From: Triglochin maritima
Lineage: Eukaryota; Streptophyta; Magnoliopsida; Alismatales; Juncaginaceae
Direction of reading: 5' to 3'
Length of the DNA: 64,000 bases
Assembly: GCA_963682175.1 (NCBI GenBank)
Contig: OY821791.1
Coordinates: 23,529,826-23,593,825, forward strand
In this document: one piece after another, positions 1 through 64,000 of the stretch
Layout of the letters: the number at the start of each line of letters is the position of its first letter
How positions within the stretch are numbered: the stretch's first letter is position 1
Notes under the pieces: model-generated
The model's database searches: none
What the model saw: the letters and a program-made list of their open reading frames with translations, nothing else
What the model was told of the DNA's origin: nothing
Translations under genes and position numbers: made by a program

Positions 1-51
1 GAGGAAGTCCGGAAGTCGTATCCGGAGCTGTTTGGTAAGCGCTGGATTTAA
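1..51 (+). CDS. C-terminal end of a chromovirus pol polyprotein (partial)
   Basis: The frame from base 1 reads 16 codons and ends at TAA 49-51. It contains RKSYPELFG, the tail that follows the chromodomain in Tekay/Del-type Ty3-gypsy integrases. The same tail (RKKYPKLF) occurs in the second chromovirus of this window near 48700 on the minus strand, also just inside its 3' LTR. The rest of pol lies left of the window, so whether the full gene is intact cannot be judged. In the family this region ends the integrase, which inserts the cDNA copy into the genome. The lineage call rests on the short tail and on the polypurine tract and LTR that follow. Confidence 0.75.
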   Translation, partial: EEVRKSYPELFGKRWI

Positions 52-68
52 TTTCGTGGGCGAAATTC

Positions 69-85
69 TTTTAAGGTGGGTGGAT
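69..85 (+). promoter_or_regulatory. Polypurine tract of the left-edge chromovirus
   Basis: A purine-rich stretch (AAGGTGGGTGGAT) sits directly before TGTTA at 86. The minus-strand chromovirus has the equivalent AAGGAGGGTGGAT directly before its own TGTTA (reverse complement of 48636-48648). It primes plus-strand cDNA synthesis. Confidence 0.75.
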
Positions 86-179
86 TGTTATATGCTAACC
101 TTACTTACTGTTCTTAATTGTGCTTAGGGGAGGATTAGTGATGGATTGAGATGGACGGCTGAGTCGAGTGGGAGAAAAG

Positions 180-262
180 TATATAAAGGTTGGTTTTACT
201 CTCTCTCCCTCACTCTCTCTCGCGTTCTCTTCTCTCTCACTCACTCTCTCTCTCTCTAGACT
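180..262 (+). promoter_or_regulatory. LTR TATA box and CT-rich initiation region
   Basis: TATATAAAG at 180-188 is followed by almost pure CTCTCT sequence to about 262. TATA plus a pyrimidine-rich stretch is a common plant core promoter arrangement. Transcription would start around 210-220, which would mark the U3/R border of this LTR. Confidence 0.55.
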
Positions 263-534
263 CGTGTCTCTCTCTCGACAGTAAGTGGAGGTCGGCGTTG
301 TGTAGCGATCGGAGAGCTTGAGTGTTGTTGTGGAGTCGCCGGAGGAGCGAGGATCGTTGTTGCGTAAGGTTTCGCGAGGAGGCGCTCGCCGTTGTTTCTT
401 CCAAGGCTTCTTCAAGCCTTAAGGTATGTCAAACTTGCTTTCAAGCTCACCTAGTGTTAGTGTGGGAGTGAGAGCGATCGACGGTAGGCCGTTTCGGCTC
501 GTCGGACCTGCACAACAGCATCTGAACTATAAAC

Positions 535-1023
535 GGTCGACCGGTGTTTTGGTTCGTTCGACCGGTTATAGTGTATTTGGGGCAAAATCCCTCGTACCGG
601 TCGAACGATGCCCTTTTGGGCGGTCGACCGGTTGTGCAATTTTCGCGAGAGAAAACGTCCTGTGTAATTTCGGTCGAACGGGGCCCCCTTGCCGGTCGAC
701 CAAAAGTACTGTTGTATGTCGGTTGGGGCGTTGACCATCCAAACGGTCGATCGCCTGTTTGACTCGTTCGACCGACGTTTAAGTTAACTTAATGGCTAGT
801 TGACCGGAAGTGTGGCTTCGGTCGACCGTGAAGTGCGGACTCTGGGAGAGTTCTTCTGGTTGTTTTCGGTCGACCGATAGGGTTCGGTTGTTCGACCATT
901 TTACTGTTGGTTGCGAAAATGGATTTCTACTGGTGCTTTTCGGTCGACCGGGACCCCTTTGTCGGTCGACCGTTTGGCGGGTTTTTCGGTTGGGCCAGTC
1001 CTCTAGGTGAGGATCGGTCGACC
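535..1023. repeat. Cluster of GGTCGACC palindromes
   Basis: The exact octamer GGTCGACC occurs eight times: 535, 622, 694, 820, 868, 942, 964 and 1016. Most copies extend to CGGTCGACCG. Further one-base variants (GGTCGAAC, GGTCGATC, GTTCGACC) lie between them. A given 8-mer is expected about 0.01 times in 490 bp. The same palindrome appears in unrelated LTRs at 6005, 7318, 7484, 9605, 9721, 32724 and 32840. Confidence 0.85.
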
Positions 1024-1208
1024 GGAAGCCACGTTTTGTTTGACCGTTTTGCACTGTTTTTGTGTGTGTGTGTGTTGCTATTGATTGGCTAGAAGGCAAC
1101 GGGTCTGCCGGCTCTTTTGGAGCGACGGAGGACATGCCGGCCCTATAGCGATTAGTAGTGACACGTGGAGGGGGATTGTGATAATTGTCGTCGTGACTCC
1201 GACAGTTG

Positions 1209-1412
1209 AGGCAAAGCCGTGGCTCCGGCGAATGAGGCATGTTTACTAGTCGTCGTGGCTCCGGCAATTGATGCAAAACCGTGGCTCCGGTAACACTGAG
1301 GCAAAGCCGTGGCTCCGGCGAATGATGCAAAACCGTGGCTCCGATAACACTGAGGCAAAGCCGTGGCTCCGGCGAATGATGCAAAACCGTAGCTCCGGTA
1401 ACACTGAGGCAA
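1209..1412. repeat. 54-bp tandem repeat inside the LTR
   Basis: Units begin at 1273, 1327 and 1381 (spacing 54 bp), each with GCAAAACCGTGGCTCCGG followed by a second half-unit GCAAAGCCGTGGCTCCGG, so each unit is a doubled ~27-bp subrepeat. Degenerate copies extend left to about 1209. Because 54 is a multiple of three, open frames run through on both strands and look repetitive; I regard them as by-products of the repeat. Confidence 0.85.
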
Positions 1413-1939
1413 TGAGGGGGTTGTTTGGCCGTGTTTTGGACCGGCGGTGCCTTGTGTGCACGGGTGTTGGGGGGTTTGGGTGAGAGGACCATTGAGACCC
1501 GGGTTGTTGTTGGCTATGGCCGGGAGAGAGGTCCCGGGAACTTAGCGAGTGTTTCAGTTGCGATATTTAGTTGTTTTCCTCGCATTTTCATTACTGTCCA
1601 TATATGTGTTAGGGTTTGGCATACTGGGTTTCCTCCTGGAAACTCAGGCATTTATTGTCTGCTTTCAGGCCGAGAGCGACGTTAGGTGGGTGGTGACGGC
1701 GGAGGGAGCGCTCGAGACCTGATCCTGCTTCTCTATATATTTTGAGGTGATTGTGATTACTTGTGTATATTTTATGTGTATGATCTTTTGATGTAGTCAC
1801 ATTCTTTTGTAAACTCGTTCACATATATATATATATATATTATATGTTGGTGTACCGGTGTTTGTATTTCTTTTCGTGATGTCCTCGTTGATTGTATGAA
1901 TTAAATTTGAAATTTTCCACTGTGTTTGAGGACGTTACA

Positions 1940-4040
1940 CCAACGTCCTTCCCCTTACCGTGAAGCTGACTCTCACAATCATGTAGCGCCTTTCCACTCT
2001 TTGAGTAGCTTGGTCCCCACCAAGCAATTCCTACTGGCACGCTCATCGATTAGATTACAGCTTTAGTAGAGGATCAAGTGACAATAATAGGTGTCAGAAT
2101 GAGGTAAAGAATGAGAGAGAATTGAGCTTTCAAGAAACACTATAAAATTGTATGTAATGGATGTGAAGTAGGTAGAAACTGTAGGTAAGGTCCTATTTAT
2201 ATAGAACAAATTTGGAAGAGGTCGGGTAAGTAAAGAGAGAGATTTAAGGCAATCGGGCCAAATCAGGAAGTTATTTGAGATTCAAACACATGACCAATCG
2301 ACCAGTTTCATAAGCGGATCGACCAATTTGAAGTCTGGTGACGAGAACTATTTGACCAGTTTGGTCATTGACGGTGAAACATGTTTAAATTCTTACTAAA
2401 CTTGGTCAAATCTTGATTGATATTAATTCGATCTTAATGAGTTCCAAATTCGATGTAATTGTATCCTAATTTAGACATGATTGGATTTTTATTGGATGCA
2501 ATTGGATCTTGATTGGATGCTAAGGATCTAACTAGATTCACAAGTCTTCAAGAAAGATAACGAGGGATCTAGACTAATGTTAATTGTTCCTAAAAGCTTA
2601 CTTTACATCAATTACATATAATCCTAATCTACCATTTACATAAATGAAAACATTTACAATATCTTGAGTGGTCTCTTGCATAATATTTTGTGTGAATTAC
2701 TTAGCGCCAAATTAACAACTTGTGGGACGCCTCTCGGGAACCGAGGAAAGCCTCTAACACCGGGGCCATTATTTTGATTGATGCATCCTTGATCCTTGTC
2801 TTTTTTGTGAGAATTTGGATTTGAATTTTCAGAAAATTGAATGCCACCTTGTATAATATTTTTATCGCGATAATCCGTCCAAGTGCTTGTAAAATTAATA
2901 TATTTTGCTATTATCAGATAAGTCCCTACACAAGTTGAAATTTTGCATTAGTACAATAATTTGTTGTCATTTATCTAAATTAAAGAGTTTGTTGTTACAC
3001 GGCCGTTGGGCTCACAACGTCTAGTGATTTGGGAAGCCATCTCTGGATGCCTTCCCCGATTTCGTTGCTGACGTGTGTTGCCTGGGAGACTTCCCAAATC
3101 ACCTGTTCAGATCCTTTGTGACTTTGTCCCATCAGTTTAGATACTTTGTCCTCTGCACGGACGTTGTGGACTTGGGCTTTTCGAGCCCGACATCCACTTG
3201 GTTAACCAAGCATTAGGCCCACCAAAACCTTAAGCCCTCTTAGAATCAGGTGTTTGCCACCCCAAGTTGGACCTCCGTCAACCCACATGCCATCACTGGA
3301 AACAATCTGCCGTAAACAGTGTTATTACGTTAGGGGTTAGATATAGGTCTATCTATATCAATTTTCAAAATCCATAATCCGATACGGACGGTGATAATTT
3401 TGGATACCAAAAAATTCTTCGTCTTTGAAAAATGGATATAAACACTGTCTGAATACAAACTATTTGGGAATAGTAAATTTTGGATAGGGATCAAATATAA
3501 AAAGAATATTACTTTTCATGTTTAGGACTAGCTTTTGGAATGTTTTACCTGTTAAGATTAATGTGGTTCACATGGTAGAGAAAAAATAAACACGCAAGGT
3601 AAATTTTAAGAAAATGAAAGCATAAATTTCGTTTTTGTACGTTTATATTTCTAATCTAATAAAGTTAATCTAAATACACTAATATCAATCTTATGACTAA
3701 CTACTAGCTATAAGAAATTTAAAAAAATATGGTGGAATTATGCTTGTAACTAATATATATTGCAGTTTTTTAAGATATCCATATCCGGGGGAAAAAAGAT
3801 ATGTATATATCCACATCCAAATACACTTATTTTTTGAAATTGATGCTTAATATCTATATCACTATCAGAAAATTTACGGAAAGTCATATCCTTACCCTCC
3901 GGATATTAAATTTTGATATCCATATCCTTCAATTTTGTGTGCAAAACGAATACCGGGAAATAATTCTTATCCATTTGGTCTTATATTATCCCATCTTCCT
4001 GTTAAGATCAATGACACTCAATCTCAAACTAAATGCGGAA
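1940..4040. other. AT-rich intergenic DNA without a recognisable gene
   Basis: No domain-bearing frame was found. From about 1945 to 2046 the minus strand has a short open stretch that I do not recognise; it reads back into the adjacent LTR, so it is not a clean gene. 2280-2400 holds degenerate GACCAATCGACCAG-like motifs similar to those near 46200. A 13-bp inverted repeat lies at 3024-3102. 3340-3960 is AT-rich with scattered GATATCCATATCC-like motifs. Confidence 0.6.
3024..3102. repeat. 13-bp perfect inverted repeat with ~53-nt loop
   Basis: GTGATTTGGGAAG at 3024-3036 is the exact reverse complement of CTTCCCAAATCAC at 3090-3102. The surroundings (about 3000-3250) are less AT-rich than their neighbours. 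It could be a foldback remnant; nothing around it identifies a host element. Confidence 0.6.
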
Positions 4041-4059
4041 TTAAAATGATAAATAAGGA

Positions 4060-4277
4060 ATTAAGGAAATACAAGCAAACCACAAGCCTCCTGGTCCTAG
4101 TCCTCCTTGCAAGCCTCCATTGATTCTATCAGGTTCGCTTACGGTTCCACTATCTGATCTCGGTTTCGAGACAAGATCAACACATTCTACAACACCGAGC
4201 CTCGCGAACAACATCACATCGCCCGTGTTTCCTCTCACAACCCGAGAGGGAGCTTCCTCGAAACTTTACAACTTGGT
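4060..4277 (-). repeat. Truncated LTR-like fragment
   Basis: This stretch repeats, in diverged form, part of the adjacent unit at about 4374-4600: shared landmarks are GCAAACCACAA, a GGTC(C)TAGTCCTC motif and CAACCCGAGAGGGA near the end. It looks like the end of a second copy of the same LTR family in the same orientation. Borders are approximate. Confidence 0.5.
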
Positions 4278-5694
4278 GATGTAGGATCGGTTCTGGCTTA
4301 ATTAATCTAATAAATTCCCTAATATCTACTTAAAATAAGCGGAAACAACAATTAAAACAAGTAGAGAAAGACAATGCAAACCACAAAAACACAGCGATTT
4401 ATAGAGGTTCGGCACCCACAACTCAGGTCATAGTCCTCTCTTACAAGCTTCATTCGATCTCACGAGCTCTGCCTACGTCTTCACTAATCCTCTCCCAGTT
4501 CCGGGCCGGGAAATAACGCATTTACAAAGCAAGCTCGCGAACACCCTTGCCGAGCTTGATGTCTTCATTTAACAACCCGAGAGGGATGATCACCGTTATG
4601 GGCCAAGATCAAGTCTTACAACATTGACAGCAAAAGGAAAGAAAAGTAACAAGCACTCTAACTTTGAACACACTTGAGTAGAATAAAGAATTTGGTCAAG
4701 TGGAGAACTTTAAGCTTGGAGTGTGTAGGATTTAGGGATTCTTGAGTTGGACAGCTTCTCTCTAATGTATGGAGCAAATGGAAGTGTGAGGGTTGTGTAA
4801 ATAATGTGTGGGAACCTCTATTTATAACCTCCTAGAAAGATATATCTGTTGGGATTGATCTGGTAAAGATTTGTGTAAGATACACAAAATAAAAAACTAA
4901 AGTTCAGCAAATCAGGACACCAATGGTTGACCGGTACGGGCAAGGTTGTCGATTGTTTTCTTATAAATAAGATAACATTCGAACTGAAGTACAAAGCGGT
5001 CGAATACTAAGGCTACAATTCAAGTGAACGGTCGGTCGAACTAAAACTAGGGGAGGCCGACCGTTATGAGGGTTTTGGCAAGGGTAAAGTGTTAACGGTT
5101 GAGTGCAAAAGGAATTTCATCCAATCGAAAATAATAGGGACTTTGGGCGCACAAGTTTGTCTACATCCGGTCAACCGTTGTCTTGGCAACGTTTGACCGG
5201 TGGCCAGAAACAAAATAGGAGTTAGGTGAATATATACGAATACGACTGTTGGAGAATACGACAAGTATAACAACCATCCTAAAAATACGGGTAGCACGAT
5301 AGATCGGTGGAACTAGGTAAAATCACTTTTGGTGTACAAATTAACTAGTAAAAACGGTCGAACGGAAAACTCATTTTGGTTGACTGTTCTACATAGATAC
5401 GTTGAGGTTTAGTTTGTGTGATTTTCCGACTTAGGTTTCGGTGATCTATTTAAGTTGAAATAATGTAAAAGTTGGTGTGGGACTTCTACAAGGAACCTAG
5501 TGTCTTCAATTAACTTGAGTACATGTCTTGACTTCATTCCATTATTCCTTGAGTCTTGGTCACCTGTAAATGTTAGCACAATACAAGATATATTCCATGC
5601 ATAATGTGTGCTACACTAAATTCGATTGTGATTAAGATTAGGTTAGTTAAATCATCAAAATATAGATTAAGATTTATACACATAAACACCAACA
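4278..5694 (-). mobile_element. LTR-like unit 1 (solo, degenerate)
   Basis: Read on the minus strand, this begins near TGTTGG (reverse complement of CCAACA ending at 5694), has a TATA-like CTATTTATA near 4818 and runs down to about 4278. Units 2 and 3 share its order of landmarks: a near-start AT-rich block with CCATGCAT motifs, a CGGTCGA-rich middle and a TATA box. No internal coding region is attached, so it is best called a solo or tandem LTR of an unidentified element. The right border is clearer than the left. Confidence 0.45.
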
Positions 5695-6836
5695 AATGAT
5701 TCTTTGATATGGAAGTTGAATCACAATCTAACACTTTATACTTGAGCACACTTAGATATTGATTTGGAATTGATTTGCAAGTGGAGAAGTTTGGCTTTGA
5801 GTGTAGAAGAATGACAACTTGAAGATGTAAGGAGTTTGGCACTAAAGTATGGATCAATAGGGAGTGTTCAAGAACTCTAAAACAAATATATGAGACCCTA
5901 TTTATAAGTTTTCAAGCTCTACTACCCATTTGGGAGTTGGTGAGATTTGGACCAATGAGAAGCAAGAGTGTGCTTTAAGCTCGGGCAGATTTCTAAGCAT
6001 GATCGGTCGACCGTTTAAGGAATGGTTGTCCGAAACAAGATAGTTGCCTCGGTCAGATTGAATCATTCGGTTGACTGAATAGGATTCGGATCACTGTTCA
6101 CCAACTTCCAATAATTTTTTATAATTTCAACCAATTTAGGTTTGGCTCACAAAATTACGTTCGGTTCACTGTTCCAAGGTGGACAGTAAGAAGAAGTCGG
6201 GCTTTGATTACACACGTTCAGTAGACCGTTTGCCATTCGGATGTCCAAAGTTAACGTGGGTATTGCACTGACAGTTATGGCTCAAATATTTGATGAATAC
6301 AACGATCATGTGCCACGTGTAAATAGCTACGCCAAAGGCCAAGAAGGAATCGGTCGATCGAAAGGAGTTTGGTCTTCTATAATTGGACAAGTCAATTAGG
6401 CTCTAAGGCTTGATTCAAATGCAACCGTTGGAGCAAAATCCAAAACTGGTCCAAGGTATTTCGATCGTCCACTGGACAATTCTATAGAGCATCCTATCAT
6501 CTACTGATGGGTAGGTTTTGGTTATTTGATAAGTGTTCAGTTGACGGAACTTGGTCGGGACAGAATCCTAGTGCTCAAGTTTACATTAAACCTTATGAAC
6601 TCAATACATATAAAATTACAAGTCTTGGTCCAAAGCTTTGATTACAAGTCTTCATTCTTGAGTCTTTGTCCCAATTCTCATTCTCTTCATGAATCTTGAT
6701 CGACCTATTAAGATGATTGCAAGTATGCATGCAATGCATGTAATCGTGTTTGCTCACTTTGATTGGTTAGGTTGATTGTTAAGATTAGTTTGATTAATCA
6801 TCAAAATTAACATGGATTAAGGCCTAAAAGACAACA
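5695..6836 (-). mobile_element. LTR-like unit 2 (truncated)
   Basis: On the minus strand this starts TGTTGTCTTTTAGGCC at 6836 and has a TATA-like CTATTTATA near 5896. It matches unit 1 over the start region (CCATGCATAATGTG in one, CATGCAATGCATG in the other) and over the block before the TATA box. It lacks the U5-like end that unit 1 has at 4278-4620. A GGTCGACC palindrome is at 6005. It is about 30 bp from unit 3, which points the opposite way. Confidence 0.5.
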
Positions 6837-6866
6837 ATTCCTTCAAAACAATCCTTAACAACGTCA

Positions 6867-8330
6867 TGTTGTCTTTTAAGCCTTAATCAAGTTTATTTTG
6901 ATGATTTAATCAACATAATCTTAATCACAATCAAATTGTGTCAAACACATTCCATGCATTGCACCCATAGTTGTTTTATGCATACTTTTATCCTAATAGG
7001 TAGGTGATCAAGACCTAAGAAGGAAGGATTGAAGTCAAGACATGTAATCAAGTTTCTTGAAGACATGTAATTTATCTTTATTTAAGTCTTTAGGAACCTT
7101 TGTAAACTTGAGCATACAGGTTGGGATATCCATCCACATTCACTATAGGTTTCACCTAGAAGACACACAAAATCTCATATTTTTTGGACTTCAATAGATC
7201 ACCCAACCCTAAGTCGGAAAACCATCCAAACTCAACTTTAGCCTGTCTATGAAAAACGATTGACTGAAACTTACCTTCCATCCAACCTTTTGCAAACTAT
7301 AACTTCCCGGTTGAATGGTCGACCGTTTTGACGATAATTTGTCTGACAGTTCCTTGATTTTCAAATTTCCTATGAAGTCATTTTCTTGTCATTTTTCCCT
7401 AACAACTATCTTGAAGAACACACCTTTACCCAATTTGAACTACAAGTTATAGGCCGAGCAAACCATTTTTAGAGGTCGACCGAATCAGATCCAAAACTGA
7501 ATAGTAACGTTTCTTGAAATTGTCTGACCGTTTTTCCCTAGTAGTTGTCTGAATATCTAGTATCCAATACACAAACTCACAATTTACATTGTATTGGTTT
7601 GACCGATTTGCATATTCGTCTGATTGTTAACTTACAACTTAAGTGAATGGTCGAATAGAATTGACCAACCGTTTGGCACCCGACTGACATAACATTTTTG
7701 CCTCTATTGTCATTTGTTTCTTTATCTCTTTTGTCTTTAGCTCCAACGATATGGATCTTAGGGATTATATATATGCATTCAAACCTTAGCTTTTGACATC
7801 TCTTACATTTCCTATTGTCTTATTGATCAAAGAGAAATCTCTCCCACTCCAAAAATCAAATCCTACACACTCAAGCTTAAACTTCCCACTTGTGCTCCGA
7901 AAGCCTATCCTACTCAAGTGTGCTGAAACACCACCTCCATTTTTTGAGAGATGCATTTCTTCGGATGAAGCCACTCTCTAGGGTTGGAAAAGGAAGAATC
8001 AAGTTTGGCGAGGTTGTACACGAGCTTGGATTGTAGAATGCTTAATCTCGGCCCAGAACGGAGATCTGATTAGTGAAGTCATGAGTGGGGCTCATGGTGA
8101 TCGAACGGGACTTGCAAGAGAGGTTTAAGACCAGGTTGCGGAGTCAGACCTGTATAAAAATTTGTTTGTCTCTACTTTGTTTTTGTTTTCCGCTGCATAG
8201 TTTATAATTAGTAGAGCTATTAAGTTTGGATTAGGGGACATCAATCCAACACGTCCCTTGCCTCCCTTTTGCATGGAATAATTAAGATTTGGGCACAAAT
8301 ACTTTCTACCCACCATCTCCACATTAGTAA
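6867..8330 (+). mobile_element. LTR-like unit 3, inverted relative to units 1 and 2
   Basis: Starts TGTTGTCTTTTAAGCC at 6867, the mirror of the unit 2 start. The two arms make an inverted repeat of at least ~130 bp centred near 6851 and remain alignable further out (CTATTAAGATGATTGC on the left against CCTAATAGGTAGGTGATC on the right). GGTCGACC palindromes are at 7318 and 7484. The right end is set only roughly, after a CCGCTGCATAG...TTAG stretch resembling the end of unit 1. A partial same-orientation copy is at 45265-45860. Frames inside show no known domain. Confidence 0.5.
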
Positions 8331-8442
8331 CAGATTAGTAGCATACCATGTATATTAACCATTTTATCATCTAGTTTGTCATATATTAGTGTTACTCTAG
8401 TCTTGTCTTTCTTGTTGTCATTTCAGAAATAACTTGTAAATG

Positions 8443-8447
8443 AGGTG
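8443..8447. repeat. Target-site duplication of element 2 (left copy)
   Basis: AGGTG lies directly before the element 2 LTR start and recurs at 42096-42100 directly after its end. The 5-bp length is normal for LTR retrotransposons and proves that 8448-42095 entered as one element and was interrupted later. Confidence 0.95.
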
Positions 8448-8785
8448 TGATTGACATCATTTCATGCTTATATTTGTATCTTATATCCATTATCTTTCAC
8501 CTAAACAATGCTACGTGGTGCTATGTTTGAATTTCAGAAATAAATAGGTTTGAAGAGATGAAGCATAAAAGGACCCAAAAGCAAGGAAAAAGGACTGAAT
8601 TGTGAGACCTGGGGACTAAGATGCAAGGGAGAAGGACCTGAACGTAAGACCAAAGAACCAAAGAGAAAAATAGAAAACTCCACACCATCTTGGGCAGTAT
8701 TTTGGCAATTAGATTCGGGTCGGAGCTCCAACAAGCGTAGTAGATGCATCCAAGGATAACAAATATATCAAGGAAAGCCCAAAAC
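8448..8785 (+). mobile_element. 5' LTR of element 2, first part
   Basis: Begins TGATTGACATCATTTCATGC, the start shared by the Athila-type LTRs at 12661, 19377 and 40715 and, slightly changed, at 50482 and (minus) 59386. It stops at ...GCCCAAAAC where the copia starts. The intact 3' LTR reads GCCCAAAACAAAACTTAGCC across the same point, so the break and the AAAAC duplication are unambiguous. The rest resumes at 34033. Confidence 0.93.
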
Positions 8786-10915
8786 TGTAGGATTTCTAGT
8801 TTAATTGCACATATATATTTTCGAAATTTTTATGCACATTAAGGATCAATTACAATTTTCTATGATTTGTTTCATGCATGCATCAGTTTGTTTCAATAAC
8901 TAGTTTCAAAACTTTATTAAAACAAACATGGCTCCGAATTTCATACCTAGAAGTTCTCTAAAACTTCTTGATGATCCGGAGACTTTGAGGATGACGATCG
9001 TCGCTTCCCGTTGCGCCAGATACCTCCGAGTGTTCACCAAACCCTAAACAAGGTCAGAGAGAAAGGAGCTAGCCAATCAATCTCCAAACTAGCTTAGAAT
9101 CTAGCTACAAACCCCTTCCTTAGTCTCTGAGATTTCTCCTTCCAGAGACTTAGAAACTTAAGAGGATTTTCGTGGCTTTTGTGGTGAATTAGGAGAGAAA
9201 AAAATTAGAAAAACATCTTACTTAAATAAGGAGAATAAGGACCTATTTATAGGCTCCAATCTTACTCTCAATCATGGCTATTCTTAAGCCATGTTTTCTT
9301 GACATTTTCTCTCACAAACTAATTCCATAATGTATTACATGCATCCACAAAACGTTTGACCAAGTTTGGAGCTAATCCAACCATTGATCAAATTAATCTC
9401 TTAATTATCAAAGGCAGAAAATCAATCGGTCTTCGGTTTACCGAGACATACTCGGTTAACCGAATATGTCACGTTCGTCTTACAGTGTATTAGACGGATG
9501 ACCGATTCTTAAGGAAAAAAATTCTCCTTAACCGATCGGACGAACCTGCGTCTAAAACCGAATGTCATTCGGTTAACCGAAAATATCGGAACTGGACATT
9601 GTTCGGTCGACCGTTCCTGGTTCGGTATATCGAACCAGAGTTCCAGGCACTGTGGTCAAGTTCGGTCAATCAACTCTGACCATCCGTTCCACGTTCGGTG
9701 GACCGATCCATAGAACCTTCGGTCGACCGAACCATAAACGGATTACCAAAGTGTTACCCGATTTTGCCTTTTCAAATTTTGGATTTATTTCCAACAAAAA
9801 TATCAGCTTTAGGGGGTTTTAGCAAATTCACAACTTATGCAATATATTATGCTATGCAACAATAAATTATTGAACCCCATAATATATGCATCTCATTTAA
9901 ATTTATCATGATTCTAATTATGTTATATACAACATAATTGATTTTACTTGTTCACCACATGTGTCATATTTTCTATAAGAAACCTGACACATCATATGAA
10001 CAAAAAATCAAGCTTCTTGTTTCCCGGTTTTTGCGGTGTGACCTATGGGAGGATCTAGACTAAGTTGGCAGTGATATTAGGAGCTTAATATCACATGCTA
10101 TAAGTGGTATCTAGCTACACATTATAGCTCCCAATTAGTCAGATGTCTTAATTCCACTCGAACCAAAACCCGATCCATTTAGTGATGTAGTGCACAACTT
10201 GTATCCATCCCTTGCCTCATGATATTAAGAATACACACAAAGTAGTATTGTGTCATCTTTGTATTAGTATTCATTTCTTGATCTCTTTAAGCTAGTTATA
10301 AATATATGACTTAACTCAAATCACATTGTGCACATTATAACTTTGCTTTATCAAGGGGCCCACTAATATCATCACTCAATTAAGAGGGGCAATGATAATC
10401 TTTTGACTAACTATCTTCTCCAACAAAAGTCATACTTAACCAACCAATCCCTTTACACTACACTTATCGATAGCTCAAGACACTAGTCTAATCAAGCATT
10501 TCTTAAGTGATCGGATATAAGTCTCATATCAAAGGACCAAGGACACAGTAAAACATTAATGACACAGAAAACACAATTCTATAATATTTTACTTATTAGG
10601 TCCATTCGGTATACAAAAGTAATATTTTCCTCTTTTGCGTACCCGTGTTGTCACTCATTTGTAGAGCTACAATGATCTATGACCAACACGACAATCTTAA
10701 CTCGGTAATTAATGTCCCATGTTGATTACCATGATTGCGAATATCTTTTGTTTTATGTAAACCATTATCTTTTAGAGCTCTACGGTTAAGGACCAAGCGC
10801 CTCTTCCTTAACACTTCTAAAAGACGAATAACATAAACAAGGAACAAAATGATTTCTCATTCAATTCATAATAATTGACATTTAAAAGTAAAACTTTTAG
10901 AACACATTCCTTTCA
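8786..10915 (-). mobile_element. 3' LTR of the copia element
   Basis: Plus-strand borders are TGTAGGATTTC at 8786 and ...CCTTTCA at 10915, i.e. TGAAAGG...CCTACA on the minus strand. Length 2130 bp. The polypurine tract abuts its start. A minus-strand TATA box (TATAAATAG) covers 9243-9251. GGTCGACC palindromes are at 9605 and 9721 among TTCGGT- and CCGAAC-type repeats (about 9420-9760). It matches the split 5' LTR along its whole length. Confidence 0.93.
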
Positions 10916-10929
10916 ATCTCCCACTTGTT
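10916..10929 (-). promoter_or_regulatory. Polypurine tract of the copia element
   Basis: Minus strand AACAAGTGGGAGAT directly precedes the LTR start TGAAAGG. It is the plus-strand primer site for reverse transcription. Confidence 0.85.
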
Positions 10930-10999
10930 ATCAAAGTTTTCTCTCACATACATTCTCAATGTATAAAACAATAATAACTAGGGTAAACCCCATTACATA

Positions 11000-12655
11000 T
11001 CAATCATCAAGCCAATCTACATGGTTCCTCAATCCCATGGACTTGAAATGCATTTCGCACTTGGCTTGGGATAAGGGTTTTGTGAATGGATCAGCTGTGT
11101 TGCTGTTGGTGTCCACCCATAAAAGATTTATTTTTCCTTCGTCAATGAGGTCACGTGTCACGAAGTACTTACGATCCATGTACTTCACTTTGTGGTTTGA
11201 TTTGGGATCCTTGATTTGCGAGATAGATGCACTATTATTGCAAAATAGCTCTATTGGTCCCTCGCTCGAGGGAACTACTCCAAGCTCTTCAAGGAACTTC
11301 TTAATCTACACTCCTTCCTTGCTCGCTTCAGCGACAACCATTACTTCGGAAACAATGGTTGAGTCGACCGTAGTGCTTTGCTTCCAACTACGCCAGCTCA
11401 CAACTCCACCATTCAGAAGAAAGACATATCCTGATTGCGACCTTCTATCGTCTGGATCACTCATGAAACTCGCATCCGAGTATCCCTCGGCTATCAACTC
11501 CCCTTGTCCTCCATAAACAAGAATCTTATCCTTAGTCCAGTTAAGGTACTTCAGGATATTCTTGACCGCAGTCCAATGCTCAGGACCTGCGTTGGATTGG
11601 TGACGACTTGTCACGCTTAGAGCATACGAGACATCGGGTCTTGTGCAAGTCATCGCGTACATGATCAACCCAATTGCCGAAGCATAAGGGACATCCTTCA
11701 TGTGCTCTAAGTCCTTACGTGATTGCGCATGTTGAGACTTCTTGAGTTGCACACCCATACTCATTGGCACACTGCCCTTTTTGGAGTTGTTCATCTTGAA
11801 CCTTTCCAAGACCTTGTCAATGTATGCACGTTGACTGAGGCCAATGACTCTACGGGATCTATCTCGATATATCTTGATTCCCAAGATGTATTGAGCCTCA
11901 CCCATATCTTTCATTGAAAATACAGATTTCAATGAACTTCTCGTTTGCTCAAGCAAAGGAATATGATTGCTCATGAGCAATATGTCATCGACATATAAGA
12001 TCAAAAGTACTACATGACTCCCACTAACCTCCTTGTATCAACGAGGTTTTCCTTTACTTTGAATGAAGTGAATCTTCTTCACCTCTTTGTCAAAGCGTTT
12101 GTTCCAACTCCTTGATGCTTGCTTCAATCCATAAATGGATCCTCGAAACTTGCATTTCTGCTTGCTATTATTTGGATCATCAAAACCTTGAGGTTGTACC
12201 ATGTACATATTCTCCTCCAAGTTCCCGTTTAAGGAACGTCATTTTGATATCCATCTTCCATATTTCACAATTGTGAAATGCGGTAATAGTGAGCATAATC
12301 CGAATAGATTTTAACATGGCAACTGGTGAAAAAGTTTCATCATAGTCAATTCCTTGAACTTGAGTGAAACCCTTCGCTACAAGCCTCGCTTTGTAGGTTG
12401 TCAAGTTCCCATCCATGTCCATCTTCCTCTTAAAAACCCATTTATTTTGAATGGTCTTTTTCCCTTGAGGAAGGTCAACCAAGTTCCACACTTGATTATC
12501 ATACATGGATTCTATTTCGGATTCCATGGCCTTGAGCCATAGTTTGGAATCCTTTCTTTCCATTGCTTCTTGAAAGGTCGAGGGATCGTCGATATCTAGT
12601 ACCATGATCTCATGAAGTCCCAAATACATATCGGGTTTCTTCCTTTCCCTCGTTG
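11000..12655 (-). pseudogene. Copia reverse transcriptase and RNase H (3' half of pol), broken
   Basis: Read from 12629 downward: an RT start with KNKWVFK-like and YKARLVAKGF motifs, a block with GLKQASRSWN, the catalytic YVDD at the start of the frame ending at 11306, then RNase H with GYSDASF and an end resembling the C-terminus of BARE-type pol (TKPLSQAKCEMHFKSMGLR). The coding sense is spread over frames 12629-12180, 12220-12038, 12004-11306 and 11188-11000, so there are at least two shifts and one or more stops. It would copy element RNA into DNA, but this copy cannot make a full enzyme. The integrase half continues at 20795 beyond element 1. Confidence 0.9.
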
Positions 12656-12660
12656 ACCTT
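12656..12660. repeat. Target-site duplication of element 1 (left copy)
   Basis: ACCTT immediately before the LTR start at 12661 recurs at 20790-20794 immediately after the LTR end. The interrupted copia pol resumes there. Confidence 0.95.
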
Positions 12661-13030
12661 TGATTGACATCATTTCATGCTTATATTTGTATCTTATATC
12701 CATTATCTTTCACCTAAACAATGCTATGTCACGAGTTTTATGTTTAGTTTTCAGGAATAAATAGGTTTGAAGAGATGAAGGATAAAAGGACCCAAAAGCT
12801 GGGAAAAAAGGACTGCATTGTGAGATCTGGGGACCAAGATGCAAGGAAGAAGGACCTGATTGCAAGACAGAAGGACCTAAGAGCAAAACAGAATACTCCT
12901 CACCATCATGGGGAGTATTTTGGCAATTCTATTCGGGTCGGAGCTCCAACATGCAAACTAGATGCATCCAATACCAACAAAGCCTTCCAGAAAAGCCCAC
13001 AAGAAATTCCAGAGCGATCCGGACACTGTA

Positions 13031-13069
13031 GACCGCTAATTAGCGGTCCAAGACCGCTAATTGGCGGTC
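13031..13069. repeat. Paired U3 palindromes of element 1
   Basis: GACCGCTAATTAGCGGTC (13031-13048) is a perfect palindrome. GACCGCTAATTGGCGGTC (13052-13069) is perfect apart from one position. The 3' LTR has the same pair at 19746 and 19767. They lie about 120 bp upstream of the TATA box. The leader carries a matching pair at 14232-14270. Confidence 0.9.
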
Positions 13070-13189
13070 ACGTTTGGCCCAAATGCGCTCAAATTTCTCC
13101 AGCACATGTATTAGAGGATGTTTAGGCTATGTGTGGTATCTGTTTAGTCCCACATCGGGGGATTGTCCCGGATTAGCTTTTTCCATGCC

Positions 13190-13198
13190 TATAAATAG
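13190..13198 (+). promoter_or_regulatory. TATA box of the element 1 LTR
   Basis: TATAAATAG, preceded by TCCATGCC and followed by AACTCTTCACC. The same context recurs at 19905, 41238 and 51005, and on the minus strand at 58852, marking the U3/R region of this LTR family. Element 2's 5' LTR has a decayed form (TATAACTAG) at 34201. Confidence 0.8.
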
Positions 13199-14079
13199 AA
13201 CTCTTCACCTCCTTTTGTAATCACTCCATATTTTAAGTGGCTATTCTTCCTACTAGAAGTGGGGCCTTGAAGCACACACTAAAGTAGGAGGATGCTACTT
13301 TTAATGTGAGTCATTTTATCAATAAAGTTTTGTGTTTCTTTCATTGTTTGTTTATGCTTCTTTTATTGTTTGTGCATGTTTTAGTTTAATCGTCTTTTAT
13401 TTCTAGCTTAGTTTTAATATGCTTTCTTTGCTTAGTTTAATAATTAGTGTAATGTTTAGTGAGTAGTTTCATCCCCTTTGGGGGGTGGTGTAGATGTACA
13501 TACATGCATTAGAGAATGGATGAATGCTTTATTTTTGATGTGTTGATAAAACATGAATGTATGCTTGCTTGTTTAGGATAGAATTTATAACTTGATGAGT
13601 TTTGCCAAAATGATTAGACACCTCTCATGCTTGTTTAGGTTCTGAAATAAACACCTTGCATATGTAAATGTTAATCAACCAAGTTGGTGAATAGATTGAT
13701 AGGTTTTGCCATAACATTTAGACACTTCCTATGCTTGATAAACACCACCTTCATGTGCTTAAAGAATGTATTCTACAACCACCTCTTTGCTTGTGTGCAC
13801 TCACTCCACCCCTTAGGGGTTTTCCCTTCCTGAAATTCCAGCATTCTTGTTTTGTTCTTAGCTTAGTTCTTATTTCATCGTTTGTTTGCTTCTTCACCTT
13901 TCATACTTCTTAGAGTAGTTTAGTGTAGAGTAGTGTAATCAATCTTTCTCCCCCTATTTTTGTCACTTGATTTCTGATAAACAAGAGCCTTCTCACCTCC
14001 CTGAGGACGACCCGTACTTGCCACCGCTTCATCGCGGCCGTGCACTTGCGGTAGAAATATAAAACGTTCAACAAGTTTT

Positions 14080-14096
14080 TGGCGCCGTTGCCGGGG
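14080..14096 (+). promoter_or_regulatory. Primer-binding site for tRNA-Asp, element 1
   Basis: TGGCGCCGTTGCCGGGG is the exact complement of the 3' end of plant tRNA-Asp including CCA, six bases after the LTR end. tRNA-Asp priming is typical of Athila-type elements. It starts minus-strand cDNA synthesis. Confidence 0.93.
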
Positions 14097-15168
14097 AGGT
14101 GCCAGTCCAGACTCTTGTTTGGACGATTCGAGTGGATTTAATTTGTGTTTTGTAGTTGTTCTTTGTTTCAGGAGACTGGGAATAGCAAGGGAAGGCTTCT
14201 GGAAAAATTGCAAGGCTACCTGGGCACTTCAGACCGCCAATCAGCGGTCTGAGACCGCTAATCAGCGGTTGGGTGAGCTCGGTTCACCTTCTAGTTTTTT
14301 GTTGTTGTTAGCCTAATTGATATTGTAATCTGGGACTCCATTTGTGCATGTTCTGACTCTTAGATTGCTCCCAGATTAATAATCAACTTCCCTTGAGCAA
14401 CTTGGACCCTAAAACTCAAAGCAAAAGATTAGGCATTCTTTTTGTTTAGGCCATGCATCATGTATGTGACTTAGGCACTTAGATTGTCTTTTATCTTAGC
14501 TTTATTTTCTGTTGCTGAGAGCTGGCGTGAGGTACGCACCTTCTACTCTCATTCATGCATTTCGTATGAACATGCATTAGTTAGTAGGAAGTGCATTGAA
14601 ACAAGTGTGAGTTGAGCGTTTTGTTTGGAGAGTTGATTGCTAGATTAGGACTCCAAAACGCTACTAAGGAGGGGCTGTCCCATAAAAGATAAGGTGGGGG
14701 ATTTCATCACCCTTTCCTTTGCCCCAAAAACCACACTAATCAAGAGCCTAATTTTAAAATCAAGTAGACATTGGCCCTAAGGATCTTGGACGCATTAGGA
14801 GAGTGATCCGGTCCCGACCGTCATGACCTGATCGACGTTGACCACTTTGTCGATAGTAGGAGAGACGAGATCCCCGGATCTTGGCTCACTTGCTGGGCTT
14901 TGTGGTCCTCGTTGTAGGGAGGTGAGGCGTGTTGAGGCCGTGTGACCTCGCAGTTAGGCGTCGTCTAGCTGTAAGGACCTATAGCGACCTTAGGATTGCT
15001 TGAGCCTTGTTTGCTTGTGTGCTTCTACCTGTACCCATCCGCCGTAGCATAATGACTTCTTCCTTTCTCTCCTGAGTCATTCTTTCTCTCCTGTGTTCCC
15101 CCTGTCTTCTCCCCTACGTACATTCTTTGAAAAAAAGAGAGTTGTGGTTTGTGTGTGCACCTTTGTGC
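14097..15168 (+). other. 5' leader of element 1 (non-coding, structured)
   Basis: About 1.07 kb between primer site and gag. It contains palindromes GACCGCCAATCAGCGGTC (14232-14249) and GACCGCTAATCAGCGGTT (14253-14270). Further on is a possible stem-loop domain: GATCCGG (14805-14811) can pair with CCGGATC (14874-14880), enclosing ATCGAC (14831-14836) pairing with GTCGAT (14849-14854). Elements 2, 3 and 4 have the equivalent block. In retroelements this region usually holds packaging and dimerisation signals; that role is inferred. Confidence 0.75.
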
Positions 15169-16653
15169 ATGCTTTCGTGGACAGGAGACGAGAGTGGTCG
15201 TTTGACGAGGAGCGTTGTCAATCCGGCTTCGGTCATCAATTTCTCGACACCTTCCTCCTCTCGTGTCGCACGTAGTTCGGGTCCAATGGCTGCTAATTTC
15301 CGTGAGGAGGAGCAGTTGCTGGACCCACCTGTTCCACCTGTGCTTCCAGTTGTCGTTCCCATATCTCTTCGTGATCGATGCTACCCGAGCCGTACCGCTC
15401 TACCCTCATGCATCGTATTACCAGAGGCTAATGGGAACCATTTTGAGGTTAAGCCTCAATTCATTTCCATGCTCCCTCATTTCACTGGGAAAGGTGACCC
15501 CTATATCTTTCTCAGGGAATTTGAGGAGGTCTGTGCTATGTTCAAGCTGCAACAACTTACCACAGACTCCATCCATCTTAGGCTCGTTCCTTTTGCACTA
15601 AAGGATGACGCCAAGAAGTGGTTGTACAGCAACCAGGCAAATTCCTTTAGGACTTGGGATGAGTTTCAATCTGCATTCCTCAAGAAGTACTTTCCTAATC
15701 ATCGGACTCAAAAATTGAGGAACGAAATCAATTCGTTCTATCAACATGAGACCGAACCATTTCATGCATATCTTGAGAGGTTCAAAGAGCTACTATCCTC
15801 GTGCCCTCACCAAGGCATTGAGTTGTGGCGTCTTTGTCAGATTGTGTATGAGGGTCTTCACATCCCGTCCAGAACGCTCCTTGAGTCCATGTGTCAAGGA
15901 GAGTTTTTGGGAAAGGATGAAAGGGAGGCATGGGCCTTCCTAGAAGACCTCGCTGAGAAAACCATGCAGTGGGAGAGTGTGAGGGAACCACCTGCATCAT
16001 CTAGTATAGGAGCGAGGATCGCGAATGCAAACTCGACTAGATCGGGTGCTGCATTTGCTATCGATACCACTACGGCCACCGAGGCACGCATGGCGGCCTT
16101 AATGCGCCGTATGGATTCGATTGAGCTCCAAAACCAACAAAGTGCACCTCACATGTCCACATCTGGTCCAGTTCCTTGTCATTCATGTGGTAGGATAGGT
16201 CATGTAGAGAGCGAGTGTGAGTCCATTCCTCCTGAGATGGAGCGTGTCAACGCCATCTATGACAGAGCTAGGAATGACCCATACTCATCATCTTATAACC
16301 CTGGATGGAGGAATCACCCCAATTTTTCATGGAACCAAAATAATGCCCCGGGTGGTCCTTCAAACTCCTCTAGACCACCTTACCAATCACACCAACCTCC
16401 CATGAATGCACATTCCTATCAGCCACCCCAAGCACAAACGACCAATCAATCGGGTTTCCCAAATTCCAATAATATGGAAACCCGATTCAATTCGCTTGAG
16501 ACCTTGACTCGTGGACTTGAAAACTCAATGAAAAATTTTATGTCTACCACAAGTCAAGTTCTCACTTCAAATCAGCAGACCATGAAATCTCTAGAGCTTC
16601 AGATGGGCCAATTGGCTCAGTCTGTACATGAGAGAGAGAGGGTCTTTTCCTAG
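15169..16653 (+). CDS. gag: Athila-type Gag (nucleocapsid polyprotein), element 1
   Basis: 494 residues from the ATG at 15169, which is conserved in elements 2 (36127) and 3 (53185); the frame is open further up to 15127. The retrotransposon Gag core has ALKDDAKKWLYS and FLKKYFPNHRTQ. A CCHC zinc knuckle CHSCGRIGHVESEC starts near residue 337, followed by a Pro/Asn/Gln-rich stretch and a leucine-rich tail. Gag assembles the virus-like particle around the RNA. The frame ends at TAG 16651-16653, just after a GAGAGAGAGAGGG run where the protease frame takes over at +1. No internal stops, unlike elements 2, 3 and B. Confidence 0.93.
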   Translation: MLSWTGDESGRLTRSVVNPASVINFSTPSSSRVARSSGPMAANFREEEQLLDPPVPPVLPVVVPISLRDRCYPSRTALPSCIVLPEANGNHFEVKPQFISMLPHFTGKGDPYIFLREFEEVCAMFKLQQLTTDSIHLRLVPFALKDDAKKWLYSNQANSFRTWDEFQSAFLKKYFPNHRTQKLRNEINSFYQHETEPFHAYLERFKELLSSCPHQGIELWRLCQIVYEGLHIPSRTLLESMCQGEFLGKDEREAWAFLEDLAEKTMQWESVREPPASSSIGARIANANSTRSGAAFAIDTTTATEARMAALMRRMDSIELQNQQSAPHMSTSGPVPCHSCGRIGHVESECESIPPEMERVNAIYDRARNDPYSSSYNPGWRNHPNFSWNQNNAPGGPSNSSRPPYQSHQPPMNAHSYQPPQAQTTNQSGFPNSNNMETRFNSLETLTRGLENSMKNFMSTTSQVLTSNQQTMKSLELQMGQLAQSVHERERVFS

Positions 16654-18274
16654 CCAGCCTGAGGTTAACCCCCGCATGTACCAACAACAACAAATGCAAA
16701 ATGAGAATGTGGTACCTCGGGGGAGGCAAGTGAACCATGTGGAGGAACCTGTTCACCATGTCAATTCCATTGTGACCTTAAGGAATGGAAAACAGGTTGA
16801 CAATCACATTTCCTTGCCACACCCACCACCATCTATGCAGCCCCTCAGTGGGAATGGTGGTGAAGAAGAAGCTGAGGGTGAGGGTAATACACCAAAGCTT
16901 TCTTCTCAGGCACCGCAGAAAACCTACCTGCCAAAAGCTCCTTATCCAAGTAGGTTAACCAAAAAGCAGAGTGACAACATGGACAAGATATTAGAGGTAT
17001 TTAAGCAAGTGAAGGTTAACATCCCCTTGTTGGATGTCATCCAACAAATACCTCAATATGCCAAAGTGTTGAAGGATCTCTGCACAACCAAGAGGAAGAC
17101 CAATGTGCCTAAGAAAGCATTCTTGGCTGCAAATATCAGCTCACTTTTGTCCAATCCCACCTACACAAAATACAAGGACCCTGGGTGTCCTACTATTCAG
17201 TGTACGATAGGGGACACTAGACTGAGCAATGTTTTGCTTGATTTAGGATCGGCGGTCAACCTCCTCCCATTCTCTGTTTATCAACAGTTGAACTTGGGAG
17301 AATTGAAACCAACTAAGATCACCCTCCAATTGGTGGATAGATCCATTCGTATTCCCATGGGGATTATCGAGGATGTGCTTATCAAAGTTGGAGATTTTAT
17401 ATTTCCAGTCGATTTTGTTGTCCTCGATACCAATCCTGTTGCGAACACCCACTCTCAAATACCTTTGATTTTGGGTAGACCATTTCTGGCAACCTCCAAT
17501 GCCTTGATTAATTGTAGAAATGGTCTCATGAAGCTCTCATTCGGTAACATGAGTGCCGAGTTTCATGTGTTCAACTCTGGTAGGCAACAAGAACCCATGG
17601 ATGAACCTTTAAATCTAAATCTCATCCGCCAATTGGAGAAAGCACCACAAAATCAACGAACACCCCTAACCCCAATGCAACCCATTGAGAATGTTCGTGG
17701 GCCCAGCGAAAACTCATTGCCTGTCTTCGCAATGCAACAGAGTGAGCTGGCCTCGAACATGAATGTCCAAAGGGAGTGTTCGTTGCATGATTCAGTTGAG
17801 AGTACTAGTGAGAGTGAGACACCTCATCATATGCCTATACCAGAAGGTGTCTCTACCTCATGTCCCATGGCCATTGAGCCATTTGAGCTTCATATTGACT
17901 CCAACAAGGACCCACCTATGACCGAGCTTATGCTTGATGATGTAAATGATGGTGGGAGGTCCTTGTTGGATGAGTTGGGGAGAAGCCCCATTCTTAGTGA
18001 TGCAGGTCTGCTGCATCCATCGAATGAGCTTGAGGAACTCATTCCGATGCACCCGCCTATTGGTTGGAGGGTTTTCTTCGATGAGCAATTAAACCCTAGT
18101 GAGGCAACACAACTTCATTCTTTGTTGCCCACACCCAACCAATATCATGAGGGGTTCGAGCCTTTCAGCTTTGACCTTTCACCCCGCATGACACCTCAGA
18201 GTACCAGTGGAGTTTGCCCATCTCGGCAAGTCTCTGGTCCTCAAAACATGATGTTCTCATTTGATGTTCCTTGA
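16628..18274 (+). CDS. Protease plus C-terminal X region, element 1
   Basis: 548 codons in the +1 frame relative to gag, overlapping it by 26 bp. The first ~200 residues continue the Gag tail (FPSQPEVNP, KTYLPKAPYPSRLTKKQ). An aspartic protease domain follows, with DLGS in place of DTG near residue 205 and LGRPF near residue 282. After the protease, where Athila elements usually carry RT, the frame instead has ~220 residues of unknown function (X), including LMLDDVNDGG, IGWRVFFDEQLNP near residue 478 and NQYHEGFEPFSF. X is intact in element 2 and recognisable in element 4. No RT, RNase H or integrase motif follows. Expression probably needs frameshifting or internal initiation. Confidence 0.85.
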   Translation: MRERGSFPSQPEVNPRMYQQQQMQNENVVPRGRQVNHVEEPVHHVNSIVTLRNGKQVDNHISLPHPPPSMQPLSGNGGEEEAEGEGNTPKLSSQAPQKTYLPKAPYPSRLTKKQSDNMDKILEVFKQVKVNIPLLDVIQQIPQYAKVLKDLCTTKRKTNVPKKAFLAANISSLLSNPTYTKYKDPGCPTIQCTIGDTRLSNVLLDLGSAVNLLPFSVYQQLNLGELKPTKITLQLVDRSIRIPMGIIEDVLIKVGDFIFPVDFVVLDTNPVANTHSQIPLILGRPFLATSNALINCRNGLMKLSFGNMSAEFHVFNSGRQQEPMDEPLNLNLIRQLEKAPQNQRTPLTPMQPIENVRGPSENSLPVFAMQQSELASNMNVQRECSLHDSVESTSESETPHHMPIPEGVSTSCPMAIEPFELHIDSNKDPPMTELMLDDVNDGGRSLLDELGRSPILSDAGLLHPSNELEELIPMHPPIGWRVFFDEQLNPSEATQLHSLLPTPNQYHEGFEPFSFDLSPRMTPQSTSGVCPSRQVSGPQNMMFSFDVP

Positions 18275-19207
18275 CCAAATGATTATGAGAATATCTTGGT
18301 TGATGTGTATATCTTGTAAAAAAAACAAAAAAAACAAAAAAAAATAAAAAAAGAAAAAACAAAAAAGTGTAATAAAAGACTCCTTCAGTGAGCATCGATT
18401 GTTGTGGGCCCCAACCCTTGTGTACTTGGGCCCAATCTCTTCACGTATTTATCTCCCTTTTTCAGCTTCTCACAGGTTTTGAAGGAATTTGGGTTTGTGT
18501 AATCATAGGGTTTCAGTACTTAAACATTTAAAGAAGTCCACCCTGAACCTAGTGAGTCAAATAATTCGTGTCTGTTAGTATAAGGAAGTTTGTCGTAGGC
18601 AAGGGCCCTTAATCTCTTTTTGTGAAACTTAAGTGTAGGGGTTTTCGTTCCCATGTAGATAAATAAGTGGTGTTCTCTCTTCTCGCACGGCTCCTATCAC
18701 TCGGGAAAGTAGGTCTGAGGGGACTTTGTGCCTGGTGCTTTCGAGTCATCTGACTTGGGATGCACCGACCGAACTCCCGTTACACGGGTGGTAGGGATCG
18801 CCCTATGTGGAGATTTGGGGGAAGGTGTACGTGATAGTGTAAGTCCTCATAGGCAATGATGCACGAAACCTGACCCTGGGAGAATCAAACACCAACCAAT
18901 AAAATGCTACAATGAAAAAAAAATGAAAAAAAGAAGAAGAAAAAAAAAGAGTCAAATAAGAACCAAAATGGACTTTACACATTGTATCACATTCAGAAGT
19001 TAAGGTTGCCCATGTCTTTCACTCAAGTCCTTAACTAACTTTCACAAATAACTCATTAGGCTAGGTGTATTGACCGATTACATTTATAGAGTCGACCTGT
19101 AGTATTACCGCGTCCCATGATCGACAAAATGAGTCCAACGAGTCGTGTAGCTAGATTGATTAATGCATCTTGTTCGGATTTTGTAGGTATATCCGCTGAA
19201 AACCCTC

Positions 19208-19275
19208 AGGAGACAACACTCCTCCTCCTTGGCGACAAGGAGGTTTAACGGCTTGTTGCACGTGCTAAGTGCAAC
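19208..19275 (+). ncRNA. Three-hairpin RNA cassette, element 1
   Basis: SL1: AGGAG (19208-19212) pairs with CTCCT (19219-19223). SL2 follows with no gap: CCTCCTTG (19224-19231), loop GCGA, CAAGGAGG (19236-19243), a perfect 8-bp stem with a GNRA tetraloop. After 11 nt, SL3: GTTGCAC (19255-19261) pairs with GTGCAAC (19269-19275). Elements 2, 4 and B have the same layout with compensating changes. Probably a structured part of the genomic RNA rather than a separate transcript. Confidence 0.7.
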
Positions 19276-19361
19276 CGTGATTCCTACGAAAGTGAGTTAG
19301 GATTTCTTGTTTTTTCGTATGCTTTTCTCTTTCTTTGTTTTGCTCGGGACTAGCAAAAGTT

Positions 19362-19376
19362 AGGTGTGGGGGTATT
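19362..19376 (+). promoter_or_regulatory. Polypurine tract of element 1
   Basis: AGGTGTGGGGGTAT directly before the 3' LTR start. The same tract precedes the 3' LTR of elements 2, 4 and B. Confidence 0.88.
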
Positions 19377-20789
19377 TGATTGACATCATTTCATGCTTAT
19401 ATTTGTATCTTATATCCATTATCTTTCACCTAAACAATGCTATGTCACGAGTTTTATGTTTAGTTTTCAGGAATAAATAGGTTTGAAGAGATGAAGGATA
19501 AAAGGACCCAAAAGCTGGGAAAAAGGACTGCATTGTGAGATCTGGGGACCAAGATGCAAGGAAGAAGGACCTGATTGCAAGACAGAAGGACCTAAGAGCA
19601 AAACAGAATACTCCTCACCATCATGGGGAGTATTTTGGCAATTCTATTCGGGTCGGAGCTCCAACATGCAAACTAGATGCATCCAATACCAACAAAGCCT
19701 TCCAGAAAAGCCCACAAGAAATTCCAGAGCGATCCGGACACTGTAGACCGCTAATTAGCGGTCCAAGACCGCTAATTGGCGGTCACGTTTGGCCCAAATA
19801 CGCTCAAATTTCTCCAGCACATGTATTAGAGGATGTTTAGGCTATGTGTGGTATCTGTTTAGTCCCACATCGGGGGATTGTCCCGGATTAGCTTTTTCCA
19901 TGCCTATAAATAGAACTCTTCACCTCCTTTTGTAATCACTCCATATTTTAAGTGGCTATTCTTCCTACTAGAAGTGAGGCCTTGAAGCACACACTAAAGT
20001 AGGAGGATGCTACTTTTAATGTGAGTCATTTTATCAATAAAGTTTTGTGTTTCTTTCATTGTTTATTTATGCTTCTTTTATTGTTTGTGCATGTTTTAGT
20101 TTAATCGTCTTTTATTTCTAGCTTAGTTTTAATATGCTTTCTTTGCTTAGTTTAATAATTAGTGTAATGTTTAGTGAGTAGTTTCATCCCCTTTGGGGGG
20201 TGGAGTAGATGTACATACATGCATTAGAGAATGGATGAATGCTTTATTTTTGATGTGTTGATAAAACATGAATGTATGCTTGCTTGTTTAGGATAGAATT
20301 TATAACTTGATGAGTTTTGCCAAAATGATTAGACACCTCTCATGCTTGTTTAGGTTCTGAAATAAACACCTTGCATATGTAAATGTTAATCAACCAAGTT
20401 GGTGAATAGATTGATAGGTTTTACCATAACATTTAGACACTTCCTATGCTTGATAAACACCACCTTCATGTGCTTAAAGAATGTATTCTACAACCACCTC
20501 TTTGCTTGTGTGCACTCACTCCACCCCTTAGGGGTTTTCCCTTCCTGAAATTCCAGCATTCTTGTTTTGTTCTTAGCTTAGTTCTTATTTCATCGTTTGT
20601 TTGCTTCTTTCACCTTTCATACTTCTTAGAGTAGTTTAGTGTAGAGTAGTGTAATCAATCTTTCTCCCCCTATTTTTGCCACTTGATTTCTTATAAACAA
20701 GAGCCTGCTCACCTCCCTGAGGACGACCCGTACTTGCCACCGCTTCATCGCGGCCGTGCACTTGCGGTAGAAATATAAAACGTTCAACA
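19377..20789 (+). mobile_element. 3' LTR of element 1
   Basis: 1413 bp, TGATTGACATC...CGTTCAACA, nearly identical to 12661-14073. U3 palindromes at 19746 and 19767, TATA box at 19905. A minus-strand open frame from the copia integrase reads through the insertion border into this LTR, so the apparent C-terminus of that frame is not copia sequence. Confidence 0.95.
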
Positions 20790-20794
20790 ACCTT

Positions 20795-21950
20795 CTAGGT
20801 TCTTTTGGTTCTACGTGTACTTCTCGAACTTCTTCCACAATTTCTTGTGGAATTGGTTCGTGTGCGATTCTCGAACGTACACTAGGTGGGGAGGATTGAG
20901 TTTCTCTCACAATTTCTTGCGAAGGTCTCTCACTCACGCTCCCACTAACCAAAGGAATCTCGGTTGGGCCTTCATGATCTTGAATGTCATCATTCATGTC
21001 ATGATCTTGTAGAGTATCTTGAATTTTCTCAAGCACAACCCTACTCCCACTACTTTTTACTCTTTCTAGAAATTCCTTTTCCAGAAATGTGGCATCCCTC
21101 TCTAGAATCACTCGATTGGAGGTGATATGCCAAAAGTAGTATCCTCTTGTCTCACGAGGATAACCAATAAAGAAGCACTTATCCGCTTTTGGTTGAAGTT
21201 TGGTCGACATCAGTTTATTGACATAAGCATCACAACCCCAAATCTTGAGAAAATTGAGCTTGGGTGTTTTACCACTCCATAGCTCATAAGGAGTTTTCTC
21301 CATGGATTTGGATGGAACATTATTTAGTGTGTAAGCCGCAGTTTGTAGTGCATAGCTCCAAAAGTAAAGAGGTAATTCCGCATGACTCATCATTGACCGA
21401 ACCATGTCGAGCAATGTCCTATTCCTCCTTTCGGATACCCCATTCCACTGAGGTGTACCGGGAGGGGTGAGTTGAGGTACAATACCAAACTCCTTTAGGT
21501 ATGAGTCAAATTCGGTACTTAAGTACTCACCTCCACGATCCGTTCGTAGAGACTTGATTTTCTTGTCGAGTTGGTTCTCTACTTCATTCTTGAATTCTTT
21601 GAACTTGTCAAAGGATTCACTTTTGTTTCTCATTAGATAAACATAGCCATAACGACTATAATCATCTGTGAACGTAATGAAGTACCTGAAACCATCTCGT
21701 GCACTAGTACTCATTGGACCACATACATCGGAATGTATCAAATCTAACAAGCCACTCGCCCTTGGACCTTTCTTGTTGAAAGGCCTTTTGGTCATTTTTC
21801 CCATTAAACATGGTTGGCACGTCTCCAATGATTTAAAATCAATTAGACCAAGAAGGTTAGCTTCTTGCAATTTCTTGATGCGTTTTCATTTATGTGACCA
21901 AAACGATAGTGCCACAAGAGAGTATCATTCACGTGAGTTATCTTAGTTCC
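20795..21950 (-). pseudogene. Copia integrase, interrupted by element 1
   Basis: The frame from 21870 down reads an integrase core: the pre-integrase motif CQPCLMGKMTKRPF, catalytic acidic residues in IHSDVCGPM and RTDRGGEYL, and PQWNGVSERRNRTLLDMVR with the third catalytic glutamate. It then reads through the C-terminal ELWSGKTPKLNFLKIWGCDAYV region and a Ser/Pro/Glu-rich linker. The linker ends at 20795 where element 1 entered. Just upstream (21875-21950) the pre-integrase LWHYRFGHI motif is in another frame, so a one-base shift separates them. Integrase would insert the cDNA. Residues resemble Angela/BARE. Confidence 0.9.
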
Positions 21951-22420
21951 TTTTGTTATTGTTTGTTTGAGTTTGTTTATTATTCATTCCAAGCAAATAG
22001 AAACCATTCTATACGAATGTATTTGCATAGAAAATTCCATTCTTCGATATAGACAAGCAAGAATTAAAATATTTATTAAAATTTATCCATATCTAAAACT
22101 TGATACAGATATATTCTTGCTAATCGAAGGCACATAACAAACATTCTTCAAAACATAAATTTAAATCATTAGACTATTGAAGTTCCATAGAACCTTGTAC
22201 AATCGCAGCTATGTTTGTACTATTTCTGATCTTCAATATCATCTCGTTCTCCACGAGTTCCTTCATATCCTTCAATAGCTGCACATCAAAATTATGTGAG
22301 CACAAGATCCGGTAACCATTACCAAATCAAGGACAGAGGTGATTAAATTTATCTCAATAACAAACATACCTACGGTGTTTCTCGGGCGCCTATGTTCAAT
22401 CATCCCATTTTCAAGGTCTT
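21951..22420 (-). pseudogene. Copia protease region, degenerate
   Basis: Downstream of the gag zinc knuckle the minus strand still follows copia order. GMFVIEINL is followed by a disturbed protease motif (a TGSCAHI-like remnant), then patches typical of the protease to pre-integrase linker (NGIFYANTFV). The sense is spread over frames with several stops, and 21970-22250 is AT-rich. Not functional as it stands. Confidence 0.7.
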
Positions 22421-23244
22421 CCTTGTACTTGGGGCAATTAGGTCGGATGTCTCCCTTTTCACCGCAGTGAAAGCACTCCGTGTTGGGAGTTGGAGAATTT
22501 AAAAGATTTCCCCCTTGAGGCACTCCTATGAGAACCTCCTACTCCCTTGCTCTTGATTGACGTATCTTTGGTAAATTTGCCTTTACCTTTGTTGATCTTT
22601 TTGCTTCTCTCATGGAAGGCTAGGACGTGATTGTCCTCACCCTTGCCCATGTCAACTTCTGCCATTTTGAGAGCGTTGTGAAGCTCCTCAAGACTCACCC
22701 CTTTTTCATGCACATGATAGTGCATCACAAAGTCCTTAAAGGACGGGGCTAGAGAGCCAAGAATCAGATCTTCGGCAATGTCCTCGGGTATTGGAGAAGA
22801 GAGCTTCGACAATTTCTCAAGGTATCCTTGCATCGTGAGAAAATGCATGGATACCGATGTTCCCTCCGCCATGTGGCACCTTGTGAGTGCGATGGTAGTC
22901 TTATAGCGCTCCTTTCGGGCACTATCCATGAACATCTTTGTTAAAGCTTCCATGGTCTTCTTGGGTTTTGAATCCAAGTATTTCGCTTGAAGCAAGTCAC
23001 CAATGGATGCTAGCATGAGACCGTGAACTTGGCTCACTTTGTCTTCCCACTTGGCTTTAGCCTCTTTCTCTTCATCTGTTAATCTCTCATTCCATTTTGG
23101 GATTGGACCATCCAAAATGTGAGACAGTTTCTCAAACTTTAACACAATGTTGAGTTTGAGTTGCCAACTTATGAAGTTTAATCGATCATTTGCTAAAGGG
23201 TATTTTTCTATCATGGATCGTACGATAGGTTGGATGTTCGACAT
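22421..23244 (-). pseudogene. gag: Copia gag, frameshifted near the zinc knuckle
   Basis: Starts at the ATG at 23244-23242 (MSNIQPIVRSMIEKY) and runs open down to about 22459. It has the copia Gag core: WQLKLNIVL, a long helical region, RCHMAEGTSVSMHFLTMQGY, and a Lys/Ser-rich tail. The frame then shifts; the knuckle is read in another frame as CFHCGEKGDIRPNCPKY. The usual histidine is Asp there, so metal binding is probably lost. Gag forms the particle shell. Confidence 0.88.
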
Positions 23245-24717
23245 TTTTCTACAAAATAAATCATACAAGATTTTAATGCCAATTTTATGTTTATCATACA
23301 TACATACAAATATAAATGCTGCAAATAAATTTTTTGCCCATAAATGCAACAATCCAAGATCCTATCAATTGCAATATAGACTAGCTAAGGGCTATCGAAT
23401 ACATTACAATATCAAGGTAAGAAAAACTTTTTCTAATCACAACCTTTTTGAATTTTAGCAACATTCGCATCTTCAAACTCTTGTGATTCTTGTCGTTTTA
23501 ATTATGAGGGAATGTGACCTATCCTCGTTAAGAAAAACTTTTTCCCAAAACCGAGCGAGGGCTCTAGGTAATGTTAAGAAAACTTATTTTCATTTGATAC
23601 GAGATATATTTATCTATTGTATTCACAACTAAACATACTTGGGGTTCACTAGGGTGAAACGCACCTCATATATCTAATCGTGGCACAACAATAGACAACC
23701 ATTATATTTCCCACTATTCCCAAAGATGGAGGGAGCTATCTCCCGCTAAGGGCGAGCAGAGTATCCCTCGATCGATGACTGCTAGTGGATGAAATAAGAA
23801 GGAAAATTACTTTTAATTTTGTTGGACAATTTCATATATTAACATGTGATTCGGAATTTTAGGTTATCATGCATATTATCATTCATACACATCCTAACAT
23901 TTCAATCACATTCATCACATGCATAGCAGAAATTAAACCATTCACACAATCCACATCGTGTGAGTTTATATGTTCCCTTTGATCCTTGATCCTCGATCCC
24001 TCATCCTCGACCCTCGGTCGATGCACTTCAGCGGCGACTTCCTCTTGCACCGGAGATGTAGATTTTACTGAAAACAAACATGCTCCTCACATTCGATAAA
24101 AAACCGACTAGTGCAAGTCCTATGTAAAACCTCTCAAATGCAATGCAATTATCTAAAGATAGAAAGAGAGAATTTGGCTTTTACATATAAATAAGCCCCT
24201 GTATGATAATAATTACAAACATTCATAGGCGCTGATTTGGAACATATAAACTCACAATTCCTGCAAAGACAACTGGAGCATCCATGCACGCAATATTGCT
24301 ATAAACTATACAACCTAGTTTATCAATCATCTAGAATCCCAAACAATTCTTTGAAAAACATTTTGAAATCCATTAAAAACGTTTTTCATTCATCCACAAG
24401 TTCAAAAACAATTTTGAACCGCTGTCCATCCAATTTCCTAAAAAGAAAAACGGACCGCAGTTTTTCGGTTTTGTTGATTCTCTTACAAAACAATTGTTTA
24501 TGCTTAAAACGAAATTATTACAAGTTAGACTTATGTCTAAATCATAATTCTAATAATTACATGACATGTTTTAAACCACTTAAAACATTCAAAATGAATT
24601 ATTACAAAGAATTATTCCATCAAAACATTTAAAGACCGAAAAACGGAAAATCGAATTGTTCGAACCCTAGATGGTAAACTAAATGTGTATATAGTTTCAA
24701 ATCATTAGAAAATTGAA
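23245..24717 (-). other. 5' leader of the copia element
   Basis: About 1.47 kb between the primer-binding site and gag, AT-rich, with no recognisable domain on either strand. Long untranslated leaders are normal in Angela/BARE-type elements. Confidence 0.65.
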
Positions 24718-24735
24718 CCCTAAGCTCTGATACCA
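24718..24735 (-). promoter_or_regulatory. Primer-binding site of the copia element (methionine tRNA)
   Basis: Minus strand TGGTATCAGAGC, one base after the LTR end, matches the 3' end of plant initiator tRNA-Met, the usual primer of copia elements. The following bases (TTAGGG) depart from the usual CAGGT. Confidence 0.88.
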
Positions 24736-24736
24736 C

Positions 24737-24945
24737 TGTAGGATTTCTAGTTTAATTGTACATATATATTTTCGAAATTTTTGTGCACAATAAGGATCAA
24801 TTACAATTTTCTATGATTTGTTTCATGCATGCATCAGTTTGTTTCAATAACTAGTTTCAAAACTTTATTAAAACAAACATGACTCCAAATTTCATACCTA
24901 GAAGTTCTCTAAAACTTCTTGATGATCCGGAGACGTTGAGGATGA
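24737..24945 (-). mobile_element. 5' LTR of the copia, end part
   Basis: TGTAGGATTTC...GTTGAGGATGA, matching 8786-8994 with about six differences. It stops at GAGGATGA where element B enters. The uninterrupted 3' LTR reads GAGGATGACGATCG there, and CGATCG resumes at 32115. The remainder is 32114-34032. Confidence 0.93.
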
Positions 24946-26145
24946 TTTATGAGAATTTAATTTATACCGCAAGTGCACGGCATCAATGAAGACGTGGCAA
25001 GTACAGGTCGAACACAAGGAGGGAGAGATATTGTTATTTTTGTGATTTTCGAGTTGAGGAAAGAAAGAGAGAAAAATAAGTTTGGTTTGAGATTTTTGGT
25101 TTTTAATTTTCTAAAGCACGAAACATGAACAAATAAAACTAAAACGAGAACAAAGATGGTGAATTCCGTTGGGTGGAGGTTTAAATATCAGGTTTTGATT
25201 GGAGAAATCTGAAACTTATAATAAATCACATTAGTTAAAAAGCATTACATGATAAATGATTCAACATAAACTCAAGTAATCAAAATATACTAATACAAAA
25301 TTAAAATAATAACATCATTCTCTTCTCATCACCCTAAATCCGTCACCCCCACACTTTGGAAAGAGTTAGAAACTCATAGATGGAGGGAAGCAGAAGGGGT
25401 CCTAGAGAAAACTACAAAAGAAACTAAAAACAAGAAATAAAAGAACATAATTTTATTACTAAAGTTTGGTACAAAAACTAAGGACCTTCACAACATCGTT
25501 TCGGGGCTATTTATAGCCGCTAAAAGGGAGCAAAGTATAAAATAGGAAATTACACGTGTCATGACACGACTGGACAAAATCCGGGGCCACGGATCCAAAG
25601 GGGGCGGCGGAATCGCCGCATTTTACATGTGTTGTGCGGCGGAAACACTGCAATATTTGCTCCGATTGGATCCGGATTTTTCCTGTGTGTTTATGGTATG
25701 ATTTAATTGTCCTTTACGCATCCAGATGATTTCTTTCCTTTCTTTTAGCTCCGAATTTATTTCTTCATATATTTGGAGATCCAAATTGATTTTTCTTTAG
25801 AACTTCTCCAAAATAATATTTTGGAACTTTAATTTGCAGTTGGGTCCTCGGCTTTTTGCAATTACGTCCCTGGCTTCTTTTGTGCTTAAGTCCTTTGCCT
25901 TTTTGTAATTAGGTCCTTGAATGCTTTTATGCTTGGATGAACTTCCATTTGAATCCCGATAATCTTGAACTTGATCTTTATGACAGAAATGAGTCTCTTG
26001 CACGCATTTAAGCTCAGGATATGGGTAATTTGCATTCAGGTCCCTGTATTATGTAAATAAGACTTAAACACATACCTTAGTAGCATTTATTGATATAAAA
26101 TTAATATAAATGAGAGACATATGATGTAATGTATGCAATGCATCA
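24946..26145 (-). mobile_element. 3' LTR of element B
   Basis: About 1200 bp, plus-strand borders TTTATGAGAATTT and ...AATGCATCA. Minus-strand TATAAATAG at 25507-25515. A GC-rich palindrome GCGGCG-GAAT-CGCCGC at 25604-25619, and a degenerate second copy near 25636. It is longer than the 5' LTR because the latter lost an internal segment. Confidence 0.9.
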
Positions 26146-26160
26146 AATACCCCCACACCT
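26146..26160 (-). promoter_or_regulatory. Polypurine tract of element B
   Basis: Minus strand AGGTGTGGGGGTATT directly before the LTR start TGATGC; same core as element 1. Confidence 0.87.
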
Positions 26161-26242
26161 AGATTTTTCTAGTCCCTAGCAAAATAGAATATAAGACAAA
26201 ATGAAAACAGAAAAATCCTAACTCACTTTCGTAGGAATCACG

Positions 26243-26310
26243 GTTGCACTTAGCATGTGCAACAAGCCTTTAAACCCCTAAGTTTCCTTAGAGGACGAGT
26301 TTTGTCTCGT
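26243..26310 (-). ncRNA. Three-hairpin RNA cassette, element B
   Basis: On the minus strand: SL1 ACGAG/CTCGT (26310-26295), then without a gap SL2 CCTCTAAG-GAAA-CTTAGGGG (26294-26275), 11 nt, then SL3 GTTGCAC/GTGCAAC (26263-26243). Against element 1, SL1 has one G-C to C-G swap. SL2 has three pair-preserving changes (C-G to U-A and two U-A to A-U), one U-A to G-U wobble, and loop GCGA to GAAA, still GNRA. Spacing is identical. Confidence 0.72.
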
Positions 26311-27367
26311 GAGGGTTTTCAGTTGACACACCCACAAAGTCTTAATTCAATATTTCACTAATAGCTCTCGATATCTCCACCTCAACCCTATACATTTCAC
26401 TTAGAATTCTTGCATGCTCATTATATAACTTTAACTCATAAAAAATTCTGACTTGGTCTTTGTTTCTCCAACATTCACACCACTAACCCTTCTACACATG
26501 ATATCACTTAAATTATTTTGCACGCCTCCTCTGGTGGTGAAGTATCATTCGGATCAACCATGGCATGGATCATTCTTTTTGCTTTGGGCCTTGAGTATCT
26601 TAAAGTATTTTTTTTATTTTTCCGTGATTCAACACATTTACTTTTTCTGACACTTTTACCCTTTTTGCATTCGTGTAGCGAGTTCGGTCGATAATCCCGA
26701 GCTGGCAGACTCAAGTTACCGGGTTTCAAGATACCCCTACGGACTAGTGACTCAAAGGCTTGAGCTTTTGTAATCATTTTGCAAAATGTGCTTTCCTCAC
26801 TTTATTCCTTTATTTTTACTTTTATTTTCCTCAAGGCTTAATTGCTATCAGAAGTCCACACTTCCCGGTATATTTTCCTCAACCTCTGCTTTTTATCAAC
26901 CACTTCAAAGATTTGATTCATCCAATTTAAGTGCATACATGTCTTAAAGTGTAATGGGTTATTTTTTTGGAACTTAGATTTATGTCATAACTTCTACAAG
27001 CAGAATTATATAATAAGGAACAAAAACTCAATCAATTTGTACTCGGGTTTTGGTAGTTCAATCTTAAGCTATGTCATGAAACATTGAATTTTTTTTAAAG
27101 AACAGAAAAATAAAACAGATAGATAGATAAATACCCCTCACACCTAAAGCATGCATTGTCCTCAATGTATGCAAAGAAAAAGCAAATGCACTTATTACCT
27201 GAGTCAACTTGCGGTAGAGAGGTTGATTTTGCTCAGAGTCAACCATAGTTAGAACTGGATTGAATGACACCATGTTGGTGCATGTATCCAGTTGAATTGT
27301 TCCCCATGTTGCACTGAGAGTACTGAGGCACAGATTCCACCCCCCTCACATGTATTGGTTCTCTTAT
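26311..27367 (-). other. Non-coding 3' region of element B
   Basis: Between the protease frame and the hairpin cassette. No coding domain seen. The large conserved 3' block of elements 1, 2 and 4 was not recognised here. Frames on either strand are short and carry no motif. Confidence 0.6.
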
Positions 27368-29785
27368 TTACTCAAGTGATGGTGGTTGGGTGGATGAATT
27401 ACTCCCCCTTTTCTCACTTTCTTTTTGATTTTGTGATGATTTATTTGATTCAGAAATCTTATAGATACACGAGCTCATCAAGACATTACTTTGATTGCAT
27501 ACTATTTCTGGCTCACTATCAACATGAAAGATATTAAATTCAGCTTTTAAGTTTCCAAAAGAAAGTTGCATGAGCCCATTTCGACAGTTTATCAAAGCTT
27601 CAGAAGTGGCTAAAAAGGGTCTGCCTAGTATTACAGGGATTTATCTCTTAGGATTTATAACAGGTTCAGTGTCTAGAACGACAAAATCCACTGGGTAAAT
27701 GAAGTCACCAACCTTAATCAAAACATCCTCTACTATACCTCTTGGTTTCTTAACAGAGCAATCAGTAAATTGAAGGGTTGTCTTAGAGGGTTTTAGTGGA
27801 CCAAGGTTGAGTTGCTCATATACAGAGAACGGGAGTAAGTTAACACTAGCACCAAGGTTTAGAAGGGCTTTGTTGATAAAAGTGTCTCCTATCGCACATG
27901 AAATTATGGGACGCCCGGGGTCCTTATACCTTATAGGAGATGTGTTGGACAGAATAGAGCATATGTTTGCAGTTAAGAATGCCTTCTTTGGTACGTTCGT
28001 TTTTCTCTTTTTAGTGCACAGATCTTTTAAGAATTTAGCATAAGCAGGTATTTGTTGAATCATATCTAGGAGTGGAATATTCACCTTAACTTGCTTAAAT
28101 ACTTCCAAGATTTTCTCTATTTGTGCACTTGAGCTCTTCTTGAGTCTATTAGGGAATGGGGCTTTAGGAACATAAACTCGCTCCGGTTGAGCTATAGGGT
28201 CAGGTTGAGTAGGTGGGTTGGGCTCTTCAATTTGGACTTCGGGTTCAATGGTCAGGTCATATGTGGGTGCTCGACGGCTAGATTGATTAGGAGTTCTAGG
28301 TTTTACCACATTGTTATCAACTTGTTTTCCAGACCGTAATGATACAACTGCATTAATTTGTTGGAACGGTCCTTCCTCATGAACCATTTGAACCGGTCTA
28401 GGGTTGTTACTTCCTAGAGGTGGTTGATAGGGCTGATATTGATTATTAGATCTTGGGTTCACCTCAGGTTGACTCGGAAACTGACCCTTTTCTCTTTCAC
28501 CTACTATTTGTGCTAGTTGGCTGACTTGTGTTTCTAGCCTTTGGAAGGATTGGTTGGTTGTTTGCATAAAGGTCTTAACCATATTTTCCAAGCTTGTCAA
28601 CCTAACATCATAGTCTCCATTATTACTAAACCCAGATGATGTATTATTTTGGTTATACGGGTTTGGTTGTTGTCTAGGAGGTTGACCTTGTTGGTTCCAT
28701 GAAAGATTGGGATGATTACGCCAACCCGGGTTATAGGTTGATACGTAGGGCTCATTTCTAGAATGGTTAAACGTGGCATTAACTTGTTCCAAGTCCACAC
28801 AATCCTCCATTATATGACCAGTCTAACTACATCTAGAGCAGGGGATAGAAGATGTTTGATTCACTAAGGGTTGGGTTTTTAGGTTTAGACTTTCCAATCT
28901 GCGCATAAGCGTAGCTAGTTTTGCTTCAGCAGCTACAGTGGCATCTACAGCTAAGACACCTGGTTTGGGTTGACTTGCTATTCTAGATCCAATACTTGGG
29001 TTCATTGGTGCTCTAGCATTGTCCCACTGCATACTATTTTCGGCTAAATCCTCAAGAAAAGTCCAAGCATCATTCTCACTTTTGGACATGAAATTCCCTT
29101 GGCTTACGGATTATACCATAACGCTAGATGTAGGTGTCAATCCCTCATAAATAATTTGGCACAATTGCCATCTTGGAATTCCATGATGAGGGCATTGGGT
29201 CAGCAGGTGCTTAAATCTTTCTAGATAGGAATAGAACGGCTCGCTCTCAGATTGAACGAATGCAACAATTTCATTCCTAATCCAAATAGTCTTCTGGTTG
29301 GGGAAATATTTCTTTAAAAACACTTGAACAAACTCGGCCCAACTCCTAATGGATCTTTCGGCTAGACTATATAGCCATTTCTTAGCGTCGTCCTTCAGTG
29401 CTAGAGGCACGAATTTAAGACGCACTGTCCCCTCAGAGATATGCTGATATTGCAAAAGATAGCAGATTTCATCAAATTCTCTAAGGAAGAGATATGGGTC
29501 TTCCTTAGAGGTGAACTTAGGCAACATACTCATATATTGTGCCTTTAGTTCGAAGTCGCGACCCGGTATGGTGGGCATAACGATGCACGATGGCTGAGCA
29601 ACCATCATTGGGTAGTACCGATCCCTCAGAGTTATAGGTGGTGCAACAGGTGGGTCCACTACATTCTCACCCATTGGATCCGGGTGAGGTGGTGCAACAG
29701 ATGGATTGGGGTTAGCCCCAGACTGGAATCTAGATGAACTCGTGAGAGTCGATTGCTCAAGTCCCGAACTCAAATCTGAGTGCAC
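27368..29785 (-). pseudogene. gag: Gag-protease of element B, one frame with three stops
   Basis: One continuous frame of about 806 codons with only three in-frame stops: TAA 29113-29111, TAG 28825-28823 and TAA 27643-27641. No frameshift was found. It shows the Gag core (LALKDDAKKWLYS, FLKKYFPNQKT), a CCHC knuckle (CSRC...GH...C) whose interior is hit by the TAG, the FPSQPEVNPRS stretch, and a protease with DTFINKALLNLGASVNLLP and LGRPFLATS. The protease acid is Asn (NLGA rather than DLGA). Here gag and protease are in frame, whereas elements 1-3 have a +1 offset. The frame ends about 75 codons after the last stop, with no X region. Confidence 0.9.
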
Positions 29786-31049
29786 CGGTTTGAATCAATT
29801 TTTGAATTCAAATTCCAAATTCAAATTCAAGAATCAATTTTTTTTTAATTTTATTTTTCAAAAATGGAAATAAGCAATAGAGAGGGAAAGATGAGAAAGG
29901 AATCCTAATCTAGAGAATTGAGATAAGAAGAGAAAGAATACTCAGATGAGAAGGGAAACTTAACTCTAAAAGATAGATAAGAGGGTTGGTCAGAAGTTTC
30001 CTAAACAAGCACGGTTCAAACAATCCTAGACCTAGTGTCGCTTAAATCTAGACGACTCCTAACTGGTTGAGTCGAATTGATTCGCTTGATTCACCTCCCT
30101 CACTAATCAAACCAAATTGGCCAGGTAGTGTATAGCTAGTGGGGGCGCTTCCGACAGAGTCGGTGCCAATTAGACAACCACTTCGCTTGGAAGACTTACG
30201 TCAACACAAAAACACTTTCTAGACACCAAATTAAATTCAATCAGCTTCAAGTCATAGCAAGTCAAACCAATCTTCTCCTTAATTGAGTCTGAATCCTTAG
30301 GGGCCAATGTCTAATTGATTTTAATTTAGGGCTTGGGTGACACTTTAGGATTGTGATTTGTGGGCCACGGAAGGGTGATGAAATCCCCACTGTATCTTTT
30401 CCTACGGAGTTGCCCTTAAGATAGTTTAACTTAAATCTAGCAAAGATAGTCAAACAATGGTCTTTAGTGGGGGCAATTGCAAGGTTGTATGCAAACGAAA
30501 TTATATGCTTAAATGCAATCGTTAAAAACAGTGCACGTACCTTGCCTCCAGCACTCTTCAACAAGAATTAATTTGCAAGAATTTAGCTAGAATAATGCAA
30601 ACAAAACACTAAATGATGCATGCACTAAGTCCTTCTAATTTTGCCAATTTTTAGGTCAGAGTTGAATTATTGCCAATTATGGAATTTGAACCTAACACGT
30701 GCAGTTCTAAAAAGGAAAATTTCCGAAACTAGAAATTACGAGGAAAAAGGCAACAGCTCAGTCAGGTTCGCCGCCCGCTCTCAAAAATTTCCAGATGCTC
30801 TACGCATCCACCCAGAGATGGAGACAACCCCAGAAAAATTTGAAGCCCAGATGCTTCAGACGTGCGGCGGATCCGCCGCAGATTGTTCCTTGGATGCGGC
30901 GATTTCGCCACCCTTCTTGCTCCAACTGTGCCCGGATTTCGCCGCGCAATCTGTTGTCTCCTGAAACGCAAACCCAAATAGTTAGATCGCGCACACGATA
31001 AACAGAATAGAATCAAAATCACTAACAATAAACAAAATCTTCGTCGCCT
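29786..31049 (-). other. 5' leader of element B
   Basis: Between primer site and gag. It carries GCGGCGGATCCGCCGC (30864-30879), a perfect 16-bp palindrome, and GGCG-ATTT-CGCC (within 30896-30910), matching in sequence the palindromes of its own LTR. Further on AATTGGC (30115-30121) can pair with GCCAATT (30165-30171), enclosing CCGAC/GTCGG (30151-30163). The nesting resembles the leader stem of elements 1-4 with unrelated bases. Confidence 0.7.
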
Positions 31050-31066
31050 CCCCGGCAACGGTGCCA
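31050..31066 (-). promoter_or_regulatory. Primer-binding site for tRNA-Asp, element B
   Basis: Minus strand TGGCACCGTTGCCGGGG; one mismatch (A for G) to the tRNA-Asp complement, the same variant as in elements 3 and 4. Confidence 0.9.
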
Positions 31067-31072
31067 AAAACT

Positions 31073-32113
31073 TTATGAGAATTTAATTTATACCGCAAGT
31101 GCACGACGTCAATGAAGACGTGGCAAGTACGGGTCGAACACAAGGAGGGAGAGATATTGTTATTTTGTGATTTTCGAGTTGAGGAAAGAAAGAGAGAAAA
31201 ATAAGTTTGGTTTGAGATTTTTGGTTTTTAATTTTCTAAAGCACGAAACATGAACAAATAAAACTAAAACGAGAACAAAGATGGTGAAATCCGTTGGGTG
31301 GAGGTTTAGATATCAGGTTTTGATTGGAGAAATCTGAAACTTATAATAAATCACATTAGTTATAAAGCATTACATGATAAATGATTCAACATAAACTCAA
31401 GCATTACATGAATTCCGTTGGGTGGAGGTTTAGATATCAGGTTTTGATTGGACCTTCACAACAGCGTTTCGGGGCTATTTATAGCCGCTACAAGGGAGCA
31501 AAGTATAAAATAGGAAATTACATGTGTCATGACACGACTGGACAAAATCCAGGGCCACGGATCCAAAGGGGGGCGGCGGAATCGCCGCATTTTACATGTG
31601 TTGTGCGGCGGAAACGCCGCAATATTTGCTCCGATTGGATCCGGATTTTTCCTGTGTGTTTATGGTATAATTTAATTGTCCTTTACGCATCCAGATGATT
31701 TCTTTCCTTTCTTTTAGCTCCGAATTTATTTCTTCATATATTTGGAGATCCAAATTGATTTTTCTTTAGAACTTCTCCAAAATAATATTTTGGAACTTTA
31801 ATTTGCAGTTGGGTCCTCGGCTTTTTGCAATTACATCCCTGGCTACTTTTGTGCTTAAGTCCTTGGCCTTTTTGTAATTAGGTCTTTGAATGCTTTTATG
31901 ATTGGATGAACTTCCATTTGAATCCCGATAATCTTGAACTTGGTCTTCATGACAGAAATGAGTCTCTTGCACTCATTTATGCTCGGGATATGGGTAATTT
32001 GCATTCGGGTCCCTGTATTCTGTAAATAAGACTAAACACATACCTTAGTAGCATTTATTGATATAAAATTAATATAAATGAGAGACATATGATGCAATGT
32101 ATGCAATGCATCA
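31073..32113 (-). mobile_element. 5' LTR of element B, with a rearranged segment
   Basis: About 1041 bp. Both copies of the palindrome are intact here (31573-31588 and 31605-31620). TATA box at 31475-31483 (minus). Around 31400-31452 it lacks about 200 bp present in the 3' LTR and instead has short copies of nearby sequence (CATTACATGA, and the stretch around TTGGGTGGAGGTTTAG). Confidence 0.88.
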
Positions 32114-34032
32114 ACGATCGTCACTTCCCGTTGCGTCTGATGCCTTCGAGTGTACACCAAACCCTAAACAAGGTCGGAGAGAAAGGAGCTAGTCAATCAA
32201 TCTCCGAACTAGCTTAGAATCTAGCTACAAACCCCTTCCTTAGTCTGTGAGATTTCTCCTTCCAAAGACTTTGAAACTTAAGAGGATTTCATGGCTTTTG
32301 TGGTGAATTAGGAGAGAAAACAATTAGAAAAACATCTTACTTAATTAAGGAGAATAAGGACCTATTTATAGGCTCCAATCTTACTCTCAATCATGGCTAT
32401 TCTTAAGCCATGTTTTCTTGACATTTTCACTCACAAACTAATTCCATAATGTATTACAGGCATCCACAAAACGTTTGACCAAGTTTGGAGCTAATCCAAC
32501 CATTGATCAAATTAATCTCTTAATTATCAAAGGCAGAAAATCAATCGGTCTTCGGTTTACCGAGACATACTCGGTTAACCAAATATGTCACGTTTGTCTT
32601 ACCATGTATTAGACGGATGACCGATTCTTAAGGAGAAAAATTCTCCTTAACCGATCGGACGAACCTGTGTCTAAAACCGAATGCCATTCGGTTAACCGAA
32701 AATATCGGAACTGGACATTGTTCGGTCGACCGTTCCTGGTTCGGTATACCGAACCAGAGTTCCAGGCACTTTGGTCAAGTTCGGTCAATCAACTCTGACC
32801 ATCCGTTCCACATTCGGTTGACCGATCCACAGAACCTTCGGTCGACCGAGCCATAAACGGATTACCAAAGTTTTACCCGATTTTGCCTTTTCAAATTTTG
32901 GATTTATTTCCAACAAAAATTTAAACTTTGGGGGTTTTAGCAAATTCACAACTTATTCAATATATTATCCTATGCAACAATAAATTATTGCACCCCATAA
33001 TATATGCATCTCATATGAATTTATCATGATTCTAATTATGTTATATACAACATAATTGATTTTACTTGTTCACCACATGTGTCATATTTTCTATAAGAAA
33101 CCTGACACATCATATGAACCAAAAATCAAGCTTCTTGTTTCCCGGTTTTTGCGGTGTGACCTATGGGAGGATCTAGACTAAGTTGGCAGTGATATTAGAA
33201 GCTTAATATCACAAGCTATAAGCGGTATCTAGCTACATATTATATCTCCCAATTAGTCAGATGTCTTAATTCCACTGGAACCAAAACCCGATCCATTTAG
33301 TGATGGAGTGCACCACTTGTATCCGTCCCTTGCCTCATGATATTAAGAATACACACAAAGTAGTATTGTGTCATCTTTGTATTAGTATTCATTTCTTGAT
33401 CTCTTTAAGCTAGTTATAAATATGTGACTTAACTCAAATCACATTGTGCACATTATAACTTTGCTTTATCAAGGGGCACACAAATATCATCACTCAATTA
33501 AGAGGGGGAATTATAATCTTTTGACTAACTATCTTCTCCAACAAAAGTCATACTTAACCAACCAATGCCTTTACACTACACTTATCGATAGCTCAAGACA
33601 CTAGTCTAATCAAGCATTTCTTAAGTGATTTGATATAAGTCTCATATCAAAGGACCAAGGACACAGTAAAACATTAATGACATAAAAACACAATTCTATA
33701 ATATTTTACTTATTAGGTACATTCGGTATACAAAAGTAATATTTTCCTCTTTTGCGTACCCGTGTTGTCACTCATTTGTAGAGCTACAATGATCTATGAC
33801 CAACACGACAATCTGAACTCGGTAATTAATGTCCCATGTTGTTTACCATGATTGCGAATATTTTTTGTTTTATGTAAACCATTATCTTTTAGAGCTCTAC
33901 GGTTAAGGACCAAACGCCTCTTCCTTAACACTTCTAAAAGACGAATTACATAAACAAGGAACAAAATGATTTCTCATTCAATTCATAATAATTGACATTT
34001 AAAAGTAAAACTTTTAGAACACATTCCTTTCA
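32114..34032 (-). mobile_element. 5' LTR of the copia, start part
   Basis: Resumes at ACGATCG, matches the 3' LTR from about 8995 to 10915, and ends ...CCTTTCA at 34032. Minus-strand TATAAATAG at 32362-32370. GGTCGACC at 32724 and 32840. Followed by the copia duplication AAAAC (34033-34037). Confidence 0.93.
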
Positions 34033-35056
34033 AAAACAAAATTTAGCCAGATCTGGATCCTGTAGACCGCCAATTGGGGTCTGGATATTCCCGGATCCGC
34101 TAAGATTTCTAGAGCGTATGTATTAGTGTTTGTTTAGGCTATTTTTTGTATTTGTTTAGGCCCACATCGGGGGAATGCCCCGGATTGTCTTTTCTTTGGC
34201 TATAACTAGAACTCTTCACCTTCTATTGTAATCACTTCACATTTTGAGTGGCTATTCTTCCTACTAGAAGTGAGACCTTGAAGCACACACTAAAGTAGGA
34301 GGATGCTACTTGAATTGTGAGTCATTTTAATAAAAGTTTCTTTATTATGTTGTTTGTTTTACTTTGTTTAATTTCATTTCATTAGTTTTAGTAGCTTAGT
34401 TAATATGCTTTCCTTGCTTAGTTTAATAATTAGTCTAATGTATAGTTAGTAGCTCCATCCCCTTTAAAGGTGGAGTTGATGTTCATACATGCATTAGAGA
34501 ATGGAATGAATGCTTTATTTACAATGTGTTGATAAAACACGAATGTATGCTTGCTTGTTTAGAATAGAATTTATAACTTGAGGAGTTTTTCCAAAATGAT
34601 TAGACACCTCTCATGCTTGTTTAGGTTCTGAAATAAACAACTTGTAAATGTAAATGTCAATCAACTAGGTTGGTGAATGGATTGATAAGTTTTGCCATAA
34701 CATTTAACACTTCCTATGCATGATAACACCACCTTCATTTGTGCTTAAAGAATGTGTTCAACACCCACATCTTTGCATGTGTGCACTCACACCACCCCTT
34801 AGGGGTTTTCTATTTCTGAATTCCAGCACTTATTTAGTTCTTAGTTTAGTTTGGTAGTTCATCGTTTGTTGCTTTTTTTTGCATTTTGTACTTCGTAGTG
34901 TAATGTAGCGTAGAGTAGGATAATCAAACTCTCTTCCCTATTTTTGCCACTTGATTTCGTGCAAACGAGAGGCTGCTCACCTCCCTGAGGATGACCCGTA
35001 TTTGTCACCGCTTCAACGCGGCCGTGCACTTGCGGTTTAATATAAAACGTTCAACA
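34033..35056 (+). mobile_element. 5' LTR of element 2, second part
   Basis: Resumes after the copia with AAAACAAAATTTAGCC and ends CGTTCAACA. It has one U3 palindrome damaged by a base loss (34065-34081) and a decayed TATA motif at 34201. Joined to 8448-8785 it gives about 1.36 kb, against 1381 bp in the 3' LTR. Confidence 0.92.
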
Positions 35057-35062
35057 AGTTGT

Positions 35063-35079
35063 TGGCGCAGTTGCCGGGG
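35063..35079 (+). promoter_or_regulatory. Primer-binding site for tRNA-Asp, element 2 (one mismatch)
   Basis: TGGCGCAGTTGCCGGGG; the C to A change at 35069 breaks the match to tRNA-Asp within the first seven pairs, in line with the older age of this copy. Confidence 0.88.
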
Positions 35080-36126
35080 AGGTGCTAGTCAAGACTCTTG
35101 TTTGGACGATTCGAGTGGATTTAATTTGTGTTGTGTAGTTTTTCGTTCTTTCAGGAGACTTGGAGTCGCCAGGAGGAACAACTGGAGAAGTTTTGAGGCA
35201 ACTTGGACACTTTGGACCGCCAATCAGCGGTCTTGTGAGCCTTGTTTCCCTTCTCGTTTCTTAATCTTGTTTCCATAAGTGATGTAGTGATCTAGGACTT
35301 GATTTGGCATGTTTTGACTTATAGTTTGTTCCCAGATCAATAATCAAACCTCCTTTAAGCAGCTTGGACCCTAAAACCCAAAGCAAAAGATTAGGCATTC
35401 TTTCTTGTTTAGGTCATGCATCATGTATGTGACTTAGGCATGTAGATTGTCTTTTATTTTAGCTTTATTTTCAATTGCTGAGTGCTGGCGTGAGGTACGC
35501 ACCTTCTACTCTCATTCATGCATTTCGTATGAACATGTATTACTTAATAGGAAGTGCATTGAAACAAGTGTGAGTTGAGCGTTTGTTTGGAGAGTTGATT
35601 GTTAGATTAAGACTCCAAAACGCTACTAAGGAGGGTTGTCCCATAAAAGATAAGGTGGGGGATTTCATCACCCTTTCCTTCACCCCACAAACCACACTAA
35701 TCAAGAGCCTAATTTTTAAAATCAAGTAGACATTGGCCCTAAGGATCTCGGATGCATTAGGAGAGTGATCCGGTCACGACCGTCATGGCCTGATCGACGT
35801 TGCCCACTTTGTCGATAGTAGGAGAGACGAGATCTCCGTATCTTGGCTCACTTGCTGGGCTTTGTGATCCTCGTCGTAGGGAGGTGAGGCGTGTTGAGGC
35901 CGTGTGACCTCGCAATTAGGCATCGTCTAGCTGTAAGGACCTATAGCAACCTTAGGATTGTTTGAGCCTTGTTTGCTTGTGTGCTTCTACCTGTACTCAT
36001 CCGTCGTAGAATAAGGACTTCTTCCCTTCTCTCCTGAGTCATTCTTTCTCTCCCGTGTCCCCCCGTCTTCTCCTCTACGCACATTCTTTGTTAAAAAAAT
36101 TGTTTTGTGTGTATGCACCTTTGTGC
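35080..36126 (+). other. 5' leader of element 2
   Basis: Homologous to the leader of element 1. One palindrome GACCGCCAATCAGCGGTC at 35215-35232. GATCCGG (35767-35773) faces CCGTATC (35836-35842), a stem with one mismatch, with the inner ATCGAC/GTCGAT hairpin kept. Confidence 0.75.
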
Positions 36127-37610
36127 ATGCTTTCATGGGCACGAGACGAGAGTGATCGTTTGACGAGGCGCGTTGTCAACCCTGCTTCAGTAGTCGATTT
36201 CTCGACGCCTTTCTCCTCTCGTGTCGCATACAGTCTGGGTTCAATGGCTGCTAATTTCCGCGACGAGGAGTAGTTGCTGGACCCACCTGTTCCACCTGTT
36301 CTTCATGTTGTCGCTCCCATACCTCTACGTGATCGATGCTACCCGAGCCGTACTACTCTACCCTCATGCATCATGTTACCAGAGGCAAATGGGAACCATT
36401 TTGAGATTAAGCGCCAGTTTATTTCCATGCTCCCTCATTTCACTCGGAAAGGTGACCCCTATATCTTTCTCAGGGAAGTTGAGGAGGTCTGCGATATGTT
36501 CAAGCTGCAACAACTTAGCACAAACTCCATCCATCTTAGGCTTGTCCCCTTTGCGCTGAAGGATGATGCCAAGAAGTGATTGTACAACAACCAGGTGAAT
36601 GCCTTTAGGACTTGGGATGAGTTTTAATCTGCATTCCTCAAGAAATACTTTCCAAATCATCGGACTCAAAAATTGAGGAATGAAATCAATTCGTTCTATC
36701 AACTTGAGACCGAAGCATTCCATGCATACTTAGAGAGGTTCAAGGAGCTACTATCCTCATGCCCTCACCATGGCATCGAGTTGTGCCGTCTGTGTCAGAT
36801 TGTTTACGAGGGTCTTCACATCCCGTCCCGAACGCTCCTTGAGTCCATGTGTAAAGGAGAGTTCTTAGGAAAGGATGAAAGGGAGGCATGAGATTTCCTA
36901 GAAGACCTCGCTGAGAAAATCATTCAATGGGAGAGTGTATGGGAACCACCTGCATCATCTAGCATAGGAGCGAGGATCACAAATGCAAACTCGACTAGAT
37001 CGGGTGCCGTATTTGCCGTCGATACCACTATGGCCACTGAGGCGTGCATGGCGGCCTTATTGCGATGTATGGATTCGATTGAGCTCCGAAACCAACAAGG
37101 TGAACCTTACATGTCCACATCTGGTCCAGTTCCCTGTCATTCATGTGGTAGGATAGGTCATGTAGAAAGAGAGTGTGCGTCCATTCCTCCTGAGATGGAA
37201 CATGTCAACGTCATCTATGACAGAGCTAGGAATGACCCATACTCATCATCTTATAATCCTGGATGGAGGAACCACCCCAACTTTTATGGAACCAAAATAA
37301 TGCTCCGGGTGGTCCTTCAAACTCCTCTCGACCACCTAACAATTCATACCAACCCCCTATGCATGCATAATCTTTTCAGCCACCCTAAGCTCAAATCACC
37401 AATCAATCGGGTTTCCCAAATTCCAATAATATGGAAACCCGATTCAATTCGCTTGAGACCTTGACTCGTGGACTTGAAAACTCAATGAATTTTTTTATGT
37501 CAACCACAAGTCAAGTTCTCACTTCAAATCAGCAGACCATCAAATCTGTAGAGCTTCAGATGGGCCAATTGGCTCAATCTGTACATGAAAGAGAGAGGGT
37601 CTTTCCCTAG
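36127..37610 (+). pseudogene. gag: Gag of element 2, broken
   Basis: Starts at the conserved ATG 36127 and is clearly the same Gag as element 1. It has stops at 36271-36273 (TAG), 36577-36579 (TGA), a TAA near 36626 and a TGA near 36889. A one-base loss near 37285 shifts the frame after the NPGWRNHPNF motif. The zinc knuckle CHSCGRIGHVERECA is intact around 37136. The tail ends at TAG 37608-37610 right after the GAGAGAGGG site, as in element 1. Confidence 0.9.
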
Positions 37611-39225
37611 CCAGTTTGAGGCTAACCCCCGCATGTACCAGCAACAACACATGCAAAATGAGAATGTGGTACATCAGGGGCGGCAAGTGAACCATGTGGA
37701 GGAACCTGTTCACCATGTCAATGCCATTGGAACCTTAAGGAATGGAAAACATGTTGACAATCACATTTCCTTGCCACCACCACCACCACCATCTATGCAG
37801 CCCCTTAGTGGGAATGGTGGTGAAGAATAGGCCGAGGGTGAGGGTAATACACCAACGCCTCCTTCTCAGGCACCGCAGAAAACCTACCTGCCAAAAGCTC
37901 CCTATCCAAGTAGGTTAACCAAAAAGCAGACACAATGGATAAGATATTAGAGGTGTTTAAGCAAGTGAAGGTTAACATCCCCTTGTTGGATGTCATCCAA
38001 CAAATACCTCAATATGCTAAAGTGTTGAAGGATCTCTGCACAACCAAGAGGAAGACCAATGTTCCTAAGAAAGCATTCTTGGCTAAGCTCACTTTTGTCC
38101 AATCCCGCCTACACAAAATACAAGGACCCTGGGTGTCCTACTATTCAGTGTACGATAGGGGACACTAGCATGAGTAATGTATTGCTTGATTTAGGATCGG
38201 CAGTCAACCTCCTCCCATTTTTTGTTTATCAACAGTTGAATTTGGGAGAATTGAAACCGACTAAGATCACCCTCCAATTGGCTGATAGATCCATTCGTAT
38301 TCCAAAGGGGATTATCGAGGATGTGCTTATCAAAGTTGGAGATTTTATATTTCCAGTCGATTTTGTTGTCCTCTATACCAATCCTGTTGCGAACACCTAC
38401 TCTCAAATACCTTTGATTTTGGGTAGACCATTTCTGACAACTTCCAACGTCTTAATTAATTGTAGAAATGGTCTCATGAAGCTCTCATTCGGTAACATGA
38501 GTGTCGAGTTTCATATGTTCAACTCTGGTAGGCAACAGGAACCCATGGACCAACCTTTAAATCTCAATCTCATCCGCCAATTAGAGAAAGCACAAAAAAA
38601 TCAACGAACACCCCTAACACTAATGCAACCCATTGAGAATGTTTGTGGGCCCAACGAAAACTCATTGCCTGTCTTTGCAATGCAACAGAGTGAGCTGGCA
38701 TCAAACATGAATGTCCAAAAGGAGTGTTTGTTGCATAATTCAGTTGAGATTACTAGTGAGAGTGAGACACCTCATCATATGCCTATACCAGAAGGTGTCT
38801 CTATCTCATGTCCCTTGGCCATTAAGCCTTTTGAGCTTCATCTTGACTCCAACAGGGACCCACCTACGACCGAGCTTATGCTTGATGATATTAATGATGG
38901 TGGGAGGTCCTTGTTGGATGACTTGGGGAGAAGCACCATTCTTAGTGATGCAGGTATGTTGCATCCATTGAATGAGCTTGAGGAGCTCATTCTGATACAC
39001 CCACCTATTGGTTGGAGGGTTTTGTTCGATGAGAAACTAAACCCTTATGAGGCAACACAACTGCACTCATTCATGTTGCCTACACCCAACCAATATCACG
39101 AGGGGTTCGAGCCTTTCAGCTTTCAGCTTTCACCCCTCATGACACCTCAGAGTACGAGTGAAGTTTGCCCATCTCGGCAAATCTCTGGTCCTCATAACTC
39201 GATATTCTCATTTGATGTTCCTTGA
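37585..39225 (+). pseudogene. Protease plus X region of element 2, lightly broken
   Basis: Same arrangement as in element 1: a +1 frame entry at the GA-rich site and the KTYLPKAPYPSRLTKKQ stretch. A TAG lies at 37828-37830 and small losses occur near 37931 and 38084. Then comes a long open frame to 39225 with protease DLGSAVNLLP and LGRPF, and the full X region (LMLDDINDGG, IGWRVLFDEKLNP, HEGFEPFSF). X has no stop although gag upstream has several. No RT, RNase H or integrase follows. Confidence 0.87.
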
Positions 39226-39268
39226 CCAAATGATTATGGGAATATCTTTGTTGATGTATATACTTGTA

Positions 39269-39310
<42 letters not shown>

Positions 39311-40714
39311 AATAAAAGACTCCATGAGCGAGCATTGATTGTTGTGGGCCCCAACCCTTGTGTACTTCGGCCCCATTTCTTCACGTATTTGTCTCTCTTC
39401 TTCAGTATGTTCATGCATTGCTCACATTCATTGAGGACAATGCATGAAGTAGGTGTGTGTGGGGGTATTAGTGTGCCGCATTTAACATTGATATATCTGC
39501 TTTTGATTTTGTTTTCTTTTGTGTGCATTGTTAGGGTCATGTTAGTGTGCCGCATTTAACATTGATATATCTGCTTGCCATGATCCTTGGGTGACTTGTC
39601 TTCTTTTGGTTATCTAGTGCTTTAAAATTTTCACATTTCTTTCAAAATCTTCATGTGTTTACGAAAGAAAATGTTTTGTGGGTTTGGCGTGTGTTTAGCA
39701 TGTACAAAACCGTTGAGAGGCAAAGTAAAAAGAAAGGTCCCAAAATTGTCTTGAATTTAATGCATTAGGATATCTAGTTTACTGGGTTTAGGTCTTATCG
39801 AGTCGTTAGGATGCACCCCGATTTTCCCTCGGGGGGCGTGTAATCATAGGGTTTCAGCACTCAAACATTTAAAGAAGTCCACCCTGAACCTAGTGAGTCA
39901 AATAATTTGTTTGTTAGTATAACAAAGTTTGTCGTAGTCAAGGGCCCTTAATCTCTTTTTGTGAAACTTAAGTGTAGGGGTTTTGGTTCCCATGTAGATA
40001 AATAAATAAGTGGTGTTCTCTCTTCTCGCACGACTCCTATCACTCGGGAAAGTAGGCCTGAGGGGACTTTGTGCCTGGTGCTTTTGACTCAGCTGACTTG
40101 GGATGCACCGACCGAACTCCCGTTACACGGGTGGTAGGGATCGCCCTATGTGGAGATTTGGGGGAAGGTGTACGTGATAGTGTAAGTCCTCATAGGCAAT
40201 GATGCACGAAACCCGACCCTAGGATAATCAAACACCAACCAATAAAATGCTCCAAAGAAGAAGAAAAACGAAAAAAAAGAAAAAAGAGAGTCAAATAAGA
40301 ACCTTAATGGACTTTACACATTGTATCACATTCAGAAGTTAAGGTTGCCCATGTCTTTCACTTAAGTCCTTAACTAACTTTCACGAATAATTCATCAGGC
40401 TAGATGTGTGGCCGATTAGATATATAGAGTCGACCCGTAGTATTACCGCATCCCATGATCGGCAAAATAAGTCCAATGAGTCTTGTAGCTAGATTGATTA
40501 ATGCATCTTTGTTCGGATTTTGTGGGTGTATCCGCTGAAAACCCTCAGGATACAACACTCCTCCTCCTTGGCGACAAGGAGGTTTAACGGCTTGTTGCAC
40601 GTACTAAGTGGAATAGTGATTCCTACGAAAGTGAGTTACGATTTCTCGTTTTTCGTATGCTTTTCTCTTTCTTTGTTTTGCTCGGGACTAGCAAAAGTTA
40701 GGTGTGGGGGTATT
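39226..40714 (+). other. Non-coding 3' region of element 2
   Basis: Begins with an (AT)n(GT)n run at about 39269-39310 where element 1 has an A-rich repeat. It has about 390 bp more than element 1 (roughly 39400-39840, including a duplicated GTGCCGCATTTAACATTG stretch). The conserved block is at 40040-40220 and the hairpin cassette at 40547-40614. The polypurine tract AGGTGTGGGGGTAT ends at 40713. Confidence 0.78.
40547..40614 (+). ncRNA. Three-hairpin RNA cassette, element 2 (partly decayed)
   Basis: SL1 AGGAT/CTCCT (40547-40562) has lost one pair. SL2 CCTCCTTG-GCGA-CAAGGAGG (40563-40582) is perfect. After 11 nt SL3 GTTGCAC/GTGGAAT (40594-40614) has two mismatches. Decay fits the older age of element 2. 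Confidence 0.65.
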
Positions 40715-42095
40715 TGATTGACATCATTTCATGCTTATATTTGTATCTTATATCCATTATCTTTCACCTTAACAATGCTACGTGACAAGTTTTATGTTTG
40801 AATTTCAGAAATAAATAGTTTTGAAGAGATGAAGTATAAAAGGACCCAAAAGCAGGGAAAATGGACTGAATTGTGAGACCTAGGGACTAAGATGCAAGGG
40901 AGAAGGACCTGAACGTAAGACCGAAGGACAAAAGAGCAAAATAGAAAACTCCACACCATCTTGGGGAGTATTTTGGCAATTAGATTTGGGTCGGAGCTCC
41001 AACAAGCGAAGTAGATGCATCCAAGACCAACAAATATATCAAGGAAAGCCCAAAACAAAACTTAGCCAGATCCGGATCCTATAGACCGCCAATTGGCGGT
41101 CTGGAACCGCCACTCCAGAAATCTTCACGGATCCGGGAAGATTTCTGGAGCATATGTATTAGTGTTTGTTTAGGCTATTTTTGGTATTTGTTTAGTCCAA
41201 CATCGGGGGATTGTCCCGGATTGCCTTTTTCTTTGGCTATAAATAGAACTCTTCACCTTATATTGTAATCACTTCACATTTTAAGTGGCTATTCTTCCTT
41301 CTAGAAGTGAGGCCTTGAAGCACACACTAAAGTAGGAGGATGCTACTTGAATTGTGAGTCATTTTAATAAAAGTTTCTTTATTATGTTGTTTGTTTTACT
41401 TTGTTTAATTTCATTTCATTAGTTTTAGTAGCTTAGTTAATATGCTTTCCTTGCTTAGTTTAATAATTAGTCTAATGTATAGTTAGTAGTTCCTTCCCCT
41501 TTGGGGGGTGGAGTTGATGTTCATACATGCATTAGAGAATGGAATGAATGCTTTATTTACAATGTGTTGATAAAACATGAATGTATGTTTGTTTGTTTAG
41601 AATAGAATTTATAACTTGATGAGTTTTGCCAAAATGATTAGACACCTCTCATGCTTGTTTAGGTTCTGAAATAAACAACTTGTATATGTAAATGTTAATC
41701 AACTAGGTTGGTGAATGGATTGATAGGTTTTGCCATAACATTTAGACACTTCCTATGCATGATAACACCACTTTCATTTGTGCTTAAAGAATGTGTTCAA
41801 CACCCACCTCTTTGCATGTGTGCCCTCACTCCACCCCTTAGGGGTTTTCTATTTCTGAATTCCAACACTTATTTAGTTCCTAGTTTAGTTTGGTAGTTCA
41901 TCGTTTGTTACTTTCTTTCGCATTTCGTACTTCGTAGTGTAGTGTAGCATAGAGTAGGATAATCAAACTCTCTTCCCTACTTTTGTCACTTGATTTTGTG
42001 CAAACGAGAGGTTGCTCACCTCCCTGAGGACGACCCGTATTTGCCACCGCTTCAACGCGGTCGTGCACTTGTGGTTTAATATAAAACGTTCAACA
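40715..42095 (+). mobile_element. 3' LTR of element 2
   Basis: TGATTGACATC...CGTTCAACA, 1381 bp, followed by AGGTG (42096-42100). A perfect U3 palindrome GACCGCCAATTGGCGGTC at 41084-41101 and TATAAATAG at 41238-41246. This intact copy shows the pre-insertion sequence at the copia target. Confidence 0.94.
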
Positions 42096-43160
42096 AGGTG
42101 AAAGGAAGTGAAAATAACTTATGAAGAGGAGTTTTTCCCTTGAACAAAAAGGTCAAACCTATTTGTAATATGAAGGGACACGGTCCTAGAAGATTGAGGT
42201 CTCTTATGTAAAAAACCCTCAATAACAATGGTGGGTCTTTTTATAAAATTAATCCTTATTCCCAAGTTCTAACCCACTATGGAGTACAAGTGCTCCCCAC
42301 GTAAAATTTAGTGTACCAGACCCAACACGTAGAACTAAAATTGATCAAACCAGGAACGAACAGCTATTGGCGGTCCATTGATGGCCAAATTCTATGAATT
42401 TTGGATATTTGGTGTGTCTTGGTTAGGAAAGTGGCCAGACCAATTTTCAAGCAGACTCGAACTTCAGATCTTCCCTAGATCATAAAGCAATGCTTGACCC
42501 TATAGGATGGTTTGTGCACTAGGAATCCAATGACAAAGAAAATATTTTCCCTATGACCTCATATTTTCCCTATGTTTGTGCATACCTTTTAAAAGTAAAA
42601 TGTTTCCCTTGGATTCCCTACTATAAATCTATAATAGAATTTTACCAAGCAATTTCCCACCTCCCCCATTGAGAAAGTTAGGAAATCCTAAACTCGCAAC
42701 CCTAGCGTCCTTTCCACTCCCCTCCCAAACTCCGACAACCCTCCTCTCTCCAGCCACCACCGACAAAGTGGCCATCTCCGGTGATGCCCCTCACCATCTC
42801 CTGCCCTCTCCGACCAGCTCTCACAATGATTCTTTCTATTATGTTCTTTTGTAGTTCAAGAGTTGAAACATTGGGGATTTCTTTAGAAGGTTGTTTGTGT
42901 TAAACTTCACATATATGCAATATCAAATTGAAATGGTTCTCATTTTTGGTGTTTTGGTATGTCTTTTGATTGGTCAGCCTTTTAGTTTATTTTGTTGATT
43001 TGTTTGTTGTTTTGTTTGACCAATTGGTCTTTGGGAGTTTACTGATGGAAACTATTTGTTTGGTGTGATTTGATATATAATTATCTTGTGCATTATTTGA
43101 ATAGCGACATGATCATCATAGTTTTGGTTTTGATTCTTAATTTGTGTTGTTTATTGCATC
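42096..43160. other. Flanking DNA right of element 2
   Basis: After the AGGTG duplication this continues the sequence interrupted at 8447. The stretch 42660-42855 is C-rich with an AACCCTAGC and Pro/Ser/Thr-rich open frame of about 60 codons that resembles a plant 5' exon. No domain is recognisable and no continuation was found. The remainder is AT-rich. It may be the 5' part of the Harbinger-like element that follows; this is a guess. Confidence 0.4.
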
Positions 43161-43168
43161 CGTAGTTA

Positions 43169-43491
43169 TGAGCGAAGATAAAGTTAAGCAAGTAATGAAT
43201 TTTATGTGGAGTTCTAAGGTTGAAGAACTTGTGCTATAATATTTATGTGAGACAATTGTGGATGGAGATGGGAAAACCCTTGATGGCTTGTTGTTTGTTA
43301 CATAATTTTATTCGTAGAGAAAGTAATGGTGATTTGCTTTAAGATCTTGATGATGAGTTAGATCACAATGAAGATGAGACTTCAAGTTTTCAATTAGAAG
43401 AAAATCTAGACGAAGAAGAAAGTCAAGTTGGATTATCTCAACAACAACAAGTTGCAGATAAAATGTGCAATGATTTCACCAATTCTGATTG
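43169..43491 (+). pseudogene. PIF/Harbinger-type transposase remnant (C-terminal end)
   Basis: From about 43275 the plus strand reads KPLMACCLLHNFIRRE, then one stop (TAA near 43339). An acidic Asp/Glu/Gln-rich stretch and VADKMCND follow, with a terminal TGA at about 43489-43491. The CCLLHNFIRRE motif followed by an acidic linker and a short terminal helix is typical of the end of plant Harbinger transposases. A short MSEDKVKQVMNFMW start at 43169 may belong to another part of the element. The catalytic DDE core is missing and no terminal inverted repeats were identified. Confidence 0.6.
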
Positions 43492-45264
43492 AGTATGATA
43501 GATTGTTTGTTGACATTATTGGAGTGTAATTTATTTTTGTTACATTTGACTGGATTAATACATTATCCTAAATAATTTATGATTATGTTCTTATTTTATT
43601 TTATTTTTTGGTTTGTTTAATGTTCATTTATTTTTCTTCATTATTTATAAATACCAATAACAAAAATTACATTGTTTTTACATTTTATGGTAAATTTCAG
43701 TAATATGCACAAATAATAGAATATGAATTTCATCATATTCCAGTTACAAGTACAAACAACAGAATTTGGACAAATGGAATTTAAATTCCGCTAGATTCTG
43801 TTTTCCATTGTTTTCATTTTGACCCCGAGAATCCACTTTCCTGTTATTTCTTGTGCACAAAACCCCCCCCATAGAAACCTTCTCCTTTCTTTCTCCTACT
43901 TCTTCCGTCCTCCATTGATATGGTTAGTTAAGTTTACAAACTAAGTTGTAACTTGAGGAGGTTGAAGCTTGTAATGGTGGTGTCCTTGATCAAAGCATAG
44001 ATTCTTGTTCTTTGTCATGAATGATTTCCAATGAAGTGAGCTTCATCCATTGGTAAATTTCGACTTAATAGTTTCTGGTGATGTATAGTACTAATCTTGG
44101 TAGTTTCCTTTTCCACAGCATGTGTAGGGAGTAGATCCACCTTTATGGCTGGAGGTAGACGTAGATTTGGATTTCTTTTTGTTGTATGTTGCACTTTTGT
44201 AGTCACTCCATATTCTGAAGGCTAGATATATACCTATGTTTTGTTGATGCTTGGGTTTGATGAGTTAATAAACACTTAGAATCTTTATTCAGACTTGGTT
44301 TCTTATCATGCTTGTATGATTCTTTGTCTTATAGTTGGACTGGTGGATGTGTATGGATCTCTCTTTATATTCCTTTAAGGGGTAGACACGTTAGTACCAC
44401 ACAAGCAAAATAATATAGGATAACCGATTGGGTGATTGGGTATGAGAGTATAAGTAGATCTTGGCTATCTAGACAAGGTTAATAGATTAAAATGCAACAT
44501 ATACTAACAAAATGTAGAATTTGAAGTAGAGAATGCCGAAATCCAACCACAAAAAGAATGTGATTTATAGATATTCATTGATGAGTATCATAATTTATCA
44601 TTTTTACCTTCACTATTATCTTACTTTTGTATTTTAATAATGCTATGTTGAGTGTTTTCTTTCATTTTGTAAATTACAAGGAAATAGAAACAATTGCTGA
44701 AAATATTGAAAAATAGGAATTAAATGTAAAATCCGATATATAAAGTGAAAGTTGAAGGACATGATACAAGAAATTCGCTCCACATATTTGTGCTCTCTAG
44801 TTTTCTGCAAAGTGTTGGGAAAATAATCAAATTATATGTGCAAATTCAGATTATGCAATCAACTCCAAATATGAAAGTTCGGAAGGAAAGTTTGGACTGT
44901 CAGCATATGACACTTATTTTATTCATAGAATCCACATCCAAATATCAAATTTTATGATTCAAGATCCGTTGGAAAAAAAATTTAAAGGTGAAAATATTTG
45001 TCTCTTGAGACTTGCCAAATTCTGATGATATGAGGGCTAAAACCGTTTATCAAGTCAGACTGTATTTGGAAACTGGGCATCCGACAGATCATCTGTAATT
45101 GGGGCATAAACTTTTAATAAAATATCCAAATAATGTGATTCAAGATGCGCTACACAGACAACTTCAACACGCACAACTTTGGTGTTCTACAATTTTCCAT
45201 ATTAAGAAGTACGGGGCTCGTAAAAGGTGTATAAGACTTCTGATGTGAGAGAACAAAAAACATG
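43492..45264. other. AT-rich DNA without a recognisable gene
   Basis: No frame above about 70 codons with a motif. 43690-43810 has palindrome-like GAATTTCATC/GGAATTTAAATTCC sequences that may come from the end of a DNA transposon. From 44720 to 45240 the phrase ATTCAAGATCCG/ATGCG recurs (about 44957 and 45139), suggesting an old repeat. Nothing else is assigned. Confidence 0.45.
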
Positions 45265-45860
45265 CATTGCACACATTCTAGTATTGTGCGTACTTTTATC
45301 CTAATAGGTGATCAAGACTAAAGAATGAAAGATTGAAGTCAATATATGAAATCAAACTCCTTGAAGACCAGTAATTTTATCTTTATTTGAGTATTTAGGA
45401 ACCTTTGTAAACCTGAGAAAACTTGTTGGGATATCCATCCATAATCACTCTAGGTTCCACCTAGAAGTCACACACAAAATCTCACATTATTCGGACTTCA
45501 ATAAATCACCCGGAAAACCACCCAAATTCAACTTCACTTACTCTAGGTAAAATGGTCAAAAGTTAGTTTCCGTCTGACCATTTATAAACAACAACTTCTC
45601 AATTGAACGGTCGACTATTTTGAGGTTTTTCAAATTTTCATTTTAAGATGTTTTCTTGGCATTTTTCTATTACAACTATCTTGAAGAACACATATTTATC
45701 CAATTTTGAATTCAGGCTATAGGTCGGTTGCACCTTCTTTAGAGGGTCACTGAATCAGACTCAAACCTGGATAGTAACTTTTCTCGCTTTCGTTTGAACG
45801 TCTTTGACCTGTCAGTCAACCGTTTCCTAAATGGCCAGTATACAAACTCCTAGTTTACAC
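45265..45860 (+). repeat. Partial copy of LTR-like unit 3
   Basis: Matches the start of unit 3 in the same orientation: CATGCATTGCAC, TTTTATCCTAATAGG, GATCAAGACTAAAGAATG, TTGGGATATCCATCCA, then TTCCACCTAGAAG. It lacks the first ~80 bp of the unit. Confidence 0.65.
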
Positions 45861-46441
45861 TAGACAAGATGGTATTTTTCATTTGATCAAGTCTTACGAT
45901 AAAATGTACACCTAATGCACAAAAGAAATTGCACTCTTAAAAGAACAATCAATGCCTAATCAGACTACCATTTTCCTGCCTAAATCAGACGTTCGACTTG
46001 CGTCCAAACGGACAAAGAGACCACCTAGAAGGTATGAATAAATAGGTTAAAAGACTCGCATGTCAAGTGCAAGCGAATATCACGCTGCAAAATGCAAGGA
46101 TGGGACATGATAATGTAGGCTGAAATTGCCCTCAACTGGTCGCGGTTTGTGAAAGCATTTAACCGATTGGGAGGTTTAGAATTTTCAACAAAAAAACTAG
46201 TTGATCAGTTTCGGAATCCGGTAGACCAATCGGGATTGCCTCTTGTTCAAGCTTCTACTATTTTTACAAAATCCTGAAAATTTGGTTACAGATTTCTTCC
46301 GTACTGATTTGATTGTTGAAGTCAATAAATAGGGGGTATTTTCGAAGGTTTTAAGAACCCACATATTAACCACATGTGTAACAGTTATAGTGCATCATAT
46401 GCACCCAGTAGGGTTACAATGGAAGTGTCACAAGGGTTATC
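45861..46441. other. Unassigned sequence left of the chromovirus LTR
   Basis: No gene. 46180-46245 has GTTGATCAGTTTCGGAATCC and AGACCAATCGGG motifs similar to 2280-2400, so part of an LTR may be present. It ends directly before the chromovirus LTR at 46442. Confidence 0.4.
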
Positions 46442-48635
46442 TGTAACGCCCTTGAAAATCGGGAACTTTAAAATGATAATTCAAGAAACTTAAACCCATA
46501 AAAAATGGGGAAATTACACATAATACTCAAAAAATGGTGCATCATTACAAGAGGGTTGAAAGTTTGATTACAACAAAGACAAGAAAGTACATAATACAGA
46601 TAACAACAACCTAGGAGATAAGACTGGAGGATCTTGTCCAAGATCTACTCGTCCTCGGTCATGACCCACTCAGCACCTAACGAGGCCCTGGAATTGAACA
46701 TGATAAAATGCCTGAGTTTTCATAATGAAAACTCTATATACCAAGTCCATCTAAACTATGAATGTACAGTACAATGAACCTAGCATACTAGTAACTCATG
46801 GCATGATGGTACAACAAGGAAACCTTCCCGAACAGGGGCAAAATGGACAACAGTCCCACTAACAACATTGGGTCACTCGAGGGCACCCACCGTAGGCAAT
46901 GCTGTTTTACGGAGAGCACGCGACACACCCACACTCGCTACTACATTAATCATGAGGGGTTCGGTGAGGGTCTCACGCACTTCCAAGAAATAGATACAAA
47001 TCTGATCCTTGTGGTCCTTAGGGCACACCACCCGCCAGAGTCGTCGCTGTGGTCGACCATACCTGCCGAGCCGTGGCACAGCCTGGATGACCATCTCTGC
47101 CAACACAAGGGCCAGACGGTCATCTCGCTCCGTAGAGCTACGTAACAACAATGCATTGGGATCCACGATCCCTTAGATCTACTTCAAAGGGTGACTGAAA
47201 TGAGACGCGATATGCCATACTAAAGCTTATCCACACAACATGGCACGTGTACCAAGCATCCACTCTCTTTCGTTCGGCAATCCCTGGGCAGGCACAATCA
47301 GTGCCCCTACCGTCACCTCTCGGCTCATGCACGAAGCAAGAACATGTATTTCTGAGGAAATAGTTCGACACTTGGTTACACATTCTCGCTCTGCGGTCCC
47401 ATGGAAGGCGCGATCATCACACCTATCGTCACCTCCCGGCTCACGCATGAAGCGAGGACACGGGCTTTCGAGAAACATTTCTACACAAAGCTTTCGCTTC
47501 AACGATGTCGTTTTGCCTCCGTGCTCGCATTTCAACCGCTCACATGCGCTTGTACCTCACCTCCATGCCCTCGTGCTCACGTCTTGCCCATTACCATGCT
47601 CTTACACCTTACCTCTATGCCCTCGTGCTTGCGTCTCGCTCACGCCCACGTGCCTCACCTCCGTGCTCCATCTCGCCCGCGCCCACACACTCGCGCCTTG
47701 CCTCCGTGTTCGCATCTCACCCACGCCCACATACTCGCACCTCGCCTCCATGCTCACATCTTGCCCACACCCACACGCTCGTGCTTCACGTCCTTACGCT
47801 ACAACATCCATGTCCGCGTACCCGTTCACCATCCTAGCCACGCCAGGCAATGACTTTGCTCGCTTGGGCAACGACTTGGCTCGCCTGGGCAACGCCTTGG
47901 TGTGCCTAGGCAACACCTTGCATGCTTGGGCATTGCCTATCTCTGCTGGGAAATGTCCGGTCGGCATTAGTCGGCGCCCCATCCTCCGACCGACCCTCGT
48001 CGCCAACGAGGCCTCCAGCCATCCGACAACGAGCCAACACCTTTACACGCCTTGTGTGAGCAACATAAATAAACTTGGCATACCTTTTTCGATTTTGCAG
48101 GAGTTCACCGACGACCACCTCTCTTGCACCCTAGCACCTCAGCCACGAAGCCACGTGACCACTTCATTGTTCAATGCACCACGTCAGCTTCACCTCTTCA
48201 ACCAACGACCCCGCTAGCCACACTCCTCAGCGACCTCCTTGCTTGCTGTCTACCACCGCTGGTCAGAGATCCATCAGCCACTGCTCATCGGCAGCCTTGG
48301 AGAGGGAAGAGGAGGGGGTACATGGGAGAGGAGGTGGTGGAATTGGGAGAGAAATGAGGGAGAGATGTGTGAGTGTGTGTGTTTCTTCTTCAAAATCACC
48401 CACCAACCAAGCAAACATGGTTGGCCATACCTCACCCCATATCTTTCGTACTTCCAACCATTCTCACCATACCTCCACCCACTCCTACACCATGCCTTCC
48501 AAGTCAAAGCACCCTTAGGCCTAAACCTCACCACCAAAGCAAGTTTAAGCTAATCTAAACCAAAACCAAATGTCCACCCTTCTTAATTTCTTCTCACCCA
48601 CGATTAACCTCTAAGTTTTTGGTTAAGACTTAACA
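46442..48635 (-). mobile_element. 3' LTR of a minus-strand chromovirus
   Basis: Plus-strand borders TGTAACGCCC at 46442 and ...GACTTAACA at 48635, i.e. TGTTAAGTC...GGGCGTTACA on the minus strand. 2194 bp. A purine-rich tract (AAGGAGGGTGGAT on the minus strand) sits between it and pol. The middle is very C-rich on the plus strand and carries two minisatellites. A 325-codon plus-strand frame at 47240-48217 lies wholly in this LTR and reflects the repeat composition. Confidence 0.85.
47520..47940. repeat. Two minisatellites in the chromovirus LTR
   Basis: About 47560-47795 has a ~44-bp imperfect repeat: starts near 47652, 47695, 47739 and 47783 share GCCTYRCCTCCRTG and CGCCCACAC motifs, and CACGCCCAC phrases continue to the left. 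About 47866-47936 has four 21-bp units of the type GCTTGGGCAACGACTTGGCTC. Confidence 0.7.
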
Positions 48636-48647
48636 ATCCACCCTCCT

Positions 48648-49363
48648 TCAAGAAATTTCGTCTGTAAAATTTGAAATAGGCAACTCACTGAAAAGCTTCG
48701 GGTACTTCTTCCGAACTTCCTCCTCGATCTCCCAAGTGGACTCGCGAATGCTATAGTGTTGCCATCGCACGTTCACCATCGGAATGGTCCTCCTCCTGAG
48801 ATGGTGCTCCATGCGATCCATGATCACTACAGGCTTCTCCTTCAAAGACATATCCTGCTGAATCTCTGGAACCTCTATCTCAATGATGTGGTATTGGTTT
48901 GCCACATACTTCCTCATCATCGATACATGGAAGCGATTGTGAAGACCCAAAAACTACGATGGCAAAGCAATCCGGTAAGAGACCTCTCCAATGCGGTCAA
49001 GAATCTCAAACGACCTGACATACCTCAGACTGAGTTTCCTCTTCTTCCGGAACCTCATTACTCTCTGGGATGGGGAGATCTTCAAAAATACATGGTCGCC
49101 GACCTCAAAGGTCAACTCATGTCTGTGCTTATCTACGTAGCTCTTCTGCTTGCTCTGTGCTGATGCTAACCTCCTCCTGATCACATCGACCTTCACTACG
49201 TACATCTGCACCATCTCAGACCTAACTAACTGCCTCTCGACTACCTCACTCCAACAAACTTGTGATACGCAATGCCTCCAGTACAATGCTTCATACAGTG
49301 TCATCCCAATACTCCTGTGGAAGTTGTTGTTGTACGCGAACTCTATCAGCGGCAAGTGATCAT
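48648..49363 (-). pseudogene. Chromovirus integrase C-terminus with chromodomain
   Basis: Reading down from 49355: the end of the integrase core (PLIEFAYNNNFHRSIGMT), a YVDKHRHELTFEVGDHVFLK motif, then LRYVRSFEILDRIGEVSYRIALP. A new frame from 48950 gives FHVSMMRKYV and the chromodomain (VNVRWQHYSIRESTWEIE, EEVRKKYPKLF). The chromodomain directs these elements to particular chromatin. Coding is split by a stop near 48954. Its tail closely matches the 1-51 fragment. Tekay/Del type. Confidence 0.88.
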
Positions 49364-49364
49364 C

Positions 49365-50198
49365 CTAATGTCCAACACAATCTAGAGTGCAAGCTCTCAG
49401 CATATCCTCTAATATCTGGATAGTCCACTCCGGCTCACCGTCTGTCTGCGGCTGAAAAGTTATACTGAACTTCAACCGCATCCCCAAGGCTTTCTGCAAA
49501 CTCCCCCAAAACTTGGATGTAAACATGGGGTCTCGATCAGAGATGATGCTCACTGGTACTCCATGCAATCTGACTATCACCTCGATATAAAACTTAGCAG
49601 GACCCTCCAAAGGCAACGTGGTCCTGATTGCTAAGAAGTGTGCCAACTTAGTTAGTCGATCAACAATGACCCATATCGCATCATGAAACCTCTTTGACAT
49701 CGGCAATCCTTTGACAAAGTCCATCATCACATGTTCCCACTCCCACTATGGCAACTCGTTCCTCTACATTGGCTCTGCTGGTCTCTGGTGCTCAATCTTT
49801 ACCTGTTGACACACAAGTCATCTGGACATAAATTCTGTTATGTCCCACTTCATACCCTTCCACAAGAAGTTCCGTTGTAGGTCCTTAAACAACTTCATGC
49901 TCCCCGGGTGGATAATGTATCGGGCTCTGTGTGCCTCCTCTAGGATTTCCTTCCTCGGATCTTCTCCCTATGACACCCAGATACGGTTCTTGAACTGCAA
50001 ACCCCCATCTACCCCTATACTAAAATCAGATCCCTCCTTCGCAGGCAACTGCATCAGGCTGGGCAGCTCATGATCTCCACTCTGGGCATGCACGATACTC
50101 AAGACGATATGAGGCTCCCCTCTCTGTCCGACAATCACAACCGCCTCTGATCCCTCAATGAACAACCTCCACTCTACCAAAGTCTCAATCAGCTTCAA
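49365..50198 (-). pseudogene. Chromovirus integrase core and N-terminal part
   Basis: The frame 49730-49365 holds the catalytic core: MDFVKGLP with the first Asp, SDRDPMFTSKFW with the second, and QTDGEPEWTIQILEDMLR with the Glu. The frame 50198-49968 holds the region before the zinc finger. 49740-49967 between them is out of frame. Several stops (for example TAG near 49375-49365) prevent a full protein. Confidence 0.87.
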
Positions 50199-50342
50199 CT
50201 TTCCTGCTTAGGGCATCTACAACCGAATTCGCCTTTCCTGGGTGATAGGAAATGGTCAAGTCGTAGTCATTGATTAACTCGACTCATCTGCGGTGCCTCA
50301 TTTTCAGCTCCTTCTGTCAGAACATATACTTTAGACTCTGGT
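50199..50342 (-). pseudogene. Chromovirus RNase H tail, truncated
   Basis: The minus strand reads a SLKYMF-like motif, MRHRR.VELINDYD, and SYHPGKANSVVDALSRK, the conserved end of the Ty3-gypsy RNase H domain, with at least two in-frame stops. Sense is lost upstream of SLKY at about 50342. RT, protease, gag and the 5' LTR are therefore missing from the window. Confidence 0.85.
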
Positions 50343-50481
50343 TGTAATGACCCTGATCTCGCGGATGCTGGGCAAACCAAGCAAACTATCGCGATCAGAG
50401 TCATCCACGATGACCGAAGGAGTTACAATAGAAGACGATACATAGAAGACACGATGTACTTAATAAAACATACATGGATAG
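50343..50481 (-). mobile_element. LTR-end fragment, probably another chromovirus
   Basis: Begins TGTAATGACCCTGATCTCG, resembling the minus-orientation LTR end at 46442 (TGTAACGCCCTTG...). It contains an imperfect inverted repeat: TGACCCTGATCTCGCG near 50346 against CGCGATCAGAGTCA near 50391. It is cut at 50481 by element 3. Confidence 0.45.
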
Positions 50482-52088
50482 TGATTGGCATCATATCATG
50501 CATATATTCGTGTCTTATATCCTCTATTTTGAACCTAAGCAATGCTTCTAACGAGTTTTATGTTTAAGTTTCAGGAATAAACAAGTGGAGAAGAAGAGAC
50601 ACAAAAAGGACTTAAACACAAGAAAAAGGATTGAATTGTGAGACTTATGGACTGATATGCAAGAGGGAATGACCCAAATGTAAACCAAAAGGACCACTAA
50701 GCAAATCCAGAAACTCCACATCGTAATGAGTATTTTGGCAATTAGATCCAGGCCTAAGCTCCAACAACCAACTCGGGTCCACCAAACATGAAGAAATCGA
50801 TCCACAAAAGTCTCCACCAAAGCACAACTGGATCAAGCCAATCCAGACCGCTGATTGGCAGATCCAGACCGTTGATTGGCGGTCAGATGTTCTCCCGATC
50901 CGATAATTTTCAGCCGGGTGTTGTATTAGAGTATATTTAGTCTATTTATGGTATGTGTTTAGTCTCATACCGGGGGATTGTCTCGGGTTACCTTTTTCTA
51001 TTAGTATAAATAGAACTCTTCCTCCTCCTTTGTATTTACTACATGCTTAGTGGCCATTCTCTCCACTTAGAGTAAGCCTTGGAGCAAAACTCAAGTGGAG
51101 AAGAATGCTACTTGTAATGTGAATCATGTAAATAAAATAACTTTTCTTAATGTTGTCTTTCTTTAATTCTCACATGCTTAGCTTAATTTTGTTTCATTAA
51201 TCTTAGTAGACTCAGTTAACATGTTTTCTTCTCTTAACGTAATAGTTAGCTTAATGATTAGTGAATAGTTCCATCCTCCTTTGGGTGTGGAGATGATGTA
51301 CATTTATGTGATGAAGTTTTGATGTTTGATGATTTTTTATTGTGTACATAGACTTGCATGTTTGTATGTTCATCGGGGGTGTTTTAATCATCTACATGTT
51401 GGGGGATTTTTGATGAATTTTGCCAAAAGATTTAGACAATTCCCATGCTTAGTTTCCTCATGTTTATTGACTCAAATTTCCTGTTGGGTATGCTACATGT
51501 TAGTTGTGTGTTTGTATTTGTGTTTGCGTGCTTCATTGATTGAAGAAACTTTATTTTGATGGGGTTTGCTAAAAGATTTAGACACCTCCCATGCATAGCT
51601 TTGTTCTTCACATGAGTTCATGGTTTTTGATGAGTCTTGCCATATCGTTAGACACTTCTCATGTTGAGTCTAGTCTTATCATAATCAAGTAGTAATTGTC
51701 GATACGTTATGTGAATGGATTGATAGGTTTTGCTAAATCTTTAGACACTTCCTATGCATGAAGACACACACATACATGTGTCATTCATCACTTAATTCAC
51801 TTCATATGTGAACCCACTCCACCCCTTAGGGGTTTCTCTTCCTGAAATTCAAATCTCTTTGTTAGGTTTTTAGTTAGTCTTAGTCAATCTTTAGTTTCTT
51901 TCTTTTGCATTTGCTAACTACTAGTTTAGTGTATTCTAGTTTAGCGTAATCAAATCTCTTCTCCCCTATTTTGCCACTTGATTTATGACAAACCAGAGAC
52001 TACTCACCTCCCTGTGTATCGACCCGTACTTGCCCCATCTTCACCGACAGTTGTGCACTTACGGTCTAAACTTTAATCGAATCTAACA
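50482..52088 (+). mobile_element. 5' LTR of element 3
   Basis: TGATTGGCATCATATCATGC...GAATCTAACA, 1607 bp. U3 palindromes at 50846-50864 (with one inserted base) and 50867-50884, TATAAATAG at 51005-51013. The first ~100 bp resemble element 4's LTR, and its end resembles the LTR at 63635. Confidence 0.9.
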
Positions 52089-52094
52089 AGTTTT

Positions 52095-52111
52095 TGGCAC
52101 CGTTGTCGGGG
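52095..52111 (+). promoter_or_regulatory. Primer-binding site for tRNA-Asp, element 3
   Basis: TGGCACCGTTGTCGGGG, two mismatches to the tRNA-Asp complement, six bases after the LTR end. Confidence 0.85.
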
Positions 52112-53184
52112 AGGTGCTCATTCCAGACTCTGGTTTAGATGATTCGAGTGGATTTAATTTTTTGTTTTTAGTTGTTTTGTGTTTCAGGAGATCTAAACAT
52201 CAAGGGATGATACCAAGAGAAAATAGGAGGACAAAACAGACACTTGGACCGCCAATCAGCGGTGGTGGACCGCCAACTGGCGGCCTGGTGAACTCATTTT
52301 GCTCTCTACTGTCTTCTGGTTGTTTCTACATTCAATATAGTGGTATAGGGATCAATAATCAATCCCCTTTTAATCAACTGTGCCAATAAAACCCAAAGCA
52401 AAAGATTAGGCATTCTTGCTTGTTTAGGTCATGCATCATATACTTGACTTAGGCACGTAGTTTGTCTTTTATTTTAGCTTTACTATCAATTGTTGAGAGC
52501 TGACGTGAGGTACGCATTTCCTACTCATTCATGCATTTTGTATGACCATGCATTAGTTAGTAGGAATTTCATTGCAACAAGTGTGAGTTGATTGTTTGTT
52601 TGGAGAGTTGATTTCTAGATTAAGACTCCAAAACGCTACTAAGGAGGGGTTATCCCATATAAGATAAGGTGGGGGATTTCATCACCCTTTGCTTTGCCCC
52701 AAAAATCACACCAATCAAGAGCCTAATTTTAAAAATAAAGTAGACATTGGCCCCTAAAGATCTTGGGCGCATTAGGAGAGTGATCCGGTCGCGACCGTCA
52801 TGGCGTGATCGGCGTCGTCCACTTTGTCGATAGTAGGAGAGACGAGATCTCTGGATCTTGGATCACTTGCTAGGCTTGGTGGTCTTCGTCTTAGGGAGGT
52901 GAGGCGTGTTGAGGCCACGTGACCTCGTAGTTAGGCGTCGTCTAGCTGTAAGGACCTATAATGACCTTAGGTTGTTTAAGCCTTGTTTGCTTATGTGCTT
53001 CTACCATTACCTACCTGTCGTAGCATAAGGACTTCTTCCCTTCTCTCCTGAGTCATTCATTCTCATCTTAGTCTTCCCATCTTCTCCTCTACGCAACTTC
53101 TATTTTAATTGTTTTTTAATATATAAAAAAGTTTTCTTTCTTTCTTTTTGGTCGTGTGACTCGTGTGGGTGTGCAGCTTTGTGC
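52112..53184 (+). other. 5' leader of element 3
   Basis: Palindromes GACCGCCAATCAGCGGTG (52247-52264) and GACCGCCAACTGGCGGCC (52268-52285). GATCCGG (52782-52788) pairs with CTGGATC (52851-52857) with one G-U. An inner ATCGGC/GTCGAT hairpin is kept with one G-U. Confidence 0.75.
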
Positions 53185-54703
53185 ATGCTATTGTGGCCTC
53201 GAGACGCCGAGGGTCGTTTGATGAGATACGGCAATGATCTATCACTGATTGTCAACTTTTCAAACAGATCCCCGTACCGTGTCCTACATAGTCCCGGGAC
53301 CATGACCGATCGTCAACGACACGAGGGCGACCGAGATTTTGGATTCATACCACCTTCTGGTCCAGAAGGTAGGGATCCACAATCTCATAACTTGGTTCCC
53401 CAGGCTCCCATCCCCCTCCGCGATCGATGCTACCCGAATCGTACTGCTCTACCTTCTTGCCTTGTATTGCCAGAGGCCAATGGGAACCACTTTGAGGTTA
53501 AGCCTCAATTTATTTTCATGCTCCCTCACTTCACTGGGAAGGGTAACTCATATATCTTTCTCAGGGAATTTGAGGAGGTCTGTGCGATGTTCAACCAGCA
53601 ACAACTTAGCACAGACTCCATCCACCTTAGGCATGTTCCAACTTTGCACTAAAGGATGATGCCAAGAAGTGGTTGTATAGCAACTAGGCGAGTTCCGTTA
53701 GAACTTGGGATGAATTGCAATCTGCATTCCTCAAGAAGTATTTTCCAAATCATCAGACTTAAAAACTGACGAACGAAATGAATTCGTTTTATCAGCATGA
53801 GACTGAATCATTCCATGCATATTTTGAGAGGTTCAAGGAGATACTATCTTCATTCCCTCACCATGGCATTGAGTTGTGACGCCTTTATCAGATTGTCTAC
53901 GAGGGTCTTCGCATCCCATCCCGTACGCTCCTTAAGTCCATGTGTCAAGGAGAGTTCTTAGGAAAAGACGAAAGGGAGGCATGGGCTTTCCTAGAAGATC
54001 TCGCTGAGAAAACCATGAAGTGGGAGAGTGTGAGGGAACCATCACCATCATCTAGCATAGGAGCAAGGATTGCAAATGCAAACTCGACTAGATTGGGTGC
54101 CGTATTTGCTGTCGATACCACTATGGCCACTGAGGCACGCATGGCGGCCTTAATGCGCCGTATGGATTCAATTGATTTCCAAAACCAGCAAGGTGTGTCT
54201 CATGTGTCTGCATCTGGTCTGTTCCTTGTTATTTATGTCGTAGGATAGGTCATGTAGGAGATGAGTGTGCATCCATTGCTCCTGAGATGGAGTATGTCAA
54301 TGCCATCTATGATAGATCCAGGAATGACCCATACTCATCATCATATAACCCTGGATGAAGGAATTGTCCTAACTTTTCATTGAACCAAAGCAATGCCCAG
54401 GGTGGTCTTTCAAACTTCTCTTGACCACCTAACCGACCACACCAACCTCCCATGCATTCACAATCTTTTCAGCCACGTCAAGCTCAAATCATCAACCAAC
54501 TGGGTTTCCCAAATTCTAACAACATAGGAACCCGGTTCAATTCGCTTGAGAACTTGACTCGAGGACTTGAGAACTCATTGAAAAACTTTATGGCATCCAC
54601 AAGTCAAGTCCTCACTTCAAATCAGCAGACCATCAAATCTCTTGAGCTTCAGATGGGTCAATTGGCTCAGTTTGTACATGAGAGAGAGAGGGACTCTGCC
54701 TAG
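53185..54703 (+). pseudogene. gag: Gag of element 3, broken
   Basis: Starts at the conserved ATG 53185. The N-terminal part is diverged from element 1 (about 40 residues specific to this copy). After the shared IPLRDRCYPNRTALPS motif it is close to element 1. Frame is lost near 53640-53660, several stops lie in 53690-53940, and a shift near 54220 falls in the zinc knuckle. The tail ends at TAG 54701-54703 after GAGAGAGAGAGGG. Confidence 0.9.
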
Positions 54704-55642
54704 ACAACCTGTTGTTAACCACCATTCTCAACAGCAACCGAGCATGCAAGTTGTGAGTTCGAGACCACAAAGGGGCAAGTGAAATATGTGGAAGAACTTA
54801 TGGACCATATCAATGCCATTGTAACCCTGAGAAATGGGAAACAGGTTGACAACCAAATTTCTATGCCGTAGCCACCATCTATGCATCCTATGCAGCCCCT
54901 CTGTGGGAATGATGGTGAGAAAGATGGCGAGGGTGAGGGTAATATAGCAACGCCTCTTTCTCGGGCTCGGCAGAAAACCTACCTGCCAAAAGCTCCATAT
55001 CCTAGTAGGTTGACTACGAAACAGAGTGACAATGTTGACAAAATGCAAGAGATATTCACGAAAGTGAATGTCAACATTCCTTTGCTAGACATGATTCATA
55101 AAATACCTCCCTATGCAAAATTCCTGAAGGATCTCTGTACGACCAAGAGGAAAACCAATGTAACTAGCAAAACCTTTTTGGCGGCTAATGTGAGTTCGAT
55201 CATTTCGAACCCAACGTACGTAAAATTGAAGGACCCAGGAAGTCCAACAATTTAATGTGTCATTGGGGACTCTCGCATTACTAATGTCTTGCTAGATCTA
55301 AGGTCGGCGGTTAACCTCTTACCAGTTTCTGTGTATCAACGATTAAGCCTAGGCGAGCTCAAGCCTACGAAAACAACTTTATAGTTGGCGGATCGTTCGA
55401 TCAAAGTCCCAATGGCGGTCATTAAAGATGTCCTAATCAAGGTCGGCGATTTCATATTTCCTATTGACTTCATCGTCCTTGAAACTGAACCAGTCAAGAC
55501 TACCCACTCTCAGATTCCATTGATTTTGGGTAGACCATTTCTGGCGACATCAAATGCCTTAATCAATTGTCGAACTGGACTCATGAAATTGTCGTTCGGG
55601 AACTTGACCACGACATTCCATTTGTTCAATATGGTCAGGTAA
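54704..55642 (+). pseudogene. Protease region of element 3, inactive
   Basis: It enters in the +1 frame after the gag stop, shifts again near 54780, then runs in one frame with KTYLPKAPYPSRLTTKQ. Stops are at 55253-55255 and 55382-55384, and another at 55640-55642. The active-site motif reads DLRSAVNLLP: the Gly after Asp-Leu is Arg (near 55301). LGRPFLATSNALINC is intact. Not functional. Confidence 0.88.
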
Positions 55643-55663
55643 CCGGCATCTTTTGAGGACCCC

Positions 55664-56845
55664 ATGGAAATCAATCTTATCCGGGACGTTGAAGAAGAAA
55701 TAAAAGAAGAGTACCCCTTGATTCATGAAAATTTGAATGCTTACATCATGGATGATTCCCATCATGAAGAGGACGGGGGCGAGTTGAGCAATGATGTGCA
55801 TGCTATTCAGTACATGAGAGCTCCTCCTATCTTACATCTCGAGCTAGATATCACGCCTCTCCCTGAGGAGCCACCCACAATTGAGCTGAAATAACTCCCT
55901 AAAGAATTGAAACACGTTTTTCTCGATCCCGATAGGTCATTTCCGGTGATTATTTCATCGACGTTGACTGAGGATCAGGAAGAACATTTGATTCAAGTCC
56001 TAAAGGAGCAAGAATCAGCCATTAGTTGGTCCTTGAAGGACATTAAAGGGATAAGTCCCAACATCACGCAGCACCACATCTATACGGAGGATGAGGCATG
56101 ACCACGTCGCGACCCACAAAGGCGTTTAAATCCAGCCATGACAGAAGTAGTTAAGAAAGAGATCATCGAGTGTTTAGATCATGGCATAATTTTTCCCATT
56201 TCGGACAGTGCTTGGGTAAGTCTTGCCCAGGTTGTGCCAAAGAAGCCTGGTATCACTGTTGTCCAGAATGACAACAATGAACTTGTTCCTACACGACTTC
56301 AAACTGGGTAGCGAGTCTGTATTGACTATAGGAAGTTGAACGCGGACACGCGTAAGGATCACTTCCCTCTACCTTTCATCGACCACATGTTAGAGAGACT
56401 CGTCGAGCATGCCTACTATTGCTTCCTCGATGGTTATTCGGGGTACAATCAAATCCCAATTGCTCTTGAAGATCAAGAGAAAACCACGTTCACATGTCCT
56501 TTTGGGACATTTGCCTATAGACGTATGTCTTTCGGACTTGGCAATGCACTAGCAATATTCCAACATTGCATGTTGAGTATCTTTTCCGACATGGTTGAGA
56601 ACTTCCTTGAGATTTTCATGGATGATTTCTCGGTTCATGGCACCTCCTTTGATGAGTCCTTGCACCACCTGAGCCTTGTTCTCAAGAGGTGTTCGGAAAT
56701 GAACTTAGCCTTTAATTGGGAAAAGTGTCATTTCATGGTTACGAAAGACATCGTTTTGGGCCACGTGGTATCTCATGATGGGATCGAGGTGGATAAGGGG
56801 GATAGATTGAGCTTTTTTCTAAGCTTCCGCCACCCACCTCGGTAA
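55664..56845 (+). pseudogene. Athila-type reverse transcriptase of element 3
   Basis: Same frame as the protease, with isolated stops at 55892-55894, 56099-56101 and near 56309. It shows the Athila RT sequence: PQRRLNPAM, ISDSAWVS..VVPKK, CIDYRKLN, TRKDHFPLPFIDHMLERL, FLDGYSGYNQI, FTCPFGTFAYRRM and the catalytic FMDDFSVHG near 56620. The frame is lost near 56800. The enzyme would copy element RNA to DNA. There is no X region: about 75 codons of linker link protease to RT. Confidence 0.92.
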
Positions 56846-57216
56846 AATAAATTCAGTCATTCCTTGGACATGCTGGTTTTTACCGACATTTTATTAAAGA
56901 TTTCAGCAAGATAGCTCGCCCATTGACAAGCCTGCTTACGTAAGGCACATCTATTGAGTTCACACCCGAGTGCATAGACACATTTGAGTTTCTAAAGAAT
57001 GAGTTGACCTCTGCTCCTATTATTAAAGCATCTGTGCGGACTCTACCTTTCGAGCTGATGCGTGATGCATCTGATTATGTGATAGGAGCAGTTTTGGTTC
57101 AGAAAGTTGACAAATTGCCACATGTGATCTACTATGCAAGTCGTACTCACAATGACGCCCAACTGAACTACTCCGTTACTGAGAAAGAGTTCCTCGCGAT
57201 CATATTTGCGTTGTAA
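56846..57216 (+). pseudogene. RNase H of element 3
   Basis: Frame-shifted relative to RT. The RT-RNase H connection (LGHAGFYRRFIKDFSKIARPL) is in one frame up to a stop near 56941. The RNase H core at 57004-57216 has ELMRDASDYVIGAVL, HVIYYASRT and LNYSVTEKEFLAIIFAL. It would remove the RNA strand after reverse transcription. Confidence 0.88.
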
Positions 57217-57738
57217 AATTTTTCGTTAGTACCTCATTGCGTCGCAAGTCATCATCTAGACTGGTCACTCAGCTCTTCGCTGCCTTTAGTCTAACAAGGA
57301 TGTGAAACCCTGTCTCCTTTGTTGGATCTTGTTGTTGCAAGAGTTCGACCTTGAGATACGAGATAAGAAGGGATGCAAGAATGTCGTGGCGGATCACCTA
57401 TCTCGCATTCCAGTTGAGCTTTCGACAGATCCACCGGTGAACGAGTTCTTCCCTGATGAGAACCTTATGGCAATAGCCTCACCCCCTGGTTCGCATATAT
57501 TGTGAACTATTTAGTAACCGGGGAGGTGCCGACTCGTTGGACACAAAATGAGAAAGCCAAGTTCAAGTGCTCCAATACGGCTTTTACTAGCCCACGTTAT
57601 TCGAATACGCTTTTACATTTTGCAAAGCATGTGATCAGTGTCAACGTGTGGGCTGCATTGGAAGACGTGATATGATACCACTCAATCCTATCTTACTGGT
57701 TAACAGCTTTGATGTTTGGGGCATTGATTTGTTCATTT
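57217..57738 (+). pseudogene. RNase H end and truncated integrase of element 3
   Basis: 57302-57505 reads the RNase H end (LEIRDKKGCKNVVADHLSRI) and the Athila linker. The integrase N-terminal region has an internal loss near 57580. At 57615-57738 the zinc-finger half CDQCQRVGCIGRRDMIPL and VWGIDLF with the first catalytic Asp are seen. The sequence ends there, so the rest of integrase and the 3' LTR are missing. Confidence 0.82.
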
Positions 57739-57833
57739 TAAATTACGGCAAGTACGGATCGATCCATAGGGAGGTGTGTCAACTTTGGTTCTTTTGAAGG
57801 CAAGTGGGAAAAGAGGGGAGAAGAGTTGATTAC
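57739..57833 (-). mobile_element. Relic of an Athila-type LTR end
   Basis: TTACGGCAAGTACGGATCG...AAGTGGGAAAAGAGGGGAGAAGAGTTGATTAC follows the minus-strand U5 pattern seen in elements 1-4 (GGCAAGTACGGGTCG, AGGGAGGTG, CAAGTGGCAAAA, GATTGATTAC). It starts in mid-LTR and is cut by element 4 at 57834. Confidence 0.7.
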
Positions 57834-59386
57834 TGATTGAACGTTTTAATTATAACCACAAGTGCATGGCCACATTGAAGCGGTGACAAATATGGGTCGA
57901 TCCACAAGGAGGTGTGTCGACTTTGGTTAGTTCGAAGGCCAGTGGGAAAGAAAGGACTTATGATCTAAACTACACTACAATGCGAAAGGAATGAGAAATA
58001 CACAATAAAACTAAACCCCATAGGGGGTAGAGAAAGATTGTGAATACAAAGATATGTGTGTGTGTTCAATTATGCTCATCACAACATGTAGTGCATGAAA
58101 ATCATAAAACTAAATCCAACTTTGCCCCACATGAAATAAGATAACACAATATCATTAAAACATACAAGACAATAATTGGAATGAAGCTAAATGAACTCAT
58201 GTATAAAGACCAAACCCCACTATGCCTCCACATGAAATAAGATAACACAATATCATTAAAACATACAAGACATTAATCAAGGTAAGGGTAAGAAAACCAC
58301 AAGCAACTACAAGCCATGTTTCCTTTATCAACTCCATCCTTATCCTCACATCATCATTCCCCATAAAATAGGTCCACTAGTCTAAGCATATGCTAAGCTT
58401 CATTCAAGAGCATTAGCATATCAAAGACAAGAGTGAAATCTCATTAGATGGTTATGAAAATCATATAAGGCTGAAAGGATTAAGATAACACACACACCTG
58501 ATACATTACATAATCACATCACATTATTTTCCACCCCCCAAATGGGGATGGAACTACTAACTAATCATTATACTACAACCTACATTAACAAAATGAAACA
58601 TTCTACTGAAAAGAAATTAAACCAAGTAAGCAAGAAATATAAAAGAAGCTAATTCAAAGGAAGTCAAACTAAAGAAGCATGTAAGAATTAAAAGACAAGA
58701 CAATATTAAAAGAAACTAAGAAAAATTATTTTATTAACATGACTCACATTGCAAGTGGCATTCTTCTCCACCTTGAGTTTTCGCTTCAAGGCTTTTACAC
58801 CAAGTAGAGAGAATGCCACCAAGCAATGGGTGATACAAATGAGGAGGAGTTCTATTTATAGACATAGAAAAAGGTAATCCGGGACAATCCCCCGTTACGG
58901 GACTAAATGTATACCAAAAATAGACTAAACACAACCTAATACATGACCCAACAAAGTTTTATCGGATCCGGACCAAAACAGACAGCCAATCAGTGGTCTT
59001 GGACTGCCAATTGGCGGTCTATATTGTCTGTATCCAGCCTAGTTTTGGTGTGTACTTGTCTGGCTTCATATCTTCTTGTTTGATGCATTCGAGTAGGTTG
59101 TTGGAGCTCAGGACCGAATCGAATTGCCAAAATACTCCGCATGATGGTGTGGAGTTTCTTGATTTTCTCCTTGGTCCTTTGGGCTTACATCCGGGTCCTT
59201 CAATCTTGCATCTCAGTCCCCGAGTCTTGCAACTCAGTCATTTTCCTTGCTTCTAGGTCCTTTTATGCCCTTCTCCTCAATCCTGTTTATTCCTAAAACT
59301 CAAACATAAAACTCGTTACGTAGCATTGTTTAGGTGAAAAATAATGGATATAAGACACAAATATATGCATGATATGATGTCAATCA
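57834..59386 (-). mobile_element. 3' LTR of element 4
   Basis: Plus-strand borders TGATTGAACGTTTTAATT and ...GATGTCAATCA (minus: TGATTGACATCATATCATGC...). 1553 bp. Minus-strand TATAAATAG at 58852-58860. U3 palindromes at 58981-58998 and 59002-59019. Confidence 0.87.
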
Positions 59387-59401
59387 AATACCCCCACACT
59401 T
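59387..59401 (-). promoter_or_regulatory. Polypurine tract of element 4
   Basis: Minus strand AGTGTGGGGGTATT directly before TGATTGACATC. Confidence 0.85.
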
Positions 59402-61104
59402 AACTTTTGCTAGTCCTGAGCAAAACAAAGAAAGAGAAAAAATTAAAGAAAGGAAAAAGCATACGAAAAACAGGGAAATCCTAACTCACTTTTGTTGGAA
59501 TCACGGTTACACTTAGCATGTGCAACAAGCCGTTAAACCTCCTTGTCTCCAAGGAAGAGGAGTGTTGTCTCCTGAGGGTTTTCGGCGGATATACCCACAA
59601 AATCCGAACAAAAATGCATTATTCAATCTAGAAACTCGACTCGATAGACTCATTTTTATCAATCATTGGACGCGGTAATCCTACGGGCCGACTCTATATA
59701 GGTATTAGTCCACACACCTAGCCTGATGAACCATTCGTGCATGTTAAATAAGGACTTAAGTGAAAGACATTGACAACCTCAACATCCTCAAGTGATACAA
59801 AGTGTGAAGTCCATTAAGGTTCTTATTTGCATTACCATTTTGTTTTCTTTCTTGTTTGTTTTCTTACTCTCTTTTTTGTTCTTTTTTTATACTAGTTGGA
59901 GTTTCGTTCTCCCAAGGTCAGGTTTCATGAGTCATTGCCTATGAGGACTTCCACTATCACTTACACATTTCTCCAAGTCTCCACATAGGGCAATCCCTAC
60001 CACCTGTGTAACAAGAGTTCGGTTGGTGCATCCCAAGTCAGATGACTCAAAAGCACCAGGCACAAAGTCTCCTCAGACCTAATTTCCCGAGTGATAGGAG
60101 CCACGTGAGAAGAGAGAACACATACTCACTTATTTCTTATCTACACATCAACCAAAACCCCTACACTTAATGTCTCACAACAAGATTTAAAGGGTCCTTG
60201 ACTAGAACAAACTTCCTTATATTAACAAACACAAATTATTGACTTACTAGGTTCAGGGTGGACTTCTTGAATTATTTGAGTATTGAAACCCTCTGATTAC
60301 TTTCCCTGAGGGAAAACCGGGGTGCATCCTAACGACTCGATATGACCTAAAGCAGGTATACAAGATATCCTAATGCATCAAGTTCAAGAAAAATTTGGGT
60401 GCTTTCTTTTTACTTTGCCTCTCAACGGTTTTGCACATGCTAAACACACGTGAAACCAACAAAACATTTTCTTTCGCAAACACATGAAGATTTTGAAAGA
60501 AATGGGAAAATTTTAAAGCACTGGGCAAGCAAAAGAAGACAAGTCACCCAAGGATCATGGCAAGCACATATATCGATATTAAATGTTGCACACTAACATG
60601 ACCCTAACAATGCACACAAAAGAAAACAAAATCAAAGGAAAAGACTCGACTATGTACACACGTAAAACACCCCCCACACCTACTTCATGCATTGTCCTCA
60701 ATGAATGTGAGCATATATACTACATGGATTTATGCATGAAAAATAAGAGATCTCACCAACGTGAAGTACAAAGGGAAGTTCATGGCTATGTTGATGGACA
60801 CAACCCAAATTCCCTCAAAACTTGTCAGATGCTAAAGAAGGGATACAAATACGTGAAAAAATGTGGCCCAAATACATAAGGGTTGGGGCCACAACAATCG
60901 ATGCTCGCTCATGGAGTCTTTTATTGTACTTTTTTTTAATATAACTATGTACAAAAATAAGTTCCCATCTTCATTTGTCAAAGGACATCAAATGGGAACC
61001 TCAAAAGTGGGTCAATGCACTTGGAAAGGGAACATGACACCACACGGGGCCAGAATACTCATGTTTGGGCCCCCTCAAAAAGAGCACAAGATGGAAGAAG
61101 AGGT
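59402..61104 (-). other. Non-coding 3' region of element 4
   Basis: Homologous to the 3' regions of elements 1 and 2. The conserved block at about 59930-60110 has stem CTTGT/ACAGG where element 1 has CCCGT/ACGGG, one pair changed C-G to U-A and another to a wobble. Upstream parts (60240-60560) match element 2's 39600-39910. No coding. Confidence 0.75.
59506..59573 (-). ncRNA. Three-hairpin RNA cassette, element 4
   Basis: Minus strand: SL1 AGGAG/CTCCT (59573-59558), adjacent SL2 CTTCCTTG-GAGA-CAAGGAGG (59557-59538) with one G-U pair and a GNRA loop, 11 nt, SL3 GTTGCAC/GTGTAAC (59526-59506) with one G-U pair. Confidence 0.7.
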
Positions 61105-61774
61105 TCATGAACGACGCAAATGTGTCTCATTCAAAGGATCAAACTGCAAGAGCTTGAACCTCTCAAGAGTTTGGGAAATATGGGGCAACGGAAGAAGAGT
61201 TTCTCCCGTTGCGGTGCTGAAGTTATGATCGTCAATCCAAACTCTCCAACTAACAGGCTGGCGGGTCGGAACGAGGTCAAGAACCTTGTTAGGCATGTCT
61301 GACTCACCAGGCGAACAAAAAGTGGGTCTCTTACCCAAGGTATCCTCCAAGGAACTCCTAATACCCTCATTAGCAATATAGGTTTTTGATGTTCCGTCAT
61401 TCCAAGATGATCAGGAACAATAGTGAGAGGCAAACTCTCATCAGGTCGTTTGAAATTAAGGGTACTAGGGAGCTCTTGCTCCACCAAATGTGAGTCCTTA
61501 AGAGGCACAACATGAAGATCATATGGCTCAAGGGCTACAAGACAAAAAGATACGGCACAATCCTGTGCCGACTCATAATGAAGTTGGTCCATGTTATTCT
61601 CAATTTGGATCGAATCCCCCTCCATGTGATCGTGAATTGAAACCCCAAGTCCCTCATACTGAGTAGGAGTTTGACTTTGAATGATTGTGCTTTGAATTTG
61701 TAGATGTGGAGGTGGTTTGATATCAGAAGATAAATCCTCATTTTGACAAGAAAGGTTACCCTCCTCATGTTCAC
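61105..61774 (-). pseudogene. X region of element 4, frameshifted
   Basis: Minus-strand frames 61625-61131 and 61350-61105 line up with the X region of elements 1 and 2. LVALEPYDLHV matches MAIEPFELHI. VSWRVWIDDHNF matches IGWRVFFDEQLN, followed by an ERFKLLQFDPL stretch where the others have GFEPFSFDL. The two frames differ by a shift. No protease motif lies between this and the Gag part, so the protease was lost while X remained. Confidence 0.65.
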
Positions 61775-61786
61775 GGAATTATTGTG

Positions 61787-62448
61787 TCATTTGATCACTT
61801 GCATTTCCATAGTTTGCAAGGAATTCAAGTTGGACTTGAATAAAGTTCGAGTGGTTTCCATGAACGTTTGGAGGGTTTGTTTTAAGGAATCAAGTTTGGG
61901 GTCAACAGTGAGGTTCATGTTAGAATTTGGGAAATGGATGGGTTGGGTGTTTATGGGGTGAGAATGAGTCCAACAATTGGTCGTGGGTGGTGACTGGTAG
62001 AATTCTGGGTATTCGGGAGGAGGATATTGGGGTGGGCATGATGTATAAAAATTTAAATAAGAATGGTCTCCCCATGAATCCATCCCTCTCGGGTTTTACG
62101 CGGATGCGTAATGGTTATATTGAGCATTTTGGGAAAAGGTATGCTCATACGCAGGCTCTGGGGAACATAAGGGCATTCCCCGATAACAAGACCAATCAAC
62201 CCACAACAGTCACACGGTACGGCTACTGGAGCCACCGGTGCACTCATGTTGTCTACCGCACGCATGAAAGAGGCCAAAGTTTGTTGTAATGTCTCAGTTT
62301 GTTGACCAACATATGATCCGACATAACTAGATGGTGGTTTAGCAGTCGGTGCCTCTCTCATATTATCCCAATCTGAAGATTGCTCAGCCACACAATTAAG
62401 ATTGTCCCAACCGTACGGGGTGTTAGTCGGAGCCACCCCAGGTTGCAT
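61787..62448 (-). pseudogene. gag: Gag C-terminal half of element 4
   Basis: The frame 62448-62053 has a linker, TETLQQTLASFMRAVDNM and a knuckle CDCCGLIG.VIGEC with His replaced by Leu. The frame 62083-61787 has the Pro-rich stretch and LDSLKQTLQTFMETT, NSLQTMEMQVIK, matching the leucine-rich Gag tail of element 1. The particle-forming Gag core is absent. Confidence 0.75.
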
Positions 62449-63611
62449 TGGTCTGGAATACCAGGGATAATTGTCCTAGTCCCAACAATGATATGGATGG
62501 TATCCCATGTAACCATCCATCTCAACAAAAAACTCTCGAGTCGACCACTCTCACCACCACGAGACTAAGCTCGCAAAAAAAGTGCTCGATTCGACCCTAA
62601 AACCTAATAGAGAGTGTAAAGGGGAGGAGACTAGAACGTAGAAGTAGGTGATAAGAAGATGACTCAGAGGAGAAGGGAAGAATCCTTAGAAACTAGCGTG
62701 GGTAGTGGGAGAGGGTAGAAGTTTAATCTAGCACCTCCTACTATGGGTCCTTAGGCTAGATGACGCCTAACTTCGAGGTCACTAGTCTCGACACACCTCG
62801 CCTCACCTCCCTACAACGAAGACCACAATGCCCAGTAAGTGATACCAAATCCGGAGATCCAGTACCTCCTACTATCGACAAGGCAGGCGATGTCGATCAG
62901 GTCATGACGGTCTCAACTAGATCACTCTCCTAGTGCGTCCGAATTCCTTAGGGATAATGTCTACTTGCTTTTATATTAAGGCTTTACTTGAGTGTGCTTT
63001 TTGAGGCTAAGGGAGGGGTGATTAAATCTCCCACCTTATCTTTGAAGATTATAGGTAATGCCCTTTAAAGATGTTTTGAAATCTTAGGCTACCAAGCAAC
63101 TCACCAAACAAGCACTCACCTCACTCTTGTCCCGATGCAATTCCTTCTAACTAATGCATGGTTATACAAAATGCATGAATGAGAGTAGGAAATGCGTACC
63201 TCATGCCAGCACTCATCAACTGAAAGTAAACTAAAATAAAAGACAACTACATGCCTAAGTCAAGTATGTGATGCATGACCTAAACAAGTAAGAATGCCTA
63301 ATCTTTTGCTTTGGATTTAGTGGCCAAGTTGATTAAAGGGGATTGATATTTAATCTGGAAGCAAACTAAAAGTCACAACATTCAAGATTGCACTCCCAGA
63401 CAACTACACTAAAACACACAACAACCAGAACAAAAATGGGAGAACGTGAAGCTCACCAGGCCGCCAATTGGCGGTCATTGTTGCTTTTTTCGCTCGCCAA
63501 TTCTTCCAGTTGCCTCCCCTTGATCCTGAGGATCCCTGAAACAAACCAAAACTAAAAAAGAAAAATTAAAACCACTCGAATCGTCCAAACCAAAGTCTAG
63601 ACAAAACACCT
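62449..63611 (-). other. 5' leader of element 4
   Basis: Minus strand GATCTAGT (62923-62916) can pair with ACTGGATC (62863-62856), enclosing ATCGAC/GTCGAT, the counterpart of the leader stem in element 1. One palindrome GGCCGCCAATTGGCGGTC at 63459-63476. No Gag start region was recognised between here and the Gag remnant. Confidence 0.7.
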
Positions 63612-63628
63612 CCCCGGCAACGGTGCCA
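63612..63628 (-). promoter_or_regulatory. Primer-binding site for tRNA-Asp, element 4
   Basis: Minus strand TGGCACCGTTGCCGGGG, one mismatch to tRNA-Asp, six bases from the LTR end at 63635. Confidence 0.88.
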
Positions 63629-63634
63629 AAAACT

Positions 63635-64000
63635 TGTTTAATCGTTTAAACTACCGTAAGTGCACAACGTCGGTGAAGACGTGGCAAACACGGGTCGATC
63701 CACGGGGAGGAGAGCAATCTCTGGTTTGCATGAAGTCAAGTGGCAACAAAAAGGGGGAAGAGTTTTGTTTATGCTAATCTACGCTACACTAAACTACTAA
63801 GAAGAAAATGCAAAGGAAAGCTACTAATGATTACTTCAAACAAAACTAAAAGAACTGAATACCAAGCTGGAATCAGGAAGAGAGAGACCCCTAAGGGGTG
63901 GAGTGTGTGCACACATGTAAAAATATGGTGAAGATTGCAATCTATAGACACAAATGTAGGTAATGTTTTCATGTATAGAAAGTGTCTAAAGGTTATGGCA
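63635..64000 (-). mobile_element. 5' LTR of element 4, partial
   Basis: Plus strand starts TGTTTAATCGTTTAAACTACCG. The sequence CCGTAAGTGCACAACG...GGTGAAGA...CGGGTCGAT...CTCTGGTTTG resembles the end of element 3's LTR much more than the element 4 LTR at 57834. The window ends inside it. Confidence 0.85.

Follow-up and report, generated by a model that had tools for sequence, protein, structure and literature searches.

Three-hairpin cassette upstream of the polypurine tract

A cassette of three hairpins, SL1 (5 bp), SL2 (8 bp) and SL3 (7 bp), was identified by direct reading in four Athila-type elements of Triglochin maritima, with identical spacing in all four copies and at a position 52-75 nt upstream of the polypurine tract (PPT). 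Comparison of the copies provides good support for selection on the RNA structure of SL2, and the paired changes in this hairpin, its constrained tetraloop and the fixed spacing are best explained as reflecting such selection while the elements transposed. The DNA analysed, referred to here as the window, is a stretch of 64,000 nt (GCA_963682175.1, OY821791.1, positions 23,529,826-23,593,825 of the forward strand), with the four elements being designated E1, E2, E4 and B.

In E1 the cassette was examined as a block of 111 nt (19196..19306, + strand) by direct reading, alignment and a covariance model. Reading and folding place SL1 at 19208..19223 (AGGAG, loop ACAACA, CTCCT) and SL2 at 19224..19243, an 8-bp stem closed by the GNRA loop GCGA, which was also followed with genome-wide patterns. 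A linker (19244..19254) precedes SL3 (19255..19275; GTTGCAC, 7-nt loop, GTGCAAC), and a conserved tail of 30 nt (19276..19305) follows, all on the + strand. The corresponding blocks are located at 40535..40645 (+) in E2, 59475..59585 (-) in E4 and 26212..26322 (-) in B. In each of the four SL1 directly adjoins SL2, the linker between SL2 and SL3 is exactly 11 nt and the SL2 loop is of the GNRA type (GCGA in E1 and E2, GAGA in E4 and GAAA in B). These features and the positions of the four copies had been proposed in an initial annotation of the sequence and were borne out by direct reading.

The four copies align without gaps over the 111 nt. A covariance model built from them, as proposed with the initial annotation, recovered the same four copies in the window at 133-145 bits (145.2 bits for the E1 block, with a model built partly from E1), the next-best match scoring 13.7 bits (E 0.76). 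The part alignable between the two LTR families involved, about 19177-19380, is larger than the three hairpins and takes in the PPT, with few differences between the families in the tail. Between E1 and B, blastn (E ≤1e-10, at least 120 nt) aligned no internal region other than this block with its PPT and a stretch of protease.

The PPT and the bases preceding the 3’ LTR are found at 19363..19376 (+) in E1, and the PPT with the start of the LTR at 40701..40717 (+) in E2, 59384..59400 (-) in E4 and 26143..26159 (-) in B. The tract is the same in all four elements except for one base in E4. Among the copies read, the distance from block to PPT varies (about 45-75 nt), while distances within the cassette are constant. 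A possible extra hairpin lies directly 5’ of the PPT of E1 (19338..19358, +; TTTTGCT, 7-nt loop, AGCAAAA), with one mismatched pair in B. Many of the listed genomic matches to the tail and PPT described below, though uncounted, have a similar sequence before the PPT that could form a stem of 9 bp closed by a GGA loop.

Elements carrying the cassette

Element E1 possesses LTRs of about 1.4 kb, the 5’ LTR at 12661..14073 (+) with a flanking duplication ACCTT and the 3’ LTR at 19377..20789 (+) with 99.3% identity to it. The sequence after the 5’ LTR contains a primer binding site (14080..14097, +) which we take to be of the tRNA-Asp type. Pfam searches of 17 reading frames of the window identified Retrotrans_gag in E1 and B, and RVT_1 with RNase H in a further element, E3; the protease of E1 is presumed from its motif. 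The gag and pol domains found mark an LTR retroelement, not the Athila clade alone. Among 120 listed gag relatives of 132, those with organism names were all from flowering plants. The window elements most likely belong to the Athila/Calypso/Diaspora lineage.

Additional searches with tblastn (E ≤1e-8) used pieces of the E3 reverse transcriptase (RT), E3 RNase H, E1 gag and E1 protease as queries. By Pfam and tblastn no RT was detected in E1, E2, E4 or B, a point absent from the initial annotation, with E3 alone in the window giving one, and neither gag, protease nor RT was detected in E4. The internal region of E4 (59387-63645, -) has some open frames without gag, protease or RT matches. Element E3 starts at about 50482 and is apparently truncated by E4 before its 3’ end. 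Element B was found to be inserted in an LTR of another element, with frames for a copia-type gag and integrase in the intervening stretch, and that LTR lies inside the 5’ LTR of E2. These nested insertions occupy 8448-35061, where the 5’ LTR of E2 is split by the B-containing LTR element and where E1 also lies. A 325-aa open frame at 47240-48217 (+) overlaps tandem repeats and had no Pfam match.

Elsewhere in the genome, one copy of the cassette (locus L051) was found to have gag, protease and RT upstream on the same strand (tblastn), its RT being 82% identical to the E3 piece. Pfam identified RNase H and integrase there, again on the strand of the cassette, where the integrase frame stops about 1.8 kb short of the cassette and another frame about 1.4 kb short of it. 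If these domains belong to the same element as the copy, as seems probable, the cassette occurs in elements with pol as well as in those that lack it.

Covariation among the window copies

Between E1 and B, 19 of 126 aligned positions differ. Within the stems 9 of 40 positions are changed, and these amount to four double compensatory changes (one in SL1, three in SL2) and one wobble (U-A to U-G), with no pair broken. The change of AGGAG/CTCCT to ACGAG/CTCGT and the three double substitutions in SL2, as described in the initial annotation, were thereby confirmed. As corrections to that annotation, two pairs are broken in E2 (the last pair of SL1, U.C, and pair 4 of SL3, G.G), and E4 has two one-sided changes that retain pairing.

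Simulations were performed in which the number of E1-B substitutions was kept and their placement was random, for the stems named in the initial annotation after both sequences had been seen, the counts being uncorrected for that choice. At least four double compensations arose in 3 of 400,000 simulations over all columns and in 5 of 400,000 when placement was restricted to stem columns; none combined this with zero broken pairs. In the four-copy alignment, including a trial SL4, 96% of cells were paired, and 3 of 500 shuffles matched that value or the covariation score. When partners were slid, 36-48% of cells paired; this control is biased towards the structure, which was itself drawn from the same sequences. 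Folds of single copies were modestly better (z -2.05 to -2.54) than those of dinucleotide-shuffled sequences, 3-8 of 200 of which were equally good.

The hairpins differ in what these comparisons suggest for each. Whereas the three compensations point to structural selection on SL2, the single covarying pair of SL1 gives weaker support. In SL3 of the copies read no double compensatory change was seen, with only one-sided changes and breaks being found, and the selection on RNA structure proposed for the whole cassette thus stands for SL2, is weaker for SL1 and is not demonstrated by these copies for SL3. Folding also predicted a fourth hairpin in the tail (SL4) and a closing helix of the tail with 19198-19204; covariation supports neither, and SL4 is broken in two of the four window copies. 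Sequence conservation is seen in both SL3 and the tail, but it tells little about pairing.

A reading in which the block forms the last part of a reading frame, its conservation being coding, is scarcely credible. By eye, E1 and B share a similar frame that leads into SL1 from just upstream, but in B it is interrupted by two stops, one just upstream and one within SL2, which refute the coding reading if B is typical. Because of these stops, the single-base indels found upstream among E1, E2 and E4, and the paired double changes that coding would leave unexplained, a coding origin of the block was disfavoured.

Copies across the host genome

The genome searched was that of the host alone (1.06 Gb). 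Searched as DNA, the E1 block had 278 candidates and the B block 1,591, with 40 matches of each being scored. Thirty E1-like loci, including E1 of the window, all have a PPT downstream; 22 of them match a short pattern for it, and in the other eight the PPT and the start of the LTR are mismatched at one of 17 positions. In the adjacent 200 kb, the covariance model identified four further copies, each with a PPT (one with an altered base). After exclusion of a locus repeating the window, the copy set comprised 37 copies, representing 28 distinct sequences, most of them close to E1. Sixteen of these 28 are fully paired over the 20 pairs and twelve have one or two broken pairs, with a GNRA loop, in five forms, being present in all 28. 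In one copy (L053) SL3 shows two one-sided changes, both of which retain pairing. Another (L041, 6005-6115, -) combines E1-type stems with an LTR start and PPT flank of the B type, so that the stems either changed within one LTR family or were moved by recombination. The proposal that the cassette predates the split of the LTR families is plausible, but in view of this copy exchange by recombination is possible too.

In the whole genome a pattern for SL2 matched 15,311 places when its loop was GNRA and 83 when it was GNYA (GNRA 99.5%), while reversed-pattern controls had no matches. Per-copy counts were made on the first 100 of the 15,311 GNRA places, ordered along one contig; the pattern itself fixes pairs 1, 2, 4 and 8 plus one side of pair 3. 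Among these 100 listed matches SL2 is fully paired in 61 and has one mismatch in 39, with none having more. Abundant mismatches include C.A at pair 5, in 22 copies, and U.U at pair 6, in 10 copies of which 9 are of a single type; SL2 pairing is thus not strictly kept, and mismatches occur in abundant subfamilies. The association between the two strands of the stem was reached in 0 of 20,000 shuffles for the 100 copies and in 19 of 20,000 for the 14 distinct stems, values that relatedness of the copies inflates.

A separate search demanding G or C at pair 6 of SL2 yielded 65 copies, every one with a GNRA loop. The pair is broken in 42 of these, G.U in 18 and G-C in 5, and another pair is broken in 3 of the 18 G.U copies and in none of the 5 G-C copies. 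To judge from these selected sequences, G-C at pair 6 is an additional compensated state, and the copies broken there look like products of decay after insertion.

The tail followed by the PPT core within 48-78 nt gave 12,988 matches in the genome (control, 0). The exact tail and PPT were found downstream of 71 of the 100 listed SL2 copies, at an offset of 66 in all 71, and of 93 tail-PPT matches in the same stretch 71 have the SL2 pattern upstream. As the patterns are exact, decay may explain the 29 SL2 and 22 tail-PPT matches without a partner.

Self-templated copying yields concerted double changes without selection. An origin of this kind, in which imperfect palindromes were perfected during reverse transcription and the remaining similarity is due to shared ancestry, is very unlikely to account for the cassette. 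It would fit with the inflation of the association by relatedness and with the persistence of mismatched subfamilies, but it leaves unexplained the GNRA loop in its five forms and in 99.5% of pattern matches, the fixed spacing, and the occurrence of G.U beside G-C at pair 6. The ratio of GNRA to GNYA loops, the strand association and G-C at pair 6 add to the support for selection on the RNA structure of SL2.

Comparison to known elements

No match was found to Rfam 15 in the window at the gathering score, nor up to E 5 in 19100-19420. Among viral contigs two patterns had no matches, and a protein pattern identified five stretches, none a relative; a protein search of genome contigs gave 37 stretches, again with no relative among them. 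Five viral loci with one pattern were rejected, as they share a single flanking sequence that is without the flanks of the element. Among the papers listed in searches of the open literature for Athila hairpins and RNA structure, conserved motifs near the PPT and GNRA loops in retrotransposons, none describes the cassette in its title or the abstract shown, and strings of its sequence returned two papers that by title concern other subjects.

Little mapping has been done of the RNA signals that act in cis in plant LTR retrotransposons. The UTRs of Ty3, of the same superfamily as the cassette elements, have roles in primer annealing, localisation and packaging, and the passages concerned mention no GNRA hairpin cassette (PMC4974528, PMC11381356). 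Similarly, the description of Diaspora, in the part available, mentions a PPT without using the word ‘stem’ (PMC1142308).

Possible roles of the cassette

In these Athila-type Ty3 elements, the cassette may be a structure that acts in cis within the genomic RNA and marks it for packaging or trafficking, a role to which we assign somewhat less than an even chance. It would fold in the sense RNA, within the 3’ non-coding region just before the PPT, where the SL2 loop would dock with a protein or RNA receptor, and docking would mark the full-length RNA of the element for packaging or trafficking into particles. A recognition role is favoured because of the position of the cassette, its retention without pol and its RNA nature. 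This would also explain why elements without pol keep the cassette, since they depend on proteins made elsewhere. More specifically, the GNRA loop could dock into a receptor in Gag RNA-protein complexes, a host protein or the genomic RNA, and in elements without pol serve as a tag for selection by the proteins of autonomous relatives; in this detailed form the proposal is rather doubtful. If true, a plant Ty3 retrotransposon would thereby carry a tag for trans-mobilisation of a type that we have not seen described. Being compact and present in thousands of natural variants, the cassette makes selection of RNAs for export or packaging, including those of elements without pol, directly testable.

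Long-range pairing with the 5’ leader, of the kind involved in Ty1-type cyclisation of the ends, was scored against 30 shuffled leaders and was inconsistent between elements (-80.1 against a best of -79.2 for E1; -75.6 against -75.7 for E2), being no better than with shuffled leaders for E4 and B. Ty1 has its packaging sequences in the first 580 nt from the 5’ end (PMC4974528), and this was counted against the packaging reading of a cassette at the 3’ end.

Transport elements of retroviruses and retrotransposons occupy a 3’ position. By analogy, the cassette might be a nuclear export element that recruits an export factor, like the CTE of Mason-Pfizer monkey virus (MPMV) or the transport elements of IAP and MusD; we regard this as unlikely. 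The cassette is likened to these elements by its 3’ non-coding position and by the same kind of need. The MPMV CTE, IAP RTE, MusD MTE and the MER11 CTE of SERV-K likewise act in cis on full-length RNA, in the sections of the sources seen (PMC12786077, PMC11379458). The same review, in those sections, notes that direct study of RNA export for plant LTR retrotransposons is absent, a point in favour of this reading, but also states that plants export RNA mainly through TREX and not through TAP/NXF1 (PMC12786077), so that the host machinery differs.

GNRA loops are typically features of RNA-RNA or RNA-protein contacts. This weighs against a role in plus-strand priming, in which the structure would position reverse transcriptase/RNase H at the PPT or keep the PPT accessible, as does the variable distance from block to PPT beside constant distances within the cassette. 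The association with the PPT is regular and a possible extra hairpin directly precedes it, both of which are in keeping with priming; on balance, we consider this role quite unlikely, and recognition of the RNA for packaging or trafficking remains our preferred, tentative reading. A precedent for a conserved structure tied to the PPT of a plant LTR retrotransposon is known from Sireviruses, which are described, in the portion of the source seen, as carrying an inverted repeat that borders the PPT (PMC2829016). In Sireviruses a single inverted repeat holds the PPT in its loop, whereas in the elements described here the PPT is downstream of and outside several hairpins; furthermore, Sireviruses are Ty1/copia and the cassette elements are Ty3. 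In single folds of E1 and E2, the PPT is also surrounded by a possible inverted repeat extending into the 3’ LTR (19360-19440 and 40690-40780), and this PPT-spanning repeat recalls that of the Sireviruses.
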